64,000 nt of DNA, taken from positions 4,588,001-4,652,000 of the forward strand of contig NZ_CP014007.2 of the NCBI RefSeq assembly GCF_001658025.2. The letters run 5' to 3'. Positions 1 to 64,000 of this stretch are shown in pieces. Below the pieces are notes generated by a model. That model made no database searches. It was not told where the DNA came from and saw only the letters and a program-made list of their open reading frames with translations. The position numbers were made by a program, and so were the translations under genes. Numbering within the stretch: the first letter of the stretch is position 1; each line of letters starts with the position of its first letter. This stretch comes from Kosakonia oryzae (GTDB lineage: Bacteria; Pseudomonadota; Gammaproteobacteria; Enterobacterales; Enterobacteriaceae).

Positions 1-221
1 ATTTCGCAACCGCAGGCATCAGCGATGATCTCCGCCGTGCGACGGGTACGCCCCAGATCGCTGGCAATAATATGGGTGATGCCCAGCGCTTTCGCGCGTT
101 CAGCCACCTGCCACGCCTGCGTTTCCCCTTTTTCGGTTAACGGACTGTCTGACTGGCCTTGAATACGACGCTCGGCGTTCCACTGCGTTTCACCGTGGCG
201 AACAAGGTATACCTGTAACAT
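1..221 (-). CDS. gpmB: GpmB, phosphoglycerate mutase-like phosphatase (5' part only)
   Basis: The first 73 codons of a histidine-phosphatase superfamily protein; the rest lies left of the window. The N-terminus carries the family signature LVRHGET (Arg8, His9, Gly10), where His9 is the residue that is phosphorylated. E. coli GpmB (YtjC) begins almost identically and sits next to yjjX. It is annotated as a phosphoglycerate mutase homologue, but its physiological substrate is uncertain. The ATG at 221 is the only good start. The gene is divergent from yjjX across about 100 bp. Confidence 0.9.
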   Translation of the reverse strand, partial: MLQVYLVRHGETQWNAERRIQGQSDSPLTEKGETQAWQVAERAKALGITHIIASDLGRTRRTAEIIADACGCE

Positions 222-320
222 GCTTTTTTATCCATTATACTGCGATGAATTTATTATCTGAGGAAGGCCTCTGTCCGGGATAAAGAACGCGTCTCGTTTC
301 GGACAAGCCAATTATAGATT

Positions 321-836
321 ATGCACCATGTTGTCTCAGCTACCACAAATCCCGCGAAAATTCGGGCAATTCAGCACGCTTTTAACGAGATCTTCGGCGA
401 AGGATCCTGCCATATAGAATCTGTCTCCGTCGATAGCGGCGTGCCTGAACAGCCGTTTGGCAGTCAGGAAACGCGGGCTGGCGCACGTAATCGCGTGAGC
501 AATGCCCGCAAGCTACGGCCTGACGCTGATTTCTGGGTGGCCATTGAAGCAGGCATTGATGAAGGCAGTACGTTTAGCTGGGTCGTCATCGAAACCCCAG
601 AAATGCAGGGCGAAGCACGCTCAGCCACGTTACCGCTGCCAGAGATCATTTTGCAGAGAGTTCGCGCCGGTGAAGCGCTCGGACCGGTGATGTCACACTA
701 CACCGGCATTGATGAGATTGGCCGTAAAGAGGGGGCAATTGGTGTTTTCACTGCCGGAAAACTCACCCGCGAGAGCGTTTACCACCAGGCGGTAATTCTG
801 GCGCTAAGCCCGTTTCATAACGCGGTTTACCGCTGA
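321..836 (+). CDS. yjjX: YjjX, inosine/xanthosine triphosphatase
   Basis: 171 residues, full length for the YjjX/NTPase_I-T family. Family knowledge: it hydrolyses non-canonical ITP and XTP, keeping damaged purines out of nucleic acid, in the cytoplasm. Seen: an N-terminal SATTNPAK nucleotide-binding loop (residues 6-13) and the acidic segment WVAIEAGID around residues 72-80. It is convergent with trpR, and the two coding sequences overlap by 10 bp at their stop codons, an arrangement shared with E. coli. Confidence 0.93.
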
Positions 837-1156
837 TCGTTCAGCAGCGTCTGCTCCAGCCACAGACGCAAATCGGCAGGCGCCGCTTTCAGGCTGTTTG
901 AGCCGCGGGTAATGGTCGCAATGCCCGCGCCCAGTTCGCTTTTCAGCTCACGCTGGCTCATCTCGCCGCGCAACAACTCTTCGATAATGCGCACTCGCGT
1001 CCCCAACGACTCGCGCTCATCCGGCGTAAGCATCAAATTAAGCAGCGGAAGGTGCAGATCCTTTTCATATGACTGCCTGACCAACTCGACAAAACGTCGC
1101 CACTCCTGGTCGCGCTGTTCGGCCATTGCTGCTGAATAAGGAGATTGCTGAGTCAT
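827..1156 (-). CDS. trpR: TrpR, tryptophan-responsive repressor
   Basis: 109 residues, near-identical in layout to E. coli TrpR. When loaded with L-tryptophan the dimer binds operators of trp, aroH, mtr, aroL and trpR itself. The helix-turn-helix is visible at about residues 67-92 ([20 protein letters not shown]). The gene lies downstream of slt on the same strand. A perfect TrpR-type palindrome lies upstream, so autoregulation is expected. ATG at 1156 is chosen because the protein then begins [14 protein letters not shown], as in E. coli. Confidence 0.97.
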
Positions 1157-1176
1157 AGTTTTCCGCCATTCGTTGG

Positions 1177-1207
1177 TTTCGGAAGCCCTTTAGGCAGGCT
1201 TCCGAAA
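1177..1207 (-). other. Leader hairpin between the trp operator and trpR
   Basis: Inverted repeat with arms CGGAAGCC (1180-1187) and GGCTTCCG (1197-1204), extendable to 1177-1207, in the short trpR leader. There is no U-run after it in the trpR direction, so it is not an obvious terminator. As I recall, E. coli trpR also has a GC-rich hairpin of different sequence here, so the structure may matter more than the bases. Confidence 0.55.
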
Positions 1208-1210
1208 AGA

Positions 1211-1232
1211 GTGTACTCGTTAAAGAGTACAC
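1211..1232. promoter_or_regulatory. TrpR operator of trpR
   Basis: Perfect palindrome: GTGTACTC (1211-1218), a 6-bp centre GTTAAA, and GAGTACAC (1225-1232). It matches the known E. coli trpR operator layout (GTACTC...GAGTAC) and lies between slt and trpR, 55 bp upstream of the trpR start. Its role as the autoregulatory site is inferred from position and sequence. Confidence 0.9.
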
Positions 1233-1254
1233 AGCATAGCATAAACCTTAGAAA

Positions 1255-3195
1255 TCAGTAACGGCGCTGCCACTCGGCGTCAGTAAAGATGACAGGTTTG
1301 CCACCATCGAGGAAATAACGGTAGTAGGCATCGTAAGCGAGGACGTTTTTCACATAGCTGCGGGTTTCCGAGAACGGGATACTTTCTACAAACGCCACGG
1401 CGTCCAGTTTTCCGGCGCTGTTGTTCAACCAGCTACGTACCCTGCCCGGCCCGGCGTTATACGCCGCCGAGGAGAAAATCCGGTTGTTGCCGAACTGCTG
1501 ATAAACATATTGCAGGTAGCTGGTGCCAATGTTGATGTTGGTTTCCGGATCGAAAAGCTGGCTGGGATTGCGATAACCGGCAATGTTAAACATCTTCACT
1601 GTATGGGTGGCAGTGCCGGGCATAATCTGCATTAACCCGCTCGCGCCAACCGGCGAACGCGCCGTTGGATTCCATGCGCTCTCCTGACGGGAAATCGCCA
1701 TCGCATAGCTCTGGCTAATGGCTTTGCCGTTGGTGTAACGCGCATACAAATCGCTGTAGGCCAGCGGGAATCGTTCTTCCAGATGATCCCACAATTTACC
1801 GGCAATGGTGGCCTGCACGCTGAGATCCCACCAGTGCTGGTTGAATGCATAGCGTGCCAGTTGCGCCTGCTCTTGCTGCGAGCGGCTGGTGACCAGATTC
1901 GCCCATTCACTGCGGGCGGTATTATCCAGCCCCCAGTACATCAATTCGCGCACGCGAGCCATTTCAGCGCCCTGAACCAACGCCGGATCGGGGTTACCAG
2001 GCACTTTATCGATCTGAAGTTGATAATCTTCCCCTAAGCGTTGCGCCGCGGCCATCGGATAAAATCCGCGCTGCTGCATCAACGCATGCAGGATCGATTT
2101 GGCCTCTTCATCGCGACCGCGCTCCAGCAACAAATCAGCCTGCCAGTAACGCCACTCATCTTTCTCTTTCGCCTCCATCGGCAAACGGGAAAGCCAGGTA
2201 TTCAGACCGCGACGATCGCCGGCGCCGATCGCCATCCGCACTCGCCGTTCCAGAAGCGATGTGGATTGCGAACGCATCACCGCATCATCGCGCCAGCGCG
2301 CCTGTTCGCTGGTCACGTCATTTCCCATCAAACGCCAGGCAACAATATCACGCAGCGTCTGGATTTGATCCTCCGTCAGTTGCTGCGCCTGCGCCAGCGA
2401 AGGGATCAGCAAACGGGCATTTTCCACATCCTGCCGGGCAACGCTTTCAAACGCTTCCGCCGCCATTTGCCGGGTAAAGTCGGTCGCGCCGGTGGTGGTG
2501 GCGAACGTCATGACGCTATTGGGATTGTTGGCAAGATTAATGATGGCCTGGGAAATAGTTTGATAATCAGCGGGCATCTGCCCGGCCAGCAGCGTCACCA
2601 GTTGCGTATTACCGGCTTTCATGGCCAGCCGGATACGTTCAAGAAATGCCAACGGATCCTGCTTTCCGGAAGCACGCCAGGCACCAAACAGCCGGTCACA
2701 GGCATTCGGTTGGCTTTTACCGCTCAACCAGAGCTCTTTTGCTCCCGCCCACGCCTCATCTGCCTGCCCGGTGCTCCATTTGGCGAAATAGTAGTTACAT
2801 TGCGCTTCGGTAGTCGCTGGTTTTTCCGGGCTGAAAGCCAGCAGTCCGCGCCAGTCTTCACGCCGCGCCAGTTCGTTAACAAAACGGGATTTCAGAGCAC
2901 GTGCTGGCGGCAGCGTCGGGTTCTGCTGCACGAAATTGGTTACCGTGATGGCCGGTTGATTCATCAGATCATCGGTAATCTGGCGGTATTGCAAATAGGG
3001 ATACAGCGGATAATTAGTCAGCGTAGGCAGCAGTTGCTGCACCACATCCATTTGCTTGTTATCCCATGCGCTTTTGATCTGCGCATAACGGTTACGTTGT
3101 TCATCCAGTGAATCTGCGCGCGCCATATTGCTGAGGGACAGCAAACAAACGCAGGCCGCCGCAAATCGCCAGGCGGCATGTTTAGCTCTCTGCAC
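1255..3195 (-). CDS. slt: Slt70, soluble lytic murein transglycosylase
   Basis: 646 residues. It cleaves the MurNAc-GlcNAc bond of peptidoglycan exolytically in the periplasm, forming 1,6-anhydromuropeptides. Seen: a signal peptide ending MARA (residue 27), a long alpha-helical U/L superhelix region (about 28-480), and a C-terminal SLT domain with catalytic Glu505 in SRQESAW, followed by GLMQIMP and AAYNAGPGRV motifs. Glu505 equals mature Glu478 of E. coli. The start is GTG at 3195, preceded by GAGGAAAGAG. It is divergent from ettA and followed by trpR. Confidence 0.96.
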   Translation of the reverse strand: MQRAKHAAWRFAAACVCLLSLSNMARADSLDEQRNRYAQIKSAWDNKQMDVVQQLLPTLTNYPLYPYLQYRQITDDLMNQPAITVTNFVQQNPTLPPARALKSRFVNELARREDWRGLLAFSPEKPATTEAQCNYYFAKWSTGQADEAWAGAKELWLSGKSQPNACDRLFGAWRASGKQDPLAFLERIRLAMKAGNTQLVTLLAGQMPADYQTISQAIINLANNPNSVMTFATTTGATDFTRQMAAEAFESVARQDVENARLLIPSLAQAQQLTEDQIQTLRDIVAWRLMGNDVTSEQARWRDDAVMRSQSTSLLERRVRMAIGAGDRRGLNTWLSRLPMEAKEKDEWRYWQADLLLERGRDEEAKSILHALMQQRGFYPMAAAQRLGEDYQLQIDKVPGNPDPALVQGAEMARVRELMYWGLDNTARSEWANLVTSRSQQEQAQLARYAFNQHWWDLSVQATIAGKLWDHLEERFPLAYSDLYARYTNGKAISQSYAMAISRQESAWNPTARSPVGASGLMQIMPGTATHTVKMFNIAGYRNPSQLFDPETNINIGTSYLQYVYQQFGNNRIFSSAAYNAGPGRVRSWLNNSAGKLDAVAFVESIPFSETRSYVKNVLAYDAYYRYFLDGGKPVIFTDAEWQRRY

Positions 3196-3409
3196 AGCTC
3201 TTTCCTCTTTCTGTCACGTTATTGGCAGCATCATGCCGCGTAATGAGTTAATGCTAACCGGGCATGCCGCTACGCGCCATGTTCTGCACACTTTTTTACC
3301 TTTTTGTGGTGATTTAACAGTGTGGGTGCTGTTGGCTGGGATTAAGCGCCGAAAACCGCTACACTCCGCTGTTGAATACTACTCTCATGACAAAGAGGCG
3401 AAGTCCAAC

Positions 3410-5077
3410 GTGGCTCAATTCGTATATACCATGCATCGTGTCGGCAAAGTTGTCCCGCCGAAACGTCATATTCTGAAAAATATCTCGCTAAGCTTCTTCC
3501 CGGGCGCAAAAATCGGCGTGCTGGGTCTTAACGGTGCCGGTAAGTCTACCCTGCTGCGCATCATGGCCGGCATCGATACAGACATCGAAGGTGAAGCCCG
3601 CCCGCAGCCCGGCATCAAAATTGGTTATCTGCCGCAGGAACCACAACTGAACCCGGAACATACTGTCCGTGAATCGGTTGAAGAAGCCGTTTCCGAAGTG
3701 GTTAACGCGCTGAAAGGTCTGGATGAAGTGTACGCGAAGTACGCGGAACCCGATGCAGACTTCGACAAGCTGGCCGCACAGCAAGGTAAGTTTGAAGAGA
3801 TTATCCAGGCGCACGACGGTCACAACCTGAACGTGCAACTGGAGCGCGCGGCGGATGCCCTGCGTCTGCCGGACTGGGATGCCAAAGTCGCTAATCTTTC
3901 CGGTGGTGAACGCCGCCGCGTCGCGCTGTGCCGCCTGCTGCTCGAAAAGCCGGACATGCTGCTGCTCGACGAACCGACTAACCACCTTGATGCTGAATCC
4001 GTGGCGTGGCTGGAACGCTTCCTGCACGACTTCGAAGGCACCGTGGTGGCGATCACCCACGACCGTTACTTCCTTGATAACGTCGCCGGCTGGATCCTCG
4101 AACTCGACCGCGGCGAAGGCATTCCATGGGAAGGTAACTACTCCTCCTGGCTGGAACAAAAAGATCAGCGTCTGGCGCAGGAAGCCTCTCAGGAAGCGGC
4201 TCGCCGGAAATCCATTGAGAAAGAGCTGGAGTGGGTTCGTCAGGGAGCGAAAGGCCGTCAGTCGAAGGGCAAAGCCCGTCTGGCGCGCTTTGAAGAACTT
4301 AACAACACGGAATACCAGAAACGTAACGAAACCAACGAACTGTTTATTCCGCCTGGACCACGTCTGGGTGACAAAGTGGTTGAGGTCAGCAATCTCAGCA
4401 AATCCTACGGCGATCGCCAGTTGATTGACAATTTGTCCTTCTCCGTACCGAAAGGTGCCATTGTCGGCATTATCGGTCCAAACGGCGCGGGTAAATCGAC
4501 GCTGTTCCGTATGATGTCCGGTCAGGAGCAGCCGGATAGCGGCTCCATCACCTTGGGTGATACCGTGAAACTGGCCTCGGTTGACCAGTTCCGTGACGCG
4601 ATGGATAACAGCAAAACCGTGTGGGAAGAAGTTTCCGGCGGGCTGGATATCATGCGTATCGGCAATACCGAAATGCCGAGCCGTGCTTATGTGGGTCGCT
4701 TTAACTTTAAAGGCACCGATCAGGGCAAACGCGTTGGCGAACTCTCCGGTGGTGAGCGCGGTCGTCTGCATCTGGCGAAGCTGCTGCAGGTAGGCGGCAA
4801 CGTATTGCTGCTCGATGAACCGACCAACGACCTGGATATCGAAACGCTGCGCGCGCTGGAAAACGCCCTGCTCGAATTCCCGGGCTGTGCGATGGTTATC
4901 TCGCACGACCGCTGGTTCCTTGACCGTATCGCCACCCACATTCTGGATTACCAGGATGAAGGTAAAGTCGAGTTCTTCGAAGGTAACTTCACCGAATACG
5001 AAGAGTATAAAAAACGTACGCTTGGCGCTGACGCGCTGGAGCCAAAACGTATTAAATACAAACGTATCGCTAAATAA
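3410..5077 (+). CDS. ettA: EttA, energy-dependent translational throttle A (ABC-F ATPase)
   Basis: 555 residues when started at the GTG at 3410, exactly the E. coli EttA (YjjK) length; the frame stays open upstream to 3128, but that part has no family match. The protein binds the ribosomal E site and gates entry into elongation according to ATP/ADP level. Seen: two ABC domains with Walker A GLNGAGKST (39-47) and GPNGAGKST, signatures LSGGERRR and LSGGERGR, and Walker B LLLDEPTNHLD and LLLDEPTNDLD. The charged PtIM linker lies between them. No membrane segments, as expected for ABC-F proteins. Confidence 0.96.
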   Translation: MAQFVYTMHRVGKVVPPKRHILKNISLSFFPGAKIGVLGLNGAGKSTLLRIMAGIDTDIEGEARPQPGIKIGYLPQEPQLNPEHTVRESVEEAVSEVVNALKGLDEVYAKYAEPDADFDKLAAQQGKFEEIIQAHDGHNLNVQLERAADALRLPDWDAKVANLSGGERRRVALCRLLLEKPDMLLLDEPTNHLDAESVAWLERFLHDFEGTVVAITHDRYFLDNVAGWILELDRGEGIPWEGNYSSWLEQKDQRLAQEASQEAARRKSIEKELEWVRQGAKGRQSKGKARLARFEELNNTEYQKRNETNELFIPPGPRLGDKVVEVSNLSKSYGDRQLIDNLSFSVPKGAIVGIIGPNGAGKSTLFRMMSGQEQPDSGSITLGDTVKLASVDQFRDAMDNSKTVWEEVSGGLDIMRIGNTEMPSRAYVGRFNFKGTDQGKRVGELSGGERGRLHLAKLLQVGGNVLLLDEPTNDLDIETLRALENALLEFPGCAMVISHDRWFLDRIATHILDYQDEGKVEFFEGNFTEYEEYKKRTLGADALEPKRIKYKRIAK

Positions 5078-5086
5078 GCGCCGTCT

Positions 5087-5111
5087 AAGCGGATGGATTT
5101 CCCATCCGCTT
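5087..5111 (+). terminator. Terminator after ettA
   Basis: Perfect 10-bp stem AAGCGGATGG (5087-5096) / CCATCCGCTT (5102-5111) with a 5-nt loop, 10 bp after the ettA stop. The T-run is short and impure (TTATCCCC). Confidence 0.75.
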
Positions 5112-5420
5112 TATCCCCTCCCCCGCCACGCTTCCCCCCGAAATGCGCAGAGAATTCATCTGCAACACTGAGCAAATAAAGTGTTTTCGTTTTTGCATAA
5201 TATCCACATTAAACCCAGGTATTCGCGCACGCATTGCTCACGGCGAATCAAAACAAAAACACAGCAAAAAAACATCGATGCAGAATAAAAACACACAAAA
5301 ATATAAATAAATGGTTTTATATTTTGATGATTTATGAAAAAACCACGCTATTGCTTAACGAAAAAGCCACCGGATAATATTGATCTCCCCTAAAGCCGAA
5401 TCAATATATGGTTATATTCA
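5112..5420. other. AT-rich spacer upstream of the LuxR-type gene
   Basis: 309 bp without a convincing gene. Base composition turns strongly AT-rich from about 5160, unlike ettA and nadR on either side. It presumably contains the promoter of the 5421 gene, but no single -35/-10 pair stands out. Such composition is typical of H-NS-bound acquired DNA (inference). Confidence 0.5.
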
Positions 5421-5930
5421 ATGCAGATCATTACGGAAAATGCATATTTAAAATGCGGTCTGCAAACACTTATTCAGCAGCACGCGATAAAACTGAATGC
5501 GGATGATGTGATTATAGATTTTGATAATCATCTGCTTGTTATCACCACCTTGACGACGCTGAAAGAAATTACGGAAAGTGATAATTCATTTGAAAAATTT
5601 CTGCTGTATCCCTTTTTCAAAATAAGTAAAAGCCTGCCAATCGACGTTTTCCAACGGACCCTACAACAAAAGGCCTGGCGAAATAAAAAGAGGCTCGAGG
5701 GGAAATTAGCACTGACCCGAAAAGAAAGAGTGCTACTTAAACATATTATTAATAGAGAAACGCAGACCGATATATTCAGCAACGGCGAAATGGATGTAAA
5801 AACGTTCAGCACCCACAAATATAATATGCTGAAGAAAGTGAACCAGCCTTCTGTCGCGACGCTGAATCAGGTTTACTATCACTGGGAAAGTTTGTGTAAC
5901 CAGCCGACCTGTTATCCGCTTGCCGGGTAA
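5421..5930 (+). CDS. Orphan LuxR/FixJ-type transcriptional regulator
   Basis: 169 residues, not assigned to a named gene. The C-terminal part (about residues 98-160) has the LuxR-class helix-turn-helix pattern: LTRKERVLL, then KTFSTHKYNMLKKV, comparable to the KT(I/V)S.HK.N.M.KL recognition helix of YjjQ, BglJ and FimZ-like proteins. The N-terminal 95 residues look like a shortened receiver-like domain (ITENAYLKCGLQTLI, then a DVIIDFDN strand), without a clear phospho-acceptor aspartate pocket. No strong Shine-Dalgarno is visible. It is inserted in the convergent ettA/nadR gap, which has no gene in E. coli K-12, and is AT-rich. The target is unknown. Confidence 0.7.
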   Translation: MQIITENAYLKCGLQTLIQQHAIKLNADDVIIDFDNHLLVITTLTTLKEITESDNSFEKFLLYPFFKISKSLPIDVFQRTLQQKAWRNKKRLEGKLALTRKERVLLKHIINRETQTDIFSNGEMDVKTFSTHKYNMLKKVNQPSVATLNQVYYHWESLCNQPTCYPLAG

Positions 5931-5946
5931 AGTGAAAATACCCGGC
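5922..5946. terminator. Shared hairpin between the LuxR-type gene and nadR
   Basis: Stem GCCGGGTA (5922-5929) / TACCCGGC (5939-5946) with a 9-nt loop. It overlaps the stop codon of the 5421 gene and faces the end of nadR. It could terminate both convergent transcripts, though neither side has a good T-run. Confidence 0.55.
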
Positions 5947-5958
5947 CAGTAGCTGCAC

Positions 5959-7185
5959 TTACGCGCCCATCAGTTTCTTCACCAATTCGACACACTGCAA
6001 AAACCGTGAATCATAGTCAGCAGATTCGACACGGACAAAATCAATATGGTTTTCCTGTAGCATAGAAACCAACAGATCCTGAAACTCTTTCCGGTCAACC
6101 GAACTGCCCAGACTTCTTAAGCCATCATTCACCCACGGCGTATTATTTTCCAGCAGGATCACTAAATCGAAGCGATATTCATCAATTAACGCCTGCACGA
6201 AGGGATGCTCACGCCCCTCATATTTTTTGCAAAACGCCTGCGTGGTGACAAAATCCGTATCGATAAACGCCACTTTATTCGCATATTTCACCGCGAAATC
6301 GATATATTGCGCATGGCCTAAAGCAATTTTATCGTAATCAGAATATTGCAGCGCAATCTCATCGCCGCCGAGATGAGAAAATACGTAGTCCCGGCCATAT
6401 TCCCACGCGCTGGTGGTGTTAAAAATATTGGCAAGTTTATTCACCAGCGTCGATTTACCGCTGGATTCACCGCCCAGAATAGCCACGGTGCGGACAAAGA
6501 AAGGTTTTACTTCCGTCGGAATATAATCCCAGTAGCGGAATGGATTTTCGCGGATCTGCGAGCCGCTGATATTCATAAACGTACGCTGCGGATCTACCAG
6601 CACGGCCTCAATGCCTAAATGTTGCAAATACTGCGGCGCATCAGACTCTTCCGAGGTGTAGATCCAGTTTGGCGTAATGCCTTTCTCTGTCATAAACGCT
6701 TTGATGCCTTTACTCCAGACATCCCAGCCGTGCGGATACGGCTCCATGCCCTCTTCATTAAAAGCATGAATACGAATATTTTTCTGATACTTAAAGGTTT
6801 GCAGCAGCCAGCGCAGCCGATCGCTGACCGTCGGTTGCTGCGACATGGCGCTGTCTTCAAACAGCTCGCGATCGCGCGTTTCGTCGTAGCCGAGGATAAT
6901 GTGCAATTCATCAACCTGGCTACAGGCGCGCTGGATTAAATAGATATGGCCGGTATGCAGCGGATAAAACTTACCGAATACCACGCCAATATTTTTCTGC
7001 CGCCGGGGAAATTCAAGGTCGAGGAAGCGGTGCAACGCCTCCAGCTTTTGCGCGCTGGGGCTTTTAATCTTGGCATTCAGCAGTTGGCTTAAATAGCCTT
7101 TGGTCATACCGCTGGCATCGGCCACTTGTTGTAAGGTACAGCCCTTCTGGCGAATCGCGGTTTTTAAATAATCAAATGACGACAT
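5959..7185 (-). CDS. nadR: NadR, NAD repressor / NMN adenylyltransferase / ribosylnicotinamide kinase
   Basis: 408 residues. One protein senses and makes NAD: it represses nadA, nadB and pncB genes, adenylylates NMN and phosphorylates nicotinamide riboside. Seen: an N-terminal helix-turn-helix (about 10-45, QQVADASGMTKGYLSQLL), a nucleotidyltransferase motif GKFYPLHTGH (71-80), and a kinase P-loop GGESSGKST at about residue 237. ATG at 7185 is used because AGGAGG lies 5 nt upstream; an in-frame upstream start at 7200 has no such support. It follows radA closely (29 bp). Confidence 0.96.
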   Translation of the reverse strand: MSSFDYLKTAIRQKGCTLQQVADASGMTKGYLSQLLNAKIKSPSAQKLEALHRFLDLEFPRRQKNIGVVFGKFYPLHTGHIYLIQRACSQVDELHIILGYDETRDRELFEDSAMSQQPTVSDRLRWLLQTFKYQKNIRIHAFNEEGMEPYPHGWDVWSKGIKAFMTEKGITPNWIYTSEESDAPQYLQHLGIEAVLVDPQRTFMNISGSQIRENPFRYWDYIPTEVKPFFVRTVAILGGESSGKSTLVNKLANIFNTTSAWEYGRDYVFSHLGGDEIALQYSDYDKIALGHAQYIDFAVKYANKVAFIDTDFVTTQAFCKKYEGREHPFVQALIDEYRFDLVILLENNTPWVNDGLRSLGSSVDRKEFQDLLVSMLQENHIDFVRVESADYDSRFLQCVELVKKLMGA

Positions 7186-7214
7186 TGTTGCCTCCTGCAA
7201 AAATCTTTAGCCAA

Positions 7215-8597
7215 TTATAAGTCGTCAAAGACGTTTAGCGCATCCGCGAGCTTCTTCACACCGAAAATCTGCATCCCTTCCGGCACTTTTTTCGGCACAT
7301 TTGCCGCCGGAACAATCGCGCGGCGGAAACCGTGTTTGGCCGCCTCAGAAATACGCTCCTGGCCACTCGGCACCGGACGGATCTCACCGGCCAGCCCCAC
7401 TTCGCCAAACACCACGAGGTCCTGCGGCAGCGGTCTGTCGCGCAGGCTGGAAACCATCGCCAGCAGCAGCGCCAGATCGGCACTGGTTTCGGTCACTTTC
7501 ACCCCGCCGACAACGTTCACGAACACATCCTGATCCGCCATCTGCAAGCCGCCGTGGCGATGCAATACCGCCAGCAGAATCGCCAGGCGGTTCTGCTCAA
7601 GACCCACCGCCACGCGGCGCGGGTTCGACATCATCGAGTGATCCACCAACGCCTGGATCTCAACCAGTAGCGGGCGCGTCCCTTCCCATACCACCATCAC
7701 CGAGCTACCGGAGGTCACTTCATCCCCGCGGCTAAGAAAAATGGCCGAAGGGTTGCTGACTTCACGCAGCCCCTGTTCGGTCATCGCAAACACGCCGAGC
7801 TCATTCACTGCACCAAAGCGGTTTTTGTGGCTACGCAAGGTGCGAAAACGGGAATCGGCATCGCCGTCGAGCAGCACCGAACAGTCGATACAGTGCTCCA
7901 GCACTTTTGGCCCCGCCAGCGAACCATCTTTCGTGACATGGCCGACCATAACAATCGCCACGCCGCGGGTTTTCGCGAACCGCGTCAGATATGCTGCCGT
8001 CTCGCGCACCTGGGCAACGCTACCGGGCGACGACTGAATGTCCGCCATATGCATCACCTGAATCGAGTCGATCACCATCAATTTAGGTTGTTCTTCATCA
8101 GCAATCATGCAGATTTGCTCGATGCTGGTTTCCGAAAGCATATTCAGGTTGCCCGTCGGCAGCCCCAGACGATGGGCGCGCATCGCCACCTGTTGCAACG
8201 ACTCTTCACCGGTGACATAGAGGGTTTTCATCTGTTCGGCGAGCTTACACAGCGTCTGCAACAGCAACGTTGACTTCCCTGCGCCCGGGTTACCGCCAAT
8301 CAGAATGGCGCTCCCCGGCACAACACCGCCGCCGAGCACGCGGTCAAACTCTTTAAAACCGGTCGAAAAACGCGGCAGCTCTTCCAGACTGATTTCCGAA
8401 AGTTTCTGCACTTTCGAGACGCCCGCGCTCCCGGCGTAGCCGGAGAGGCGCTCATTACGCGCCACGGTGGGCGAAGCGGCCACACGGATTTCAGTAATGG
8501 TGTTCCATGCATGACAGGCGCTGCACTGCCCCTGCCAGCGCGGATAATCCGCGCCGCATTCATTACAGACAAACGCACGTTTGGGAGCTTTCGCCAC
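7215..8597 (-). CDS. radA: RadA (Sms), DNA repair branch-migration ATPase
   Basis: 460 residues, the E. coli length, from GTG at 8597 with AGAGG upstream; a GTG two codons earlier (8603) is possible. RadA promotes branch migration of RecA recombination intermediates. Seen: a C4 zinc finger (Cys11, 14, 25, 28), a RecA-like core with Walker A GGNPGAGKST near residue 95, the RadA-specific KNRFG motif near 258, and a C-terminal Lon-protease-like domain. It starts 8 bp after the serB stop and precedes nadR, consistent with a serB-radA-nadR transcription unit. Confidence 0.96.
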   Translation of the reverse strand: MAKAPKRAFVCNECGADYPRWQGQCSACHAWNTITEIRVAASPTVARNERLSGYAGSAGVSKVQKLSEISLEELPRFSTGFKEFDRVLGGGVVPGSAILIGGNPGAGKSTLLLQTLCKLAEQMKTLYVTGEESLQQVAMRAHRLGLPTGNLNMLSETSIEQICMIADEEQPKLMVIDSIQVMHMADIQSSPGSVAQVRETAAYLTRFAKTRGVAIVMVGHVTKDGSLAGPKVLEHCIDCSVLLDGDADSRFRTLRSHKNRFGAVNELGVFAMTEQGLREVSNPSAIFLSRGDEVTSGSSVMVVWEGTRPLLVEIQALVDHSMMSNPRRVAVGLEQNRLAILLAVLHRHGGLQMADQDVFVNVVGGVKVTETSADLALLLAMVSSLRDRPLPQDLVVFGEVGLAGEIRPVPSGQERISEAAKHGFRRAIVPAANVPKKVPEGMQIFGVKKLADALNVFDDL

Positions 8598-8605
8598 AAT
8601 CACCT

Positions 8606-9577
8606 CTACTTCTTATTAATACTGCCGGAAAGAATACAAAATACGCCCATCAGGTCGGCGTGACGAATGGAGACTTCCGCTTTCTCATTCACTTTGGGTT
8701 TCGCGTGGAAGGCAATCCCCAACCCGGCGGCTTTGATCATGGGCAGGTCATTCGCGCCATCGCCAATGGCAACGGTTTGCGTGACCGGAATCTCGTACTT
8801 CTCAGCCAGCGCTTTCAATGTGTTGGCTTTATACTGGGCATCGACGATATCGCCCAGCACCTGGCCGGTGAATTTGCCGTCCATGATCTCCAGTTCATTC
8901 GCCACTGCCGCCGTGAGGTGCAACTTATCGCGCAAGTAATCCGCAAAGAAGGTAAAACCGCCGGAGGCAATCGCCACTTTCCAGCCCAGCGTCTCCAGCT
9001 TCAACACCAGTTGCACCAGACCCGGCATCAGCGGCAGCGACTCACGAACTTGCATCAGGATATTGGCATCCGCCCCTTTCAGCGTTGCCACGCGACTGCG
9101 CAAGCTGGCAGTGAAATCAAGCTCGCCGCGCATCGCGCGTTCGGTCACTTCCGCCACCATCTCGCCCGTCCCGGCAAGCTTCGCAATCTCGTCAATACAC
9201 TCGATCTGAATCGCGGTGGAATCCATATCCATCACCAGCAGCCCTGGCGAGCGCAAATGCGGGATTTTACCCAGCGGCGCTACATCCATGCCTTCGTCAT
9301 GCGCCAGACGCGACGCTCGCGGCGTTAACGAACCCGCCAGGCGGATCACCTGATAATCATCGACGCACCAGGCCGCCACAATCACCATTGCCGCACCCAG
9401 TTTGCGCTGGTAGGTCGTCAGGCGCGTTTTATCAAGATTGCGCCCATACAGGAGCCAGCCGCTTCGACCAGCGTGATAGTCCAGAGGCATGACCTCATCA
9501 CCACTTAAAGAGAGCGGCAACCCTGGCCACTGAGAAACATCGTCGGGCAGATCGCACCAGGTCAAACTGTTAAGCAT
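8606..9577 (-). CDS. serB: SerB, phosphoserine phosphatase
   Basis: 323 residues. It catalyses the last step of L-serine synthesis, O-phospho-L-serine to serine, in the cytoplasm. Seen: an N-terminal regulatory region, then the HAD core with nucleophile motif MDMDST near residue 114, SGGFTFF near 208, and GDGANDLPM near 266. ATG at 9577 is preceded by CAGGAG, giving a protein one residue longer than E. coli SerB. It is divergent from ytjB. Confidence 0.96.
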   Translation of the reverse strand: MLNSLTWCDLPDDVSQWPGLPLSLSGDEVMPLDYHAGRSGWLLYGRNLDKTRLTTYQRKLGAAMVIVAAWCVDDYQVIRLAGSLTPRASRLAHDEGMDVAPLGKIPHLRSPGLLVMDMDSTAIQIECIDEIAKLAGTGEMVAEVTERAMRGELDFTASLRSRVATLKGADANILMQVRESLPLMPGLVQLVLKLETLGWKVAIASGGFTFFADYLRDKLHLTAAVANELEIMDGKFTGQVLGDIVDAQYKANTLKALAEKYEIPVTQTVAIGDGANDLPMIKAAGLGIAFHAKPKVNEKAEVSIRHADLMGVFCILSGSINKK

Positions 9578-9695
9578 TAAAGCTCCTGTAAAAACATTCG
9601 CGCCAGAAAGCATCGGAGGGGAAAATAACGCATGAGGCTACCTTGTAACCAGCGCTTCTGGCAACATTAAGCCTCAAATTTTCAACAGGTGGAAT

Positions 9696-10340
9696 ATGGC
9701 TCGCGCAAAACTTAAATTTCGGCTGCATCGCGCCGTAACAGTCCTCATCTGTCTGGCATTGCTGGTCGCGCTGATGCAGGGCGCATCCTGGTTCAGCCAG
9801 AACCATCAGCGCCAGCGCAATCCACAGTTTGAAGAGCTGGCCAGAACCCTGGCGCGCCAGGTGACGCTCAACCTTACCCCGCTGATGCGTACCGAAACGC
9901 CGGATGAAAAACGTATTGATATCGTGCTACGCCAGCTTACGGAAGGGAGCCGAATCCTCGATGCCGGCGTATATGACGCACAGGGCGATCTCATCGCACG
10001 TTCGGGCGAAAGCATTGACGTTCGCGACCGGCTGGCGCTCGACGGCAAGAAAGCCGGCGGCTATTTCAATCAACAAATTGTCGAACCCATTCAGGGGAAA
10101 AGCGGCCCGCTGGGTTACCTGCGCCTGACGCTGGATACCCACACGCTGGCGACGGAAGCGAAGCAGGTTGATAACACCACCAATATTCTGCGCCTGATGC
10201 TACTGCTGTCGCTGGCCATTGGCGTCGTGCTGACGCGTACGCTTTTGCAGGGCAAACGCACTCGCTGGCAACAGTCGCCGTTCCTGCTGACGGCTAATAA
10301 ATCCGTGCCGGAAGAAGAAGAGCACGAAAAGAAAGAGTAG
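9696..10340 (+). CDS. ytjB: YtjB (Smp), membrane protein of unknown function
   Basis: 214 residues, matching the YtjB/SMP_2 family found beside serB in enterobacteria. Seen: an N-terminal transmembrane segment (about 13-34), a periplasmic domain, and a second hydrophobic segment near 165-185, then a charged tail ending EEEEHEKKE. The topology suggests an inner-membrane protein with a periplasmic loop. It is divergent from serB and followed 51 bp later by lplA. No enzymatic motif was recognised. Confidence 0.85.
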   Translation: MARAKLKFRLHRAVTVLICLALLVALMQGASWFSQNHQRQRNPQFEELARTLARQVTLNLTPLMRTETPDEKRIDIVLRQLTEGSRILDAGVYDAQGDLIARSGESIDVRDRLALDGKKAGGYFNQQIVEPIQGKSGPLGYLRLTLDTHTLATEAKQVDNTTNILRLMLLLSLAIGVVLTRTLLQGKRTRWQQSPFLLTANKSVPEEEEHEKKE

Positions 10341-10391
10341 CGGCTACCGCTAACGGTAATCTATTGAAAAATCAAAGAAAGGAAACCGGCT

Positions 10392-11408
10392 ATGTCAACG
10401 CTTCGTCTGCTTATCTCTGAATCCTACGATCCGTGGTTCAACCTGGCGGTGGAGGAGTGTATTTTCCGCCAGATGCCGGCAACCCAGCGCGTGCTGTTTT
10501 TATGGCGCAACACCGATACGGTGGTTATCGGCCGGGCGCAGAACCCGTGGAAAGAGTGCAATACGCGGCGCATGGAAGAAGATAACGTGCGGCTGGCCCG
10601 GCGCAGCAGCGGCGGCGGCGCGGTTTTCCACGATCTCGGCAACACCTGCTTTACCTTTATGGCCGGGAAACCCGAATACGACAAAACCATCTCCACGGGT
10701 ATTGTGCTCGCGGCGCTGAATGCGCTTGGCGTAACGGCGGAAGCTTCCGGGCGTAACGATCTGGTGGTAAAGACCGCAGACGGCGACCGCAAAGTGTCTG
10801 GCTCCGCCTACCGTGAAACCCGCGATCGCGGCTTCCACCACGGTACGCTGCTGTTAAATGCCGATCTCAGCCGTCTGGCTAATTACCTCAATCCGGACAA
10901 GAAAAAGCTGCAAGCGAAAGGCATTACTTCCGTGCGCGGACGCGTCGCCAACCTGGTGGAATTACTGCCGGGCATCACCCACGAAAAGATTTGCCAGGCG
11001 GTAACGGAGGCCTTCTTCAGCCACTACGGCGAACGCGTGGCGGCCGAAATTATCTCGCCGGAGAAAACGCCGGATCTGCCCAATTTCGCCGAAACTTTTG
11101 CCCGCCAGAGCAGTTGGGAGTGGAACTTCGGTCAGGCGCCAGCCTTCAGCCATTTACTGGATGAGCGCTTTACCTGGGGCGGCGTGGAGCTGCATTTCGA
11201 CGTTGAGAAAGGCCATATCACCCGCACGCAGGTGTTTACCGACAGCCTGAACCCGGCACCGCTCGAAGCGCTGGCAGCGCGTCTGCAGGGCTGTCTGTAC
11301 CGGGCGGATATGCTGGCGCAGGAGTGCGATGCGTTATTGGTGGATTTTCCGGATCAGGAACAGGAGCTGCGCGAGTTGTCGGCGTGGATTGTCAAAGCGG
11401 TGCGTTAA
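10392..11408 (+). CDS. lplA: LplA, lipoate-protein ligase A
   Basis: 338 residues, the E. coli length. It activates scavenged lipoate with ATP and attaches it to lysines of the E2 subunits of 2-oxoacid dehydrogenases and GcvH. Seen: the lipoyl-AMP binding motif [12 protein letters not shown] (about 70-81), the catalytic lysine in DRKVSGSAY (about 133), and the small C-terminal domain typical of the bacterial long form. AAGGAAA lies ahead of the ATG. It probably forms a unit with ytjB. Confidence 0.96.
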
Positions 11409-11416
11409 CTTTAGCT

Positions 11417-11483
11417 GCCTGATGGCGCTGCGTTTATCAGGCCAGGGGAATACAGGCCGGGTAAGGCATCGCCTCCACCCGGC
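11417..11483. repeat. Two REP-type palindromic units between lplA and deoD
   Basis: Unit 1 at 11417-11442 starts GCCTGATGGCGCTGCG and returns to ATCAGGC. Unit 2 at 11456-11483 runs from GCCGGGTAAGGC to CACCCGGC. These are extragenic palindromes of the enterobacterial REP/BIME class lying between convergent genes. Confidence 0.8.
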
Positions 11484-11494
11484 ACAATAAAGAC

Positions 11495-12214
11495 TTACGC
11501 TTTATCGCCCAGCAGGACAGATTCCAGCGCAATTTTGATCATGTCATTAAACGTCGTCTGACGCTCAGCAGAGGTGGTCTGCTCATGGGTGCGGATATGG
11601 TCGGAAACGGTGCAGATAGTCAGCGCTTTCGCACCGAATTCTGCCGCCACGCCATAAATACCCGCCGCTTCCATTTCCACGCCGAGAATGCCGTATTTCT
11701 CCATCACATCGAACATTTCGCCGTCCGGAGAGTAAAACAGATCGGCAGAGAACAGGTTCCCCACGCGCGCGTCAACGCCCAGCGTTTTCGCCGCATCAAC
11801 GGCGTTACGCACCATGTCGAAATCAGCAATCGCCGCAAAGTCGTGATCTTTAAAACGCATGCGGTTTACTTTGGAATCGGTGCAGGCACCCATACCAATC
11901 ACGATATCACGCAGTTTCACATCCATACGCACCGCACCGCAGGAACCGACGCGAATGATTTTCTTCACGCCGAAATCGGTGATCAGCTCTTTGGTATAGA
12001 TGGAGCAGGACGGAATGCCCATACCGTGGCCCATTACCGAGATTTTGCGGCCTTTGTAAGTACCGGTATAACCCAGCATGCCGCGCACGTTGTTCACTTC
12101 GCGGTAATTTTCGAGGAATGTTTCGGCAATGTGCTTCGCACGCAGCGGATCGCCCGGCATCAGCACAACATCCGCGAAATCGCCCATTTCTGCATTAATA
12201 TGTGGGGTAGCCAT
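11495..12214 (-). CDS. deoD: DeoD, purine nucleoside phosphorylase
   Basis: 239 residues. It reversibly phosphorolyses purine (deoxy)nucleosides to base plus (deoxy)ribose-1-phosphate; hexameric in the family. Seen: the phosphate-binding GDPLRA segment (21-26), the PNP family signature [10 protein letters not shown] (about 64-73), [10 protein letters not shown] (about 179-188) and the catalytic Asp in TVSDHI near 204. It is the distal gene of the deoCABD operon, 57 bp after deoB. Confidence 0.97.
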
Positions 12215-12271
12215 CGTTAATTCCTTTATGTCGGTAGAACAGAAAGGGCGGGAAGCTCCCGCCCAAAATCA

Positions 12272-13546
<1,275 letters not shown>

Positions 13547-14869
13547 TTATTCAGTAATGCGGCGATAGACCGTTGGTGTCTCTTTTGCGGCGATGTCCTC
13601 GACAACAAGGGCGGCCTTCACCGCCTGCGCCGCGTCCTGCCAGCTGGCTTCATCCTTCGCATGAATGACCGCCAACGGACGCTGACCATCCACGCGCTCG
13701 CCCAGACGCACCATATCGGTAAAACCAACGCTGTAATCGATACTGTCCGTTGCCTGGCGACGGCCGCCGCCCATCGACACCACCGCCATGCCCAGCGCGC
13801 GGGTATCCATTGCGGTAATAAAGCCTTCGTCGTCGGCGTAAACGGCTTTGCTCAACGTGGCGGAGGGCAGATAGTTGGCGTAGTTCTCAACGAAATCCGT
13901 CGGCCCTTTCTGCGCCGCAACCATGCGGCCAAAGATCTCTGCCGCTTTTCCGTTATCCAGCACCGCTTGCAGTTTCGCCCGGGCTTCCGCGTCATCTTTC
14001 GCCAGTTTGCCGGAAATCAGCATCTCCACGCACAGCGCCATCGTGACATCAAACAGGCGCGGGTTACGGTATTCGCCGGTGAGGAATTGCACCGCTTCAC
14101 GCACTTCCACCGCATTGCCCGCGCTGGAAGCCAGCACCTGATTCATATCGGTCAGCAGTGCGGTCGTGCGCACGCCTGCGCCATTCGCCACGCCCACAAT
14201 CGCCTCCGCCAGTTGTTCGGAGAGCGCATAAGTCGGCATAAACGCGCCGCTGCCGACTTTCACGTCCATCACCAGCGCATCAAGGCCTTCAGCCAGTTTT
14301 TTCGCCAGAATGGAAGCGGTGATCAGCGGGATCGAGTCCACCGTCGCGGTGATATCGCGGGTGGCATAAAAACGTTTATCGGCCGGGGCCAGTGAGTTGG
14401 TCTGGCCGATAATCGCCACGCCAACATCCTTAATAATGTCGCGGAAGCGGCTATCGTCCGGGAAAATGTCGAAGCCGGGAATGGCTTCCAGTTTATCGAG
14501 CGTGCCGCCGGTATGCCCCAGCCCGCGCCCGGAAATCATCGGAATATAACCACCACAGGCGGCAACCATCGGGCCAAGCATCAATGAGGTCACATCCCCA
14601 ACGCCGCCAGTAGAGTGTTTATCAACAACCGGGCCGTTGAGATTAAGGAGTTTCCAGTCCAGAACCGAACCGGAATCGCGCATTGCCATGGTCAACGACA
14701 CGCGTTCTGGCATGGTCATGTCATGGAAAAAGATGGTCATGGCAAGCGCGGCGATCTGGCCTTCAGAAACGGTGTTATCGCGAATCCCGCTGATAAAGAA
14801 ACGGATCTCTTCATCACTCAGTGCGAGACCATCGCGTTTTTTACGAATAATTTCTTGAGCGAGAAACAA
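13547..14869 (-). CDS. deoA: DeoA, thymidine phosphorylase
   Basis: 440 residues when started at TTG 14869, which has a GGGGGG Shine-Dalgarno five bases upstream and gives the E. coli length; the frame is open 17 codons further but without family support. It converts thymidine and deoxyuridine to base plus deoxyribose-1-phosphate. Seen: [10 protein letters not shown] (phosphate binding, about 83-92), and the family signature starting at [16 protein letters not shown] near 113. It is separated from deoC by a REP-containing spacer. Confidence 0.96.
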
Positions 14870-14944
14870 GGTAACCCCCCTGAGGAATGATACGACCGGG
14901 CAAGCAAAGTGACCCGGCAAAACATGGTGTCATCAGCATATACC

Positions 14945-15001
14945 GCCGGATGGCGGCGATACCTTACCCGGCCAGCGAGGTAGAGATGCAGGCCGGGTAA
15001 A
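14945..15001. repeat. REP element in the deoC-deoA spacer
   Basis: A palindromic unit at 14945-14972 (GCCGGATGGCGGCG ... TTACCCGGC) and a partial second copy (GCAGGCCGGGTAA, 14988-15000). It sits inside an operon, so it may set the relative stability of the deoC and downstream mRNA segments (inference). Confidence 0.75.
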
Positions 15002-15009
15002 TGAAGCCA

Positions 15010-15789
15010 TCAGTAGCTGCTTGCGCTCTTACCGTCGCCGTGTCCCAGCGCTTTCAGCAGGCTTGCCAGCAGGCTGGATGCGCCAAAGCGATAGTGACGG
15101 GCATCGGCCCAGTTGGCGCCAAACAGTTCATCGGCAATCGCCAGATACTGCTGCGCGTCTTCCGCGCTGCGCACGCCGCCCGCCGGTTTAAAGCCCACGG
15201 TTTTCTCAACGCCTATATCGCGGATCACTTCCAGCATGATGCGCGCGCTTTCCGGCGTGGCATTAACCGGTACTTTGCCGGTTGAGGTCTTGATAAAGTC
15301 AGCGCCCGCTTTAATCGCGATTTCTGACGCCTTACGGATCAGCGCTTCTTCTTTCAGTTCGCCAGTTTCGATGATCACTTTCAATAGCACGTTGGCTGCG
15401 GCACACGCCTCTTTACAGGCTTTGACCAGATCAAAACCGACCTGCTCGTTACCGGCGATCAGCGCGCGGTACGGGAATACCACGTCAACTTCATCAGCAC
15501 CGTAGGCAATTGCCGCGCGGGTTTCTGCCAGCGCGATGTCGATATCATCGTTGCCGTGCGGGAAGTTGGTTACCGTCGCAATACGTACATCCGGCGTTCC
15601 CTGCGCGTTCAGCGTCTTACGGGCAATCGGGATGAAACGCGGATAGATACAAACGGCGGCGGTGTTCCCCACCGGGGTTTTGGCCTGATGACACAGCGCA
15701 ATGACTTTCTCGTTGGTGTCATCGTCGTTCAGGGTGGTCAGATCCATTAATTGCAACGCGCGCAGGCTGCTTGCCGTTAAATCACTCAT
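15010..15789 (-). CDS. deoC: DeoC, deoxyribose-phosphate aldolase
   Basis: 259 residues, the E. coli length. It cleaves 2-deoxyribose-5-phosphate to acetaldehyde and glyceraldehyde-3-phosphate. Seen: the class I aldolase Schiff-base lysine in [11 protein letters not shown] (about 160-170), and the catalytic lysine in [10 protein letters not shown] near 198-207. It is the first gene of the operon, directly downstream of the deoP2 control region. Confidence 0.97.
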
Positions 15790-15829
15790 ATTCTCTCCGA
15801 CGGCGTAATGCCGATTTTCTGTTCGGGTT

Positions 15830-15845
15830 TGTTAATATTCTAACA
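15830..15845 (-). promoter_or_regulatory. DeoR operator O2 and -10 of deoP2
   Basis: The minus strand reads TGTTAGAATATTAACA, 15 of 16 bases identical to the DeoR consensus TGTTAGAATTCTAACA. It contains TAGAAT, which is correctly placed as the -10 hexamer, with the start site near 15830 and the downstream CRP site centred about 40 bp upstream. This matches the E. coli deoP2 design. Confidence 0.88.
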
Positions 15846-15859
15846 TCAACCCACAATTA

Positions 15860-15881
15860 CACTTCGATACCCATCACAGTT
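15860..15881 (-). promoter_or_regulatory. CRP site 2 of deoP2
   Basis: The minus strand contains TGTGATGGGTATCGAAG, close to E. coli deoP2 CRP-2 (TGTGATGTGTATCGAAG). Its centre (15870.5) is about 40.5 bp upstream of the predicted start. Confidence 0.85.
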
Positions 15882-15889
15882 AATGAAAA

Positions 15890-15911
15890 CTTAATGCACG
15901 TTTGCAAAACC
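15890..15911 (-). promoter_or_regulatory. CytR-like recognition site between the two CRP sites
   Basis: The minus strand reads TTTTGCAAACGTGCATTAAG, containing the TGCAA/TGCATT octamer-like elements used by CytR, placed between two CRP sites as in E. coli deoP2. CytR binds cooperatively with CRP and is released by cytidine (known); occupancy here is inferred. Confidence 0.65.
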
Positions 15912-15912
15912 A

Positions 15913-15934
15913 TAATGAGATATTCATCAAACTT
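15913..15934 (-). promoter_or_regulatory. CRP site 1 of deoP2
   Basis: The minus strand reads TTTGATGAATATCTCA, a weaker TGTGA-N6-TCACA site centred near 15923.5, about 93 bp upstream of the predicted deoP2 start, equivalent to E. coli CRP-1. It could also affect the divergent yjjI. Confidence 0.7.
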
Positions 15935-16045
15935 TAAAACGCAAAAGCGGTCGTGATTACCGCTAAGGTGCGTATGGATCAAAAGAGGTTATTCGCCGGT
16001 GTCTTACACTCCTCGCCCTGAACGCACGGGATAAAGAGGAAGATC

Positions 16046-17596
16046 ATGTCGATACCGGTTACGCCAGGATTACAGACACGCTGCCAGCAGATTGTGACCA
16101 GCCCAACGCTCACGCCGCAGCAGAAACACCATTTTCTCGCGCTGGAGGCGGAAAATAACCTCCCCTATCCGGCACTGCCGCAAGCCGCACGGGAGGCGCT
16201 CGACGAGGGGGCAATTTGCGATATGTTTGAAGGGCATGCGCCTTACAAACCGCGCTACGTCCTGCCGGATTACGCCAAATTTCTGGCTAACGGATCCGCG
16301 TGGCTGGAGCTGGAAGGGGCAAAGGCTCTCGATGATGCGCTCTCTTTGCTGACCATTCTTTATCACCATGTTCCCTCTGTTACCGGTATGCCGGTTTACC
16401 TTGGGCAACTGGATGCGTTACTGCAACCATATGTTAGAATTCTAACACAAGAAGAAATCGATATTCGAATAAAACGCTTCTGGCGTTATCTCGACAGAAC
16501 CTTGCCGGATGCCTTTGTCCACGCCAATATCGGCCCTTATGACACGCCAGTCACCCGCGCTATCTTACGCGCCGACGCTGAGTTAAAGCAGGTCGCACCG
16601 AATCTGACATTTATTTATGATCCGCAGATCACGCCGGATGATCTGCTGCTGGACGTTGCCCGTAACATCTGCGCATGCAGCAAGCCGCATATCGCCAATG
16701 GCCCTCTGCATGATAATATTTTCACAAAAGGCGGTTATGGCATTGTCAGTTGTTACAACTCGCTGCCTCTGGGCGGCGGCGGCAGTACGCTGGTACGGCT
16801 GAACCTGAAAGTCATCGCTGAAGGCAGCCGTTCTCTGGAAGAATTCTTTACCCAGCGGCTGCCACATTATTGCCAGCAACAACTGGCCATTATCGATGCG
16901 CGCTGCGACTTCCTGTATCAACAATCCGGTTTCTTTGAGCATAGCTTCCTTGTGCAGGAGGGGCTGATTGCCGCCGATCGTTTTGCGCCAATGTTCGGCA
17001 TCTACGGGCTGGCTGAAGCGGTCAATATTCTGTGCGAGAAAGCGAACATCGCAGGGCGCTACGGCAAAGATGAGCAGGCCAATGCTCTTGGCTACCGCAT
17101 CAGCGAGCAACTGTCGGCGTTTGTTGAAAACACACCGGTCAAACATGGATGGAAACAACGTGCGCTGCTGCATGCGCAATCCGGCATCAGTTCCGATATC
17201 GGTACTACGCCGGGCGCGCGTCTGCCTTATGGCGATGAACCCGATCCGATTACCCATTTGCTGGCCGTTGCGCCGCACCACGCCTGGTACAAAGCCGGGA
17301 TCAGCGATATTTTAACCCTCGACGAAACCGTCAAACGCAACCCGCAGGCCGTGGTGCAGCTCTGCCTTGGCGCGTTTAATGCCGGAATGCGCGAGTTTAC
17401 CGCCAACGTCGCAGGCAATGATTTGGTGCGCGTGACCGGTTATATGGTGCGCCTGTCGGACCTGGAGAAATTCCGCGCCGAAGGTTCGCGCACCAACACC
17501 ACCTGGCTGGGTGAAGAAGCCGCGCGCAATACGCATATTCTTGAGCGACAACCCCGTGTGGTAAGCCATGAGCAGCAGATGCGCTTTCGTCAGTAA
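16046..17596 (+). CDS. yjjI: YjjI, glycyl-radical enzyme of unknown substrate (DUF3029)
   Basis: 516 residues, the E. coli length. Seen: a candidate thiyl cysteine Cys236 in IVSCYNSLP and a candidate radical glycine Gly465 in RVTGYMVRL, the RV.GY pattern of glycyl-radical enzymes. It is oxygen-sensitive by family and is activated by a partner SAM-radical enzyme; yjjW directly follows and overlaps it. AGAGGAAG precedes the ATG. Divergence from deoC, and embedded DeoR operators, suggest coexpression with deoxynucleoside catabolism, but the substrate is not known. Confidence 0.92.
16432..16447. promoter_or_regulatory. Consensus DeoR operator (O1-type) inside yjjI
   Basis: TGTTAGAATTCTAACA, a perfect 16-bp palindrome and exact DeoR consensus, lies within the yjjI coding sequence, 602 bp from the operator at deoP2. 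In E. coli the deoP1 operator O1 lies 599 bp from O2 and the pair supports DNA looping. Confidence 0.9.
16711..16726. promoter_or_regulatory. Degenerate DeoR operator (OE-type) inside yjjI
   Basis: TGATAATATTTTCACA matches the DeoR consensus at 11 of 16 positions. It starts exactly 279 bp from the perfect operator, the spacing I recall for E. coli OE-O1. The weak match alone would not be convincing; the spacing makes it so. Confidence 0.6.
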
Positions 17597-18431
17597 CCTG
17601 CTCCCCTTCTCCTGCGTCGACGGGCCGGGCAGTCGGCTGGCGCTGTTTTTACAGGGCTGCAATCTGCGCTGTAAGAGCTGCCACAATCCATGGACCATCG
17701 GCCGCTGCAATCATTGCGGCGACTGCGTGCCAGCTTGTCCGCATCAGGCGCTGGCGTTTGACGGCAGGCAAGTAGTGTGGAATGCCATAACCTGCCAGCA
17801 GTGCGATACCTGCCTGCAAATGTGTCCGCAACAGGCAACGCCGATGGCACAATCGATGTCTGTGGAAGAGGTGGTGGCGAAGATCCGCAAAGCCGCGTTA
17901 TTCATTGAAGGCATCACGGTCAGCGGCGGCGAGGCCACGTTACAACTGCCGTTTCTGCTCGCGCTATTTTCCGCGCTGCGTGCCGATCCGCAGTTGCGCC
18001 ATCTGACCTGTCTTGTCGACAGTAACGGAATGCTGAGCGAAACCGGCTGGCATAAGTTGCTGTCGGTTTGCGACGGGGCAATGATCGATCTTAAAGCCTG
18101 GGGCAGTGAACACCACTGTTTTCTCACCGGGCGGGATAATGCGCCGGTGAAAAATAGCCTGCGTCTGCTGGCGGCACAGAACAAGTTGGCCGAATTGCGT
18201 TTGCTGGTGATCCCGCAACATAGCGACTATTTGCTGCATATCGATGCGCTGGCGGCGTTTATCTGTGAACTGGGACGTATTCCGGTGCGGCTCAACGCAT
18301 TCCACGCGCACGGCGTTTACGGCGAAGCAAAAAGCTGGCGCAGCGCAACCGAGGAAGATATCGAACCGCTGGCGGAAGCGTTGCAACAGCGCGGCGTCAC
18401 CACCGTGCTGCGCCCGGCACTATATCTGTAA
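17568..18431 (+). CDS. yjjW: YjjW, radical-SAM activase for YjjI
   Basis: 287 residues, the E. coli length. Seen: the radical-SAM cluster motif CX3CX2C (Cys31, 35, 38) and an inserted ferredoxin-like pair of 4Fe-4S motifs (Cys47/50/53/57 and Cys76/79/82/86), as in the PflA-type activases of accessory glycyl-radical enzymes; then a VSGGEAT SAM-binding motif near 118. It uses S-adenosylmethionine to generate the glycyl radical on its partner. It overlaps yjjI by 29 bp, so translation is coupled. Confidence 0.92.
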
Positions 18432-19202
18432 AGCGAAAAGCTGCTGCGTATTGTCCAGTAACGTTTGGGCGATCACATCCGGAGCTTCAGGGCGCAGTTC
18501 ACACAGCGTGGCAAAAACCCGCGCCGCCTGTTCCGGCCGGTTAGGCTGCCCCTGGAAGCCGTTCAGCGGCATATCCGGCGCATCGGTCTCCAGCAACAAC
18601 GCGGATAGCGGCAGCCGCGCCATTACATCACGGGTTTTACTGGCGCGTGGATAAGTGATCGTTCCGCCGACGCCAATGTAATACCCCAGTTCGATAAAAC
18701 GCTGCGCCTGTTGCAGGCTACCGGAAAATCCGTGAACCACGCCAGTGCGCGGCAACGCCTGCTTTTTCAGATGCATCGCCAGTTTGTCATGGGTGCGACG
18801 CGAATGGAGGATCACTGGCAAATCAAAGCGTTTCGCCAGTTTTAACTGCGCATCCAGCACCTGCTGCTGGCGTTCAAACTGCGGATTATCGCGATAGAGA
18901 TCGAGGCCAATTTCGCCAATCGCCAGCACCTTTTCCGGCCTGGCGGCCAGCGCCTGCTCAAGCTGCTCAAGGCTTTGTGCCGTGTGTTCTTCAATCACAA
19001 TTGGATGCAGCCCCAACGCGGCATACAGCGCGGAATGCTCGCGCGCCAGAGAACAAACGCGATCAAAATAGCGCGCGGCGATGGCGGGTACGATAATGCA
19101 CCCGACGCCAGCGGCTGCCGCGCGGGCAATACTGGCGACTTCATCGCCCATGAAGGGCGGAAAATCAAAATGACAGTGCGTATCGATAAAGCGGAAACTC
19201 AC
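18420..19202 (-). CDS. yjjV: YjjV, TatD-family metal-dependent hydrolase
   Basis: 260 residues. Family: TatD-like amidohydrolase-fold proteins, some with DNase activity; the role of YjjV itself is poorly defined. Seen: the metal-binding DTHCHFD at the N-terminus (residues 8-14), IGEIGLD near 96-102, HSR near 133, GFSGS near 159, and TDAP near 209. The 3' end overlaps yjjW by 12 bp (convergent), and the start overlaps the yjjU stop by 4 bp, making a yjjU-yjjV unit. Confidence 0.9.
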
Positions 19203-20308
19203 GCCGTATCCTCTTTATTAATGGGTAAGTCGTTGGCTTGTACCGCGCTAACCAGCGGCGCATCCAGCACATCATTGGCGACAGCGGCAGGCGGCACCAC
19301 GCGGGTAGCAGGAACGGGCGCGGCAACGACCTCAGGCGGCACAATAAGGGGAGCCGGCACCAGAGTATGACGAATCAGCGGCGGGGTTTCCGCCAGCAGT
19401 TTTCCCACCGTCGCGAGGAAATAACGTCCACACAGCCGGCCGATTTTATAATCATCGCGCAGCGCCGGTAAGCGGCTGCCCAGCGCCATGCTATGTAAAA
19501 GTTTCGGCGGATAGATTTCAAGTATGCGTAGTTTTCCCGGCGGCGTTTCGATAAACCGCTGAATCGCCGAATAACTTTTCTCGTGGTGCTGCACCAGGTT
19601 TACCAGCGGCTGCAAGCTACTGTCGCCCAGCCAGCGTTCCATACGTTTAAACCACTGCGGCGTGTAGTACATCTGAGAAGGCACGGTGCGGATCACCACG
19701 ATGGTTTTCGCTCCGCGCTTAGCCGCTTCCTGAACCGGGATCGCATCGCTGACGCCACCATCGAAATAGTTCACGCCATTGAGTGCCACCCCTGAACGGT
19801 AAAAACCCGGAATTGCGCTGGTCGCGCGGATCAAATCCAGCCACGTCTGGTGGGTCGGCGCAAAGTATTCCGCGGTATAGTCATCCTGGCGGCAGGCACA
19901 CATATAGAATGCTTTACCGGCATCAAAAGAACGCGCGGCAAAATCCATCGCCAGCGGCATCTGGCGGGAGGTCGAATCAACCAGCCAGTCGAGATCGATA
20001 AGGTTACCGCCGCGCACAAAGCGCACCGGATCAAAAAAGTCACGCGTGGTGGTGTAGCGCATGATCACTTTGCGGGCGTAGCCGGGCTGGTTACAGACAT
20101 AAGCCGAGAGGTTTTGCGCACCGGCAGAGGTACCAAAGTAGAGATCGAAGGGGTTAAAGTTCGCCTGCATAAACTCGTCCAGTACCCCGGCGGTGAAAAT
20201 GCCACGCTGACCTCCGCCTTCACACACCAGTGCGAGACGGCCCGGACGAAACGGTTTTATCGCCAGGGGCGCAATATTGCCCAGCGTTATTGGAATATAT
20301 TGCCCCAC
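19199..20308 (-). CDS. yjjU: YjjU, patatin-like phospholipase/esterase
   Basis: 369 residues. Seen: the patatin oxyanion loop CEGGGQRG (about 29-36), the nucleophile elbow GTSAG with Ser near 62, and the catalytic Asp in FDGGVSDAIP near 182. The tail (last 50 residues) is proline/valine-rich and longer than in E. coli YjjU (357 residues). A serine acyl hydrolase acting on lipid is inferred from family; the natural substrate is unknown. Four-base overlap with yjjV downstream. Confidence 0.9.
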   Translation of the reverse strand: MGQYIPITLGNIAPLAIKPFRPGRLALVCEGGGQRGIFTAGVLDEFMQANFNPFDLYFGTSAGAQNLSAYVCNQPGYARKVIMRYTTTRDFFDPVRFVRGGNLIDLDWLVDSTSRQMPLAMDFAARSFDAGKAFYMCACRQDDYTAEYFAPTHQTWLDLIRATSAIPGFYRSGVALNGVNYFDGGVSDAIPVQEAAKRGAKTIVVIRTVPSQMYYTPQWFKRMERWLGDSSLQPLVNLVQHHEKSYSAIQRFIETPPGKLRILEIYPPKLLHSMALGSRLPALRDDYKIGRLCGRYFLATVGKLLAETPPLIRHTLVPAPLIVPPEVVAAPVPATRVVPPAAVANDVLDAPLVSAVQANDLPINKEDTA

Positions 20309-20373
20309 CCTGCTTTCCTTTTGGCTGCGTTGTATCTGTCAAAGTAACGCAATTTCTGCCGGGCCGAAATAGT

Positions 20374-20398
20374 AAAGCCAGTCACGAGGACTGGCTTT
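20374..20398. terminator. Terminator between ytjA and yjjU
   Basis: Perfect 10-bp stem AAAGCCAGTC / GACTGGCTTT with a 5-nt loop, after the ytjA stop on the minus strand. On that strand it is followed by ACTATTT, a weak U-run. Confidence 0.75.
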
Positions 20399-20428
20399 AA
20401 TGTAAGCGAAATTTAAGCGCTAACTATG

Positions 20429-20590
20429 CTATGGACGCCGACGGCCCATAAACAGGCTGACCAGGAACAGGATGATACCGACGATAAAGACGATTTTCGC
20501 TGCACCTGCTGCCGTCCCCGCCAGACCACCAAAGCCCAGAGCGGCGGCAATTAACGCGATAACCAGAAATATAATGCCCCAACGAAACAT
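20429..20590 (-). CDS. ytjA: YtjA, small DUF1328 membrane protein
   Basis: 53 residues from the ATG at 20590 (GGAGA upstream). Seen: two hydrophobic segments (about 3-20 and 27-46) joined by a Gly/Ala-rich turn, ending in GRRRP. This is the DUF1328/YtjA family, small inner-membrane proteins often found next to osmY. Function is unknown; an envelope-stress role is inferred from the neighbour. Confidence 0.88.
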
Positions 20591-20679
20591 AAGACTCTCC
20601 TTTACCATAGTTAATGTCGACCGCTTGCGATGAGCGCTCAGGTTGCTCATCTGCGATGTTTTCCCGGCACGTATACGTC

Positions 20680-20699
20680 GCGCCCGTCCACGCGGGCGC
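20680..20699 (-). terminator. GC-rich hairpin downstream of osmY
   Basis: Stem GCGCCCG / CGGGCGC with a 6-nt loop in the osmY-ytjA gap. It has no U-run, so it may be an mRNA-stabilising end or a weak terminator. Confidence 0.45.
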
Positions 20700-20717
20700 T
20701 GACGTTTTCAGGAATTG

Positions 20718-21335
20718 TTACTTAACTTTTAGATCGTTTTTGACGCTTTTAACGCCCTCAATCGCTTTTGCGATACTTTCGGCGCGTTCACTTTGGGCCT
20801 GAGAATCAACCGTACCGGACAACTGCACAACGCCGTCGGTGGTTTCAACTTTCACCTTACGAGACGGTACAACGTCATCGGCCAGCAATTTGGCTTTGAT
20901 TTCACTGGTTGTAGCGGTGTCGCCCGCATAACCTTTCATTGACTGGTTTTTCCCATCACGGACATGCAGCTTGTCGCTTACCGAAGCCACACCTTCCACA
21001 CTTTTGGCCACAGAAACAGCCTGTTCGGCCTGTGCCTGGCTTTCAACGAAGCCGCTCAGCGTGACGACTTTGTTGTCCGTTTTGACGGAAATATCGGTGC
21101 TTTTAATGCTTTCATGATCCACCAGCGCCGCTTTCACTTTTGCAGTGATGGAGCTGTCATCCATGAATCCACCGACTTTAGTCATCGAGCTGTCGATTTT
21201 TTCCCCCGCGCTGGATGCGGCGTTTTGTGCTTTGTCGGTGGTGGTGTTTGCCGCAAAAGCGGAACCACTTGCCACTACAGAGCCCAGCACGACGGCCAGC
21301 AGAGTTTTAGAAATCTTCAGTTTTGTCATAGTCAT
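20718..21335 (-). CDS. osmY: OsmY, periplasmic BON-domain stress protein
   Basis: 205 residues from the ATG at 21335. Seen: a signal peptide ending GSAFA (residue 28) and two BON domains (about 57-124 and 136-203), each with the conserved VTLSG / VQLSG.V strand motif. E. coli OsmY accumulates in the periplasm under hyperosmotic stress and in stationary phase under RpoS, and acts as a chaperone for outer-membrane proteins. A conserved RpoS-like -10 element lies upstream. Confidence 0.95.
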
Positions 21336-21687
21336 CGATGTCGTTCCTGTTGGTTTGCCCACAATTTGGGCCGCTTGCAGCAACTCAGGCTGCTTAACTG
21401 CCGTAGCGAAAAATCACCTAATCCAGCGCCGGATAGTTGCGGATACAATGCCGCTACTTATCGGGCCGAGGCAGTTATTAATCTCCTTTAGTGAGAGTAC
21501 GGGTGGATAAAAGACTATTAAACACGCAATGAACAGGACTTTTACCCACCCGAAATGTCATCACTTTGTTAAATATAGAACACTATCGATAAAAATCCTG
21601 GCTCACAGGTTAAAAAACGAACAGAGAGGGGAAAAAGAGTGGGTTTTAAGAACATTCCGCAAGGGGCTAAAAAGACAGGAAAAGTGC
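21336..21687. other. osmY promoter region and prfC trailer
   Basis: About 350 bp without a gene. The osmY side holds a candidate RpoS-type -10, CTATCC (minus strand, 21431-21436), in an AACTATCCGGCGCTGG context that resembles the E. coli osmY promoter as I recall it. No other structured element was seen until the prfC hairpin. Confidence 0.4.
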
Positions 21688-21713
21688 CGGAGCACGGCGA
21701 ATACCGTGCTCCG
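21688..21713 (-). terminator. Terminator of prfC
   Basis: Perfect 10-bp stem CGGAGCACGG / CCGTGCTCCG with a 6-nt loop, 8 bp after the prfC stop, followed on the minus strand by GCACTTTTCC. Confidence 0.8.
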
Positions 21714-21720
21714 AGGGGGA

Positions 21721-23310
21721 TTAATGCTCGCGAGTTTTATGGAAAGTCACTTCCGGATAGCGTTCCTGCGTCAGGTTCAGGTTCACCATCGTCGGCGCGA
21801 TATAGGTCAGGTTATCGCCGCCATCCAGCGCCAGCTGGATCTCGTTCTTACGCTTGAACTCTTCGAATTTCTTCACGTCGCTGCTTTCAACCCAGCGCGC
21901 CGTCGCCACGTTAACGGATTCATACACCGCTTCGACGTTGTACTCGCTTTTCAGGCGCGACACGACGACGTCAAACTGCAACACACCGACTGCGCCCACG
22001 ATCAGATCGTTGTTGGCGATGGGCCGGAATACCTGCACCGCGCCCTCTTCTGAAAGCTGCACCAGGCCTTTCAGCAACTGTTTTTGCTTCAGCGGATCGC
22101 GCAGACGGATACGGCGGAACAGCTCCGGGGCGAAGTTCGGAATACCGGTGAACTTCATCATTTCGCCCTGAGTAAAGGTATCGCCAATCTGAATGGTGCC
22201 GTGGTTGTGCAGCCCGATGATGTCGCCTGGATAAGCTTCTTCAACGTGAGAACGGTCGCCGGCCATAAAGGTCAGCGCGTCAGAGATCACCACATCTTTA
22301 CCGGTGCGCACCTGACGCAGCTTCATCCCTTTTTCGTATTTGCCTGACACCACGCGCATAAATGCGACGCGGTCGCGGTGTTTCGGATCCATATTCGCCT
22401 GGATCTTGAAGACGAAGCCGGTAAATTTGCTGTCGTCCGCTTTCACTTCGCGCAGATCCGTTTGACGCGGCATGGGCGCTGGCGCCCACTCAACCAGACC
22501 GTCCAGCATATGGTCAACGCCAAAGTTACCCAGCGCAGTACCGAAGAAGACCGGAGTGATTTCACCGCTCAGGAACAGCTCTTTATCGAACTCGTTGGAT
22601 GCGCCCTGTACCAGTTCCAGCTCATCACGCAGTTGCTGCGCCAGATCTTCACCCACCGCTTTGTCGAGATCCGGGTTGTTCAGCCCTTTAACGATACGCA
22701 CTTCCTGAATCGTATGGCCCTGCCCGGTCTGATAAAGATAGGTTTCATCTTTATAAAGATGGTAAACGCCTTTAAATAGCTTACCGCAGCCAATCGGCCA
22801 GGTGATGGGCGCACAGGCGATCTTCAGCTCGTTTTCCACTTCATCCAGCAATTCCATAGGATCGCGGATGTCACGGTCGAGTTTGTTCATAAAGGTCAGG
22901 ATCGGCGTATCGCGCAGACGGGTCACCTCCATCAGCTTGCGGGTTCGATCTTCTACACCTTTTGCCGCATCGATAACCATCAGGCAGCAGTCCACCGCCG
23001 TTAATGTACGGTAGGTATCTTCGGAGAAGTCTTCGTGCCCCGGGGTATCCAGCAGATTCACCAGACATTCGCGATACGGGAATTGCATCACGGAAGTGGT
23101 GATGGAGATCCCACGCTGTTTTTCCATCTCCATCCAGTCGGATTTCGCATGCTGGCTGGAGCCGCGACCTTTTACCGTACCGGCGGTCTGAATTGCCTGT
23201 CCGAACAGCAAGACCTTTTCGGTGATGGTGGTTTTACCCGCATCGGGGTGCGAGATGATGGCGAACGTACGGCGCTTCGCCACCTCTTGTAAATAAGGAG
23301 ACAACGTCAT
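21721..23310 (-). CDS. prfC: PrfC, peptide chain release factor RF3
   Basis: 529 residues, the E. coli length. A GTPase that ejects RF1/RF2 from the ribosome after peptide release. Seen: G1 SHPDAGKTT near 20-28, the switch region GISIT, G3 DTPGHEDF near 88-95, G4 NKLDRD near 142-147, followed by EF-G-like domains II and III. It stands alone, with yjjG upstream on the same strand and its own terminator. Confidence 0.97.
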
Positions 23311-23402
23311 AATAAAAATCTTCTGTGTAATTGCGCGGCTTCAGGCCACGCGATGAAATACGAAAAATGCGGCTATTGTACTCAACAGCGAAGTGCAGAC
23401 AA

Positions 23403-24080
23403 TCAATGTTTACACAGGCGTTGCTCCAGTTCGTTCAGGGACGTTACGGTCCAGGTCGGGTTAATGCCTTCAGGCAGTGCGCGATTGTGCGCATTTAGCC
23501 AGCAGGTGGACAGCCCGGCGTTGATGCCGCCCAGAATGTCAGATTCTGCCGTATCGCCCACCATCATGACGCGATCGCGATCCGGGTTGCCGGCCAGTTG
23601 TAGCGCGTGATCGAAGATGCGGCGATCGGGCTTGGCGACACCGACTTCTTCGGAGATCACCAATAAATCAAAATAGTCACGTAAGCCGGTGCGTTCCAGG
23701 CGGATTTGCTGCAACGCGGTAAAACCGTTGGTAATGATACCCAGCTTCGCCCTGCCTTTCAGGCTGTCGAGCAGCGAAACGGCGCCCGGCAGCGGAGCGC
23801 AAATCTCAGCCATCGCATTAAGAAACGCCTCGTTCAGCGAACCCGCCGGAACGTTCAGGCGCTCAGACCAGCCCTGAAAACGGCGGTGTTGCAGTTGCAG
23901 TGCGGTGATGGCGCCATTCTGGTAATCAACCCACAGTGGCTTATTAACTGACTGATACTCAAGAAAATCCTGGTCGGTGAATGTCACGCTATAGTCAAGA
24001 AACATCCGTTGTAAGCCGCCAAACGCATCAAAAGTGAACAGCGTTTCGTCAGCATCAAAGAGTATCCAGTCCCATTTCAT
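23403..24080 (-). CDS. yjjG: YjjG, HAD-family pyrimidine nucleotidase
   Basis: 225 residues, the E. coli length. It hydrolyses dUMP, dTMP and non-canonical pyrimidine nucleoside monophosphates, a house-cleaning role. Seen: HAD motif I DADETLF (9-15), motif II TNGF near 117, motif III lysine in GVAKPD near 151, and motif [10 protein letters not shown] near 178. It is downstream of rimI by 12 bp and probably cotranscribed with holD-rimI. Confidence 0.95.
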
Positions 24081-24092
24081 TACATCACCTTT

Positions 24093-24533
24093 TTAAATTG
24101 ACAGGGCCATCACTATCGCGTCTTCACGGCCGTTGGCGGTGGGATAGTAATTGCGGCGGATTGTCGCCTCGTTAAAACCTAAACTTTCATACAGTGCAAT
24201 CGCGCCCACGTTGGAAGCGCGCACTTCCAGCCACAGGGTTAATACTTCGCGGGCTTCCAGCTCGCGGATCAGATGTTCCAGCAACTGGCGGCCAAACCCT
24301 TTCCGTTGCCAGGCAGGATCAACCGCGATGTTGAACAATGTGGCTTCATCCAGCACAACCTGCGTAATGGCAAAAGCCGCCATCTCATCGCCCACCATCA
24401 GCCGGTAGTTGAGGTAGCGCTCCCCTTGATTGCTGGCGAAGGTCTTTTCGCTCCAGGGGAAGGCGTGCGCCCGTGTTTCAATCTGGTATGCGCGGGCTAA
24501 ATCAGCCGTGCTGAGGGAAGAAATCGTGTTCAT
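24093..24533 (-). CDS. rimI: RimI, N-alpha-acetyltransferase of ribosomal protein bS18
   Basis: 146 residues from ATG 24533, giving a start MNTISSL like E. coli RimI. A GNAT enzyme that acetylates the N-terminus of S18 from acetyl-CoA. Seen: the acetyl-CoA loop (Q/R)(R/K)GFGRQLLEHL near 77-87, ALYESLGF near 116, and the C-terminal NYYP. The 5' end overlaps the 3' end of holD by 32 bp, so the two are translated from one mRNA in different frames. Confidence 0.94.
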   Translation of the reverse strand: MNTISSLSTADLARAYQIETRAHAFPWSEKTFASNQGERYLNYRLMVGDEMAAFAITQVVLDEATLFNIAVDPAWQRKGFGRQLLEHLIRELEAREVLTLWLEVRASNVGAIALYESLGFNEATIRRNYYPTANGREDAIVMALSI

Positions 24534-24915
24534 GTTCGCAGATTTGTTGCCATAACGCGGCGCGTGCCGCAGGGTTAGCGCGTAATTCATCCACGCCGGG
24601 CGTTGCGACCTGTGCGCCCGGCAGCGACTGCGGTTCATCGACGCCCAGCCACCAACTATTGCACTGGCTGCCCGGCGGCAGCATCGCGACGCGATCCGGC
24701 GTCAACTGTAATACCTGATCCGCCGTAACAGTAAGCGCACTCAGTACGTCGCTCACCAGCGGATCGGCAAGCATCGGCGGTTCGGAAGCGACCATCACCA
24801 GACGAATATGCGCAGGTAGCGAAATAGCGATTTCGCCCTGCAACACCGCCGGGCGTCGCAAGCTCCACTGAGTAATGCCCAGTTGCTGTAATTGCCAGTC
24901 GCGTCGGGAAGTCAT
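24502..24915 (-). CDS. holD: HolD, DNA polymerase III psi subunit
   Basis: 137 residues from ATG 24915, the E. coli length (the frame is open 21 codons upstream without family support). Psi binds chi (HolC) and links the clamp loader to SSB. Seen: the conserved N-terminal MTSRRDWQLQQLGI segment that contacts the clamp-loader collar, and the C-terminal WQQICEHEHDFFP. It is divergent from rsmC and overlaps rimI by 32 bp. Confidence 0.95.
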   Translation of the reverse strand: MTSRRDWQLQQLGITQWSLRRPAVLQGEIAISLPAHIRLVMVASEPPMLADPLVSDVLSALTVTADQVLQLTPDRVAMLPPGSQCNSWWLGVDEPQSLPGAQVATPGVDELRANPAARAALWQQICEHEHDFFPQHG

Positions 24916-25055
24916 AGCGAAACACTCCTGTGTGTCAGGCGCGCAAATATAGCAAACCCGGCGAAAATTCGCCATCAACGACGTTCGTCAACAAAGAGGC
25001 AGTTTGCAGGATAACGTGTATAATCGCCGCCTGAATTAAACGAGGAACCCCATTC

Positions 25056-26084
25056 ATGTCTGCTTTTACCCCGGCAAGTGAAGTCTTGCTGCGCCACAGT
25101 GACGATTTCGAAACCAACCGCATTCTGTTTGCCGGTGATTTGCAGGATGACCTGCCCGCTCGTCTGGAGACGGCTGAAAGCCGTGCGTGGACGCAACAGT
25201 TTCACCAATGGCAAACCTTAAGCCAGCAGATGGGCGAACGCGCCTGCTACAGCCTGGTCGCTGACAGCGAGACGGTCGGCGAGGTCGATACGCTGATCTA
25301 TTACTGGCCCAAAAACAAACCTGAAGCTCAGTTTCAATTAATGAACCTGCTGTCGCTGCTGCCAGTGGGCTGCGATATTTTCGTCGTCGGCGAAAACCGT
25401 AGCGGCGTACGAAGCGCCGAGCAGATGCTGGCTGCGTATTGCCCGCTTAACAAAATAGACAGCGCGCGTCGTTGCGGCCTGTATTACGGCCGCCTGGAGA
25501 AGAAATCTGACTTTGATGCGAATGGTTTCTGGGGCGAGTATGCGCTGGGCGTTCTGACGATCAAAACCCTACCGGGCGTCTTTAGCCGTGACGGATTAGA
25601 TGTGGGCAGCCAGTTGTTGCTCTCGACCCTGACGCCGCACACGAAGGGCAAAGTGCTGGATGTTGGCTGCGGCGCCGGTGTGCTGGCGGCAGTACTGGCG
25701 AGCCATTCGCCGAAAGTGCGTTTAACCCTGTGCGATGTTTCCGCTCCGGCGGTAGAAGCCAGCCGCGCGACGCTTGCCGCCAATGGCTTTGAAGGAGAGG
25801 TCTTTGCCAGCAATGTCTTCTCCGAAGTCACTGGTCGCTTCGATATGATTATCTCCAATCCGCCGTTCCACGATGGCCTGCAAACCAGTCTTGAAGCCGC
25901 GCAGACATTGATACGCGGCGCGGTGCGCCATCTGAACAGCGGCGGCGAGCTGCGCATTGTCGCTAACGCCTTCCTGCCGTACCCGGACCTATTAGATCAG
26001 ACCTTCGGTTTCCATGAAGTGCTCGCCCAGACCGGACGTTTCAAGGTTTACCGCACAGTGATGACGCGCCAGGCGTTGAAATAA
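25056..26084 (+). CDS. rsmC: RsmC, 16S rRNA m2G1207 methyltransferase
   Basis: 342 residues, one less than E. coli RsmC. It methylates G1207 in helix 34 of 16S rRNA within the 30S subunit. Seen: a degenerate N-terminal methyltransferase-like half, and a catalytic C-terminal half with SAM-binding [12 protein letters not shown] (about 199-210) and the base-binding NPPFHDG motif near 267. It is followed by a GC-rich terminator. Confidence 0.96.
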
Positions 26085-26094
26085 TCGCTATTCT

Positions 26095-26117
26095 CCCGGC
26101 GATCGCCATTCGCCGGG
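26095..26117 (+). terminator. Terminator after rsmC
   Basis: Stem CCCGGCGA / TCGCCGGG with a 7-nt loop, 10 bp after the rsmC stop. The tail is TCTCTCC rather than pure T. Confidence 0.65.
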
Positions 26118-26185
26118 TCTCTCCGGTTTACCCATTCATAGCGCCCATTTTTGCAGCAATCAGTGTTGCTCTCAGCAATTAACTA

Positions 26186-26213
26186 TTGACGAAAAGTTGA
26201 AAACATCTAGAAT
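26186..26213 (+). promoter_or_regulatory. Promoter of the tRNA-Leu operon
   Basis: TTGACG (26186-26191) and TAGAAT (26208-26213) separated by 16 bp, followed by the GC-rich discriminator GCGCCTCC typical of stringently controlled stable-RNA promoters. Confidence 0.85.
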
Positions 26214-26254
26214 GCGCCTCCGTGGTAACGATACTTCAACGGTATCGATGGTAT

Positions 26255-26341
26255 GCGAAGGTGGCGGAATTGGTAGACGCGCTAGCTTCAGGTGTTAGTG
26301 TCCTTACGGACGTGGGGGTTCAAGTCCCCCCCCTCGCACCA
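26255..26341 (+). tRNA. leuQ: tRNA-Leu (CAG), first of three
   Basis: 87 nt including the encoded CCA. Acceptor stem GCGAAGG pairs with the 3' CCTCGC side, the anticodon loop is CTTCAGGTG (anticodon CAG, reads CUG), and the long class II variable arm is GTCC TTAC GGAC. It appears identical to E. coli tRNA-Leu1. The symbol assumes the K-12 order leuQ-leuP-leuV. Confidence 0.96.
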
Positions 26342-26369
26342 TAAACCACGCAGATATCGCTCGCACTGT

Positions 26370-26456
26370 GCGAAGGTGGCGGAATTGGTAGACGCGCTAG
26401 CTTCAGGTGTTAGTGTTCTTACGGACGTGGGGGTTCAAGTCCCCCCCCTCGCACCA
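26370..26456 (+). tRNA. leuP: tRNA-Leu (CAG), second of three
   Basis: 87 nt with CCA; same acceptor, anticodon and T arm as the first copy. One base differs: the variable arm is GTTC instead of GTCC, replacing a C-G pair with a U-G wobble. Spacer from the first copy is 28 bp. Confidence 0.95.
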
Positions 26457-26488
26457 ACGAGGCGATATCTAAAAAGTAAGATGACTGT

Positions 26489-26575
26489 GCGAAGGTGGCG
26501 GAATTGGTAGACGCGCTAGCTTCAGGTGTTAGTGTCCTTACGGACGTGGGGGTTCAAGTCCCCCCCCTCGCACCA
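26489..26575 (+). tRNA. leuV: tRNA-Leu (CAG), third of three
   Basis: 87 nt with CCA, identical to the first copy. Spacer from the second copy is 32 bp. The three copies share the single upstream promoter. No clear terminator hairpin follows. Confidence 0.95.
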
Positions 26576-26608
26576 GATATCTTATACTCTCCCTGTATGA
26601 CTCCTCTG

Positions 26609-26848
26609 TTACATCATCATTTTCAAATTCAGCAGCATCATTATCATTCCCCCAACCAGCGCAACACCCGAAGGCAATAAAACAAAATGTCGTAACTGCT
26701 TATGGTAAAGCATTGCCGGAGTCAGCAATAAACCCAACAAAATCACCATTCTCCATGCGTCGATCGAAAGATCAGCCAGTGCCAGAACAACAACAATGAT
26801 GCCCGGTAAGACGATCCCCCAACCACTTCCCAGCACTCGCTGCAACAT
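26609..26848 (-). CDS. yjjZ: YjjZ-like DUF1435 small membrane protein
   Basis: 79 residues from ATG 26848. Seen: three hydrophobic stretches (about 8-26, 32-44, 56-75) with LYHKQLRH between the last two. It resembles the DUF1435 family, including E. coli YjjZ, an iron-repressed gene at the same locus; the symbol is by family and position. A near-consensus Fur box lies 19 bp upstream of the start. Function unknown. Confidence 0.72.
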   Translation of the reverse strand: MLQRVLGSGWGIVLPGIIVVVLALADLSIDAWRMVILLGLLLTPAMLYHKQLRHFVLLPSGVALVGGMIMMLLNLKMMM

Positions 26849-26866
26849 GTTTTTATCTCTGATATC

Positions 26867-26885
26867 GATAATGATAACCAATATC
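26867..26885. promoter_or_regulatory. Fur box upstream of yjjZ
   Basis: GATAATGATAACCAATATC matches the 19-bp Fur consensus at 17 positions. It sits immediately upstream of yjjZ, so iron repression of that gene is expected. Confidence 0.85.
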
Positions 26886-27103
26886 ATATGACATGATTTC
26901 TCATTTGTCTGCATGTTGCCGATACCACAGTATGAAGATCGCTCATCTTCTGATGACAGACATTCCTTAAGGTGATAAATTAAGCGCTACTTAAATAAAA
27001 ATCCAAATCACTAATTTTTCGCGATGACTGTTTCCTCGCGTTATTTCTTTTCTTATCGACTCACTGCGTAATGTACATTGCGGATAAATAACGATTTTTA
27101 GGT

Positions 27104-28168
27104 ATGACATTACAAACCTGGCAATCTCTGTGTAACAAGAGATATCGATTGTCTCTGCGACTCTTCTTGCTGCTCAATGCACTCTCAGCAATGTTCGCCA
27201 TGGCTTTGCCGCTCTATAACCTGCGCGCCTTCACGCTGCCAGCGTGTATTATTTTTGTGGTGAGTGTCATGTTGCCCGTATGGCACAAATACTATCCGAA
27301 AAAGAAAGTCAGTATCCCATTGATTTCTCTTATGTTTGGCAGCCTTTGGGCATGGCATGTGATCGTGAGAAGCGGTTTACTCCAGCACAATGCCTCATCG
27401 TATTTGTTGATCGCGCTATTGAATGTTCTTTTTATTGGGTCGATTGCTTTTTCTAATAACATTGCCGCATTTCTGCTGCACTCATTGCCGGTATTCGCCG
27501 CTTGTCTCTATTTCTCCGGATCGGAGAGCGAGCTCCGATTAATATTTAGTTTTGCTTTGCCGGTATTAGGTATCTCCATACAACATGCGATTCAGAAGCG
27601 TAATGATAATTTCGCTCAGGCATTAATGAACCGTTTAATGCAGGAACGGAAAACCCTGAATGATTTGAGCATGCTGGATCCCCTTACCGGGTTATATAAC
27701 CGCCGTGGCCTACAATCCAAAATCGATAACCTGTTGGCACTGGATGATAGTTCGCGGTTTGTGCTGCTGCTGGATATTGACCACTTCAAGGCTTATAACG
27801 ACCACTACGGCCATATGATGGGCGATCAGGCGCTGATTCGCGTCTCTGCTGCACTGCGTGATGCCGTGCGTTCCCGCGATATCGTCGCGCGCTTTGGCGG
27901 TGAAGAATTCATGATCCTGATGAATAATACCGATCTGGAACATGCGCGCCTGGCTGCCGAGCGCATTCGTCAGAAAGTGTACGATCTGAAGATCCCACAT
28001 ATGTTTAATGAAAGTGTCGCCACAAATGTCACTGTCAGCATTGGTATTGCGCCGTTGCTGGATGACAATATCGACGCCGCCATTGAGCGGGCAGATAAAG
28101 CGTTATACGAAGCCAAGCATTTGGGCCGCAACAATATTCTGGTCAGCGGGGAATTGCGCCTCGCCTGA
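27104..28168 (+). CDS. Membrane-anchored diguanylate cyclase (GGDEF)
   Basis: 354 residues. Seen: about five hydrophobic segments in residues 17-160, a short helical linker, and a GGDEF domain (about 185-350) with the active-site GGEEF (265-269), DPLTGLYNRRG (192-202), DIDHFKAYND (224-233) and an inhibitory RxxD I-site (RSRD, 256-259). All residues for c-di-GMP synthesis and product inhibition are present, so an active enzyme is likely. The membrane sensor part is not matched to a named domain. E. coli K-12 has no such gene between the leu tRNAs and fhuF. Confidence 0.88.
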   Translation: MTLQTWQSLCNKRYRLSLRLFLLLNALSAMFAMALPLYNLRAFTLPACIIFVVSVMLPVWHKYYPKKKVSIPLISLMFGSLWAWHVIVRSGLLQHNASSYLLIALLNVLFIGSIAFSNNIAAFLLHSLPVFAACLYFSGSESELRLIFSFALPVLGISIQHAIQKRNDNFAQALMNRLMQERKTLNDLSMLDPLTGLYNRRGLQSKIDNLLALDDSSRFVLLLDIDHFKAYNDHYGHMMGDQALIRVSAALRDAVRSRDIVARFGGEEFMILMNNTDLEHARLAAERIRQKVYDLKIPHMFNESVATNVTVSIGIAPLLDDNIDAAIERADKALYEAKHLGRNNILVSGELRLA

Positions 28169-28224
28169 GGCGTAGCCGCGCTAACTTTACGATAAAAATC
28201 TTGCTATCGATTTTACCTCTGGCT

Positions 28225-28250
28225 AGGATTAGCAATCATTATCATTTAGA
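28225..28250. promoter_or_regulatory. Fur box upstream of fhuF
   Basis: AATCATTATCATTTAGAT, an array of the hexamers (ATCATT, ATCATT) that make up Fur sites, 22 bp before the fhuF start. The full 19-mer match is weaker than at yjjZ (about 12 of 19), but the ATCATTATC half is perfect. Confidence 0.7.
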
Positions 28251-28271
28251 TTCTGAAATCCAGCTGGCGCC

Positions 28272-29060
28272 ATGACCTACCGTACCGCATCGATTACTGA
28301 ACATGTTATCTGGCGAAGCCGTCTCGTTGATGAACGTGATTCGCTGGCTAATGCTATGCGGGAAACCATCGCCAGTACGCGCGCTCACCTGCTCGATTTT
28401 ATTCGCCTTAATGAGCCAGCGCCCTGGCAAGCACAGACGCTGGCGGAATGGTCACGGCCTGCCGCGCTGCAATCGCTGATTGCGATCTATTCCGATCATA
28501 TTTACCGTCATCAACTGGCGCAGCCGCGCGAAAACAAACCGCTGCTGTCACTATGGGCGCAATGGTATCTGGGATTAATGGTGCCACCCCTGTTACTGGC
28601 ATTGTTAACGCAAAAAACCGCTATTAACCTCGCGCCTGAACATTTTCACATTGAATTTCATGAAACGGGCCGCGCGGCCTGTTTCTGGATTGATGTGCAG
28701 CAGGACCATCAACTGACTTCACAAAATGATGCGCAGCGGATTACCGCGCTGGTTTCGCAGGCGATGCTCCCGGTAGTTCAGGCACTGGAATCCACGGGCG
28801 ATATCAATGGCAAACTTATCTGGAGCAACACCGGCTATCTGATCAACTGGTGTCTGGGTGAGATGATCCCGCTGTTGGGTGAAGCACGCGTTGCGGCATT
28901 ACGCCAGACCTGCTTCTTCGAAAAACAACTTTCCGATGGCAGCGACAATCCGCTGTGGCGCACTGTTGTACTGCGCGATGGCGCGCTGGTACGTCGTACC
29001 TGCTGCCAGCGCTACCGGTTGCCGGATGTGCAACAGTGCGGTGACTGCACGCTGAAATAA
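28272..29060 (+). CDS. fhuF: FhuF, ferric siderophore reductase
   Basis: 262 residues, the E. coli length. It reduces Fe(III) bound to hydroxamate siderophores in the cytoplasm, releasing iron. Seen: the unusual C-terminal [2Fe-2S] ligand pattern Cys244, Cys245, Cys256, Cys259 (CC-X10-C-X2-C). A Fur box lies upstream. It is convergent with the PTS permease gene downstream. Confidence 0.93.
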   Translation: MTYRTASITEHVIWRSRLVDERDSLANAMRETIASTRAHLLDFIRLNEPAPWQAQTLAEWSRPAALQSLIAIYSDHIYRHQLAQPRENKPLLSLWAQWYLGLMVPPLLLALLTQKTAINLAPEHFHIEFHETGRAACFWIDVQQDHQLTSQNDAQRITALVSQAMLPVVQALESTGDINGKLIWSNTGYLINWCLGEMIPLLGEARVAALRQTCFFEKQLSDGSDNPLWRTVVLRDGALVRRTCCQRYRLPDVQQCGDCTLK

Positions 29061-29062
29061 TC

Positions 29063-29083
29063 AGGGAGGCATTACGCCTCCCT
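29063..29083. terminator. Hairpin between fhuF and the PTS permease gene
   Basis: Stem AGGGAGGC / GCCTCCCT with a 5-nt loop directly after the fhuF stop and facing the convergent IIC gene. It probably serves both. Confidence 0.7.
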
Positions 29084-29105
29084 CATGATTCTCCTTGATC
29101 CTGTT

Positions 29106-30446
29106 TTAAGCGACCTGTTTTTCATCCTCTGTACGCTGTGCCTCTTCCGCTTCCTGCTCCAGGAGCTGTTTCTCATACACTTTAAAGAAAGGGAAATAGA
29201 TGACGGCAGAAATACAGGCCAGCAGTACGACAAGAATCGCGGCACGGAAATCCCAGCCGAGCGCCCACGCTCCGCCAATCGGTGCAGGCGCGGTCCACGG
29301 CACAACAGAAATCACTCTGCCGATAAGATCCAGTTTCATGGCTGCCCACGCAATAATGGCATTGACCGTCGGCGCCAGCAGGAAAGGAATAAAGAACACC
29401 GGATTCATAACGATCGGGGTGCCGAAAATTACCGGTTCATTGATATTGAAGATGCTGGGTACGACGCTCAACCGGCCAATCGAACGCAGGTGAACCGAGC
29501 GGCTGCGTAAATAGCAGAACACCAGCCCCATTGTTGCGCCGGAGCCGCCTATCACGATAAAGAAAGTCCAGAACGCTTCCATAAAGATATGCGGCAGCGG
29601 CGCGCTCTGGGCCAGCGCACTCTGGTTGATCCCCAGATTAGTTAACCAGAACATTTGCAGCATGCCCGAAACAATAGCCGCACCGTGAATCCCTGCAAAC
29701 CACAGCAGATGAGCAATAATTACCGCCAGCAGGATCGCCGGAAGAGAATCCGCCGCCGCCACCAGCGGTTTGAACAGCGCCATAATCGCTTGTGGGATGA
29801 GCATATTGAACTGCGACTGGATCAGCAGACTTAACGGGTAGAGCGTCAATACGACGACAAGCACCGGGATCAGCAGATCAAACGAGTTTTTGATCATTGG
29901 CGGCACCTGGTCCGGCAGGCGAATGCCAATGTTGTGTGCCTTCAGGAAACGCATCATTTCGACACAGTAAATCGCCACCAGTATTGCGGTGAAAATACCG
30001 GTTCCGCCCAGGCTGTCCACCGGAAGCGTACCGTTGGTTTTCGGTGCCGCAACCAGTAAAAACGCCATCAGCGAGAGCATTGCGCACATGAAAGGATCGA
30101 GCTGGTGCGATTTCACGTAGTGCTTACCGAGGTTATAAGCAATCGCCGCACAGATATAAATGGACATAATGCCCATCGTCATATCGAAAGGCGTGAGGAT
30201 CCGACCTTCATACTGTTTCGCCAGATCCAGCCAGGCGCGCGCAAAGCCCCAGGTGGTATCCGGTGAAAAGGGCGGATAGGCAAAGACCAATAAGAATGAG
30301 CCAACAATCATAAACGGCATCGCAGAAATGAAGCCGTCACGGATGGCCATAACATGACGTTGAGAAGAGATCCGCCCGGCGATCGGGCTGACGTAGTTTT
30401 CTATAAACCGGAAAATCAGGTTAAACGCAGCATGGTTAGCAGACAT
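29106..30446 (-). CDS. PTS lactose/cellobiose-family IIC permease (orphan)
   Basis: 446 residues with about ten membrane segments. Seen: the EIIC signature regions GIHGA (substrate pocket, about 258) and the NINEPVIFG loop (about 337-345), both typical of the Lac/ChbC-type IIC family. It transports a beta-glucoside or disaccharide with phosphorylation by cognate IIA/IIB, but neither is encoded nearby, so it must borrow partners or act alone. AGGAG lies ahead of the ATG. A strong palindromic operator lies upstream. Confidence 0.88.
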   Translation of the reverse strand: MSANHAAFNLIFRFIENYVSPIAGRISSQRHVMAIRDGFISAMPFMIVGSFLLVFAYPPFSPDTTWGFARAWLDLAKQYEGRILTPFDMTMGIMSIYICAAIAYNLGKHYVKSHQLDPFMCAMLSLMAFLLVAAPKTNGTLPVDSLGGTGIFTAILVAIYCVEMMRFLKAHNIGIRLPDQVPPMIKNSFDLLIPVLVVVLTLYPLSLLIQSQFNMLIPQAIMALFKPLVAAADSLPAILLAVIIAHLLWFAGIHGAAIVSGMLQMFWLTNLGINQSALAQSAPLPHIFMEAFWTFFIVIGGSGATMGLVFCYLRSRSVHLRSIGRLSVVPSIFNINEPVIFGTPIVMNPVFFIPFLLAPTVNAIIAWAAMKLDLIGRVISVVPWTAPAPIGGAWALGWDFRAAILVVLLACISAVIYFPFFKVYEKQLLEQEAEEAQRTEDEKQVA

Positions 30447-30783
30447 ATCAGCTCTCCTGTCAGGCTAAAAAAATAAGCGCATCAGCGAATGTTTTGCCGT
30501 GCAGCGATCCATTTTTAGGTTTGAAACCATGCGGTTTTTTAAACCAGCATTACGACAAAGCAGTGTAGGTTTCATAGACGGCTCTTTATTTGATTTTATG
30601 TACAGAAGGAAGGACAAAATCAGTATTAACCCGCGATGTGGACACTGCAACCGGTTACTGTAACCGGTTTCTGCGATTGTGAAGGCGATCGAGAAACTTT
30701 GTAGAGAGGTTTGTTACATCGGGATATTTACATGGATAACAGGCTTATGACAGATTAATGGCGGTCCCAGGCAGGAGAACATC
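30447..30783. other. Divergent control region of the PTS permease and YbaK-like genes
   Basis: 337 bp without a supported gene. It contains GGTTTGAAACC (30518-30528) and the paired AACCGGTT palindrome at 30649-30669. A 61-codon minus-strand frame here has no family features and was not accepted. Confidence 0.5.
30649..30669. promoter_or_regulatory. Palindromic operator, probably LacI/GalR type
   Basis: Perfect inverted repeat with arms AACCGGTTA (30649-30657) and TAACCGGTT (30661-30669) around CTG. Each arm contains the self-palindrome AACCGGTT, so two overlapping LacI-family-type boxes 13 bp apart are present. Such CCGG-centred boxes are used by sugar repressors like AscG. No repressor gene is adjacent. 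Confidence 0.65.
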
Positions 30784-31242
30784 ATGAGTTTGCAGTCCGT
30801 GCGGCAATTCTTTGCCGACAACGCCCCCGATATCGATATTATTGAACTGAACCAAAGTACCGCGACTGTTGCACTGGCCGCCGCCGCGCACCATGTTGAA
30901 CCAGGGCAAATCGCCAAGACGCTGTCATTAAAAGTGAAAAACGAAGTCATTCTCGTGGTTGCTAAAGGCGACGCGCGCCTGGATAACAAAAAACTGAAAA
31001 ATACCTTTGGCGCGAGGGCGCGCATGCTGAGCAGCGATGAGGTTGTCATGATTACCGGGCATCCGGTGGGCGGTGTCTGTCCGTTCGGGTTAGAAAATCC
31101 ACTGGCAATCTATTGTGATATCTCACTAAAACAGTATCCGGAAGTCCTGCCCGCTGCGGGAGCCATCCACAGCGCAGTCCGCATTTCTCCTGAGCGAATG
31201 GCTGAACTTACCCGCGCAAAATGGATTGACGTTTGCCTGTAA
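30784..31242 (+). CDS. YbaK/ProX-type aminoacyl-tRNA deacylase-like protein
   Basis: 152 residues, a stand-alone YbaK/EbsC (prolyl-tRNA editing) domain. Seen: the conserved lysine in KTLSLKV (about 45), LDNKKLK near 68-74, and the GG..PFG loop (VGGVCPFG, about 98-105). Family members remove mischarged Ala or other amino acids from tRNA; the exact tRNA here is not predictable. AGGAG precedes the ATG. It is convergent with bglJ through a strong hairpin. Confidence 0.85.
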   Translation: MSLQSVRQFFADNAPDIDIIELNQSTATVALAAAAHHVEPGQIAKTLSLKVKNEVILVVAKGDARLDNKKLKNTFGARARMLSSDEVVMITGHPVGGVCPFGLENPLAIYCDISLKQYPEVLPAAGAIHSAVRISPERMAELTRAKWIDVCL

Positions 31243-31248
31243 TGTCTC

Positions 31249-31275
31249 AGCGCCAGGTGCAGCACGCCTGGCGCT
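31249..31275. terminator. Convergent terminator of the YbaK-like gene and bglJ
   Basis: Stem AGCGCCAGG / CCTGGCGCT with a 9-nt loop in the 47-bp gap between the two genes. Confidence 0.75.
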
Positions 31276-31289
31276 TAAACGTCTCTGAA

Positions 31290-31961
31290 CTACATCAACT
31301 CCGACGCTGAACGAGGAGTTGGCGGCCTCCAGGTCAGAATATCTGCAGCATCCAATAATCCGACGTCAGAGGTAACGCCCAGCTTCGTCATCGCATTGAA
31401 TTTATGCGCGCGGATGGTTTTCACATTCCGATCCAGCAGTGAGGCTATCTCGGCCAGCGAAAAACCGCGCGTCAGGTAATTCAGGATCTCCCACTCTGTA
31501 GGGCTGAGCATCCGGCACTGGCTCACGTACCAATTATTAATCATGTTCTCATTAATGCGCCGGGTTTCACCCAGTAGCATCCCCAGTTGCTCCTGTAACA
31601 CAGGCAGCGGGGAGGATTTGCTCAAAATACCATGCAGCCGCGAGGGAGAGAGATGCCCGACCAGCTGGGCTTCCCGATCGTCTCCCGCCAGAACAATATG
31701 CTGAACACCCGGGTGAGAAAGCGAAAGCCAGTGCAAACACATCAGGCACTCCCGCCGCTCTTTCCGGTGCCCAAAAAGTGAATAGATGACGGAAAAAAAA
31801 GGCGTGTGCTTCAGTGCCTGATGAAACACCGAATGCTCTTTAAAAAAATGAAACGAATACTGATTAATAGACGATTCACTAAATAAATGTCGTAATCCCT
31901 CCCGACTCATTGCGCACTTTTCAATAATGGCGACATTTCCCTTTTTGTAGCTATTTTCCAT
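31290..31961 (-). CDS. bglJ: BglJ, LuxR-type partner of RcsB
   Basis: 223 residues, similar along its length to E. coli BglJ (IEKC.MS, LSPSRLHGILSK, LSPTEWEILNYL). In E. coli a BglJ-RcsB heterodimer relieves H-NS silencing of bgl and activates leuO. Seen: an N-terminal receiver-like domain without a clear phosphorylation aspartate, and a LuxR helix-turn-helix near 150-200 (SLAEIASLLDRNVKTIRAHK). It overlaps yjjQ by 55 bp and is expressed from the same AT-rich promoter region. Confidence 0.9.
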   Translation of the reverse strand: MENSYKKGNVAIIEKCAMSREGLRHLFSESSINQYSFHFFKEHSVFHQALKHTPFFSVIYSLFGHRKERRECLMCLHWLSLSHPGVQHIVLAGDDREAQLVGHLSPSRLHGILSKSSPLPVLQEQLGMLLGETRRINENMINNWYVSQCRMLSPTEWEILNYLTRGFSLAEIASLLDRNVKTIRAHKFNAMTKLGVTSDVGLLDAADILTWRPPTPRSASELM

Positions 31962-32644
31962 TCATTCCGGTCTCCATACATCGCGCCTGAATTCAACTCA
32001 GCCATTCCCTGACTACTATTAATCCATATATATAAATCTGCATTACTCCGTAATGATAACCGCCTCATTGCACTATTTTTCTGCGCGCTCACTGTTTTAT
32101 TACTTTTTTTGAGCAGCATAGCAATTTGGTTTATTCCCCAGCCTTTTCCAAGCAGACGTAACACGTTACGTTCAGATAAGGTAAGTATTTTACTTAGGGG
32201 AGCATCAGTGGCACTTCTGCTCATTCCCTCAGGCATAAGCGCCTGGCTAATTTCTCCCTCACTCCCATATCCGTGGCGAATAGCATTAATCACCCCTTCA
32301 ACGGGTTCCTGGCTGGAGAGTAAAGTGATACGTGGGCGTAACAAAAACTCCATGGCCACAGGCAGCACCGTACGTGGAGTGAAAAAGATCCAGTGTGAGC
32401 TATCACATTGAGAAAAAAGAGAATAATAATTCTGACAGCGTCTTCTCGCGTAGAAAAGTTCGTCAGAGATATCAATAATAACCAGGCGAGCGCTCTTTAA
32501 TTGCAGCAGATCTATCTCTTCTACACAGGAATAATAATTGAGGATGTATTCAGGAAAATGACGTTCAAGTATACCGCCAATCCCGGCCCTGAGAACCGGA
32601 GTCTGGCTAATAACAATCCCATGAGTGTTGTCTGCTGATAACAT
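31907..32644 (-). CDS. yjjQ: YjjQ, LuxR-type transcriptional repressor
   Basis: 245 residues from ATG 32644 (GGAG upstream). Its C-terminal helix-turn-helix, LTLSERNVLRLLGKGWGINQIAMLLKKSNKTVSAQK, is nearly that of E. coli YjjQ, which represses flagellar and capsule-related genes when derepressed. The N-terminal half diverges more. First gene of yjjQ-bglJ. In E. coli the operon is silenced by H-NS and activated by LeuO (known); the AT-rich upstream here fits that. Confidence 0.9.
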   Translation of the reverse strand: MLSADNTHGIVISQTPVLRAGIGGILERHFPEYILNYYSCVEEIDLLQLKSARLVIIDISDELFYARRRCQNYYSLFSQCDSSHWIFFTPRTVLPVAMEFLLRPRITLLSSQEPVEGVINAIRHGYGSEGEISQALMPEGMSRSATDAPLSKILTLSERNVLRLLGKGWGINQIAMLLKKSNKTVSAQKNSAMRRLSLRSNADLYIWINSSQGMAELNSGAMYGDRNEWKIATKREMSPLLKSAQ

Positions 32645-33194
32645 AAAATCTCCACGTCCATTTGCGAGTTCTATCAATCCGCACGATGACTTTTTTCCAA
32701 TAGGAACCAATAATAACCACAGATAATGACATTATCTGGATAAGCGTCGCCGTAAGAATTGGCGAAATTTATGAGTTGGGGTCAAACATAAAGAGCCGGA
32801 ATTATAGTATTACCAACTTACATGTCAATATAACATATCGCCCGCCAGATTATCTCGCGTATTATTAAAAAATAAAAAGGAAATTTAAAATAATCAAAGA
32901 CAATATAATTAAGATAAAAATAATAATCTTAACAAATATTTAAGAAATACTTTACGAAAACCAGACCGTTAGTCGCAAATAATACTGCCCTTTTCTTTTC
33001 ACATAATTTTTTATAAAAAAACCTTAAATGAATTCTTAATGGGATAATTTAAGAAAACTTCCGGGCAAACTTCAGCGTGACTTACTGCACAAATCTTGAT
33101 CTACCTGAGCGCCATTCTGCCTGTCACCTGTGCTAAAACTATCTTTTACGCTCCATCCTTCGCGAGCGTTGAGTTAACAGATACCAGGGTAATC
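32645..33194. other. AT-rich divergent control region of yjjQ and yjjP
   Basis: 550 bp with no gene. The middle (about 32800-33030) is extremely AT-rich with A- and T-tracts and repeated AATAAT/TTAAGA words, the composition H-NS binds. The yjjP promoter should lie at the right end. No discrete operator could be assigned by eye. Confidence 0.55.
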
Positions 33195-33971
33195 ATGCAA
33201 ACAGACCAGTCATCACAGCGCGTTATTACGCGGCTGTGTATTCAGTGTGGCCTTTTTTTATTGCAGCATGGCGCAGAGAGCGCATTGGTGGAGGAGCTAT
33301 CAACACGCCTGGGCATCGCGCTGGGTATGGATAGCGTTGAAAGTCTCATCTCCTCTAACGCCATCGTTCTGACAACCATCAAAGATGGGCAATGCCTGAC
33401 TTCAACGCGTAAAAATAGCGATCGCGGTATCAATATGCATGTAGTAACGGAGATACAGCATATCGTGATCATGACCGAACATAAGCTGCTGGATGCCAGG
33501 GACGTTGAAAAGCGGTTTGCCCAGGTTAAACCGCTGCGCTATCCACGCTGGCTGGTCACGCTTATGGTTGGTCTTTCCTGCGCCTGTTTCTGCAAACTCA
33601 ATAAAGGCGGCTGGGACGGCGCATTTATTACGTTTTGCGCCAGCAGCGTGGCGATGTATGTGCGGCTTCTACTGGCGAACCGCCATATGCATCCACAGAT
33701 TAATTTCTGTATTACCGCCTTTGTGGCCACCACCGTTTCCGGCTTGATGCTGACTCTTCCTGCCTTTATTCATTCATCAACTGTCGCCATGGCCGCCAGC
33801 GTGCTGTTGCTGGTGCCCGGTTTTCCGTTGATCAACGCGGTTGCCGATATGTTCAAAGGCCATATCAACACCGGTCTTGCGCGCTGGGCCATCGCCAGCT
33901 TATTAACCCTCGCCACCTGTATCGGCGTGGTGATGGCAATGACACTGTGGGGGCTACGAGGATGGATGTAA
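33195..33971 (+). CDS. yjjP: YjjP, large subunit of a ThrE-family succinate exporter
   Basis: 258 residues from ATG 33195 (CAGGG upstream). Seen: a cytosolic N-terminal region ([17 protein letters not shown]...HGAES) and about five membrane segments after residue 110. E. coli YjjP-YjjB together were reported as a succinate transporter; the pair splits the ThrE/DUF1212-DUF3815 fold. The stop overlaps the start of yjjB by 10 bp, so translation is coupled. Confidence 0.92.
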
Positions 33972-34435
33972 TCGCCTTTGTTCTGGCACTTATGCAAGAT
34001 ATGTTGCTGGCCGCGATCCCTGCCGTCGGGTTTGCCATGGTTTTCAACGTTCCGCATCGCGCCCTGCCCTGGTGTGCGCTCCTTGGCGCACTGGGCCACG
34101 GTTCCCGCTTTGCGCTGATGTCCTGGGGTTTTAATATCGAATGGTCAACCTTTGTTGCCGCCATGCTGGTCGGATCGATAGGCATTCGTTGGTCGCGATG
34201 GTATCTGGCGCATCCTAAAGTGTTTACCGTGGCAGCAGTCATTCCGATGTTTCCGGGCATCTCTGCCTACACAGCGATGGTTTCCGCTGTAAAAATCGGC
34301 CACTTCGGTTACAGCGAAGAGTTAATGATCCTGCTACTCACGAATTTCCTGAAAGCCTCATCGATCGTTGGCGCGCTTTCTATTGGCCTGTCAATTCCCG
34401 GGCTGTGGATATACCGCAAACGCCCGCGCGTTTGA
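33962..34435 (+). CDS. yjjB: YjjB, small subunit of the YjjPB transporter
   Basis: 157 residues from ATG 33962, the E. coli length. Seen: about four membrane segments and the conserved [14 protein letters not shown] (about 95-108), typical of the DUF3815 half of ThrE exporters. Partner of yjjP, with which it overlaps. In K-12 dnaT follows immediately; here a 1.7-kb module is inserted between. Confidence 0.92.
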
Positions 34436-34500
34436 GATTTGTTTTCTGTCGCGGCCATGGTGATAATCCACAGACAAATGACGGCCAGTAAGGAGTGGAT

Positions 34501-35142
34501 GTGGAACACCATGGCAGCGATCTTTCCGAACGTTTTGACGAATCCAACCTGAAAGACAAAATTTTCATCAGCGCCATCGCTCTGTTTGCCGAATACGGCC
34601 TGGCAGGCGCACGCATGGAGCAAATCGCCGAGCGCGCCGGCACCACAAAACGCATGGTGGTGTACCATTTCAAAACCAAAGAAAATCTCTATTTACAGGT
34701 ACTTGAATACGTTTACACCATGATTCGCCGCAGCGAGAAAAAGCTGAATCTTGCGGATATGCCGCCCGTAGAGGCGATGGTGCAACTGGTCGAAAGCACT
34801 TTCGATTACCATGCCGATCACCCTGATTTCATTCGTATTATCTGTATGGAGAACATGCAGCGCGGGCGCTTTATCCAGCAATCGGTCCTGCTGCGCGATG
34901 TGAACCGCAGCGCGCTGACCTTACTGGAAGACATTCTCCGCCGCGGCCAACAAAAAAGGCTGTTTAATAAAAACGTCAATGCCCGCGATGTTCACCGCCT
35001 GATGAGCAGTTTCAGCTTTCACTACGTCGCCAACAGCTACTCTTTTTCCATGCTGTTTGAAGAAAACCCTGATGCAACTGCGCAGCGCCAGTACTATCGG
35101 GAAATGGCAGTCGACGTTGTGCTGCGTTATACCTGCCCGTAA
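34501..35142 (+). CDS. TetR-family transcriptional regulator
   Basis: 213 residues from GTG 34501, placed 5 nt after AGGAG; an in-frame GTG at 34495 is too close to it. Seen: a TetR DNA-binding domain (about 18-65) with [20 protein letters not shown] and the [15 protein letters not shown] recognition helix, then an all-helical ligand domain. It is the first gene of an insert between yjjB and dnaT, upstream of ohrR on the same strand. Ligand and targets are unknown. Confidence 0.85.
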
Positions 35143-35150
35143 AAAATATC

Positions 35151-35167
35151 TTGCAATTAAATCGCAC
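35151..35167. promoter_or_regulatory. Candidate OhrR operator upstream of ohrR
   Basis: TTGCAATTAAATCGCAC, an imperfect palindrome resembling OhrR sites of the TTGCAATT...AATTGCAA type, 20 bp before the ohrR start. Confidence 0.5.
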
Positions 35168-35186
35168 ACTACTTATATTAAAAAAC

Positions 35187-35636
35187 ATGAAAACGACACC
35201 GACAAAAAACGCACAGCTCGCCTTAGATAACCAGTTTTGTTTTGCGCTCTACTCAACAAATCTGGCGCTGCATAAGCTCTACCGGCAGCTTCTGGCTCCG
35301 CTGAACCTTACCTATCCACAGTATCTGGTCATGCTGGTGCTGTGGGAGCAGGACGATATCACCGTGTCAGAGATTGGTGAGCGCCTGTTTCTGGATTCAG
35401 CAACGCTGACGCCGCTGCTTAAACGGCTGGAAAGCGCAGGGCTGATCCGCCGTCAGCGTTCACGCGAGGATGAGCGGCAAGTGGTGATTACGTTAAGCGA
35501 AAGCGGGCGCGCATTGCAGCAGCAAGCGACGTCCATTCCGGAAGCGGTAGGCTGCGCCATGGCCTGCGATAACACGACGCTGCACGATATCAAGCAGCAA
35601 CTGGAACAGCTTCGCCAGAACTTTCAACGGGCGTGA
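35187..35636 (+). CDS. ohrR: OhrR, organic-hydroperoxide-sensing MarR repressor
   Basis: 149 residues from ATG 35187. MarR fold with a winged helix-turn-helix (about 55-105, [23 protein letters not shown]). The reactive cysteine is Cys18 in [12 protein letters not shown], the conserved OhrR position; Cys123 and Cys127 near the C-terminus could form the disulfide of a two-cysteine OhrR. Family knowledge: oxidation by organic hydroperoxides releases DNA. It lies directly upstream of ohr. Confidence 0.92.
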
Positions 35637-35679
35637 ACTCCCCCTCGCAGGGAGTTTATCTCAAGCAACTAAATAGCAC

Positions 35680-35692
35680 GCTATTTTATAGC
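35680..35692. promoter_or_regulatory. Candidate OhrR operator upstream of ohr
   Basis: Perfect inverted repeat GCTAT-TTT-ATAGC, with a related GCAACTAAATAGCAC just to the left (35665-35679). It lies between ohrR and ohr where a repressor would block ohr. Confidence 0.5.
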
Positions 35693-35721
35693 AAACTCTC
35701 AAGATAATTAAGGAACCTGCC

Positions 35722-36150
35722 ATGTCATTAGAAAAAGTCATCTACACCGCTAAAGCGAAAGCCACCGGAGGCCGTGACGGCCGCGCAATCTCTTCAGACG
35801 GCGTTCTGGATGTCAAACTGGGCGTGCCAAAAGAGATGGGCGGCGCAGGCGGTGAAGTGACCAACCCGGAACAACTGTTCGCTGCGGGCTACTCCGCCTG
35901 CTTCCTGGGCGCCATGAAGTTCGTTGCTGGCCGCGACAAAATCGCCATACCGAAAGATGCCTTTATCGAAGGTGAAGTCGGCATTGGCCCGCTGCCTACC
36001 GGTTTCGGTATCGAAGCGAAACTGAATATACATCTGCCCGGTATGGACGCAGCCGAAGCGAAAAAACTGGTCGATGCCGCGCACATCGTTTGCCCTTACT
36101 CCAACGCCACCCGTGGCAACATCGACGTTACGCTAAACATTATTGCGTAA
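35722..36150 (+). CDS. ohr: Ohr, organic hydroperoxide reductase
   Basis: 142 residues, usual length. A dithiol peroxidase that reduces fatty-acid and other organic hydroperoxides. Seen: the peroxidatic Cys60 in [10 protein letters not shown] and resolving Cys124 in [13 protein letters not shown], with the conserved Arg20 region GRDGRAIS. Controlled by the adjacent ohrR by inference, and followed by a textbook terminator. Confidence 0.95.
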
Positions 36151-36180
36151 CGCGCAAGCCGACAATTCGGGAAAATCAAC

Positions 36181-36203
36181 AGCCGGGGAAACCCGGCTTT
36201 TTT
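36181..36203 (+). terminator. Rho-independent terminator of ohr
   Basis: Stem AGCCGGG / CCCGGCT, GAAA tetraloop, then a run of T. Confidence 0.92.
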
Positions 36204-36309
36204 CATGCTGTACTGCCCTTTCCGCTCACTGTGTTACTATGTGTCATTATGCCTGTGCGAAAAAAACACAGAGCGCCTTATCCGTAGTAATTCTGTTTGA
36301 GAACGCGTT

Positions 36310-36849
36310 ATGTCTTCCAGAATCCTGACATCGAATGTCATCGGCATTGATGAATTTGTGCGCGATCACGCCAGTGTCCTGGCCCGCACGGAAGGCGGCG
36401 CTGTCGCTGTTTTTGCCAATAACAGCCCCGCGTTTTATGCCGTTACGCCGCAGCGCCTTGAGCAATTACTGGCGCTTGAAGCGCGCCTTGCACGACCAGC
36501 TAGCGACATTGCCCTTGATGCGCAATTTTATGAAGAACCCACCGCCGCGCCGGTGAATGTGCCGATGGGCAAATTCGCCATGTACGCCGGCTGGCAACCG
36601 GATGCAGACTTCCAGCGTCTGGCTGCATTGTGGGGCATTGCGTTAACGCAACCCGTTACACCCGAAGAACTGGCCGCGTTTGTTGCCTACTGGCAGGCCG
36701 AAGGCAAAGTATTCCACCATGTGCAGTGGCAGCAAAAGCTGGCGCGCAGCGTACAAATCGGTCGTAGCAGCCAGAATGGCGCGGCGAAGCGCGATATCAA
36801 TGCACTGTCAGAACCGGACAATCAAATCCCACCAGGCTTTAGAGGATAA
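36310..36849 (+). CDS. dnaT: DnaT, primosomal protein i
   Basis: 179 residues, the E. coli length. It joins PriA/PriB-DNA to load DnaB-DnaC at restarted forks. Seen: the N-terminal trimerisation region (about 1-88), the conserved [12 protein letters not shown] (about 94-105) and ssDNA-binding part [24 protein letters not shown], and the typical tail QIPPGFRG. It is two bases upstream of dnaC. Confidence 0.95.
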
Positions 36850-36851
36850 CG

Positions 36852-37589
36852 ATGAAAAACGTCGGCGAATTGATGAAGCGACTGCAAAAGATGATGCCCG
36901 CCAACACCGTGCCCGCCTTTAAAACGGGCGAGGAGTTAATGGCCTGGCAGAAAGAACAGGGCGCAATCCGTTCGGCGGCGCTGGAGCGAGAAAACCGCGC
37001 AATGAAAATGCAGCGCACTTTTAATCGCTCCGGCATTCGTCCGCTGCACCAGAACTGCTCGTTTGAAAATTACCGGGTCGAAACGGAGGGCCAGATGCGC
37101 GCCCTCAGCCAGGCGCGTCAATATGTCGAAGAGTTTGAAGGCAATATCGCCAGTTTTATCTTTTCCGGCAAACCAGGCACCGGCAAGAATCACCTCGCCG
37201 CCGCCATCTGTAATGAACTGTTGCTGCGCGGGAAATCGGCGCTGATCATCACCGTTGCCGACATTATGTCTGCCATGAAAGAGACGTTCGGCAACCGTGA
37301 AAGCAGCGAAGAACAGTTACTGAACGATTTAAGCAGCGTCGATCTGCTGGTGATTGACGAAATCGGCATGCAAACAGAATCTCGCTACGAAAAAGTCATT
37401 ATCAACCAGATAGTCGACAGGCGTTCTTCGTCCAAACGTCCGACCGGCATGCTCACTAACAGCAATCTGGAAGAGATGAATAAGCTGCTGGGCGAGCGCG
37501 TAATGGACAGGATGCGCCTCGGCAACAGTTTGTGGGTGATCTTCAACTGGGAGAGCTACCGTAGCCGCGTCACCGGTAAAGAGTATTGA
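36852..37589 (+). CDS. dnaC: DnaC, replicative helicase loader
   Basis: 245 residues, the E. coli length. AAA+ ATPase that opens the DnaB ring and loads it onto single-stranded DNA. Seen: an N-terminal DnaB-binding helix (MKNVGELMKRLQKM), Walker A GKPGTGKNHLA (about 104-114; Asn in place of the usual Ser/Thr, as in E. coli), Walker B LLVIDEIG near 164-171, and an Arg-finger region NQIVDRRSSSKRPT. Confidence 0.96.
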   Translation: MKNVGELMKRLQKMMPANTVPAFKTGEELMAWQKEQGAIRSAALERENRAMKMQRTFNRSGIRPLHQNCSFENYRVETEGQMRALSQARQYVEEFEGNIASFIFSGKPGTGKNHLAAAICNELLLRGKSALIITVADIMSAMKETFGNRESSEEQLLNDLSSVDLLVIDEIGMQTESRYEKVIINQIVDRRSSSKRPTGMLTNSNLEEMNKLLGERVMDRMRLGNSLWVIFNWESYRSRVTGKEY

Positions 37590-37663
37590 GAGTTTTCACC
37601 TCCGTGGCGGATCGGCGCCGGTGTATACTCAGCGCTTTACTGAAACATCAGGATCTGCACGAT

Positions 37664-38164
37664 ATGAAATTCGCCCAACGCCTGCTCTGCGCTGCTGCCA
37701 TCAGCAGCGCCTTGCTAACCAGCTTTGCCAACGCCGCTTCCTGGCAGGATACGCTCTCCAGCGCCGCCAGCCAGCTCAGCCAGAAAAACCAGAGCAGCAC
37801 CGCTTCGCAGCAGGGGGGGTTGTCGCTCTCCTCCCTGACCGGCCTGCTTAACGGCGGTAACCAGGCACTCAGTTCAAATACCATGAACAATGCGGCAGGC
37901 GTAATGACCTGGTGCGCCAAAAACAAGCTCTCCTCGCTCACCAACACCGAGAATGTGAAAAACCAGGTGCTGGATAAACTGGGACTCGGCGCCAGCCAGC
38001 AGAAACAGGACACCAATTATCTGGATGGCCTTCAGGGTATGCTGAACACCAAAAACGGAGAGCAGTTGAACCTGAGCAACATCGGCAGCACGCCGCTGGC
38101 AGAAAAAGTGAAATCAAAAGCCTGCGATATTGTTCTGAAACAGGGCGTCAACTTCCTTTCCTGA
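37664..38164 (+). CDS. yjjA: YjjA, secreted DUF2501 protein
   Basis: 166 residues from ATG 37664. Seen: a signal peptide (MKFAQRLLCAAAISSALLTS FANA, cleavage after about residue 24), a Ser/Gln-rich stretch, then a DUF2501 core with two cysteines (WCAKNKL and KACDIVLKQ) that could pair in the periplasm. Similar in length to E. coli YjjA, which is also downstream of dnaC. Function unknown. Confidence 0.88.
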   Translation: MKFAQRLLCAAAISSALLTSFANAASWQDTLSSAASQLSQKNQSSTASQQGGLSLSSLTGLLNGGNQALSSNTMNNAAGVMTWCAKNKLSSLTNTENVKNQVLDKLGLGASQQKQDTNYLDGLQGMLNTKNGEQLNLSNIGSTPLAEKVKSKACDIVLKQGVNFLS

Positions 38165-38169
38165 TCTTC

Positions 38170-38205
38170 TGCCGCGTTGAGCGCTTTGTCGGCCTGAACG
38201 CGGCA
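38170..38205 (+). terminator. Possible terminator after yjjA
   Basis: Inverted repeat TGCCGCGTT / AACGCGGCA around an 18-nt loop, followed by TTTCCCC. The large loop makes it weaker than the others. Confidence 0.4.
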
Positions 38206-38405
38206 TTTCCCCCTCTTTCTCTCCGTCGTTCCGCCAGTTCACAGACGTGATGCACCACAAAATTGTCGTTTTCTAAACCATTTCTTAATCAACCCAGAAT
38301 AAAGTGACACTACAATTGCAGCAGTGTGACATCACTATTAAATTAGTTTTCCTGTTACAAAATTTATTAACCAGCAATATGTCTGGTCTTGATGAGGAAT
38401 GACGG

Positions 38406-40697
38406 TTGTCCGAGTTGCTCTCTATTGTGCTGTTTCTCGCCTCGGTCGTGATTTACGCCTGTAAGGCGGGGCGAAATAGCTGGTGGTTTACTGCAACGCT
38501 GCTGGTATTGGGTCTGTTTATTATTTTGAATATCACGCTGTACGCCAGCAATTACTTTACCGGCGATGGCATTAACGATGCAGTGTTATACACCCTCACC
38601 AACAGCCTGACCGGTGCGGGCATCAGCAAATACCTGTTACCCGGAGCGGGGCTGGTTCTCGCGCTGGTGGCGTTGTTCTGCGCGCTGGGTTGGGTACTGC
38701 GCCGCCGTCGCCATCTACCCCATCATTTTGGCTACAGCCTGCTGGCACTGGTGCTGGCGCTGGGTTCGGTCGATGCCAGCCCGGCATTCCGCCAGATCAC
38801 CGAACTGGTGAAATCCCAGACGCGCGAGGGCGATCCCGACTTCGCCACGTTTTATAAAGTCCCGGCGAAGAAGATCCCGGAACCGAAACTCAACCTGGTC
38901 TACATCTACGCCGAAAGTCTGGAGCGTACCTACTTCAATGAAGAGGCATTTCCTGGCCTGACGCCGGAACTGGGCGCGTTGAAGGCGCAAAGCCTCGACT
39001 TTAGCCATACGGAACAACTCCCCGGTACGGATTACACCATCGCTGGCATGGTCGCCTCGCAGTGCGGCATTCCACTGTTCGCGCCTTTTGAAGGCAACGC
39101 TTCCGCGTCGGTGTCCAGTTTCTTCCCGCAGAATCTTTGCCTCGGCGACATTCTGAAAAATTCCGGCTACGAGAACCATTTTATCCAGGGAGCGAATCTG
39201 CGCTTTGCCGGGAAAGATGTGTTCCTGAAATCGCACGGCTTTGATTACCTCGTTGGGGCAGAAGAGCTGAAAAGCCAGGTCGCCGATCCCCACTACCGTA
39301 ATGACTGGGGTTTCTATGATGATACGGTGCTGGATGCCGTCTGGAAACGCTACGAAGAGCTGTCGCGCGCGGGCAAACGCTTCTCGCTGTTCGCGCTGAC
39401 CGTCGATACGCACCATCCAGATGGTTTTATCTCGCGCACCTGCGAGCGAAAAAGTTACAGCTATGATGGCAAGCCGAACCAGTCATTCAGCGCCGTTACC
39501 TGTAGCCAGCAACATATCGCGGCGTTGATCAATAAGATCAAAGCGTCGCCGTGGTTTAAAGACACGGTGATCGTAGTCTCTTCCGATCATCTGGCGATGA
39601 ACAACACGGCATGGAAATACCTCAACAAACAAGATCGCAGCGATCTGTTCTTTGTGATGCGCGGCGATGAGCGCCAGGCAGATGTTTCCGGGATCAAACG
39701 CAGCACGCTGGATAACGGCGCAACCGTGCTCGATATCCTCGGCGGCGACAACTTCCTCGGCCTTGGGCGCAGCAGTATTTCCGGCCAGTCGCTCTCCGGT
39801 GTCTTCCTGAATATGAAAGAGAAAGTGCTGGCGTGGAAACCGGACGTCATTCGCCTGTGGAACTTCCCGAAAACAATGAAAGAGTTCACGGTGGATAGCC
39901 AGAAACAGATGGTCGCCTTCTCCGGCAGCCAGTTCCGTTTACCGCTGCTGGTGCGCGTTTCCAGTCATCGTGTTGAACCGCTGCCGGAAAGCGAATACTC
40001 CGCGCCGCTGCGCTTCCAGCTTGCCGATTTTGCGCCGCGCGATAACTTCGTGTGGATCGATCAGTGCTACAAAATGGCGCGCCTGTGGTCGCCAGAACTG
40101 GCGCTCTCTACCGACTGGTGCGTCTCGCAGGGGCAACTTGGCGGCGAGCAGCAGGTTCAGCATATCGATAAGGCATTGTGGAAAGGCAAAACTGCGTTTA
40201 AAGAGAGCGTAATCAGCGCCGATCGTTACCGGAATAACGTCGATACGCTGAAGACCCTCGATAACAATATTCGCTACAAAGCCGACAGCTTTGTCTTTAA
40301 CGTTCCCGGCGCGCCGGAAGAGGTGAAATCATTCAACGGCATTTCCCGCCCGGAAAGCTGGGGGCGCTGGTCCAACGCGCAGTTGGGCAAAGAAGTGTCG
40401 ATTGAATATAACCAGCCGCTGCCGGAACATTTCGAGCTGGTCATTACCGCTAAAGCGTATGGCCCGAACGCCAACCGCCCTATTCCGGTGCGTGTCGGCG
40501 ATGAAGAGCAAACCCTGACGTTGGATAACACGCTCAGCACCACGAGATTGCGCTTCAATAATCCGTCCCGCAGCAGCACGCTGGTGATTGTCCCGCCGGA
40601 CCCGCAATCCACCAACGAAGGGAATATTCTCGGCCACTCGCCGCGTCAGCTTGGAATCGGGCTGGCGGAAATCAAAGTGCTGAGTGACGAAGGTTAA
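38406..40697 (+). CDS. opgB: OpgB (MdoB), phosphoglycerol transferase of osmoregulated glucans
   Basis: 763 residues, the E. coli length. It moves sn-1-phosphoglycerol from phosphatidylglycerol to periplasmic glucans. Seen: four hydrophobic segments in the first 130 residues, then a sulfatase/alkaline-phosphatase-fold domain with the acceptor Thr in ESLERTY (about 169-175), and metal-site motifs DTHHPDG and SSDHLAM near 335-395. The start is TTG at 38406, with GAGGAATGACGG upstream, as in E. coli. Confidence 0.94.
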
Positions 40698-40702
40698 AAA
40701 TC

Positions 40703-40730
40703 GAAGGCTGGCCGTTACAGGTCAGCCTTC
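40703..40730. terminator. Bidirectional terminator of opgB and the GNAT gene
   Basis: Stem GAAGGCTG / CAGCCTTC in the 17-bp gap, overlapping the end of the GNAT gene. On the minus strand it is followed by ATTTTTAACC. Confidence 0.7.
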
Positions 40731-41527
40731 ATCTCATACTGGCTCAGCGCAAGCCTGCTGTAACCCGCACGATCGAACAGCGGCGCAAACGCGCCGGGCA
40801 CCACCACTGAGGTGCTCAGACCGGGGAAATGCTGATTCAACGCCCGCAGGAGTTCACTGGCAAATCCTCTGCGCCGGTACTCCGGCTCCACATAAATAAA
40901 CCGTAGCTGCGGCGCCTCCATGTGCATGGCAATCACCGCCTGCGCATGATTGCGGTACTCAAACGCCCGCGCCGGTAATGATACGGCGGAGAGCGGATCG
41001 GTCAGCCAGGAGAGCGCGGCATTACTCTCGCAGACCGCTTTACGCACCACAATCAGCGGATCAATTTCCCGCAACGCGTTATCTTCGCCATCTACCTCTT
41101 TCGCGCCCTGAAAGCCATACAGTGGCTGGACTGTGGTAAAGCCGAGTGAGTGATACAGAGCAACCGCCGGATGATTATCCTGAATGACTTCCAGCCGCAG
41201 CAACCGCACGCCTTTATCGCGTAATGCGGTTATTAAGGGCGGAAGAAGACGTTTGCCCAGCCCCTGCGCCCGATACTGCGGGCGAATGGCGAACGCTGCC
41301 AGCCTCGCCGATGCGCCGCGCCGGGTGATCAGGGCCACTGCCGCTGGCTCCTCGCCATCCAGCCAGACGCAGGAGTCCACGAGGCTAAGCCCTTCGGCGC
41401 TAAAACGCTGGGCAAATACCGCTGGCGGCAACGAAAACGGCATGCTGTAACCTTCAAAACATTGCCCAACCAGGGCGGCAAGTTGCGTGCAACTGTAGTG
41501 AATGGCAGGGATAGCGACGAAGTTCAT
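40715..41527 (-). CDS. Tandem GNAT acetyltransferase
   Basis: 270 residues containing two GNAT units: the first at about 55-130 with the acetyl-CoA loop RPQYRAQGLGKRLL and ALYHSLGF, the second at about 190-265 with EPEYRRRGFASELL. The pairing of two GNAT folds in one chain resembles mycothiol-synthase-like and other double-GNAT proteins; the substrate is not predictable. It is convergent with opgB and downstream of tsr on the same strand, separated by the tsr terminator. Confidence 0.82.
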   Translation of the reverse strand: MNFVAIPAIHYSCTQLAALVGQCFEGYSMPFSLPPAVFAQRFSAEGLSLVDSCVWLDGEEPAAVALITRRGASARLAAFAIRPQYRAQGLGKRLLPPLITALRDKGVRLLRLEVIQDNHPAVALYHSLGFTTVQPLYGFQGAKEVDGEDNALREIDPLIVVRKAVCESNAALSWLTDPLSAVSLPARAFEYRNHAQAVIAMHMEAPQLRFIYVEPEYRRRGFASELLRALNQHFPGLSTSVVVPGAFAPLFDRAGYSRLALSQYEMKADL

Positions 41528-41583
41528 AAGGCTTCTCCACGAAATGATGCAGTGAGCATAGCACGGGGAAGCGGGGGGAAAAC

Positions 41584-41604
41584 GCGCCCTGCATGACAGG
41601 GCGC
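41584..41604 (-). terminator. Terminator of tsr
   Basis: Perfect 8-bp stem GCGCCCTG / CAGGGCGC with a 5-nt loop, followed on the minus strand by GTTTTCC. Confidence 0.8.
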
Positions 41605-41613
41605 AAATAACCG

Positions 41614-43278
41614 TCAGAAAGTTTCCCAGTTATCACCGGTATCGGTCACCGCCGCTTTACGCGGCTGCACGCTTGCCGGAGCGGGCTGGGTTGGCGTCGT
41701 GCGGTCCAGCTTGCGCTGTTGCTGGCTAATGCGAAATACGGAAACCGCCTGCGTCAGACGGCTGGCCTGCTCTTCAAGCGCCGCCGCAGCAGCAGCGGAC
41801 TCTTCCACCAGCGAGGCGTTCTGCTGTGTCACCCGATCCATCTCGGAAACCGCCAGCCCCACCTGGTCGATACCGCGGCTCTGCTCATCGGAGGCAGACG
41901 CGATTTCACCCATAATGTCGGTCACGCGGGTCACCGCATTCACGATTTCACCCATGGTTTCCCCGGCGCTTTCCACCAGCGTAGAACCCAGTTCAACGCG
42001 ACCGACAGAGTCTTCAATCAGGCTTTTGATTTCACGAGCGGCCTGGGCGCTGCGCTGCGCCAGGTTGCGAACTTCGCCCGCGACTACCGCAAAGCCACGC
42101 CCCTGCTCGCCGGCACGCGCAGCTTCAACGGCGGCGTTGAGCGCCAGAATATTGGTCTGGAAGGCAATACCGTCGATTACGCTGATGATGTCAGCAATTT
42201 TCTGCGAACTGGCGGCAATATCACGCATCGTCTGCACAACATTATCCACCACTTTACCGCCTTTCTGCGCGGTTTCGGAGGCGCTCAGCGCCAGGTGGCT
42301 CGCCTGACGGGCGTTATCGGCGTTCTGTTTCACCGTTGCTGTCAGCTCTTCCATGCTGGCTGCCGTCTCTTCCAGCGAAGCGGCCTGCTGCTCGGTACGG
42401 GAGGAAAGATCGTTATTTCCCACCGAAATTTCACTGGCCCCGCTGTAAATCGCATTGGCGCCATTACGCACATCGCTGACGGTGCGCACCAGTTCGCTCT
42501 GCATATGACGCAGGCTGTCAGCCAGCACACCCATCTCGTTGGAGCCATGGACATCAATGCGCTGCACCAGATCGCCGCCGGCAATATGACGAATGTTGTC
42601 GATCAGGTGGTTCAACGGCCCGATCAGCGCTCGTTTAATCCCGGCCCAGACGCCGATGATCACCAGCAGCACAACGATCAGCACCGTAATAATGATCCAG
42701 ATGGCGGAGTCGTAAGAGCTTTCGCTATCGCCGACCGCCTTTTCATACAGATGATCGTTCTGCTGCAAGTAATTGAGGTACTGCTTCTCAAAACCATCCT
42801 GATAGCTCTGGGTCGGTTGATCGAAGAAGGCGTTAATTTTGCCTGCGCCCAGCAACTGGATCAGCTCGGCCAGCGCGTTGTGGTAGATATCGTAGTTACG
42901 CTTGATCTCTGCCGCAGCCTCTTCGCTCTGGCGCGGATCGCGCGGCAGCGCCTGGTAAGCATTCCAGCTTGCTTCTGCCTGTTTCAGCGAGGTGCTGGCA
43001 ATCTGCATCAGATCGGACACCGTCGCGCCGCTGCCAATATTGTTCTGATCCATCATGTAGCGGATCCCGGCGCGGTTAAGGGTATTACGGGTTTGCAGCA
43101 GCGCAACCCAGCTGGCGTTCAGCGTGGACTGTTGCTGGCGGATGGTTTGCAGAACGGTGAAGTTTTCTTTGTCGTGTTTCAGCGCGTTAAAGAACAAGCC
43201 GCCGGAAGTGAGTTGTAAAAGGCCAAATAATCCCAGCACCAGCAATAAACTGGTGACAAGTTTGATGCGAGTTAACAT
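41614..43278 (-). CDS. tsr: Tsr, serine chemoreceptor
   Basis: 554 residues from ATG 43278. A methyl-accepting inner-membrane receptor for serine and AI-2. Seen: TM1 (about 7-30), a periplasmic four-helix domain with serine-binding Arg64 and Asn68 (LQTRNTLN) and the FFDQPT segment near 152-156, TM2 (about 190-212), HAMP, a signalling hairpin with the invariant [20 protein letters not shown], and the C-terminal NWETF tether for CheR/CheB. A sigma-28 promoter lies upstream, so it belongs to the flagellar regulon. Confidence 0.97.
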
Positions 43279-43309
43279 GTTTTCTCTTTCCTTATAGACA
43301 GACGTTAGG

Positions 43310-43336
43310 TTTTCGGCCTGCATAAGAAAAACTTTA
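43310..43336 (-). promoter_or_regulatory. Sigma-28 (FliA) promoter of tsr
   Basis: On the minus strand TAAAGTTT, 11 bases, then GCCGAAAA, against the consensus TAAAGTTT-N11-GCCGATAA: one mismatch. It lies 32 bp upstream of the tsr start. Confidence 0.92.
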
Positions 43337-43397
43337 TGGTGCATCGTGCTATTTTTGCTCGCTTTTTACCGAACAAAAGACAACCAGCCGTTTATCT

Positions 43398-43419
43398 CCA
43401 CGTGATCAAAATCACATAT
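43398..43419. promoter_or_regulatory. CRP site between tsr and btsT
   Basis: CGTGATCAAAATCACA (43401-43416) fits TGTGA-N6-TCACA with one mismatch. It lies about 185 bp upstream of btsT and 120 bp upstream of tsr; E. coli btsT is cAMP-CRP dependent. Confidence 0.75.
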
Positions 43420-43604
43420 TTTCCGGCACTTACGCACCATTGAAACCGCTCACCGCCACTCCTTTACCGCTCAGCAACCATTTATGACCACTGAGTCAAA
43501 TCATCGCCGCTTTGCGCGCGTAATTTGTCATGATCGCTGCCAGCATTCAGCCAAAACAACACTTCAAGTCCAGTTCACTCATTCTGCAAAAAACCAGGTC
43601 TGAT

Positions 43605-45758
43605 ATGGATACTAAAAAACTTTTCAAGCACATACCCTGGGTGATTCTCGGGATTATCGGTGCTTTCTGTCTCTCTGTTGTCGCCTTACGCCGGGGTGAG
43701 CACGTTAGTGCTCTGTGGATCGTTGTTGCATCCGTCTCCGTCTATCTGGTGGCTTACCGCTACTACAGCCTTTACATCGCGCAAAAGGTGATGAAACTCG
43801 ATCCGACCCGCGCAACTCCGGCGGTGATCAATAACGACGGCCTTAACTATGTGCCAACCAACCGCTACGTGCTGTTTGGTCACCACTTTGCTGCTATTGC
43901 TGGCGCAGGCCCGCTGGTCGGCCCGGTGCTGGCCGCGCAGATGGGTTACCTGCCCGGCACATTGTGGCTGCTGGCAGGCGTAGTGCTGGCCGGTGCAGTA
44001 CAGGATTTTATGGTGCTGTTTATCTCCTCCCGTCGTAACGGCGCCTCTCTTGGTGAGATGGTGAAAGAGGAGATGGGCCGCGTGCCGGGCACCATCGCGC
44101 TGTTCGGTTGCTTCCTGATCATGATCATCATCCTCGCGGTGCTGGCGCTGATCGTGGTGAAAGCACTGGCGGAAAGCCCGTGGGGCGTGTTCACCGTTTG
44201 CTCTACCGTGCCGATTGCCCTGTTTATGGGGATTTACATGCGCTTCCTGCGCCCTGGCCGCGTGGGTGAAGTGTCGGTGATCGGTATTGTGCTGCTGGTG
44301 GCTTCCATCTGGTTTGGCGGTGTGATCGCCCACGACCCGTACTGGGGACCGGCGCTGACCTTCAAAGACACCACCATCACCTTTGCGCTGGTTGGTTACG
44401 CCTTTGTTTCCGCGCTGCTGCCGGTCTGGCTGATCCTCGCACCGCGTGACTATCTGGCAACCTTCCTGAAAATCGGCGTGATTGTCGGTCTGGCGCTGGG
44501 CATCGTGATCCTCAACCCGGAACTGAAAATGCCTGCGGTGACGCAGTACATCGACGGTACTGGCCCGCTGTGGAAAGGTGCGCTGTTCCCGTTCCTGTTT
44601 ATCACCATCGCCTGTGGCGCCGTATCTGGGTTCCATGCGCTGATCGCTTCCGGTACGACGCCGAAACTGCTGGCCAACGAAACCGATGCGCGCTTTATCG
44701 GTTATGGCGCCATGCTGATGGAATCCTTCGTTGCGGTAATGGCGCTGGTTGCAGCATCGATTATTGAACCGGGTCTCTACTTCGCAATGAACACCCCGCC
44801 AGCCGGTCTGGGCATCACCATGCCGAACCTGCATGAGCTGGGCGGTGAAAACGCGCCGATGATTCTGGCGCAGTTGAAAGATGTAACCGCGCACGCGGCG
44901 GCAACCGTCAGCTCCTGGGGCTTTGTGATTTCCCCTGAGCAGATCCTGCAAACCGCAAAAGATATCGGCGAACCGTCGGTACTGAACCGCGCAGGTGGCG
45001 CGCCAACGCTGGCCGTTGGTATCGCTCATGTGTTCCACAAAATCATCCCGATGGCGGACATGGGCTTCTGGTACCACTTCGGTATTCTGTTTGAAGCGCT
45101 GTTTATCCTTACCGCGCTGGATGCGGGCACGCGTGCCGGTCGCTTTATGTTGCAGGATCTGCTGGGCAACTTCGTACCGTTCCTGAAGAAAACCGATTCA
45201 CTGGTAGCAGGCGTTATCGGTACGGCGGGCTGCGTGGGTCTGTGGGGTTACCTGCTGTATCAGGGCGTGGTCGATCCACTGGGCGGCGTGAAGAGCCTGT
45301 GGCCGCTGTTCGGTATCTCTAACCAGATGCTGGCCGCGGTGGCGCTGATGCTGGGCACGGTGGTGCTGGTGAAAATGCAGCGCACCAAATACATCTGGGT
45401 GACCGTGGTTCCGGCTCTGTGGCTGCTGCTGTGCACCACCTGGGCGTTGGGCCTGAAACTGTTCAGCACCAACCCGCAACTGGAAGGCTTCCTGTATATG
45501 GCTAACCAGTACAAAGAGAAGATTGCCGCGGGCGGCGGTGACCTGACTGCGCAACAGATTGCCAACATGAACCATATCGTGGTGAACAACTACACCAACG
45601 CGGGTTTGAGTATTCTGTTCCTGGTGGTGGTTTACAGCATCATCTTCTACGGCATCAAAACCTGGTTGAACGTACGTAACAACAAAGTGCGTACCGACAA
45701 AGAAACACCGTATGTTCCGGTGCCGGAAGGCGGCGTGAAAACGTCTTCACACCATTAA
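43605..45758 (+). CDS. btsT: BtsT, pyruvate/H+ symporter (CstA family)
   Basis: 717 residues from ATG 43605, one more than E. coli BtsT (YjiY). A high-affinity pyruvate importer controlled in E. coli by the BtsSR two-component system, CRP and CsrA. Seen: about 16-18 membrane segments and the CstA family core (GHHFAAIAGAGPLVGPVLAAQ split at 91-111 region; VSGFHALIASGTTPKLL near 346). The following yjiX and yjiA complete the usual cstA-like trio. Confidence 0.95.
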   Translation: MDTKKLFKHIPWVILGIIGAFCLSVVALRRGEHVSALWIVVASVSVYLVAYRYYSLYIAQKVMKLDPTRATPAVINNDGLNYVPTNRYVLFGHHFAAIAGAGPLVGPVLAAQMGYLPGTLWLLAGVVLAGAVQDFMVLFISSRRNGASLGEMVKEEMGRVPGTIALFGCFLIMIIILAVLALIVVKALAESPWGVFTVCSTVPIALFMGIYMRFLRPGRVGEVSVIGIVLLVASIWFGGVIAHDPYWGPALTFKDTTITFALVGYAFVSALLPVWLILAPRDYLATFLKIGVIVGLALGIVILNPELKMPAVTQYIDGTGPLWKGALFPFLFITIACGAVSGFHALIASGTTPKLLANETDARFIGYGAMLMESFVAVMALVAASIIEPGLYFAMNTPPAGLGITMPNLHELGGENAPMILAQLKDVTAHAAATVSSWGFVISPEQILQTAKDIGEPSVLNRAGGAPTLAVGIAHVFHKIIPMADMGFWYHFGILFEALFILTALDAGTRAGRFMLQDLLGNFVPFLKKTDSLVAGVIGTAGCVGLWGYLLYQGVVDPLGGVKSLWPLFGISNQMLAAVALMLGTVVLVKMQRTKYIWVTVVPALWLLLCTTWALGLKLFSTNPQLEGFLYMANQYKEKIAAGGGDLTAQQIANMNHIVVNNYTNAGLSILFLVVVYSIIFYGIKTWLNVRNNKVRTDKETPYVPVPEGGVKTSSHH

Positions 45759-45762
45759 ACCT

Positions 45763-45792
45763 GATGCCGGATGGCGCTACGCTTATCCGGCT
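45763..45792. repeat. REP element after btsT
   Basis: Palindromic unit running from GATGCCGGATGGCGCTACGC to TTATCCGGCT, a standard enterobacterial REP, within the btsT-yjiX spacer. Confidence 0.85.
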
Positions 45793-45810
45793 TAACAAAA
45801 CATCATGATG

Positions 45811-45835
45811 CAGAACCCCGCAGAGCGGGGTTCTG
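45811..45835 (+). terminator. Strong hairpin between btsT and yjiX
   Basis: Perfect 11-bp stem CAGAACCCCGC / GCGGGGTTCTG with a 3-nt loop. There is no T-run, so it may attenuate rather than stop read-through to yjiX. Confidence 0.65.
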
Positions 45836-45881
45836 TATGAGTTCCGCAGCCATCCGGCATAATCAATATCCGGGAAGAATA

Positions 45882-46085
45882 ATGTTTGGTAACTTAGGCG
45901 AAGCCAAAAAATACCTCGGTCAGGCGGCAAAAATGCTGATTGGTATTCCCGACTATGACAACTATGTTGACCATATGAAGACCAACCATCCCGACAAACC
46001 GTACATGACTTACGAAGAGTTCTTCCGCGAACGCCAGCAGGCGCGTTACGGCGGCGACGGCAAGGGCGGTGTCCGCTGTTGCTAA
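45882..46085 (+). CDS. yjiX: YjiX, YbdD/YjiX-family small protein
   Basis: 67 residues, the E. coli length, from ATG 45882. Seen: the family pattern [20 protein letters not shown] and [15 protein letters not shown], ending in RCC. Genes of this family follow cstA/btsT transporters almost universally; the role is thought to be linked to transporter function but is unproven. Confidence 0.92.
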
Positions 46086-46095
46086 AGGAGATGTT

Positions 46096-47052
46096 ATGAC
46101 CCCAATTGCAGTCACACTGTTGACCGGTTTCCTCGGCGCAGGCAAAACCACCCTCTTACGCCATATCCTCAATGAACAGCACGGCTACAAAATCGCGGTC
46201 ATCGAAAACGAATTCGGTGAAGTCTCCGTTGACGATCAATTAATTGGCGATCGCGCCACGCAGATCAAAACCCTGACTAACGGTTGTATCTGCTGTAGCC
46301 GCTCCAACGAGCTGGAGGATGCGTTGCTGGATCTGCTCGATAGCCTCGATCGCGGCGATATCGCCTTCGATCGGCTGGTGATCGAGTGCACCGGCATGGC
46401 GGATCCCGGCCCGATCATTCAGACCTTTTTCGCCCATGAGATCCTCTGCCAGCGCTATCTGCTCGACGGGGTGATCGCACTGGTCGATGCTGTCCACGCC
46501 GATGAACAGATGAATCAGTTTACGCTGGCGCAATCGCAGATCGGCTATGCCGACCGCATTCTGCTGAGCAAAACCGATGTTGCCGGCGAGAGTGAAAAAC
46601 TGCGCGAACGCCTGCGCCGCATCAACGCCCGCGCGCCGATTTACACCGTTACTCACGGTGATATCGAGCTGGCGAACCTGTTTAATACCAACGGATTTAT
46701 GCTGGAAGAGAATGTGGTCGCCGCGAAGCCGCGCTTCCACTTTATGGCCGACAAGCAGAATGACATTAGCTCGATTGTGGTAGAGCTCGATTACCCGGTG
46801 GACATCAGCGAGGTGTCGCGCGTGATGGAGAGCCTGCTGCTGAGTTTTGCCGAAAAGCTATTACGTTACAAAGGGATGCTGTGGATCGATGGCGAGCCAA
46901 ACCGCCTGCTGTTCCAGGGCGTGCAGCGCCTCTACAGCGCCGACTGGGATCGCCCGTGGGGCGATGAAACCCCGCACAGCACGCTGGTGTTTATCGGTGT
47001 GCAACTGCCGGAAGAGGAGATCCGCGAAGCTTTTGCGGGGTTAAAGAAATAG
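46096..47052 (+). CDS. yjiA: YjiA, COG0523 P-loop GTPase
   Basis: 318 residues, the E. coli length; AAAGGAG lies 5 nt before the ATG. G3E-family GTPase related to metallochaperones. Seen: Walker A GFLGAGKTT (11-19), the metal-binding GCICC with Cys64, Cys66, Cys67, the Walker B region ECTGMADP near 105, and base-specificity SKTD near 158. E. coli YjiA binds zinc and other transition metals at the CxCC site. Third gene of btsT-yjiX-yjiA. Confidence 0.94.
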   Translation: MTPIAVTLLTGFLGAGKTTLLRHILNEQHGYKIAVIENEFGEVSVDDQLIGDRATQIKTLTNGCICCSRSNELEDALLDLLDSLDRGDIAFDRLVIECTGMADPGPIIQTFFAHEILCQRYLLDGVIALVDAVHADEQMNQFTLAQSQIGYADRILLSKTDVAGESEKLRERLRRINARAPIYTVTHGDIELANLFNTNGFMLEENVVAAKPRFHFMADKQNDISSIVVELDYPVDISEVSRVMESLLLSFAEKLLRYKGMLWIDGEPNRLLFQGVQRLYSADWDRPWGDETPHSTLVFIGVQLPEEEIREAFAGLKK

Positions 47053-47060
47053 CCACTAAC

Positions 47061-47120
47061 TTATCCGGCCAGGGGTTTGCAGAGCCGAATGCAGGCCGGA
47101 TAAGCGCAGCGCCATCCGGC
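47061..47120. repeat. REP elements after yjiA
   Basis: A half unit at 47061-47075 and a full palindromic unit at 47095-47120 (GCCGGATAAGCGCAGCGCCA...CCGGC), between the convergent yjiA and brnA. Confidence 0.8.
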
Positions 47121-47129
47121 AATTATCCG

Positions 47130-47435
47130 TTACTTCTTGCTCTGCAAATCGCGCATCATCGCCTCACGCAAAATGGCATTGAGCCGGGTCTGATACCCTT
47201 TCCCCGGTCGCTTTAACCACTCCATCACATCAGCATCAATACGCACCGATGCCTGCGTTTTTAACGGGCGAAAAAACTTGCCGCGCACAGCGCCAGCCCA
47301 TAATACGTCATCTGTGGACGGAATATCGCTGTAATCAATCTCTTCGTCCGGTTTATCTGCCAGCGCTTTTAATTCAGCTTCACGCTGCTTGTTGAGCGCT
47401 GGCAACTCACCCGATTTATGTTTAACCATGCTCAT
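47130..47435 (-). CDS. brnA: BrnA-family antitoxin
   Basis: 101 residues from ATG 47435. Seen: the C-terminal ribbon-helix-helix of BrnA (KTQASVRIDADVMEWLKRPGKGYQTRLNAILREAM split as about 68-95), and the upstream toxin-binding region EIDYSDIPSTDD. BrnA binds BrnT and its own promoter. The start overlaps the end of the brnT reading frame by 14 bp, the normal arrangement. The antitoxin is intact while the toxin is broken. Confidence 0.9.
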   Translation of the reverse strand: MSMVKHKSGELPALNKQREAELKALADKPDEEIDYSDIPSTDDVLWAGAVRGKFFRPLKTQASVRIDADVMEWLKRPGKGYQTRLNAILREAMMRDLQSKK

Positions 47436-47703
47436 AACGATCCCTTTCTTTTTTGTCAGCCTTGCGGGCACTGATGATACGGATAATTTCGTGCCCACTT
47501 TCAAAACGTACGGTATGGGCCACCAAAATAATAACGATACCGTACATCAGACCGATAGTTTGCCATCGATATTATCCATTCTCGAACCGGTCCTGGATGG
47601 ACAAATGGTAAGGATCCTCGAAAACCGATACGGCTTCTTCAAAGCGAATGCCATGCTTGCGTTGATTATTTCTTGCTTTAGTGACGTCCCATTCAAACTC
47701 CAT
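47422..47703 (-). pseudogene. brnT: brnT toxin with an in-frame nonsense codon
   Basis: The minus strand from ATG 47703 reads MEFEWDVTKARNNQRKHG and on through FEDPYHLSIQDRFENG, then TAA (47574-47572), then continues in the same frame YRWQTIGLMYGIVIIL, HTVRFESGHEIIRIISARKA, ending RYEHG. This is a complete BrnT RNase (about 93 codons) interrupted at codon 44, where the family has GE(Y/R). A single G-to-T change (GAA to TAA) explains it. C-terminal catalytic residues lie after the stop, so the toxin should be inactive unless read through. Confidence 0.9.
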
Positions 47704-47726
47704 GACATGCTTTTCTCATCCTTGAG

Positions 47727-47750
47727 TGTATATACAGAAAAGTATATACA
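47727..47750. promoter_or_regulatory. Candidate BrnA operator
   Basis: Two copies of GTATATACA (47728-47736 and 47742-47750), each nearly self-palindromic, 14 bp apart, 24 bp upstream of the brnT start, where BrnTA autoregulation would act. Confidence 0.6.
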
Positions 47751-47798
47751 TTTTTGTATTTTGATCTGCTGTTTTTTTCATCATGGAATGTAAAGATT

Positions 47799-47819
47799 CC
47801 CCCTCCCCGCTGGAGGGGG
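47799..47819 (-). terminator. Terminator of the aldehyde dehydrogenase gene
   Basis: Stem CCCCCTCC / GGAGGGGG with a 5-nt loop, 10 bp after the stop codon, followed by AATCTTTAC on the minus strand. Confidence 0.65.
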
Positions 47820-47829
47820 AAAGGGAAAA

Positions 47830-49200
47830 TTACTGCCGCACCACCACCAGTTTTTGGTTCACAAACTCTTTAATGCCTAAATCAGAGAGTTCGCGGCCAA
47901 AGCCGGAGCGCTTCACCCCGCCGAACGGCAATTCTGCGGCGGTATCGGTCAGCCAGTTGATCCACACCATCCCGGTTTCAATGCGCGAAGCCATCTGTTT
48001 CGCGCGCTTGATATTGCGGCTGAAGATTGCCCCGCCGAGGCCATAGTGCGAATCATTGGCCAGTCGAACGGCTTCATCATCGTTATTCACCACATAAATT
48101 TGCGCCACCGGGCCGAAGAACTCTTCAAAGTAAGCCGGGTTATCGCGCGTAATATGGGTCAGAATGGTCGGTTCAAAGAAGTTGCCTTCGCTTTTAGCGG
48201 GTTTACCGCCAAGATGCAGTTTCGCCCCTTTTTGCACCGCTTCGCTCACCTGCTGGCTCAGCGTATCGAGCGCCTCTTTTGACGAGAGCGGGCCAAGCGT
48301 GGTGCTTTCATCCAGCGGATCGCCCAGCTTCACCTGGCGGAAAGCGTCCGTGAACTTACGCAGGAATTGATCGGCAATGTCCTGATGAATAATAAAGCGT
48401 TTGGCTGCCGTACAAACCTGGCCCGCATTCGCCAGGCGCGCCTGCACGCCGGTTTCCACCGCTTTCTCCAGATCGGCGTCATCCAGCACGATAAACACAT
48501 CATTCCCACCCAGTTCCAGCGTCGATTTTTTGATATGTTTCGCCGCCTGCGCCGCTACCGCGCTACCGGCTTTTTCCGAACCGGTCAGCGCCGCACCCTG
48601 CACGCGTGGATCGGCAATAATGGCCGATACCTGATCGGAAGAGATAAACAGATTAGTCCACGCCCCTTCCGGCGCGCCCGCTTCCCGCACCAGATGGGCA
48701 AAAGCTTCGGCGCACTGCGGCACGATGCTGGCATGTTTACAGAGAACCGGGTTACCGGCGGCGAAGTTTGGTGCCAGTACACGCATCAACTGGTAATACG
48801 GGAAATTCCACGGCTCCACGGCCATGATCACGCCAATCGGATGGTGCTCAACCCACGCTTCGCCGAGTTCAGACGGGTATTTCACCGGTGCCAGGAAGGT
48901 TTTCGCGTTATCGGCGTAGTAGCGGGCGATCTGCGCACAGAGCTGTACTTCACTGCGGCTTTGCGCAATCAGTTTCCCCATCTCACGGCTGGCGATTTTT
49001 GCCAGCGCTTCCTGCTGGTTATCAATCAGATCGGCCAGTTTGTGTAACACCGTAAGCCGCTGCTCAATATCACCCTTCGACCACGAAGAGTGGTACAGCG
49101 CATCCGCTTTTGTCAGCGCCACTTCAATCTCGGCATCATTGTGGTTCGCGTACTCTTTAATGAGCTGATTGTTAAAAGGATTCACTGTCTTATAAGCCAT
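47830..49200 (-). CDS. NAD(P)-dependent aldehyde dehydrogenase, succinate-semialdehyde type
   Basis: 456 residues. ALDH superfamily. Seen: the cofactor region EPWNFPYYQLMR (about 129-140), the general-base Glu in TLELGGND (about 228-235), and nucleophile Cys in NAGQVCTAAKR (about 263), then EEFFGPVAQIY near 357. The sequence is closest in pattern to GabD/Sad-like succinate-semialdehyde dehydrogenases, but is not the E. coli Sad orthologue by inspection. It stands alone with its own terminator. A role in GABA, arginine/putrescine or aldehyde breakdown is inferred only. Confidence 0.85.
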   Translation of the reverse strand: MAYKTVNPFNNQLIKEYANHNDAEIEVALTKADALYHSSWSKGDIEQRLTVLHKLADLIDNQQEALAKIASREMGKLIAQSRSEVQLCAQIARYYADNAKTFLAPVKYPSELGEAWVEHHPIGVIMAVEPWNFPYYQLMRVLAPNFAAGNPVLCKHASIVPQCAEAFAHLVREAGAPEGAWTNLFISSDQVSAIIADPRVQGAALTGSEKAGSAVAAQAAKHIKKSTLELGGNDVFIVLDDADLEKAVETGVQARLANAGQVCTAAKRFIIHQDIADQFLRKFTDAFRQVKLGDPLDESTTLGPLSSKEALDTLSQQVSEAVQKGAKLHLGGKPAKSEGNFFEPTILTHITRDNPAYFEEFFGPVAQIYVVNNDDEAVRLANDSHYGLGGAIFSRNIKRAKQMASRIETGMVWINWLTDTAAELPFGGVKRSGFGRELSDLGIKEFVNQKLVVVRQ

Positions 49201-49398
49201 ATTACATGTCTCCTGGTATCGTCATTCATTAAGTTTTAAACGCTGGCACAAGCTTTAAGACTAGTTGATATGCAACGCCTTATAAAAATAAGCAGGATAA
49301 AGATAAGTAAAGATAATGATTAACCGGCAGGTTATAGCGTTGATTTTGGCAGACGTACGTTGCGCTATGCTTATGCGATGAACATCACAGGAGGCAGC

Positions 49399-49920
49399 AT
49401 GCAGCAGACCGTTCGCGGGATCGATCATATTGGTATTACCGTTCCGGATATCGAGGAAGCCACGCAATTTCTCACCCAGGGGCTGGGTGCCGAACTGATT
49501 TATCAGTCCGTTTCGCCGGAAGATAAAGATCTTGATAACGATGCGCAGCAGAAGACGTTAGGCCTGGTGCCAGGCACGGTGGTGAAAGCGGTGAGAATGT
49601 TGAAACTCGCGCATGGCCCCGGCATTGAGCTGTTTGAAATGCAGGGACCATCACAGCGGGAAGCGCAGCGGGCCAATGATTTTGGCCTGCAACACTTTGC
49701 GGTTTACAGCGACGATATTGAACGCGCGTTACAGCGTTTTCGCGCGGCGGGCGGCGAAGTGTTTACCGCGCCGCAGCCGCTGAGTTTTGCCACCGAAAAA
49801 GGCGACGGCAATCTGTTTTGCTACGGCCGCACGCCGTGGGGCAGCATCGTCGAGTTTATCTCCCGGCCCTCGCCGATGCCCTATGAGCGCGAAACGCCAC
49901 TGCGCCGCTGGAAGCCGTGA
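49399..49920 (+). CDS. VOC-family (glyoxalase/dioxygenase fold) protein
   Basis: 173 residues from ATG 49399, preceded by AGGAGG; the frame is open 13 codons upstream but with no better site. Seen: paired beta-alpha-beta units with probable metal ligands His in GIDHIGITV (about 10), Glu in GIELFEM (about 78), His in LQHFAVY (about 98) and Glu in GSIVEFIS (about 156). Metal-dependent lyase, isomerase or dioxygenase of unknown substrate. It is convergent with the M20 hydrolase gene, with 1 bp between stops. Confidence 0.85.
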   Translation: MQQTVRGIDHIGITVPDIEEATQFLTQGLGAELIYQSVSPEDKDLDNDAQQKTLGLVPGTVVKAVRMLKLAHGPGIELFEMQGPSQREAQRANDFGLQHFAVYSDDIERALQRFRAAGGEVFTAPQPLSFATEKGDGNLFCYGRTPWGSIVEFISRPSPMPYERETPLRRWKP

Positions 49921-49921
49921 C

Positions 49922-51025
49922 TCAGCCCAGCACGTCCTGCACGCAGGCTTTAAACACTTTCACGCCGAGCGCTAATGCTTCGCGGTCAAAATGCATTTCC
50001 GGGTGATGCAGCCCCGGCGTCAGGTTGGCGCCTAGCCCCCAGAAACCGCCTTTCACTTGCGGACGCAGACGCAGGTAGTGGAAGAAATCTTCACTGCCTG
50101 GCGTTGATTTCGCTTCGGTCAATCCGGCGTCGCCAAACACGCTGCGGATAGCGCGGGAAACCACTTCCGTTGCCCCATCATCAATGATGGCGGCGGGCAT
50201 CTCTTTCAGGATGCGGATCTCCGCCCGTGCGCCATACGCCGCAGCGCTGCTTTCGATAGCGCGCACTACCTGCTGCTTGAGCGTCTCCATGGATTCGTTC
50301 TGCGCCGCCCGCAGATCCCAGCACACCTGCGCTTTATCGGGAATAGAGTTCGTCACCCCGGCATCGCAGAGAAAACGTGTGGCTTTCGCGCTCCAGGTCA
50401 GCGACGGCGCAAGGTGAATGCCGTTCACCGCCTGCACCGCGTGCGCTGCGGCATCCAGCGCGTTCACCCCTAAATGCGGGCGTGCGGCGTGCGCCGCTTT
50501 ACCGTGGAACATCACTTCAACGGTGGCGGATGCCGAGTAGTACATCGCCGGAACAGCCTGCCCCATCGGGCACTCTTCCAGTGGGCGCAGGTGGAAACCA
50601 AGCAGCATATCGACATCTTCCAGCACGCCGCCCTCGGTAAGGGCAATCGCCCCAGTGCCCAGCTCTTCGGCCGGCTGGAAGATAAATTTCAGCTTGCCCT
50701 TTTTCACTACGCCTTCCGCCATCACTTCCTGGGCGGTAGTCAGCACCACGGAAGAGTGACCATCGTGGCCGCAGGTATGGCGCGCAACATGCTCGCCGTT
50801 GATGATATGCCCCAGCGCGTCCATATCGGCGCGCAACGCCAGCACCGGGCCAGGCTTACCGCTGTCCAGCACAGCCACGATGCCAGTGGTGTTATTCACC
50901 TGGCGCGTGACCTGGTAGCCCGCCGCCTCCAGTACGCCTGCGATATAGGCGGAGGTTTTGTACTCTTCGAAGCCCAGCTCCGGGATCTGATGCAGGTAAT
51001 TAAAGTGTTCTAATGTGCGTGACAC
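49922..51025 (-). CDS. M20-family amidohydrolase/aminoacylase
   Basis: 367 residues. Di-metal hydrolase of the IAA-amino-acid hydrolase/AbgA group. Seen: metal ligands in RADMDALG (Asp, about 65-72) and HTCGHDGHS (about 83-91), PAEELGTGA (Glu, about 117-125), a dimerisation insert with HAARPHLGVNA, and a last His in TPGLHHPEMHFD. It probably deacylates an N-acyl amino acid or dipeptide-like compound. It is 24 bp downstream of yjiG in the same operon, the place occupied by iadA in E. coli K-12. Confidence 0.87.
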   Translation of the reverse strand: MSRTLEHFNYLHQIPELGFEEYKTSAYIAGVLEAAGYQVTRQVNNTTGIVAVLDSGKPGPVLALRADMDALGHIINGEHVARHTCGHDGHSSVVLTTAQEVMAEGVVKKGKLKFIFQPAEELGTGAIALTEGGVLEDVDMLLGFHLRPLEECPMGQAVPAMYYSASATVEVMFHGKAAHAARPHLGVNALDAAAHAVQAVNGIHLAPSLTWSAKATRFLCDAGVTNSIPDKAQVCWDLRAAQNESMETLKQQVVRAIESSAAAYGARAEIRILKEMPAAIIDDGATEVVSRAIRSVFGDAGLTEAKSTPGSEDFFHYLRLRPQVKGGFWGLGANLTPGLHHPEMHFDREALALGVKVFKACVQDVLG

Positions 51026-51049
51026 GTCTTACTCCTTGGTATTCTTTAC

Positions 51050-51517
51050 TCAGGCAATAACGCGCATGACCAGCATAGAAATAATCGCGTTAAGAATGCT
51101 GACGGCCATCAGTAACGGCCAGTACTTCTTCGGGACATCGGCCACCCCCAACAGGCGGCCCATATACTGTAGCTGCGAACCCATTAAAAAGATGGCCGGG
51201 GCGAGAATAGTGATCTGCCCGACATCAAGCTGGCCTTTAGTCAGCAGGCTGATCGCCACGCCGGTTCCTGCAGAAGAGGAGAGCCAGGCGGTGAGCAGCA
51301 CGGTCACGGCTTCGCCCGGCAGGCCGAACACGCCCATCAGCGGTGCGAAGAGATGACCAATAATCTGCATCACGCCCAGTAAGTTGAGCATTTCAGCAAT
51401 CACATAGGCCATTACGACATTCGGCATCAGGTTATTAATGGCAATATTAAAACCTTTGCGTGCGCCGATAACGAAAATATCAAACGGGTTGCCGGAGACT
51501 TTGGCGGTATTATTCAT
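51050..51517 (-). CDS. yjiG: YjiG-type membrane protein (nucleoside-recognition/gate domain)
   Basis: 155 residues with four to five membrane segments. Related to the YjiG/SpmB family: FVIGARKGFNIAINNLMPNVVMAYVI at the start (14-39), and LPGEAVTVLLTAWLSSSAGTG (66-86). With YjiH it resembles the SpmA/SpmB pair, likely one two-part transporter. It overlaps the yjiH stop by 8 bp. The substrate is not known; the linked amidohydrolase suggests it moves that enzyme's substrate or product. Confidence 0.85.
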   Translation of the reverse strand: MNNTAKVSGNPFDIFVIGARKGFNIAINNLMPNVVMAYVIAEMLNLLGVMQIIGHLFAPLMGVFGLPGEAVTVLLTAWLSSSAGTGVAISLLTKGQLDVGQITILAPAIFLMGSQLQYMGRLLGVADVPKKYWPLLMAVSILNAIISMLVMRVIA

Positions 51518-52193
51518 GGTCGAAATCTCTCTTATAGACAGTATTTAATGTCAGGCGAACCACGGCGGCGCCAACGAATTTCAGGACAAACATTAAGACC
51601 AGCGGAATAATGATCGGAATGGTTAATGAGGCAAACATCGCCGACCCAATCGAGAAGTAATTATTAATTAATCCGGCACCGGAATATTGCCACGCGCCCA
51701 TAATCACCACATCCTTGCGGGCAATTTTCCCACTGTCGTACAGTTCCTTGGTGAGCGCCGCACCGGCATCGGTGCTTTGCAGGTCGGTGATCAACGCCAG
51801 CCCGGTGTAACCCGGAATACCCAGCAACGGTTTAAGCAGCGGCGTCAGTAACTTGTGCGCCGCGCGGATAGCGCCATAGTGGGTGAAGATCTCCAGCAGC
51901 CCCAGCGCCAGCATCACCGTTGGCACCAGCGACAGCGCAAACAGAAAGCCCGCTTTGGCGCTGATGCCGCCGCTGCCGATAAAGGTGCTGGTTTCCGGCG
52001 ACTTCATGGTGCCAAAACTACCGCCCAGCGTGGTGAAATCGAAGGCGCCCAGCCACGCCATACCGTCCACTTTAAAAAAGAAACCGGAGAAAACCAGCAG
52101 CACAATGATCAAGGAGATCCAGGCGCCCGGCCCCACTTTCCACTCGTTTGCTTCTTCTTTTGCTGGTTGCTCCAGCATTTTAGATTCGCTCAT
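51510..52193 (-). CDS. yjiH: YjiH-type membrane protein (nucleoside-recognition/gate domain)
   Basis: 227 residues, the E. coli length. Seen: about five membrane segments and the conserved DLQSTDAGAALTKELYDSG region (about 139-157), and IMGAWQYSGAG near 163-173, typical of the YjiH/SpmA family. First gene of yjiH-yjiG-M20 hydrolase. It is divergent from the LysR gene at 52573, which probably controls it. Confidence 0.87.
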   Translation of the reverse strand: MSESKMLEQPAKEEANEWKVGPGAWISLIIVLLVFSGFFFKVDGMAWLGAFDFTTLGGSFGTMKSPETSTFIGSGGISAKAGFLFALSLVPTVMLALGLLEIFTHYGAIRAAHKLLTPLLKPLLGIPGYTGLALITDLQSTDAGAALTKELYDSGKIARKDVVIMGAWQYSGAGLINNYFSIGSAMFASLTIPIIIPLVLMFVLKFVGAAVVRLTLNTVYKRDFDHE

Positions 52194-52572
52194 AACATCT
52201 CTCTTTAAATATAAATTAGATGGCCATGTTGTATGAATAAGCAGGATCCGTGCCTGAATAACAAAATACTAAAATAAATAGCTGACATTGCATTTTTTAA
52301 CGCAATAAAAAACCTTCCCGAAAAATACCGAGAATAAAAAGCAAAGTTCGCGAAAAGTTATTTAATTAAGCCCTGACACCGCCCCAATAAAATAACCTCT
52401 CACCGTTTTTGGGCACTGTTTTAGTGCAATTTTATCGGCGTGGTTTTTCATTTCCTCCCGGCAGAATAAATTAAGCGTTATTTTGATTATCTCTATTAAA
52501 CCGGCATGATAAATGCCTGCAAATGAATGTTATTGTTGCCTTCAGGTCAACAGTTGAGCGAGGAAACGGCGC
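52194..52572. other. Divergent control region of yjiHG operon and LysR gene
   Basis: 379 bp, AT-rich, no gene. One clear inverted repeat, GCACT-GTTTT-AGTGC at 52413-52427, lies roughly midway, and a T-N11-A type LysR site may be present but is not unique. It probably holds both promoters. Confidence 0.5.
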
Positions 52573-53469
52573 ATGTTTCAGGACAAACCGGTCGGTTATC
52601 TGTATGAAGTGGGCATCCAGGGCGGCATTCGCCGCGCGGCGGATATTCTCGGCGTTAACCCGTCGGTGATTAGCCGTCAGATAGCCCAGCTTGAACGCGC
52701 GCTCCAGCTACCGTTACTGGAACGGCGCGGACGAAACGTGGTGCTGACAGAAGCTGGCCGCCTGCTGGCCGAGGACTATTTCGCCAGCCGTCAGCGGCGG
52801 GAGAAACTGGAAAGCCAGCTAAAAGATCTGCGTCATATGCGCGGCGGCACGATTTCGGTCCGCATTGGCGGCGGGCTGATTACCGCCTTTATCGAAGGCG
52901 TGATGCGTGAATTCGCCCAATCGTATCCACAAGTGTTTGTCGACATTGTGGTGGGTAGCATGCAGGAGATGCTCAACGATATTGTCAGCGGCGAAGCCGA
53001 TATGGCGCTGGCATTCGGCCCGATCGGCACGCCGGAACTCAAACGCCATAGCTTCCAGTGGGGGCCGATTTGCGCGGTCGTGTCACCGCAACATCCGATC
53101 GCCGGGCGCAGCAGTATCACCATTGAAGAGCTGGCGGATTACCCGCTGATCGCGCTGACGGAGAATTTTGGCCTGCAACGCCATATGAATGCGATGTTTA
53201 AAAGCCAGGGATTGCAGTTTCACCCGGCATACCGCTGCAACCAGTTTTCCACCGCCATGGGCATGAGCCAGGCCGGGCTGGGTATTTCGTTTATGACCGC
53301 TTATGCCGCCGCCGATCCTATTCGCCAGGGATCGTTGGTGGCCGTGCCGCTCGATCATCCGATTGCCAGCAGCGCGCAATGCCATCTGCTGCGTAGCTCT
53401 GACCGCCGCTTTACCCCGGCGGCCCACCATATGTGGCAGCTACTGCGCAATGCGTTTAGCGACAAATAG
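52573..53469 (+). CDS. LysR-family regulator
   Basis: 298 residues. Seen: the LysR helix-turn-helix at the N-terminus (GGIRRAADILGVNPSVISRQIAQLERALQLPLLER, about 17-51) and a periplasmic-binding-protein-like effector domain (about 90-295). It begins slightly shorter than usual (YLYEVGIQGG rather than a full first helix). Divergent from yjiH and probably its regulator by the usual LysR rule; the effector is unknown. Confidence 0.88.
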   Translation: MFQDKPVGYLYEVGIQGGIRRAADILGVNPSVISRQIAQLERALQLPLLERRGRNVVLTEAGRLLAEDYFASRQRREKLESQLKDLRHMRGGTISVRIGGGLITAFIEGVMREFAQSYPQVFVDIVVGSMQEMLNDIVSGEADMALAFGPIGTPELKRHSFQWGPICAVVSPQHPIAGRSSITIEELADYPLIALTENFGLQRHMNAMFKSQGLQFHPAYRCNQFSTAMGMSQAGLGISFMTAYAAADPIRQGSLVAVPLDHPIASSAQCHLLRSSDRRFTPAAHHMWQLLRNAFSDK

Positions 53470-53513
53470 CCGCCTGTGATATACCTGAAATCACATCACT
53501 CACCGGGACAGCT

Positions 53514-54278
53514 ATGTCGATCATCCGCGATATTCAACAAACGTTCCGCCGTCTGCCCGGCGTCGAGTTGCGCAGCACCTGGCGCAGCCAGCAGGCTTAT
53601 AAATGCCACAGCCATCCGCAACTGTCGATTGGCGCGATACTCGACGGACAAACCCGCTGCGTCTGCCATCAACAGGAATACCTGCTGCAGACGGGCGATC
53701 TGATGGTGATTCCGGCCTCAACGCCGCACAGTTGCAATCCGCTTGCCGGGCAACCACGCAGCTACCATATGCTGTATCTGGCGCAGGAAGTCCGCCCTCA
53801 GCCTGCATTGCAGGTAATCCGCAACCCGCAACTTTTCCACCAGTATCAGCACATTGTGGCGCTTATTGAGCGCGGGGAAACGCGGGATTTATCTTCAGCA
53901 ATCCATTGCTTGCTGAATGCGCTGCCCGCCAGCGGTAATCCTCCTTCCGCACTGCGCCCGCTGAGCCAGCAGTTGCAGGCGGCGTTAACCGATAACCTGC
54001 AATCTCCACCGACGCTGGATGCGCTGGCGTACGGCTTTTCGTTGCGCAAAGAGACGCTGATCCGCACTTTTAAGCAGGACACCGGCCTGACGCCCGGCAG
54101 CTTTCTGAATATCGCCCGCGTGGAGTTTGCCAAAAGCCGCCTGCGCGCCGGGGAAGCGCTGGCCGACGTCAGTTACCAGAGCGGTTTTGCCGATCAGAGC
54201 CACTTTCACCGCACCTTTGTGAACTACACCGCCGCCACGCCGCGCCAGTACGCCCGATCAATATCCGACAATAAATAG
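53514..54278 (+). CDS. AraC-family regulator
   Basis: 254 residues. Seen: an N-terminal cupin-like sensor (HSHPQLSIGAILDG, about 32-45; LQTGDLMVIPASTPHSCNP, about 59-77) and a C-terminal double helix-turn-helix (about 150-250: LDALAYGFSLRKETLIRTFK and LADVSYQSGFADQSHFHRTF). The adjacent LysE-type exporter 50 bp downstream on the same strand is a likely target. The ligand is not known. Confidence 0.88.
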   Translation: MSIIRDIQQTFRRLPGVELRSTWRSQQAYKCHSHPQLSIGAILDGQTRCVCHQQEYLLQTGDLMVIPASTPHSCNPLAGQPRSYHMLYLAQEVRPQPALQVIRNPQLFHQYQHIVALIERGETRDLSSAIHCLLNALPASGNPPSALRPLSQQLQAALTDNLQSPPTLDALAYGFSLRKETLIRTFKQDTGLTPGSFLNIARVEFAKSRLRAGEALADVSYQSGFADQSHFHRTFVNYTAATPRQYARSISDNK

Positions 54279-54327
54279 CGCTGCCTCTGCGCTACGGTGA
54301 CCTCTGTTTTTTCCTGTTGAGGTCACT

Positions 54328-54954
54328 ATGGAATCGCTGTTTCCCTCTGCTTTTCCCGCACTGGCGCTGGCGCATTTTGTTGCGCTGCTTAGCCCAGGTC
54401 CCGATTTCTTCCTGCTGATCGGCTTTGCCATTCGTTACCGCCTGCGCGGCAGCGCCGGGTTATGCGTCGGCATCGCCACCGGCAATGCGCTCTATATTGT
54501 GCTGGTGATTATGGGGTCCAGTGCGCTGCGCCAGTTCGCGCCGCTGTTCACCGCCATCGAACTGCTCGGTGCGCTCTATTTGCTGTGGATTGGCGTCCAT
54601 TTGCTGCGTAGTCGCCCGCAAACACTGGCCATCACACACACGCAGCAGCAGCGCCCGTCATGGCGAAAACAGTGCCTGCTTGGTCTTGGTTCCGCTTTGT
54701 TGAACCCGAAAAACGCGCTGTTTTATCTGGCGCTGATGACCGCACTGCTGGGGCCGGAGGTGACGCTGCTTCAGCAATCGGTCAGCGGCATCTGGATGGT
54801 GCTGGTGGTGCTGTTGTGGGATCTGGCGCTGGTCACGCTGATTGGCCTGCCCACCGTGCAGCAACGCCTGAGCCGCAGCATCTGCTGGATAGAACGCAGC
54901 GCTGGCGCAGTGCTGATTGTGTTTGGGGTGTGGATTTTGTGGAAAGCGCTGTGA
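54328..54954 (+). CDS. LysE/RhtB-family amino-acid exporter
   Basis: 208 residues, usual family length, about six membrane segments. Seen: the signature PGPDFFLLIGFAIRYRLRGSAGLCVGIATGN split over about 24-53, and the NPKNALFYLALM motif near 130. Exports amino acids or homoserine-lactone-like compounds in the family; the substrate here is unknown. Follows the AraC regulator and ends 5 bp before the decayed toxin gene on the other strand. Confidence 0.9.
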   Translation: MESLFPSAFPALALAHFVALLSPGPDFFLLIGFAIRYRLRGSAGLCVGIATGNALYIVLVIMGSSALRQFAPLFTAIELLGALYLLWIGVHLLRSRPQTLAITHTQQQRPSWRKQCLLGLGSALLNPKNALFYLALMTALLGPEVTLLQQSVSGIWMVLVVLLWDLALVTLIGLPTVQQRLSRSICWIERSAGAVLIVFGVWILWKAL

Positions 54955-54959
54955 TGTGG

Positions 54960-55275
54960 CTATTCGAAAAGCTCAGCATGTGTCCCGAGATCGGTAAACA
55001 CCACCAGATGCTTGTCTTCATCCACGCGATAAACCAGTAAGTAATCGCCGCCAATATGCAGTTCGCGAAAACCGAGCATATCGCCGGTTAATGCATGATC
55101 GTTATATTGCGCGATATTGCGCGGGAAGCGGGCTGCCAGAAAGTACCATCGACATAATTGCCGCAGTCTCATACATATCTCTGCGGCCCGCTTTGTTGTA
55201 ACGTTCCCAGGCCTTGATGAACGTTTTTGTGTAATCAGAACGGTAAGGAAGTGGCGCGCGTTTACTCTTTCCCAT
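54960..55275 (-). pseudogene. YafQ/RelE-type toxin, frameshifted by a 10-bp duplication
   Basis: From ATG 55275 the frame reads MGKSKRAPLPYRSDYTKTF and on to SGSPLPAQYRAI then stops. The second half is intact in another frame: AQYNDHALTGDMLGFRELHI, GGDYLLVYRV, DLGTHAELFE. Two 9-bp copies of ATATTGCGC (plus strand, 55104-55112 and 55114-55122) sit at the break. Removing one 10-bp unit restores PAQYNDHAL and a single 102-codon toxin. The catalytic His, Asp and Phe of YafQ (DHAL, LHIGGD, THAELF) lie after the shift, so the product should be inactive. Confidence 0.9.
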
Positions 55276-55534
55276 CGTTTAAGCTATCCATTAGCTGGTC
55301 GACACCTTCAAAACGTCCATGTTGGTGTGCGGTGATCTCTTCGGCTTCGCTCATTGCGTTGCGTAACCGTGCCGTGGGTTTGCGGGTGACCTCAAACGGG
55401 ATACCCTCGTTTTTGACAATTTGCTCAGCAAACAGACGTATCGCCGTACTCCAGTTAAGCCCGCAGCTTTCCAGCACCAGCCCGGCTCGCGCTTTGAGTT
55501 CGCTGTCGATACGCGATCGGATAACAGAATCCAT
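55262..55534 (-). CDS. RelB/DinJ-family antitoxin
   Basis: 90 residues; AGGAGG lies 5 nt before the ATG. Seen: an N-terminal ribbon-helix-helix (SVIRSRIDSELKARAGLVLE, about 3-22, then GLNWSTAIRLFAEQIV), followed by the toxin-wrapping tail. The stop overlaps the toxin start by 14 bp, the standard antitoxin-first layout. Intact although its toxin is frameshifted. Confidence 0.9.
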   Translation of the reverse strand: MDSVIRSRIDSELKARAGLVLESCGLNWSTAIRLFAEQIVKNEGIPFEVTRKPTARLRNAMSEAEEITAHQHGRFEGVDQLMDSLNDGKE

Positions 55535-55550
55535 ACAACCTCCTGTGCAT

Positions 55551-55573
55551 TTGTAGCCACATTGTAGCTACAA
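55551..55573. promoter_or_regulatory. Antitoxin operator
   Basis: Perfect palindrome TTGTAGCTACAA (55562-55573) beside a second TTGTAGCCACA (55551-55561), 17 bp upstream of the antitoxin start, as expected for RelB/DinJ-type autoregulation. Confidence 0.65.
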
Positions 55574-55619
55574 AATTCATTCTTTGCACCATCCCTGCGT
55601 CTCGCTCTATGCTTAAGTC

Positions 55620-56900
55620 ATGGAAAAATTAGCCGAACTTAAGCGCGCCAAGCGTCTGGCGCTCTCGCTGTTGCTGGTTGCAGCCGCAACGTTTATCACT
55701 ACGCTGTTCCTGCCGCCGGGGTTCTGGGTGAGCGGGATCAAAGCCATTGCCGAAGCGGCAATGGTTGGCGCGCTGGCGGACTGGTTTGCGGTGGTGGCGC
55801 TGTTTCATCGCGTGCCGTTACCGTTTATTTCCCGCCATACGGCGATCATCCCGCGCAATAAAGATCGGATCGGCGACAATCTTGGCCAGTTCGTGCAGGA
55901 GAAGTTTCTCGATACGCAGTCGCTGGTGGCGCTGATCCAGCGCCATCAACCGGCGCAGATGATCGGCGTCTGGTTTAGCCAGCCGGAAAACGCGCAGCGC
56001 GTCGGCCAGCATCTGTTGCAGGTCATGAGCGGTTTTCTGGAAATGGCCGATGACTCCCGCATTCAGCGCCTGTTGCGCCGCGCGGTGCATAAAGCTATCG
56101 ATAAAGTCGATCTGACCGAAACCAGCGCCATCATGCTGGAGAGCCTGACGCGCAACAATCGACACCAGAAGCTGCTCGATACCTTAATCGCCCAGCTTAT
56201 CGCTCTGCTGCAGCGGCAGAGCACCCGCACCTTTATTGCCCGCCAGGTTGTGCACTGGCTGGAGACCGATCACCCGATGAAAGCAAAGCTGCTGCCAACG
56301 GAATGGCTCGGCGAGCAGAGCGCGGATCTGGTCTCCGAGGCAGTGAATTCTCTGCTGGATGATATTAACGAAGACCGCGCGCATCAGATCCGCCAGGCCT
56401 TTGATCGCGCAACCATTAAGCTGATCGCCAATCTGAAAACCGATCCGGAAATCGCCGAGCGCGCAGACAACATCAAAGAGTATCTGAAGAATGACGAAGC
56501 CTTTAACCGCTATGTCGGCGAGATGTGGGCGGATCTGCGCGGCTGGATGAAAGCGGATATGCAGTCCACTGACTCGCGCATGAAAAAGCGTATCAGCGAT
56601 GCCGGGCTGTGGTTCGGCGAAACCCTGTTGGCGGACGCTGCGCTGCGCGCCTCGTTGAATGAGCATCTGGAGCAGGCGGCATATCGCGTCGCGCCTGATT
56701 TTGCCGCTTTTTTAACGCGCCATATCAGCGACACGGTAAAAAGCTGGGACGCGCGGGACATGTCGCGCCAGGTGGAACTGAACATTGGTAAGGACCTGCA
56801 GTTTATCCGCATCAACGGCACGCTGGTTGGCGGCTGCATTGGCCTGATCCTTTATCTGCTGTCACAGTTGCCGACGCTGCTGCACTTTTCTCCTTTTTGA
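55620..56900 (+). CDS. yjiN: YjiN, DUF445 membrane protein
   Basis: 426 residues, the E. coli length. Seen: an N-terminal membrane segment (about 14-36), a second short hydrophobic part with [18 protein letters not shown] (about 46-63), a long helical domain, and a C-terminal membrane segment ([15 protein letters not shown]). Function unknown in E. coli. It is followed 87 bp later by yjiM on the same strand. Confidence 0.92.
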
Positions 56901-56987
56901 GCCGTCGCGATCAACAAAACCACCTATTTATCGCGGCTATAATGCGGCATCTTTTTATCATCTCCCGTGTCACGGGGAAGGAAAATC

Positions 56988-58139
56988 ATGTCGCTTATCA
57001 CCGCACTCCCGGATGTTTTCGAGCAATTCTCCGCCGCCCGCCAGAAAGGCTTTCTCACCGTAATGGAACTAAAAGAACAGGGTATTCCGCTGGTCGGCAC
57101 CTACTGCACGTTTATGCCGCAAGAGATCGCCATGGCGGCCGGAGCGGTGGTAGTTTCGCTCTGTTCCACCAACGATGAAACCATTGAAGAAGCGGAAAAA
57201 GATCTGCCGCGCAACCTCTGCCCGTTAATCAAAAGTAGCTACGGCTTCGGTAAAACCGACAAATGCCCCTACTTCTACTTTTCCGATCTGGTCGTGGGCG
57301 AAACCACCTGCGACGGCAAGAAAAAAATGTACGAGTACATGGCAGAATTCAAAGCCGTACACGTGATGCAACTGCCGAACAGCGCCGCGGATACCGCTTC
57401 CCGCGCACTCTGGAAAGCGGAAATTTTGCGGCTGCAGCAGGTTATCGAACAACGTTTTGGTCAGCCAATTAGCGAGGCCGCGCTGCGCGAGGCCATCGCG
57501 CTGAAAAACCGCGAACGCCAGGCGCTGGCGAACTTCTATCGCGTCGGGCAGCTTAATCCTCCTGCGCTTAGCGGTGCCGATATTTTGAAAGTGGTCTACG
57601 GCGCGACCTTCCGCTTCGATAAAGAGGCACTGATTAGCGAACTGAACGCCATGGCCGAACAGGTCAGAGCCGACTGGCAGGCCGGAAAACGCCTCGATGC
57701 CCGCCCGCGCATTTTGATCACCGGCTGCCCGATTGGCGGCGCGGCGGAAAAAGTGGTGCGTGCCATTGAAGAGAACGGCGGCTGGGTGGTCGGTTACGAA
57801 AACTGCACCGGGGCGAAAGCAACCGAACGCTGCGTTGACGAGAACGGCGATGTCTATGATGCATTGACTGACAAATACCTGGCGATTGGCTGCTCGTGCA
57901 TCTCCCCCAACGACGAACGCCTGAAGCTGCTCAGCCAGATGGTGGACGAGTACCAGGCCGATGGTGTGATCGATGTGATTTTGCAGGCCTGCCACACCTA
58001 TGCGGTCGAATCGCTGGCGATCAAACGCCACGTACGCCAGCAGCACAACATTCCTTATATGGCGATTGAGACAGATTACTCGACATCCGACATCGGGCAG
58101 CTCAGCACCCGCGTCGCCGCGTTTATTGAGATGCTGTAA
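56988..58139 (+). CDS. yjiM: YjiM, 2-hydroxyacyl-CoA dehydratase-like / double-cubane-cluster reductase
   Basis: 383 residues from ATG 56988 (GGGGAAGGAAA upstream), the E. coli length. Family: HgdB-like two-domain proteins that bind Fe-S clusters; many relatives of YjiM are annotated as anaerobic double-cubane-cluster reductases. Seen: Cys ligands in TYCTFMP (about 42), NLCPLIKSSYG (about 79), KCPYFYF near 93, and second-domain GYENCTGAK, GCSC and QACHTY. It pairs with the activator yjiL, 9 bp downstream. Substrate unknown. Confidence 0.88.
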   Translation: MSLITALPDVFEQFSAARQKGFLTVMELKEQGIPLVGTYCTFMPQEIAMAAGAVVVSLCSTNDETIEEAEKDLPRNLCPLIKSSYGFGKTDKCPYFYFSDLVVGETTCDGKKKMYEYMAEFKAVHVMQLPNSAADTASRALWKAEILRLQQVIEQRFGQPISEAALREAIALKNRERQALANFYRVGQLNPPALSGADILKVVYGATFRFDKEALISELNAMAEQVRADWQAGKRLDARPRILITGCPIGGAAEKVVRAIEENGGWVVGYENCTGAKATERCVDENGDVYDALTDKYLAIGCSCISPNDERLKLLSQMVDEYQADGVIDVILQACHTYAVESLAIKRHVRQQHNIPYMAIETDYSTSDIGQLSTRVAAFIEML

Positions 58140-58148
58140 GGAGCTGTT

Positions 58149-58913
58149 GTGGCACTGACCATAGGCATTGATTCCGGCTCGACCACCACGAAAGGCATCC
58201 TGTTGGAGGGCGACAGCATTGTGCGGCGCTTTCTCTGCCCGACCTCGTTTCGCCCTGCGGATTCGATTAGCGAGGCCTGGGAAACATTGCGTGCCGGTGT
58301 GGCGGAAAAACCTTTTTTGACGCTCACCGGTTACGGTCGGCAACTGGTGGATTTCGCCGATAAGCAGGTCACCGAAATTTCTTGTCACGGCCTCGGCGCG
58401 CGGTTGCTGCGATCGGATACCCGCACCGTTATCGATATCGGCGGCCAGGACAGCAAAGTGATCGCCCTCGATGAGAACGGAAACCTCACCGATTTTCTAA
58501 TGAATGATAAATGCGCTGCCGGTACCGGCCGTTTTCTGGACGTTATCTCGCGCACGCTGGGCACCCAGGTGGAACAACTGGATGCCATTACCGACGGCGT
58601 GGAGCCGCATCCGCTCACCAGCATGTGTACGGTGTTTGCCGAATCGGAAGTGATCAGCCTGCGCTCGGCGGGCATCGCGCCAGAGGCGATCCTCGCCGGA
58701 GTCATCAACGCCATGGCACGGCGCAGCGCGCATTTTGTCGCGCGTCTCTCCACGCAAGGCCCGCTACTGTTTACCGGCGGCGTCAGCCACTGCGCCAGCT
58801 TTCGCCGCATGCTGGCCGGGCACCTGAATAGCGCGGTGTTTACTCATGATGATGCGCAGTATGCGGGCGCGCTCGGCGCCGCGCTGATAGGCCAGCGGCA
58901 GGGAAAACGGTGA
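58149..58913 (+). CDS. yjiL: YjiL, ATPase activator of YjiM (HgdC-like)
   Basis: 254 residues from GTG 58149, with AAGGAG upstream. ASKHA-fold ATPase that reduces its partner by ATP-driven electron transfer. Seen: phosphate loop IGIDSGSTTTK (about 5-15), DIGGQDSK near 98, and the two cysteines that bind the inter-subunit [4Fe-4S] cluster (NDKCAAGTG near 124 and TSMCTVFAESE near 164). Its stop overlaps the next ATG by one base. Confidence 0.9.
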   Translation: MALTIGIDSGSTTTKGILLEGDSIVRRFLCPTSFRPADSISEAWETLRAGVAEKPFLTLTGYGRQLVDFADKQVTEISCHGLGARLLRSDTRTVIDIGGQDSKVIALDENGNLTDFLMNDKCAAGTGRFLDVISRTLGTQVEQLDAITDGVEPHPLTSMCTVFAESEVISLRSAGIAPEAILAGVINAMARRSAHFVARLSTQGPLLFTGGVSHCASFRRMLAGHLNSAVFTHDDAQYAGALGAALIGQRQGKR

Positions 58914-59149
58914 TGAACGAATATCTGCTGCTGTTTCACAATACGCCCGGTGTGCTGCAAACCCGCAAAGCGATGCAGGCCGCAGGCGTGGCATTTCGGG
59001 TGCAGGATATTCCCCGCCAGTTACGCGGCGGATGTGGGTTGTGCATCCGTTTTCACTGCCAGGCCGGTGAGGAAAAACAGTGGCTTATCCCCGGCGTGAC
59101 GCAGGCGGTTTATCGCTGCGAAGGCGAGGATTTCACGTCGGTGGTGTAA
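58913..59149 (+). CDS. DUF3343 small protein (putative Se/S carrier-like)
   Basis: 78 residues, from the ATG at 58913 that shares its A with the yjiL TGA stop. Seen: an N-terminal YLLLFHNTPGVLQTRKAMQ pattern typical of DUF3343, and a cysteine motif CGLCIRFHC (Cys41, 44, 49). Families with this domain are described as putative selenium/sulfur carriers. Tight coupling to yjiML suggests it serves the same anaerobic enzyme. Confidence 0.8.
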   Translation: MNEYLLLFHNTPGVLQTRKAMQAAGVAFRVQDIPRQLRGGCGLCIRFHCQAGEEKQWLIPGVTQAVYRCEGEDFTSVV

Positions 59150-59152
59150 TTC

Positions 59153-59180
59153 GCCGGGTGGCGGCTTTGCCTTATCCGGC
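59153..59180. repeat. REP element after the DUF3343 gene
   Basis: Palindromic unit GCCGGGTGGCGGC ... TTATCCGGC between the convergent DUF3343 and DUF2955 genes. Confidence 0.75.
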
Positions 59181-59191
59181 AAATCCCGGCC

Positions 59192-60259
59192 TTACTGCTC
59201 CTCAATCACAAACCGGGTTGCTTCGAAACGGTTCAAAATAAGGTGCACCAGCCAGACCATGGTTAAGGTCGCCACCAGCGACACGGTGACGGATACAATG
59301 CGGTAGAGATCGCTGAACACCAGGTCCGTATCAGGATGGAGGTTTTGACCAAACATAATGCCAATGGTGGTAACACTGGCGAACCCGACGCCCGCGCCGA
59401 CTTTTTCCATCACATGCAACCGGGCGCTGAACGCCAGCCCAAGCCCAATCAGCGGCATCATCAGCAGCATATGGCTACTGTGGTTATACAGGATCAGTTG
59501 CACCAGCAGAATATAGAGGCAGGAGAGCGCTACGCCCACCACGCGCCACAGCGAACTGAGCACCGAACCGCGATAATGCATCGGGAACAGGATCAAGATG
59601 CCCGCCATCAGCGCCGACAGCGAATCCCTTAAATCACTGATCTGAAAAACGACAAAAATGATGGTCGCCACGGTGCCAGAAAGCAGCGATTCATGGCGCA
59701 CGCGGGCAGCGTTTTTCTCAATCAACGGCGGACGCGTGCGCGGTTCCACATCCGGGATCAGGTAATTCATTAGCGCACTCAGCGCCACCGCCATCACGCT
59801 GGCTTCAATATTGGAAAACAGCAGCGTGTGCCAGTCGCTGGTGGGATAACTCATAAAGTTGAGCATCGTGCTCTGGCACACCACGCCCGCTGAACCGAAC
59901 AGAAACAGCGCGCCTTTGCTCATAAAGCGAAAACGCATCACGTACAGCCCGAAAACCACCAGCGTCATAATCACCGGCCAGCGCGACAGATAGCCGATGA
60001 TAACTACCATTTCGATGCAATTCAGCACCGCACTAAAGATAAACTGCTTCGCGACATGGCGGTTAAACACCGGCACCAGCGATAACAACATGACCGGATA
60101 GACCACGTAAAACACGCCATATTGCGTGTTGTAAAAACTCGACACGCTCAGGGCGATCATCCCGGCGAAGACAATACGCAGCGTCTGGCGAAAATCATTC
60201 GGCGTATAGACAATATTGCCGTGGGGCGTAAATACGCGCGCCAGCGTGTTAATAGACAT
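59192..60259 (-). CDS. DUF2955 membrane protein of an HlyD-linked efflux system
   Basis: 355 residues with about ten membrane segments in two groups of five separated by a cytosolic linker (about 165-195, DVEPRTRPPLIEKNAARVRHES). This matches DUF2955/FUSC-like aromatic-acid-exporter proteins (AaeB-like, without the large domain). The start overlaps the end of the HlyD gene by 11 bp. It probably forms the inner-membrane part of an efflux pump with that adaptor; the exported compound is unknown. Confidence 0.85.
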   Translation of the reverse strand: MSINTLARVFTPHGNIVYTPNDFRQTLRIVFAGMIALSVSSFYNTQYGVFYVVYPVMLLSLVPVFNRHVAKQFIFSAVLNCIEMVVIIGYLSRWPVIMTLVVFGLYVMRFRFMSKGALFLFGSAGVVCQSTMLNFMSYPTSDWHTLLFSNIEASVMAVALSALMNYLIPDVEPRTRPPLIEKNAARVRHESLLSGTVATIIFVVFQISDLRDSLSALMAGILILFPMHYRGSVLSSLWRVVGVALSCLYILLVQLILYNHSSHMLLMMPLIGLGLAFSARLHVMEKVGAGVGFASVTTIGIMFGQNLHPDTDLVFSDLYRIVSVTVSLVATLTMVWLVHLILNRFEATRFVIEEQ

Positions 60260-61316
60260 AGTGCAGCAAACTTACCAGACGGATTTGCAGGCCGGAGAAG
60301 AAGCGGGCAAAGACCCCTTCACTGTTGTAGAGCTGCACCGTTGCGCGTGCGCCGGTCGGCAACGGCTTCGGCAATGGTTCATCGAGTGCGACGTGGATCC
60401 GCATCCGCTGCGCATCGCGCACCCAGCGGTTCGACGTTTCCGGCGCGGAAAGCTCGCCATTCACCGCTTCCTGGCCCGCCAGAATCCCCGCGTCGTTGCT
60501 GGTCACATGCGCTTTAAATACGTGCCCTGGCAGGGCATCGAAAACCACAGAGGCATCGGTTCCGGCATGGGTATGACGCAGGCTCTTCTCGCGGAAATCC
60601 GCCACGATATCGGTTTTATCATGCACCAGCGCCAGTGAAGCGCTGCCGGCAGCGGCGTAAAAACCGGGGCTTAATTGCAGGTTACTGACGGTACCATCTA
60701 CTTCCGCGCGGACTTGCGTCCAGCCGAGGTTCAGCTGCGCCTGCTGTAGCGCGTTGCGATATTTTTGCAGCGTTACGTTGCGCGCGTCATCGCGATCGCC
60801 GCGCTCAATGGTTAACGCATTGATGCTGGCATTAATGTTATTCACCGATTGCACGCTGGTCTGCCAGGTGGTGCGGGCTTTATCCAGATCGGACTGCGAA
60901 ACATTGTGCATCGCACCGAGATTCTGGTAGCGCTCAAAGGTAACGCGATCGTTTTGCGCGGTGATCTGCGCGGTCTTCAGGCTGGCCTGCGCGGCAACGA
61001 TTTGCGCATCCAGTTGCTGGTTGCTGAGGCGCGCCTGTTCCAGCGCAATTTCCGCCGCTTCGACCTGGTTATTAAACGGCGTCGCATCCAGTTCAAACAG
61101 CAGATCGCCTTTTTTTACCTGGCTGTTGTTCTGCACGTGAACCTTTGCCACATAGCCGGAAACGCGCGCGGAAACCGGCGTCACTACGCGCATGACGGTG
61201 GAGTCCGGCGTCAGCGGGATCCAGATATCGGCAACGATAAAATAGACAAACATCAGCAGGAAAGAGGCAATACTCACCCTTACCCAGCGGGCAAACTTTT
61301 GTTCTGGCGTCATCAT
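60249..61316 (-). CDS. HlyD/EmrA-type membrane-fusion adaptor
   Basis: 355 residues. Seen: an N-terminal membrane anchor (about 12-31), a barrel-sandwich half-motif VSARVSGYVAKVHVQNNSQVKKGDLLF (about 48-74), a coiled-coil region (about 84-205), and the closing lipoyl half VRAEVDGTVSNLQLSPG. Links the inner-membrane partner to the outer membrane. It starts 4 bp after the MarR stop; an ATG one codon later is equally possible. Confidence 0.88.
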   Translation of the reverse strand: MMTPEQKFARWVRVSIASFLLMFVYFIVADIWIPLTPDSTVMRVVTPVSARVSGYVAKVHVQNNSQVKKGDLLFELDATPFNNQVEAAEIALEQARLSNQQLDAQIVAAQASLKTAQITAQNDRVTFERYQNLGAMHNVSQSDLDKARTTWQTSVQSVNNINASINALTIERGDRDDARNVTLQKYRNALQQAQLNLGWTQVRAEVDGTVSNLQLSPGFYAAAGSASLALVHDKTDIVADFREKSLRHTHAGTDASVVFDALPGHVFKAHVTSNDAGILAGQEAVNGELSAPETSNRWVRDAQRMRIHVALDEPLPKPLPTGARATVQLYNSEGVFARFFSGLQIRLVSLLHYVY

Positions 61317-61320
61317 TTTC

Positions 61321-61788
61321 TTATTCGGTTTTATTGTCTTCTTCGCGCATCACGCGCAAGTTACAGGCGATTTGATTCAGGGTGTCGCTAAAAGCGAGCA
61401 TCTGCGCTGGTGGGATATTTTCCGCCGCCCGCTGCTGGCACACTTCAATCACCTGCGTGATCGTCTCCAGCAGACGTTGGCCTTCAGCGGTGAGCGTCAA
61501 CAGGCGAATGCGTTTGTCGTACGGCGATGTCGTACGCACAATCAGCCCCTGATTTTCCAGCTGCGTCAAGGTGCGCATCAGCGGCGGCAACTCAATGCCG
61601 TGCACTTCCGCGAGTTCGCTGACCGAAACGTTGTCCCCCAACTGGCGCAATTGCATCAGTACCGTCCAGCTCGCCTGGGTGATACCGGTATCGCTCAGCG
61701 CGTGGTCGATGGTCGCGCGCCACTGCCGCACCACCATCGCCATACGCATTCCCAGCGGCCGGCGGGCAAACAGCTCATCTTCGGTCAT
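61321..61788 (-). CDS. MarR-family regulator of the efflux operon
   Basis: 155 residues. Winged helix-turn-helix of the SlyA/MarR group (VSVSELAEVHGIELPPLMRTLTQLENQGLIVRTTSPYDKRIRLLTLT, about 55-100). First gene of marR-hlyD-DUF2955, so autoregulation of an efflux set by a small aromatic ligand is the likely role (inference). Confidence 0.88.
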   Translation of the reverse strand: MTEDELFARRPLGMRMAMVVRQWRATIDHALSDTGITQASWTVLMQLRQLGDNVSVSELAEVHGIELPPLMRTLTQLENQGLIVRTTSPYDKRIRLLTLTAEGQRLLETITQVIEVCQQRAAENIPPAQMLAFSDTLNQIACNLRVMREEDNKTE

Positions 61789-61904
61789 AGGAGTTCCCTT
61801 AATTCACAGGCAGGGAAAGATAATAGTTATCACGGTAAGTATCAAGAAACGGGAGAGCGAACAGCATGGATTGTGAAAATCACTTCGTGCTCCGCCAGGA
61901 AAGA

Positions 61905-62645
61905 TTAGTCTTCCGTTCCGGCATCTCTCATGAGATTTGCTTCTAGTTCAGCGATAAATTGTTGTACGTATGTGCCGCCAAGGCCATTTTCACGAAATAA
62001 CTTTAACGCATCCATCGATGACTTGAGGCTGTCTTTTCTGCTTAATAGAATATCTGTTTTAGAAATGTCCTGTAGCAGATCTGTATATAATTTCTTTCCT
62101 TCGAGAGATATCCCCGTATAAATACTAAAAGCAAAACTGTTGGTAGCATAGCTCACCCAAGCTATATGCTCATCATAATCATGACGATTATAATGAAACG
62201 CACCAGCAAGTTCATTTTTGGTTGGATAATCCCCCAATTTATTTATAGTCGGCCACCAGATATTGTCATCTTTCTTTGAATTACAATCGAAACAGGATAT
62301 TGCAAGATTGTCCATAACGAGAGAGAACCGAGGAAAATGGGCACGTGGTAATATATGTTCCACCGGGCGAGCATAGGCTATATTATAAAGATAACGTTGA
62401 CAATAACAGCACCGATACTTCTGCTTACTTGCTAAGAACTCCCTAAGTTTCGATATTATTTTCGGTCCTTCGATTTTAGTCACGCCGTTCCCGGCTGGAA
62501 TATCCACTGCATATAGCTCCGGCCAAACATCGACGTTATTATTAACAGATTTAAGATACAATGCATCCATTAACTTAATTACAGCTTGTTTTTTGTTTTT
62601 CCTGTATGGCAATGTCTCGTAAAAAGACTCAAGATGGCTATCCAT
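61905..62645 (-). CDS. HNH endonuclease, PtuB-like (Septu module)
   Basis: 246 residues. Seen: a zinc-stabilised HNH core with CxxC (Cys79-Cys82, in YRCCYCQRY), the His-centred EHILPR (96-101), and a second knuckle CFDCNSKKDD (Cys118, Cys121, Asn122). This is the layout of the TIGR02646/PtuB-type nuclease encoded next to an ATPase. In Septu systems PtuA-PtuB nicks DNA of invading phage. GGAAGGGGATGA lies before the ATG, within the end of the ATPase gene, so translation is coupled. The gene is clearly AT-rich compared with all genes to its left. Confidence 0.72.
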   Translation of the reverse strand: MDSHLESFYETLPYRKNKKQAVIKLMDALYLKSVNNNVDVWPELYAVDIPAGNGVTKIEGPKIISKLREFLASKQKYRCCYCQRYLYNIAYARPVEHILPRAHFPRFSLVMDNLAISCFDCNSKKDDNIWWPTINKLGDYPTKNELAGAFHYNRHDYDEHIAWVSYATNSFAFSIYTGISLEGKKLYTDLLQDISKTDILLSRKDSLKSSMDALKLFRENGLGGTYVQQFIAELEANLMRDAGTED

Positions 62646-62648
62646 AAC

Positions 62649-64000
62649 TCATCCCCTTCCATTGCTTATGTTTTTGTAGAGTTCGTCAATAGCACGTTGT
62701 GACGTAGAAACTAACGCTATTTCATTTTCAAGATTTTGATATTTGTTTTCATTAAGCATCTTTAAGATATCATCTATTTTTACCTGTGCTTTTATTTTTT
62801 CATTTTCAATATAATACAAATCATCAGAGCTTATTACGTCCTCAGACTGGACATGGGAATTGACGATACTCATAAAATCAGAAACAATTTTTGCACATTT
62901 TTCATAAATACTGCGATTGTTTCTGGTAACGACATGGAATTTATCGAAGATAGTGGCTTCAACATTTCGCACTGGTGACTGAGGAAGTTTTGACAAGATC
63001 CCATCTTCCGCGATAAAAGAGAGATTATTATCGGGCTCAACACTATTAATCAATAAAGGTGAGTGAGTTGCGACGACAAAATGACAAGCAAACTTTTTAG
63101 CAATAAGATCAAAAATATAAGGTAGCTTCTGTTGCCAGGCAACATGCATACTAACCTCTGGTTCGTCAATAATCAGCATATCGCCCTTAGTAATAACTGA
63201 AATAACTCTTGCAAACATCAAAAGAAGCTGCTGTTCGCCAGAACTTAAGTTATCAAAAGCCAATATCTGCTCATTATCCTTCCGTTTGATAGCAATTATA
63301 TATTTTTTCTCATCAATATTTTCTGAATATGCAGAACTGAATTTAACAATATCGCTTAGATCGTAAAGATGTTTACTATTCAGAGAAAAAGAAACGGGAA
63401 CGTAATATAACTCAGCAGTGAAACCAATCTCAGATAAGATTTCTTCGAAAAAGGGCTTAACTGCGCTATTCTTATGAATGGCAATAACACGCTGCGTAAT
63501 TTCAAGGTTTCTTCTTTGAAAAGAGATCCTTCCCCCACTCTGCTTATCCCCCAGATATTTTGCATGAGGTTTGTTCCTTAGCATATAAAATCTGTCCGAA
63601 AGCCCTGAAGAAAGCAGTAAAATATTCCTCCCGCCAGCGCTTAGCAATCGGTTGGCAAGGCGAAAGAGTAAAAGACTTTTACCCACGCCATTATTACCAA
63701 TAATGTAACATCCTCGTACTTTATCTATGTCAGAAAAGCTTGAGTAAATGAGCTGATCGTCCAATGGAGAAAATAGTGCTTCACTCTCAACAGACTTCGA
63801 AACAAATTTATCAACCGAAAATGAAGATGTATCCCTTAACACTTCAACAGGAACTTCGCTAACTAATCCTGGAACATCTTTATAGCCAGAAGGGAAAAAT
63901 CGATTGATAAAATAATCCATTTTTTTATTATCATCGATATTTAACAAAAAAGGGGACTTGGTTGAATCTTCAATATTTAACAATTGTGCCAAAAAGACAG
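62649..64000 (-). CDS. AAA/ABC-type ATPase, PtuA-like (Septu module), runs to window edge
   Basis: 447 residues from the TTG at 63992, but the frame stays open to the window edge, so the true start may lie outside. Seen: Walker A GNNGVGKS (99-106), ABC-like signature LSSGEQQLL (249-257), Walker B LIIDEPEVSMH (273-283), and a switch His in VATHSP (307-312); a coiled tail follows. The order Walker A - long insert - signature - Walker B is that of SMC/OLD-like PtuA ATPases. About 98 residues precede the P-loop, without the usual N-terminal strand-loop motif. AT-rich, 3 bp from the HNH gene. Confidence 0.7.
   Translation of the reverse strand, partial: VFLAQLLNIEDSTKSPFLLNIDDNKKMDYFINRFFPSGYKDVPGLVSEVPVEVLRDTSSFSVDKFVSKSVESEALFSPLDDQLIYSSFSDIDKVRGCYIIGNNGVGKSLLLFRLANRLLSAGGRNILLLSSGLSDRFYMLRNKPHAKYLGDKQSGGRISFQRRNLEITQRVIAIHKNSAVKPFFEEILSEIGFTAELYYVPVSFSLNSKHLYDLSDIVKFSSAYSENIDEKKYIIAIKRKDNEQILAFDNLSSGEQQLLLMFARVISVITKGDMLIIDEPEVSMHVAWQQKLPYIFDLIAKKFACHFVVATHSPLLINSVEPDNNLSFIAEDGILSKLPQSPVRNVEATIFDKFHVVTRNNRSIYEKCAKIVSDFMSIVNSHVQSEDVISSDDLYYIENEKIKAQVKIDDILKMLNENKYQNLENEIALVSTSQRAIDELYKNISNGRG

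Follow-up and report, generated by a model that had tools for sequence, protein, structure and literature searches.

A PtuA-like ATPase probably fused to a degenerate HsdM and paired with an HNH nuclease: a Septu-like variant in an AT-rich insert of Kosakonia oryzae

Septu systems combine a PtuA ATPase with a PtuB HNH nuclease, and we take PtuA, in line with the lengths of the ORFs listed here, to be an ATPase without a large N-terminal domain. To our knowledge, the sensing target of PtuA-type ATPases is largely open. In Septu EcB88, the Walker and HNH residues are required for phage protection, and tRNA-Tyr is cleaved upon infection, according to the available part of PMC13096335. The available part of PMC11555353 describes depletion of tRNA-Tyr by the PtuAB of retron-Eco7 and activity of one E. 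coli Septu on nicked DNA; the HsdM that appears there is part of a PrrC construct. The accessible portion of PMC12707154 states that AriA of PARIS recognizes Ocr and frees AriB, that T4 Stp sets off PrrC by inhibiting EcoPrrI, and that type I enzymes are bound by Ocr as well as by ArdA. No description of an HsdM-PtuA ATPase fusion with an HNH partner was found in the open PMC literature.

The DNA analyzed here (the window) is a stretch of 64,000 nucleotides (G000:C1:4588001-4652000) from the single-contig, 5.42 Mb genome of Kosakonia oryzae, and its end carries two coupled genes on the reverse strand. The downstream gene (positions 61905–62645) encodes a PtuB-like HNH nuclease of 246 residues, which matched PtuB of PADLOC at 3e-20 and the Pfam HNH family barely above the cut-off. 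The His motif of this nuclease, EHILPR (residues 96–101 of P0002, positions 62343–62360, reverse strand), was read from the sequence; residues C79, C82, H97, N113, C118, C121, and N122 were invariant in an alignment of 10 rows. The ATPase gene ends 3 bp upstream. Its in-window part occupies positions 62649–64000, and the whole gene (62649–65024, reverse strand; ORF L002:3649-6024 of the own locus) runs past the window end and encodes 791 residues from the first ATG. Because a Shine-Dalgarno-like AAGGAAGG precedes Met10, and Met10 aligns with the start of the relatives, the protein probably starts at this residue and is likely 782 residues long.

The ATPase matched PADLOC PtuA at 5.5e-31 and, second to it, AriA at 3.5e-18. 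A chance pairing of the two genes was rejected, as the PtuA and PtuB matches are far above chance. The PtuA-like part (residues 426–791, positions 62649–63749, reverse strand) contains intact Walker A (GNNGVGKS, residues 443–450, positions 63675–63698), ABC signature (LSSGEQQ, residues 593–599, positions 63228–63248), and Walker B (LIIDEPE, residues 617–623, positions 63156–63176) motifs, all on the reverse strand. Within them, G443, N445, G446, G448, K449, L593–E597, and D620–E623 were invariant in 18 rows. The initial annotation had described two coupled AT-rich genes with these motifs and the CxxC pairs of the nuclease, forming a Septu-like variant of a PtuA/PtuB pair; the key residues proved invariant or nearly so among relatives, and profile, structure, and tree support the assignment. 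It had also counted about 98 residues before the P-loop and suspected a distinct ATPase subfamily on that account. The short lead merely reflects where the window cuts the gene, as extension of the contig places the P-loop at residues 443–450 of 791. The subfamily stands, but for a different reason: a degenerate HsdM, most of which lies past the window edge, is fused in front.

This N-terminal half is probably a complete HsdM, the methyltransferase subunit of type I systems (PF02384), and is apparently catalytically dead. Residues 1–425 matched HsdM (N6_Mtase) in profile, profile-profile, and fold comparisons, with fold and collinear sequence in agreement, and the whole HsdM fold was retained, N-terminal helices and tail included. 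Residues 1–342 lie outside the window, up to position 65024, and the tail of the HsdM part (residues ~343–425, including GYKDVPGL) occupies positions 63750–64000 on the reverse strand. As a single query, residues 1–425 of the window protein gave nothing of weight in Pfam, NCBIfam, PDB sequences, PADLOC, or plasmids, and the best matches (0.13, 0.063, 0.81, 0.0039, and none, respectively) were judged to be due to chance. For the comparison with HsdM, we used what we take to be the definitions of SAM motif I (DPxxGSG) and catalytic motif IV (NPPF/Y). In an alignment at 10–20% identity, neither motif was present at the aligned site in any of the 18 fused proteins collected (see below); the domain may still bind SAM. 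The site of motif I has E or D, four variable residues, one of T/S/N/V/A, and then G or A; at that of motif IV, most proteins carry LID, VID, or a close variant ahead of variable residues. When motif IV was allowed anywhere, one of the 18 (L099) had SPPY near its N-terminus, off the aligned site. The 18 HsdM proteins used for comparison were picked by their motifs, so that motif presence in that set proves nothing; among 15 HsdM-like ORFs picked without a motif criterion, some of them fragments, motif IV was present in 10 and motif I in 9.

The architecture suggests that a worn-out defence enzyme may have been repurposed to sense or lure invading phage. We propose, with about even confidence, an abortive-infection type two-gene anti-phage module that is derived from Septu and uses the dead fused HsdM as its sensor. 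In this scheme, which we infer from the reports on Septu EcB88, retron-Eco7, PARIS, PrrC, and Ocr/ArdA, the PtuA-like subunits would form a ring or horseshoe that keeps the HNH nuclease inactive, with the dead methylase exposed to a product or the DNA of the phage. Ligand binding would alter the ATPase state and release the nuclease on tRNA or DNA, and the released nuclease would stop the infected cell. The likeliest ligands would be the molecules that HsdM usually binds: DNA itself, or antirestriction proteins that mimic it, e.g., Ocr and ArdA. If the ligand were an antirestriction protein, the dead methylase domain would be an integrated decoy: a copy of a methylase attacked by phage antirestriction proteins would have lost its catalysis and been connected to a suicide nuclease, and counter-defence by the phage would then act as the trigger. 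We offer the decoy tentatively and regard it as rather unlikely.

Instead of a bait, the dead methylase could be a DNA-binding clamp that loads the complex on phage DNA, e.g., where it is being replicated or repaired, and the HNH nuclease would be targeted or activated in this way. The retained HsdM fold, from the N-terminal helices to the tail, would suit such a role, and HsdM normally closes round DNA. However, HsdM needs HsdS for sequence recognition, while the insert described below contains two genes only, with neither hsdS nor hsdR. The 16%–20% identity of the methylase part is also low for a shared DNA surface. Even with the activity of one E. coli Septu on nicked DNA (available part of PMC11555353) in its favor, we consider the clamp a rather unlikely explanation.

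Relatives were gathered by a scan of genome contigs with the ATPase alignment, which yielded at least eight long relatives (L098–L105) among the best 80 of 411 (594 stretches); more relatives may exist. When 398 Pseudomonas genomes were searched with a profile, at least 14 had a match, of which 12 extended into the N-terminal part, a lower bound, as the best two or three candidates per genome were scored. Three of these 14 were the genomes of L102–L104 again, two carried short forms (L241 and L242), one (L236) was excluded, and eight were added. In L236, from genome G958, an in-frame stop codon interrupts the methylase part. Together with L243, a second, distant copy of the fused system in G681 (the genome of L105), 18 distinct fused proteins (1 + 8 + 8 + 1) were aligned. 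They are 730–858 residues long, with a full-length methylase part in all 18, in which a GYRDVPGLC-type tail and a LEAVI-type strand recur. A PtuB-like HNH gene lies directly downstream in 17 of the 18, and in the exception, L237, the gene is at a contig edge. Non-fused ATPases were 334–530 residues long among the best 140 ORFs listed.

A midpoint-rooted tree was built from 40 ATPase parts. The 18 fused proteins formed one group in it (97/95), which was recovered in 96% of 200 bootstrap trees, and four short ATPases without the N-terminal part (L241, L242, L009, and L106) formed a group of their own (99/99). Both groups joined two ordinary PtuA proteins (L107 and L123) at an open fork; the other 16 PtuA lay elsewhere in the tree. 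The simplest reading of this tree is a single gain of HsdM by a Septu ATPase; alternatively, the short group may have lost the N-terminal part. Mean pairwise identity was 16% for the helices, 20% for the core, and 18% for the tail of the methylase part (153 pairs); it was 34% for the ATPase part (153 pairs) and 35% for the HNH protein (nine partners, 36 pairs). The fast change of the N-terminal part would fit an arms-race surface but also a weaker constraint. Its compatibility with relaxed constraint counts against the sensor reading, as does the in-frame stop of L236.

The same divergence and the same stop would also fit a plain Septu, in which the N-terminal part merely holds the oligomer together, has no sensing role, or is decaying; the neighboring short proteins, which have HNH partners and wholly lack this part, point the same way. 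We nevertheless judge this explanation improbable. The 18 fused members are full-length over deep divergence with recurring tail and strand, although this retention is weaker evidence than it looks, as the set was gathered partly by the presence of the N-terminal part. Moreover, none of the four short proteins falls inside the fused group.

The N-terminal profile found no additional fused protein over the ORFs of the collected loci, viral contigs gave no match to the single-protein query, and alignment queries of viral contigs returned relatives of the ATPase part only (best 80 of 122). None of the plasmid and phage records covered 80% of P0001, and two other fused members used as queries in plasmids found only a short form from Acetobacter. 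There was no DNA-level match in E. coli genomes. The ATPase was present in 1 of 15 genus genomes (E 1e-12) and in at least 1 of the 295 family genomes that were sampled (E 1e-20, with three candidates of each genome scored).

The two genes are the sole content of an AT-rich insert of 3182 bp (L002:2883-6064; positions 61883–64000 and on to position 65064). The GC content of the insert is 0.37 vs 0.56 and 0.54 alongside (0.36 for the ATPase gene and 0.39 for the HNH gene), and no terminal repeats were seen at its ends within the bases inspected. The marR side of the site was present in 13 of the 15 genus genomes, own included, with no match in the other two. The own sequence diverges from the 12 others at ~L002:2882 and rejoins them at ~L002:6065. 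The insert is absent from the site in all 12 relatives' loci, 10 of which are plain empty sites where a glyoxalase-family gene (Pfam Glyoxalase 3.6e-16), which we presume to be FosA-like, follows the marR side after a few bases. The pair is thus an insert missing from related loci and does not show the species-wide core conservation that would have spoken against the initial annotation. In L284, the FosA-like gene and its neighbors are missing, and there is no match to the insert. The stretch between marR and the FosA-like gene may act as a small hotspot where defence genes insert.

At the same site in genus genome G671, a different single gene (L278:200-1234, forward strand, 344 residues) lies between marR and the FosA-like gene. 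Its product matched the Pfam CBS domain (4.7e-6), had no PADLOC match at E 0.001, and had no match to the insert; RNEIAH near its C-terminus resembles a HEPN RNase motif. A HipA-like (HipA_C 1.2e-52) and HTH gene pair adjoins the insert (L002:6506-8154, positions 65506–67154), and L277 and L279–L282 jump across this pair, so that flank is variable, too. Elsewhere in the window, the AT-richer stretches 32001–33000 and 5001–6000 (GC 0.39–0.41) were noted; the genes at 31290–32710 and 5421–5930 are LuxR-like regulators by eye and not defence-like at a glance. Three tRNA-Leu (CAG) genes lie in tandem at 26255–26575.

The Enterobacter soli relative (L098) adjoins a DUF445 gene, of the same family as positions 55620–56900 of the window, and is near a CobW-type gene; we take these two genes to be yjiN and yjiA. 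In E. coli K-12, hsd, mcr, and mrr lie between yjiN and yjiA. The apparent location of the window in the region of these restriction genes would suit a guard of resident type I restriction, in which the pseudo-HsdM would bind host HsdS/HsdR and respond once that enzyme is inhibited. PrrC with EcoPrrI is a precedent (accessible portion of PMC12707154), and a genuine N6_Mtase match was found in 8 of 17 host genomes, where the module might partner with a resident system. However, the other nine, own included, had no N6_Mtase match at E 1e-10. A resident methylase therefore seems dispensable for the pair, and we regard the guard as very unlikely.

A retron, which the initial annotation had considered upstream of the pair, or another multi-gene system with unseen components has a negligible probability: the effectors of retron I-A are PtuA/PtuB and gave structural and weak profile matches, but no RVT_1 (PF00078) match was found at E 0.001 across G000, no retron ncRNA was matched in Rfam up to E 0.1 in the 12 kb around the pair (Rfam may lack many retron RNAs), the insert has two genes, and no third gene recurs beside the relatives by eye in flanks of ~1.5 to 6 kb, where neighboring ORFs were chosen by length and small genes may be missed. 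The NCBIfam Ec78 models scored far under their cut-offs (PtuA, 20.6 of 500 bits with the window part of the ATPase; PtuB, 28.9 of 150). An Rfam match to MIR5649, presumably a eukaryotic family, near the pair was below the gathering score and was taken as chance.

The preferred reading remains a Septu-derived module with the dead methylase as putative sensor. As this sensor candidate is a known fold with known viral antagonists, its trigger can be guessed, and, if the reading is true, a restriction enzyme has been put to non-catalytic use within a different defence system. Compared with Septu, the locus has the same order of a PtuA-like ATPase gene followed by a PtuB-like HNH gene, keeps the ATPase motifs, and places its ATPase part within the PtuA tree. 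It differs by the ~400-residue degenerate HsdM ahead of PtuA, and because residues 1–425 have the HsdM fold, we filed it as a Septu variant and not as Septu proper. From HsdM itself, it differs by the loss of motifs I and IV in the alignment, by the fusion to an ATPase, and by an insert without hsdS and hsdR. The effectors of retron I-A (Ec78/Eco7 and Ec83) share the ATPase and HNH composition, with structural matches to 9vhe, 9l7p, and 9e8z, but the own genome had no reverse transcriptase match, and retron I-A was rejected, as neither this enzyme nor a retron ncRNA was found. PARIS is similar in the weaker AriA profile match and, as a proposed analogy, in antirestriction sensing; however, PtuA profiles score higher, and the partner here is an HNH nuclease and not the TOPRIM nuclease AriB. 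PrrC with EcoPrrI (accessible portion of PMC12707154) is related in concept, as it links an ABC-ATPase nuclease to a type I restriction enzyme, but that enzyme is active and separate, whereas the methylase here is apparently dead and fused, and the nuclease is of another family. Finally, ptuXYZ, as described in the available part of PMC11980606, is another locus where a PtuA-like ATPase has switched partners; its partners are PtuX (DUF262) and PtuZ (PIN-like/YoeB-like), and that part mentions neither an HsdM domain nor an HNH protein.
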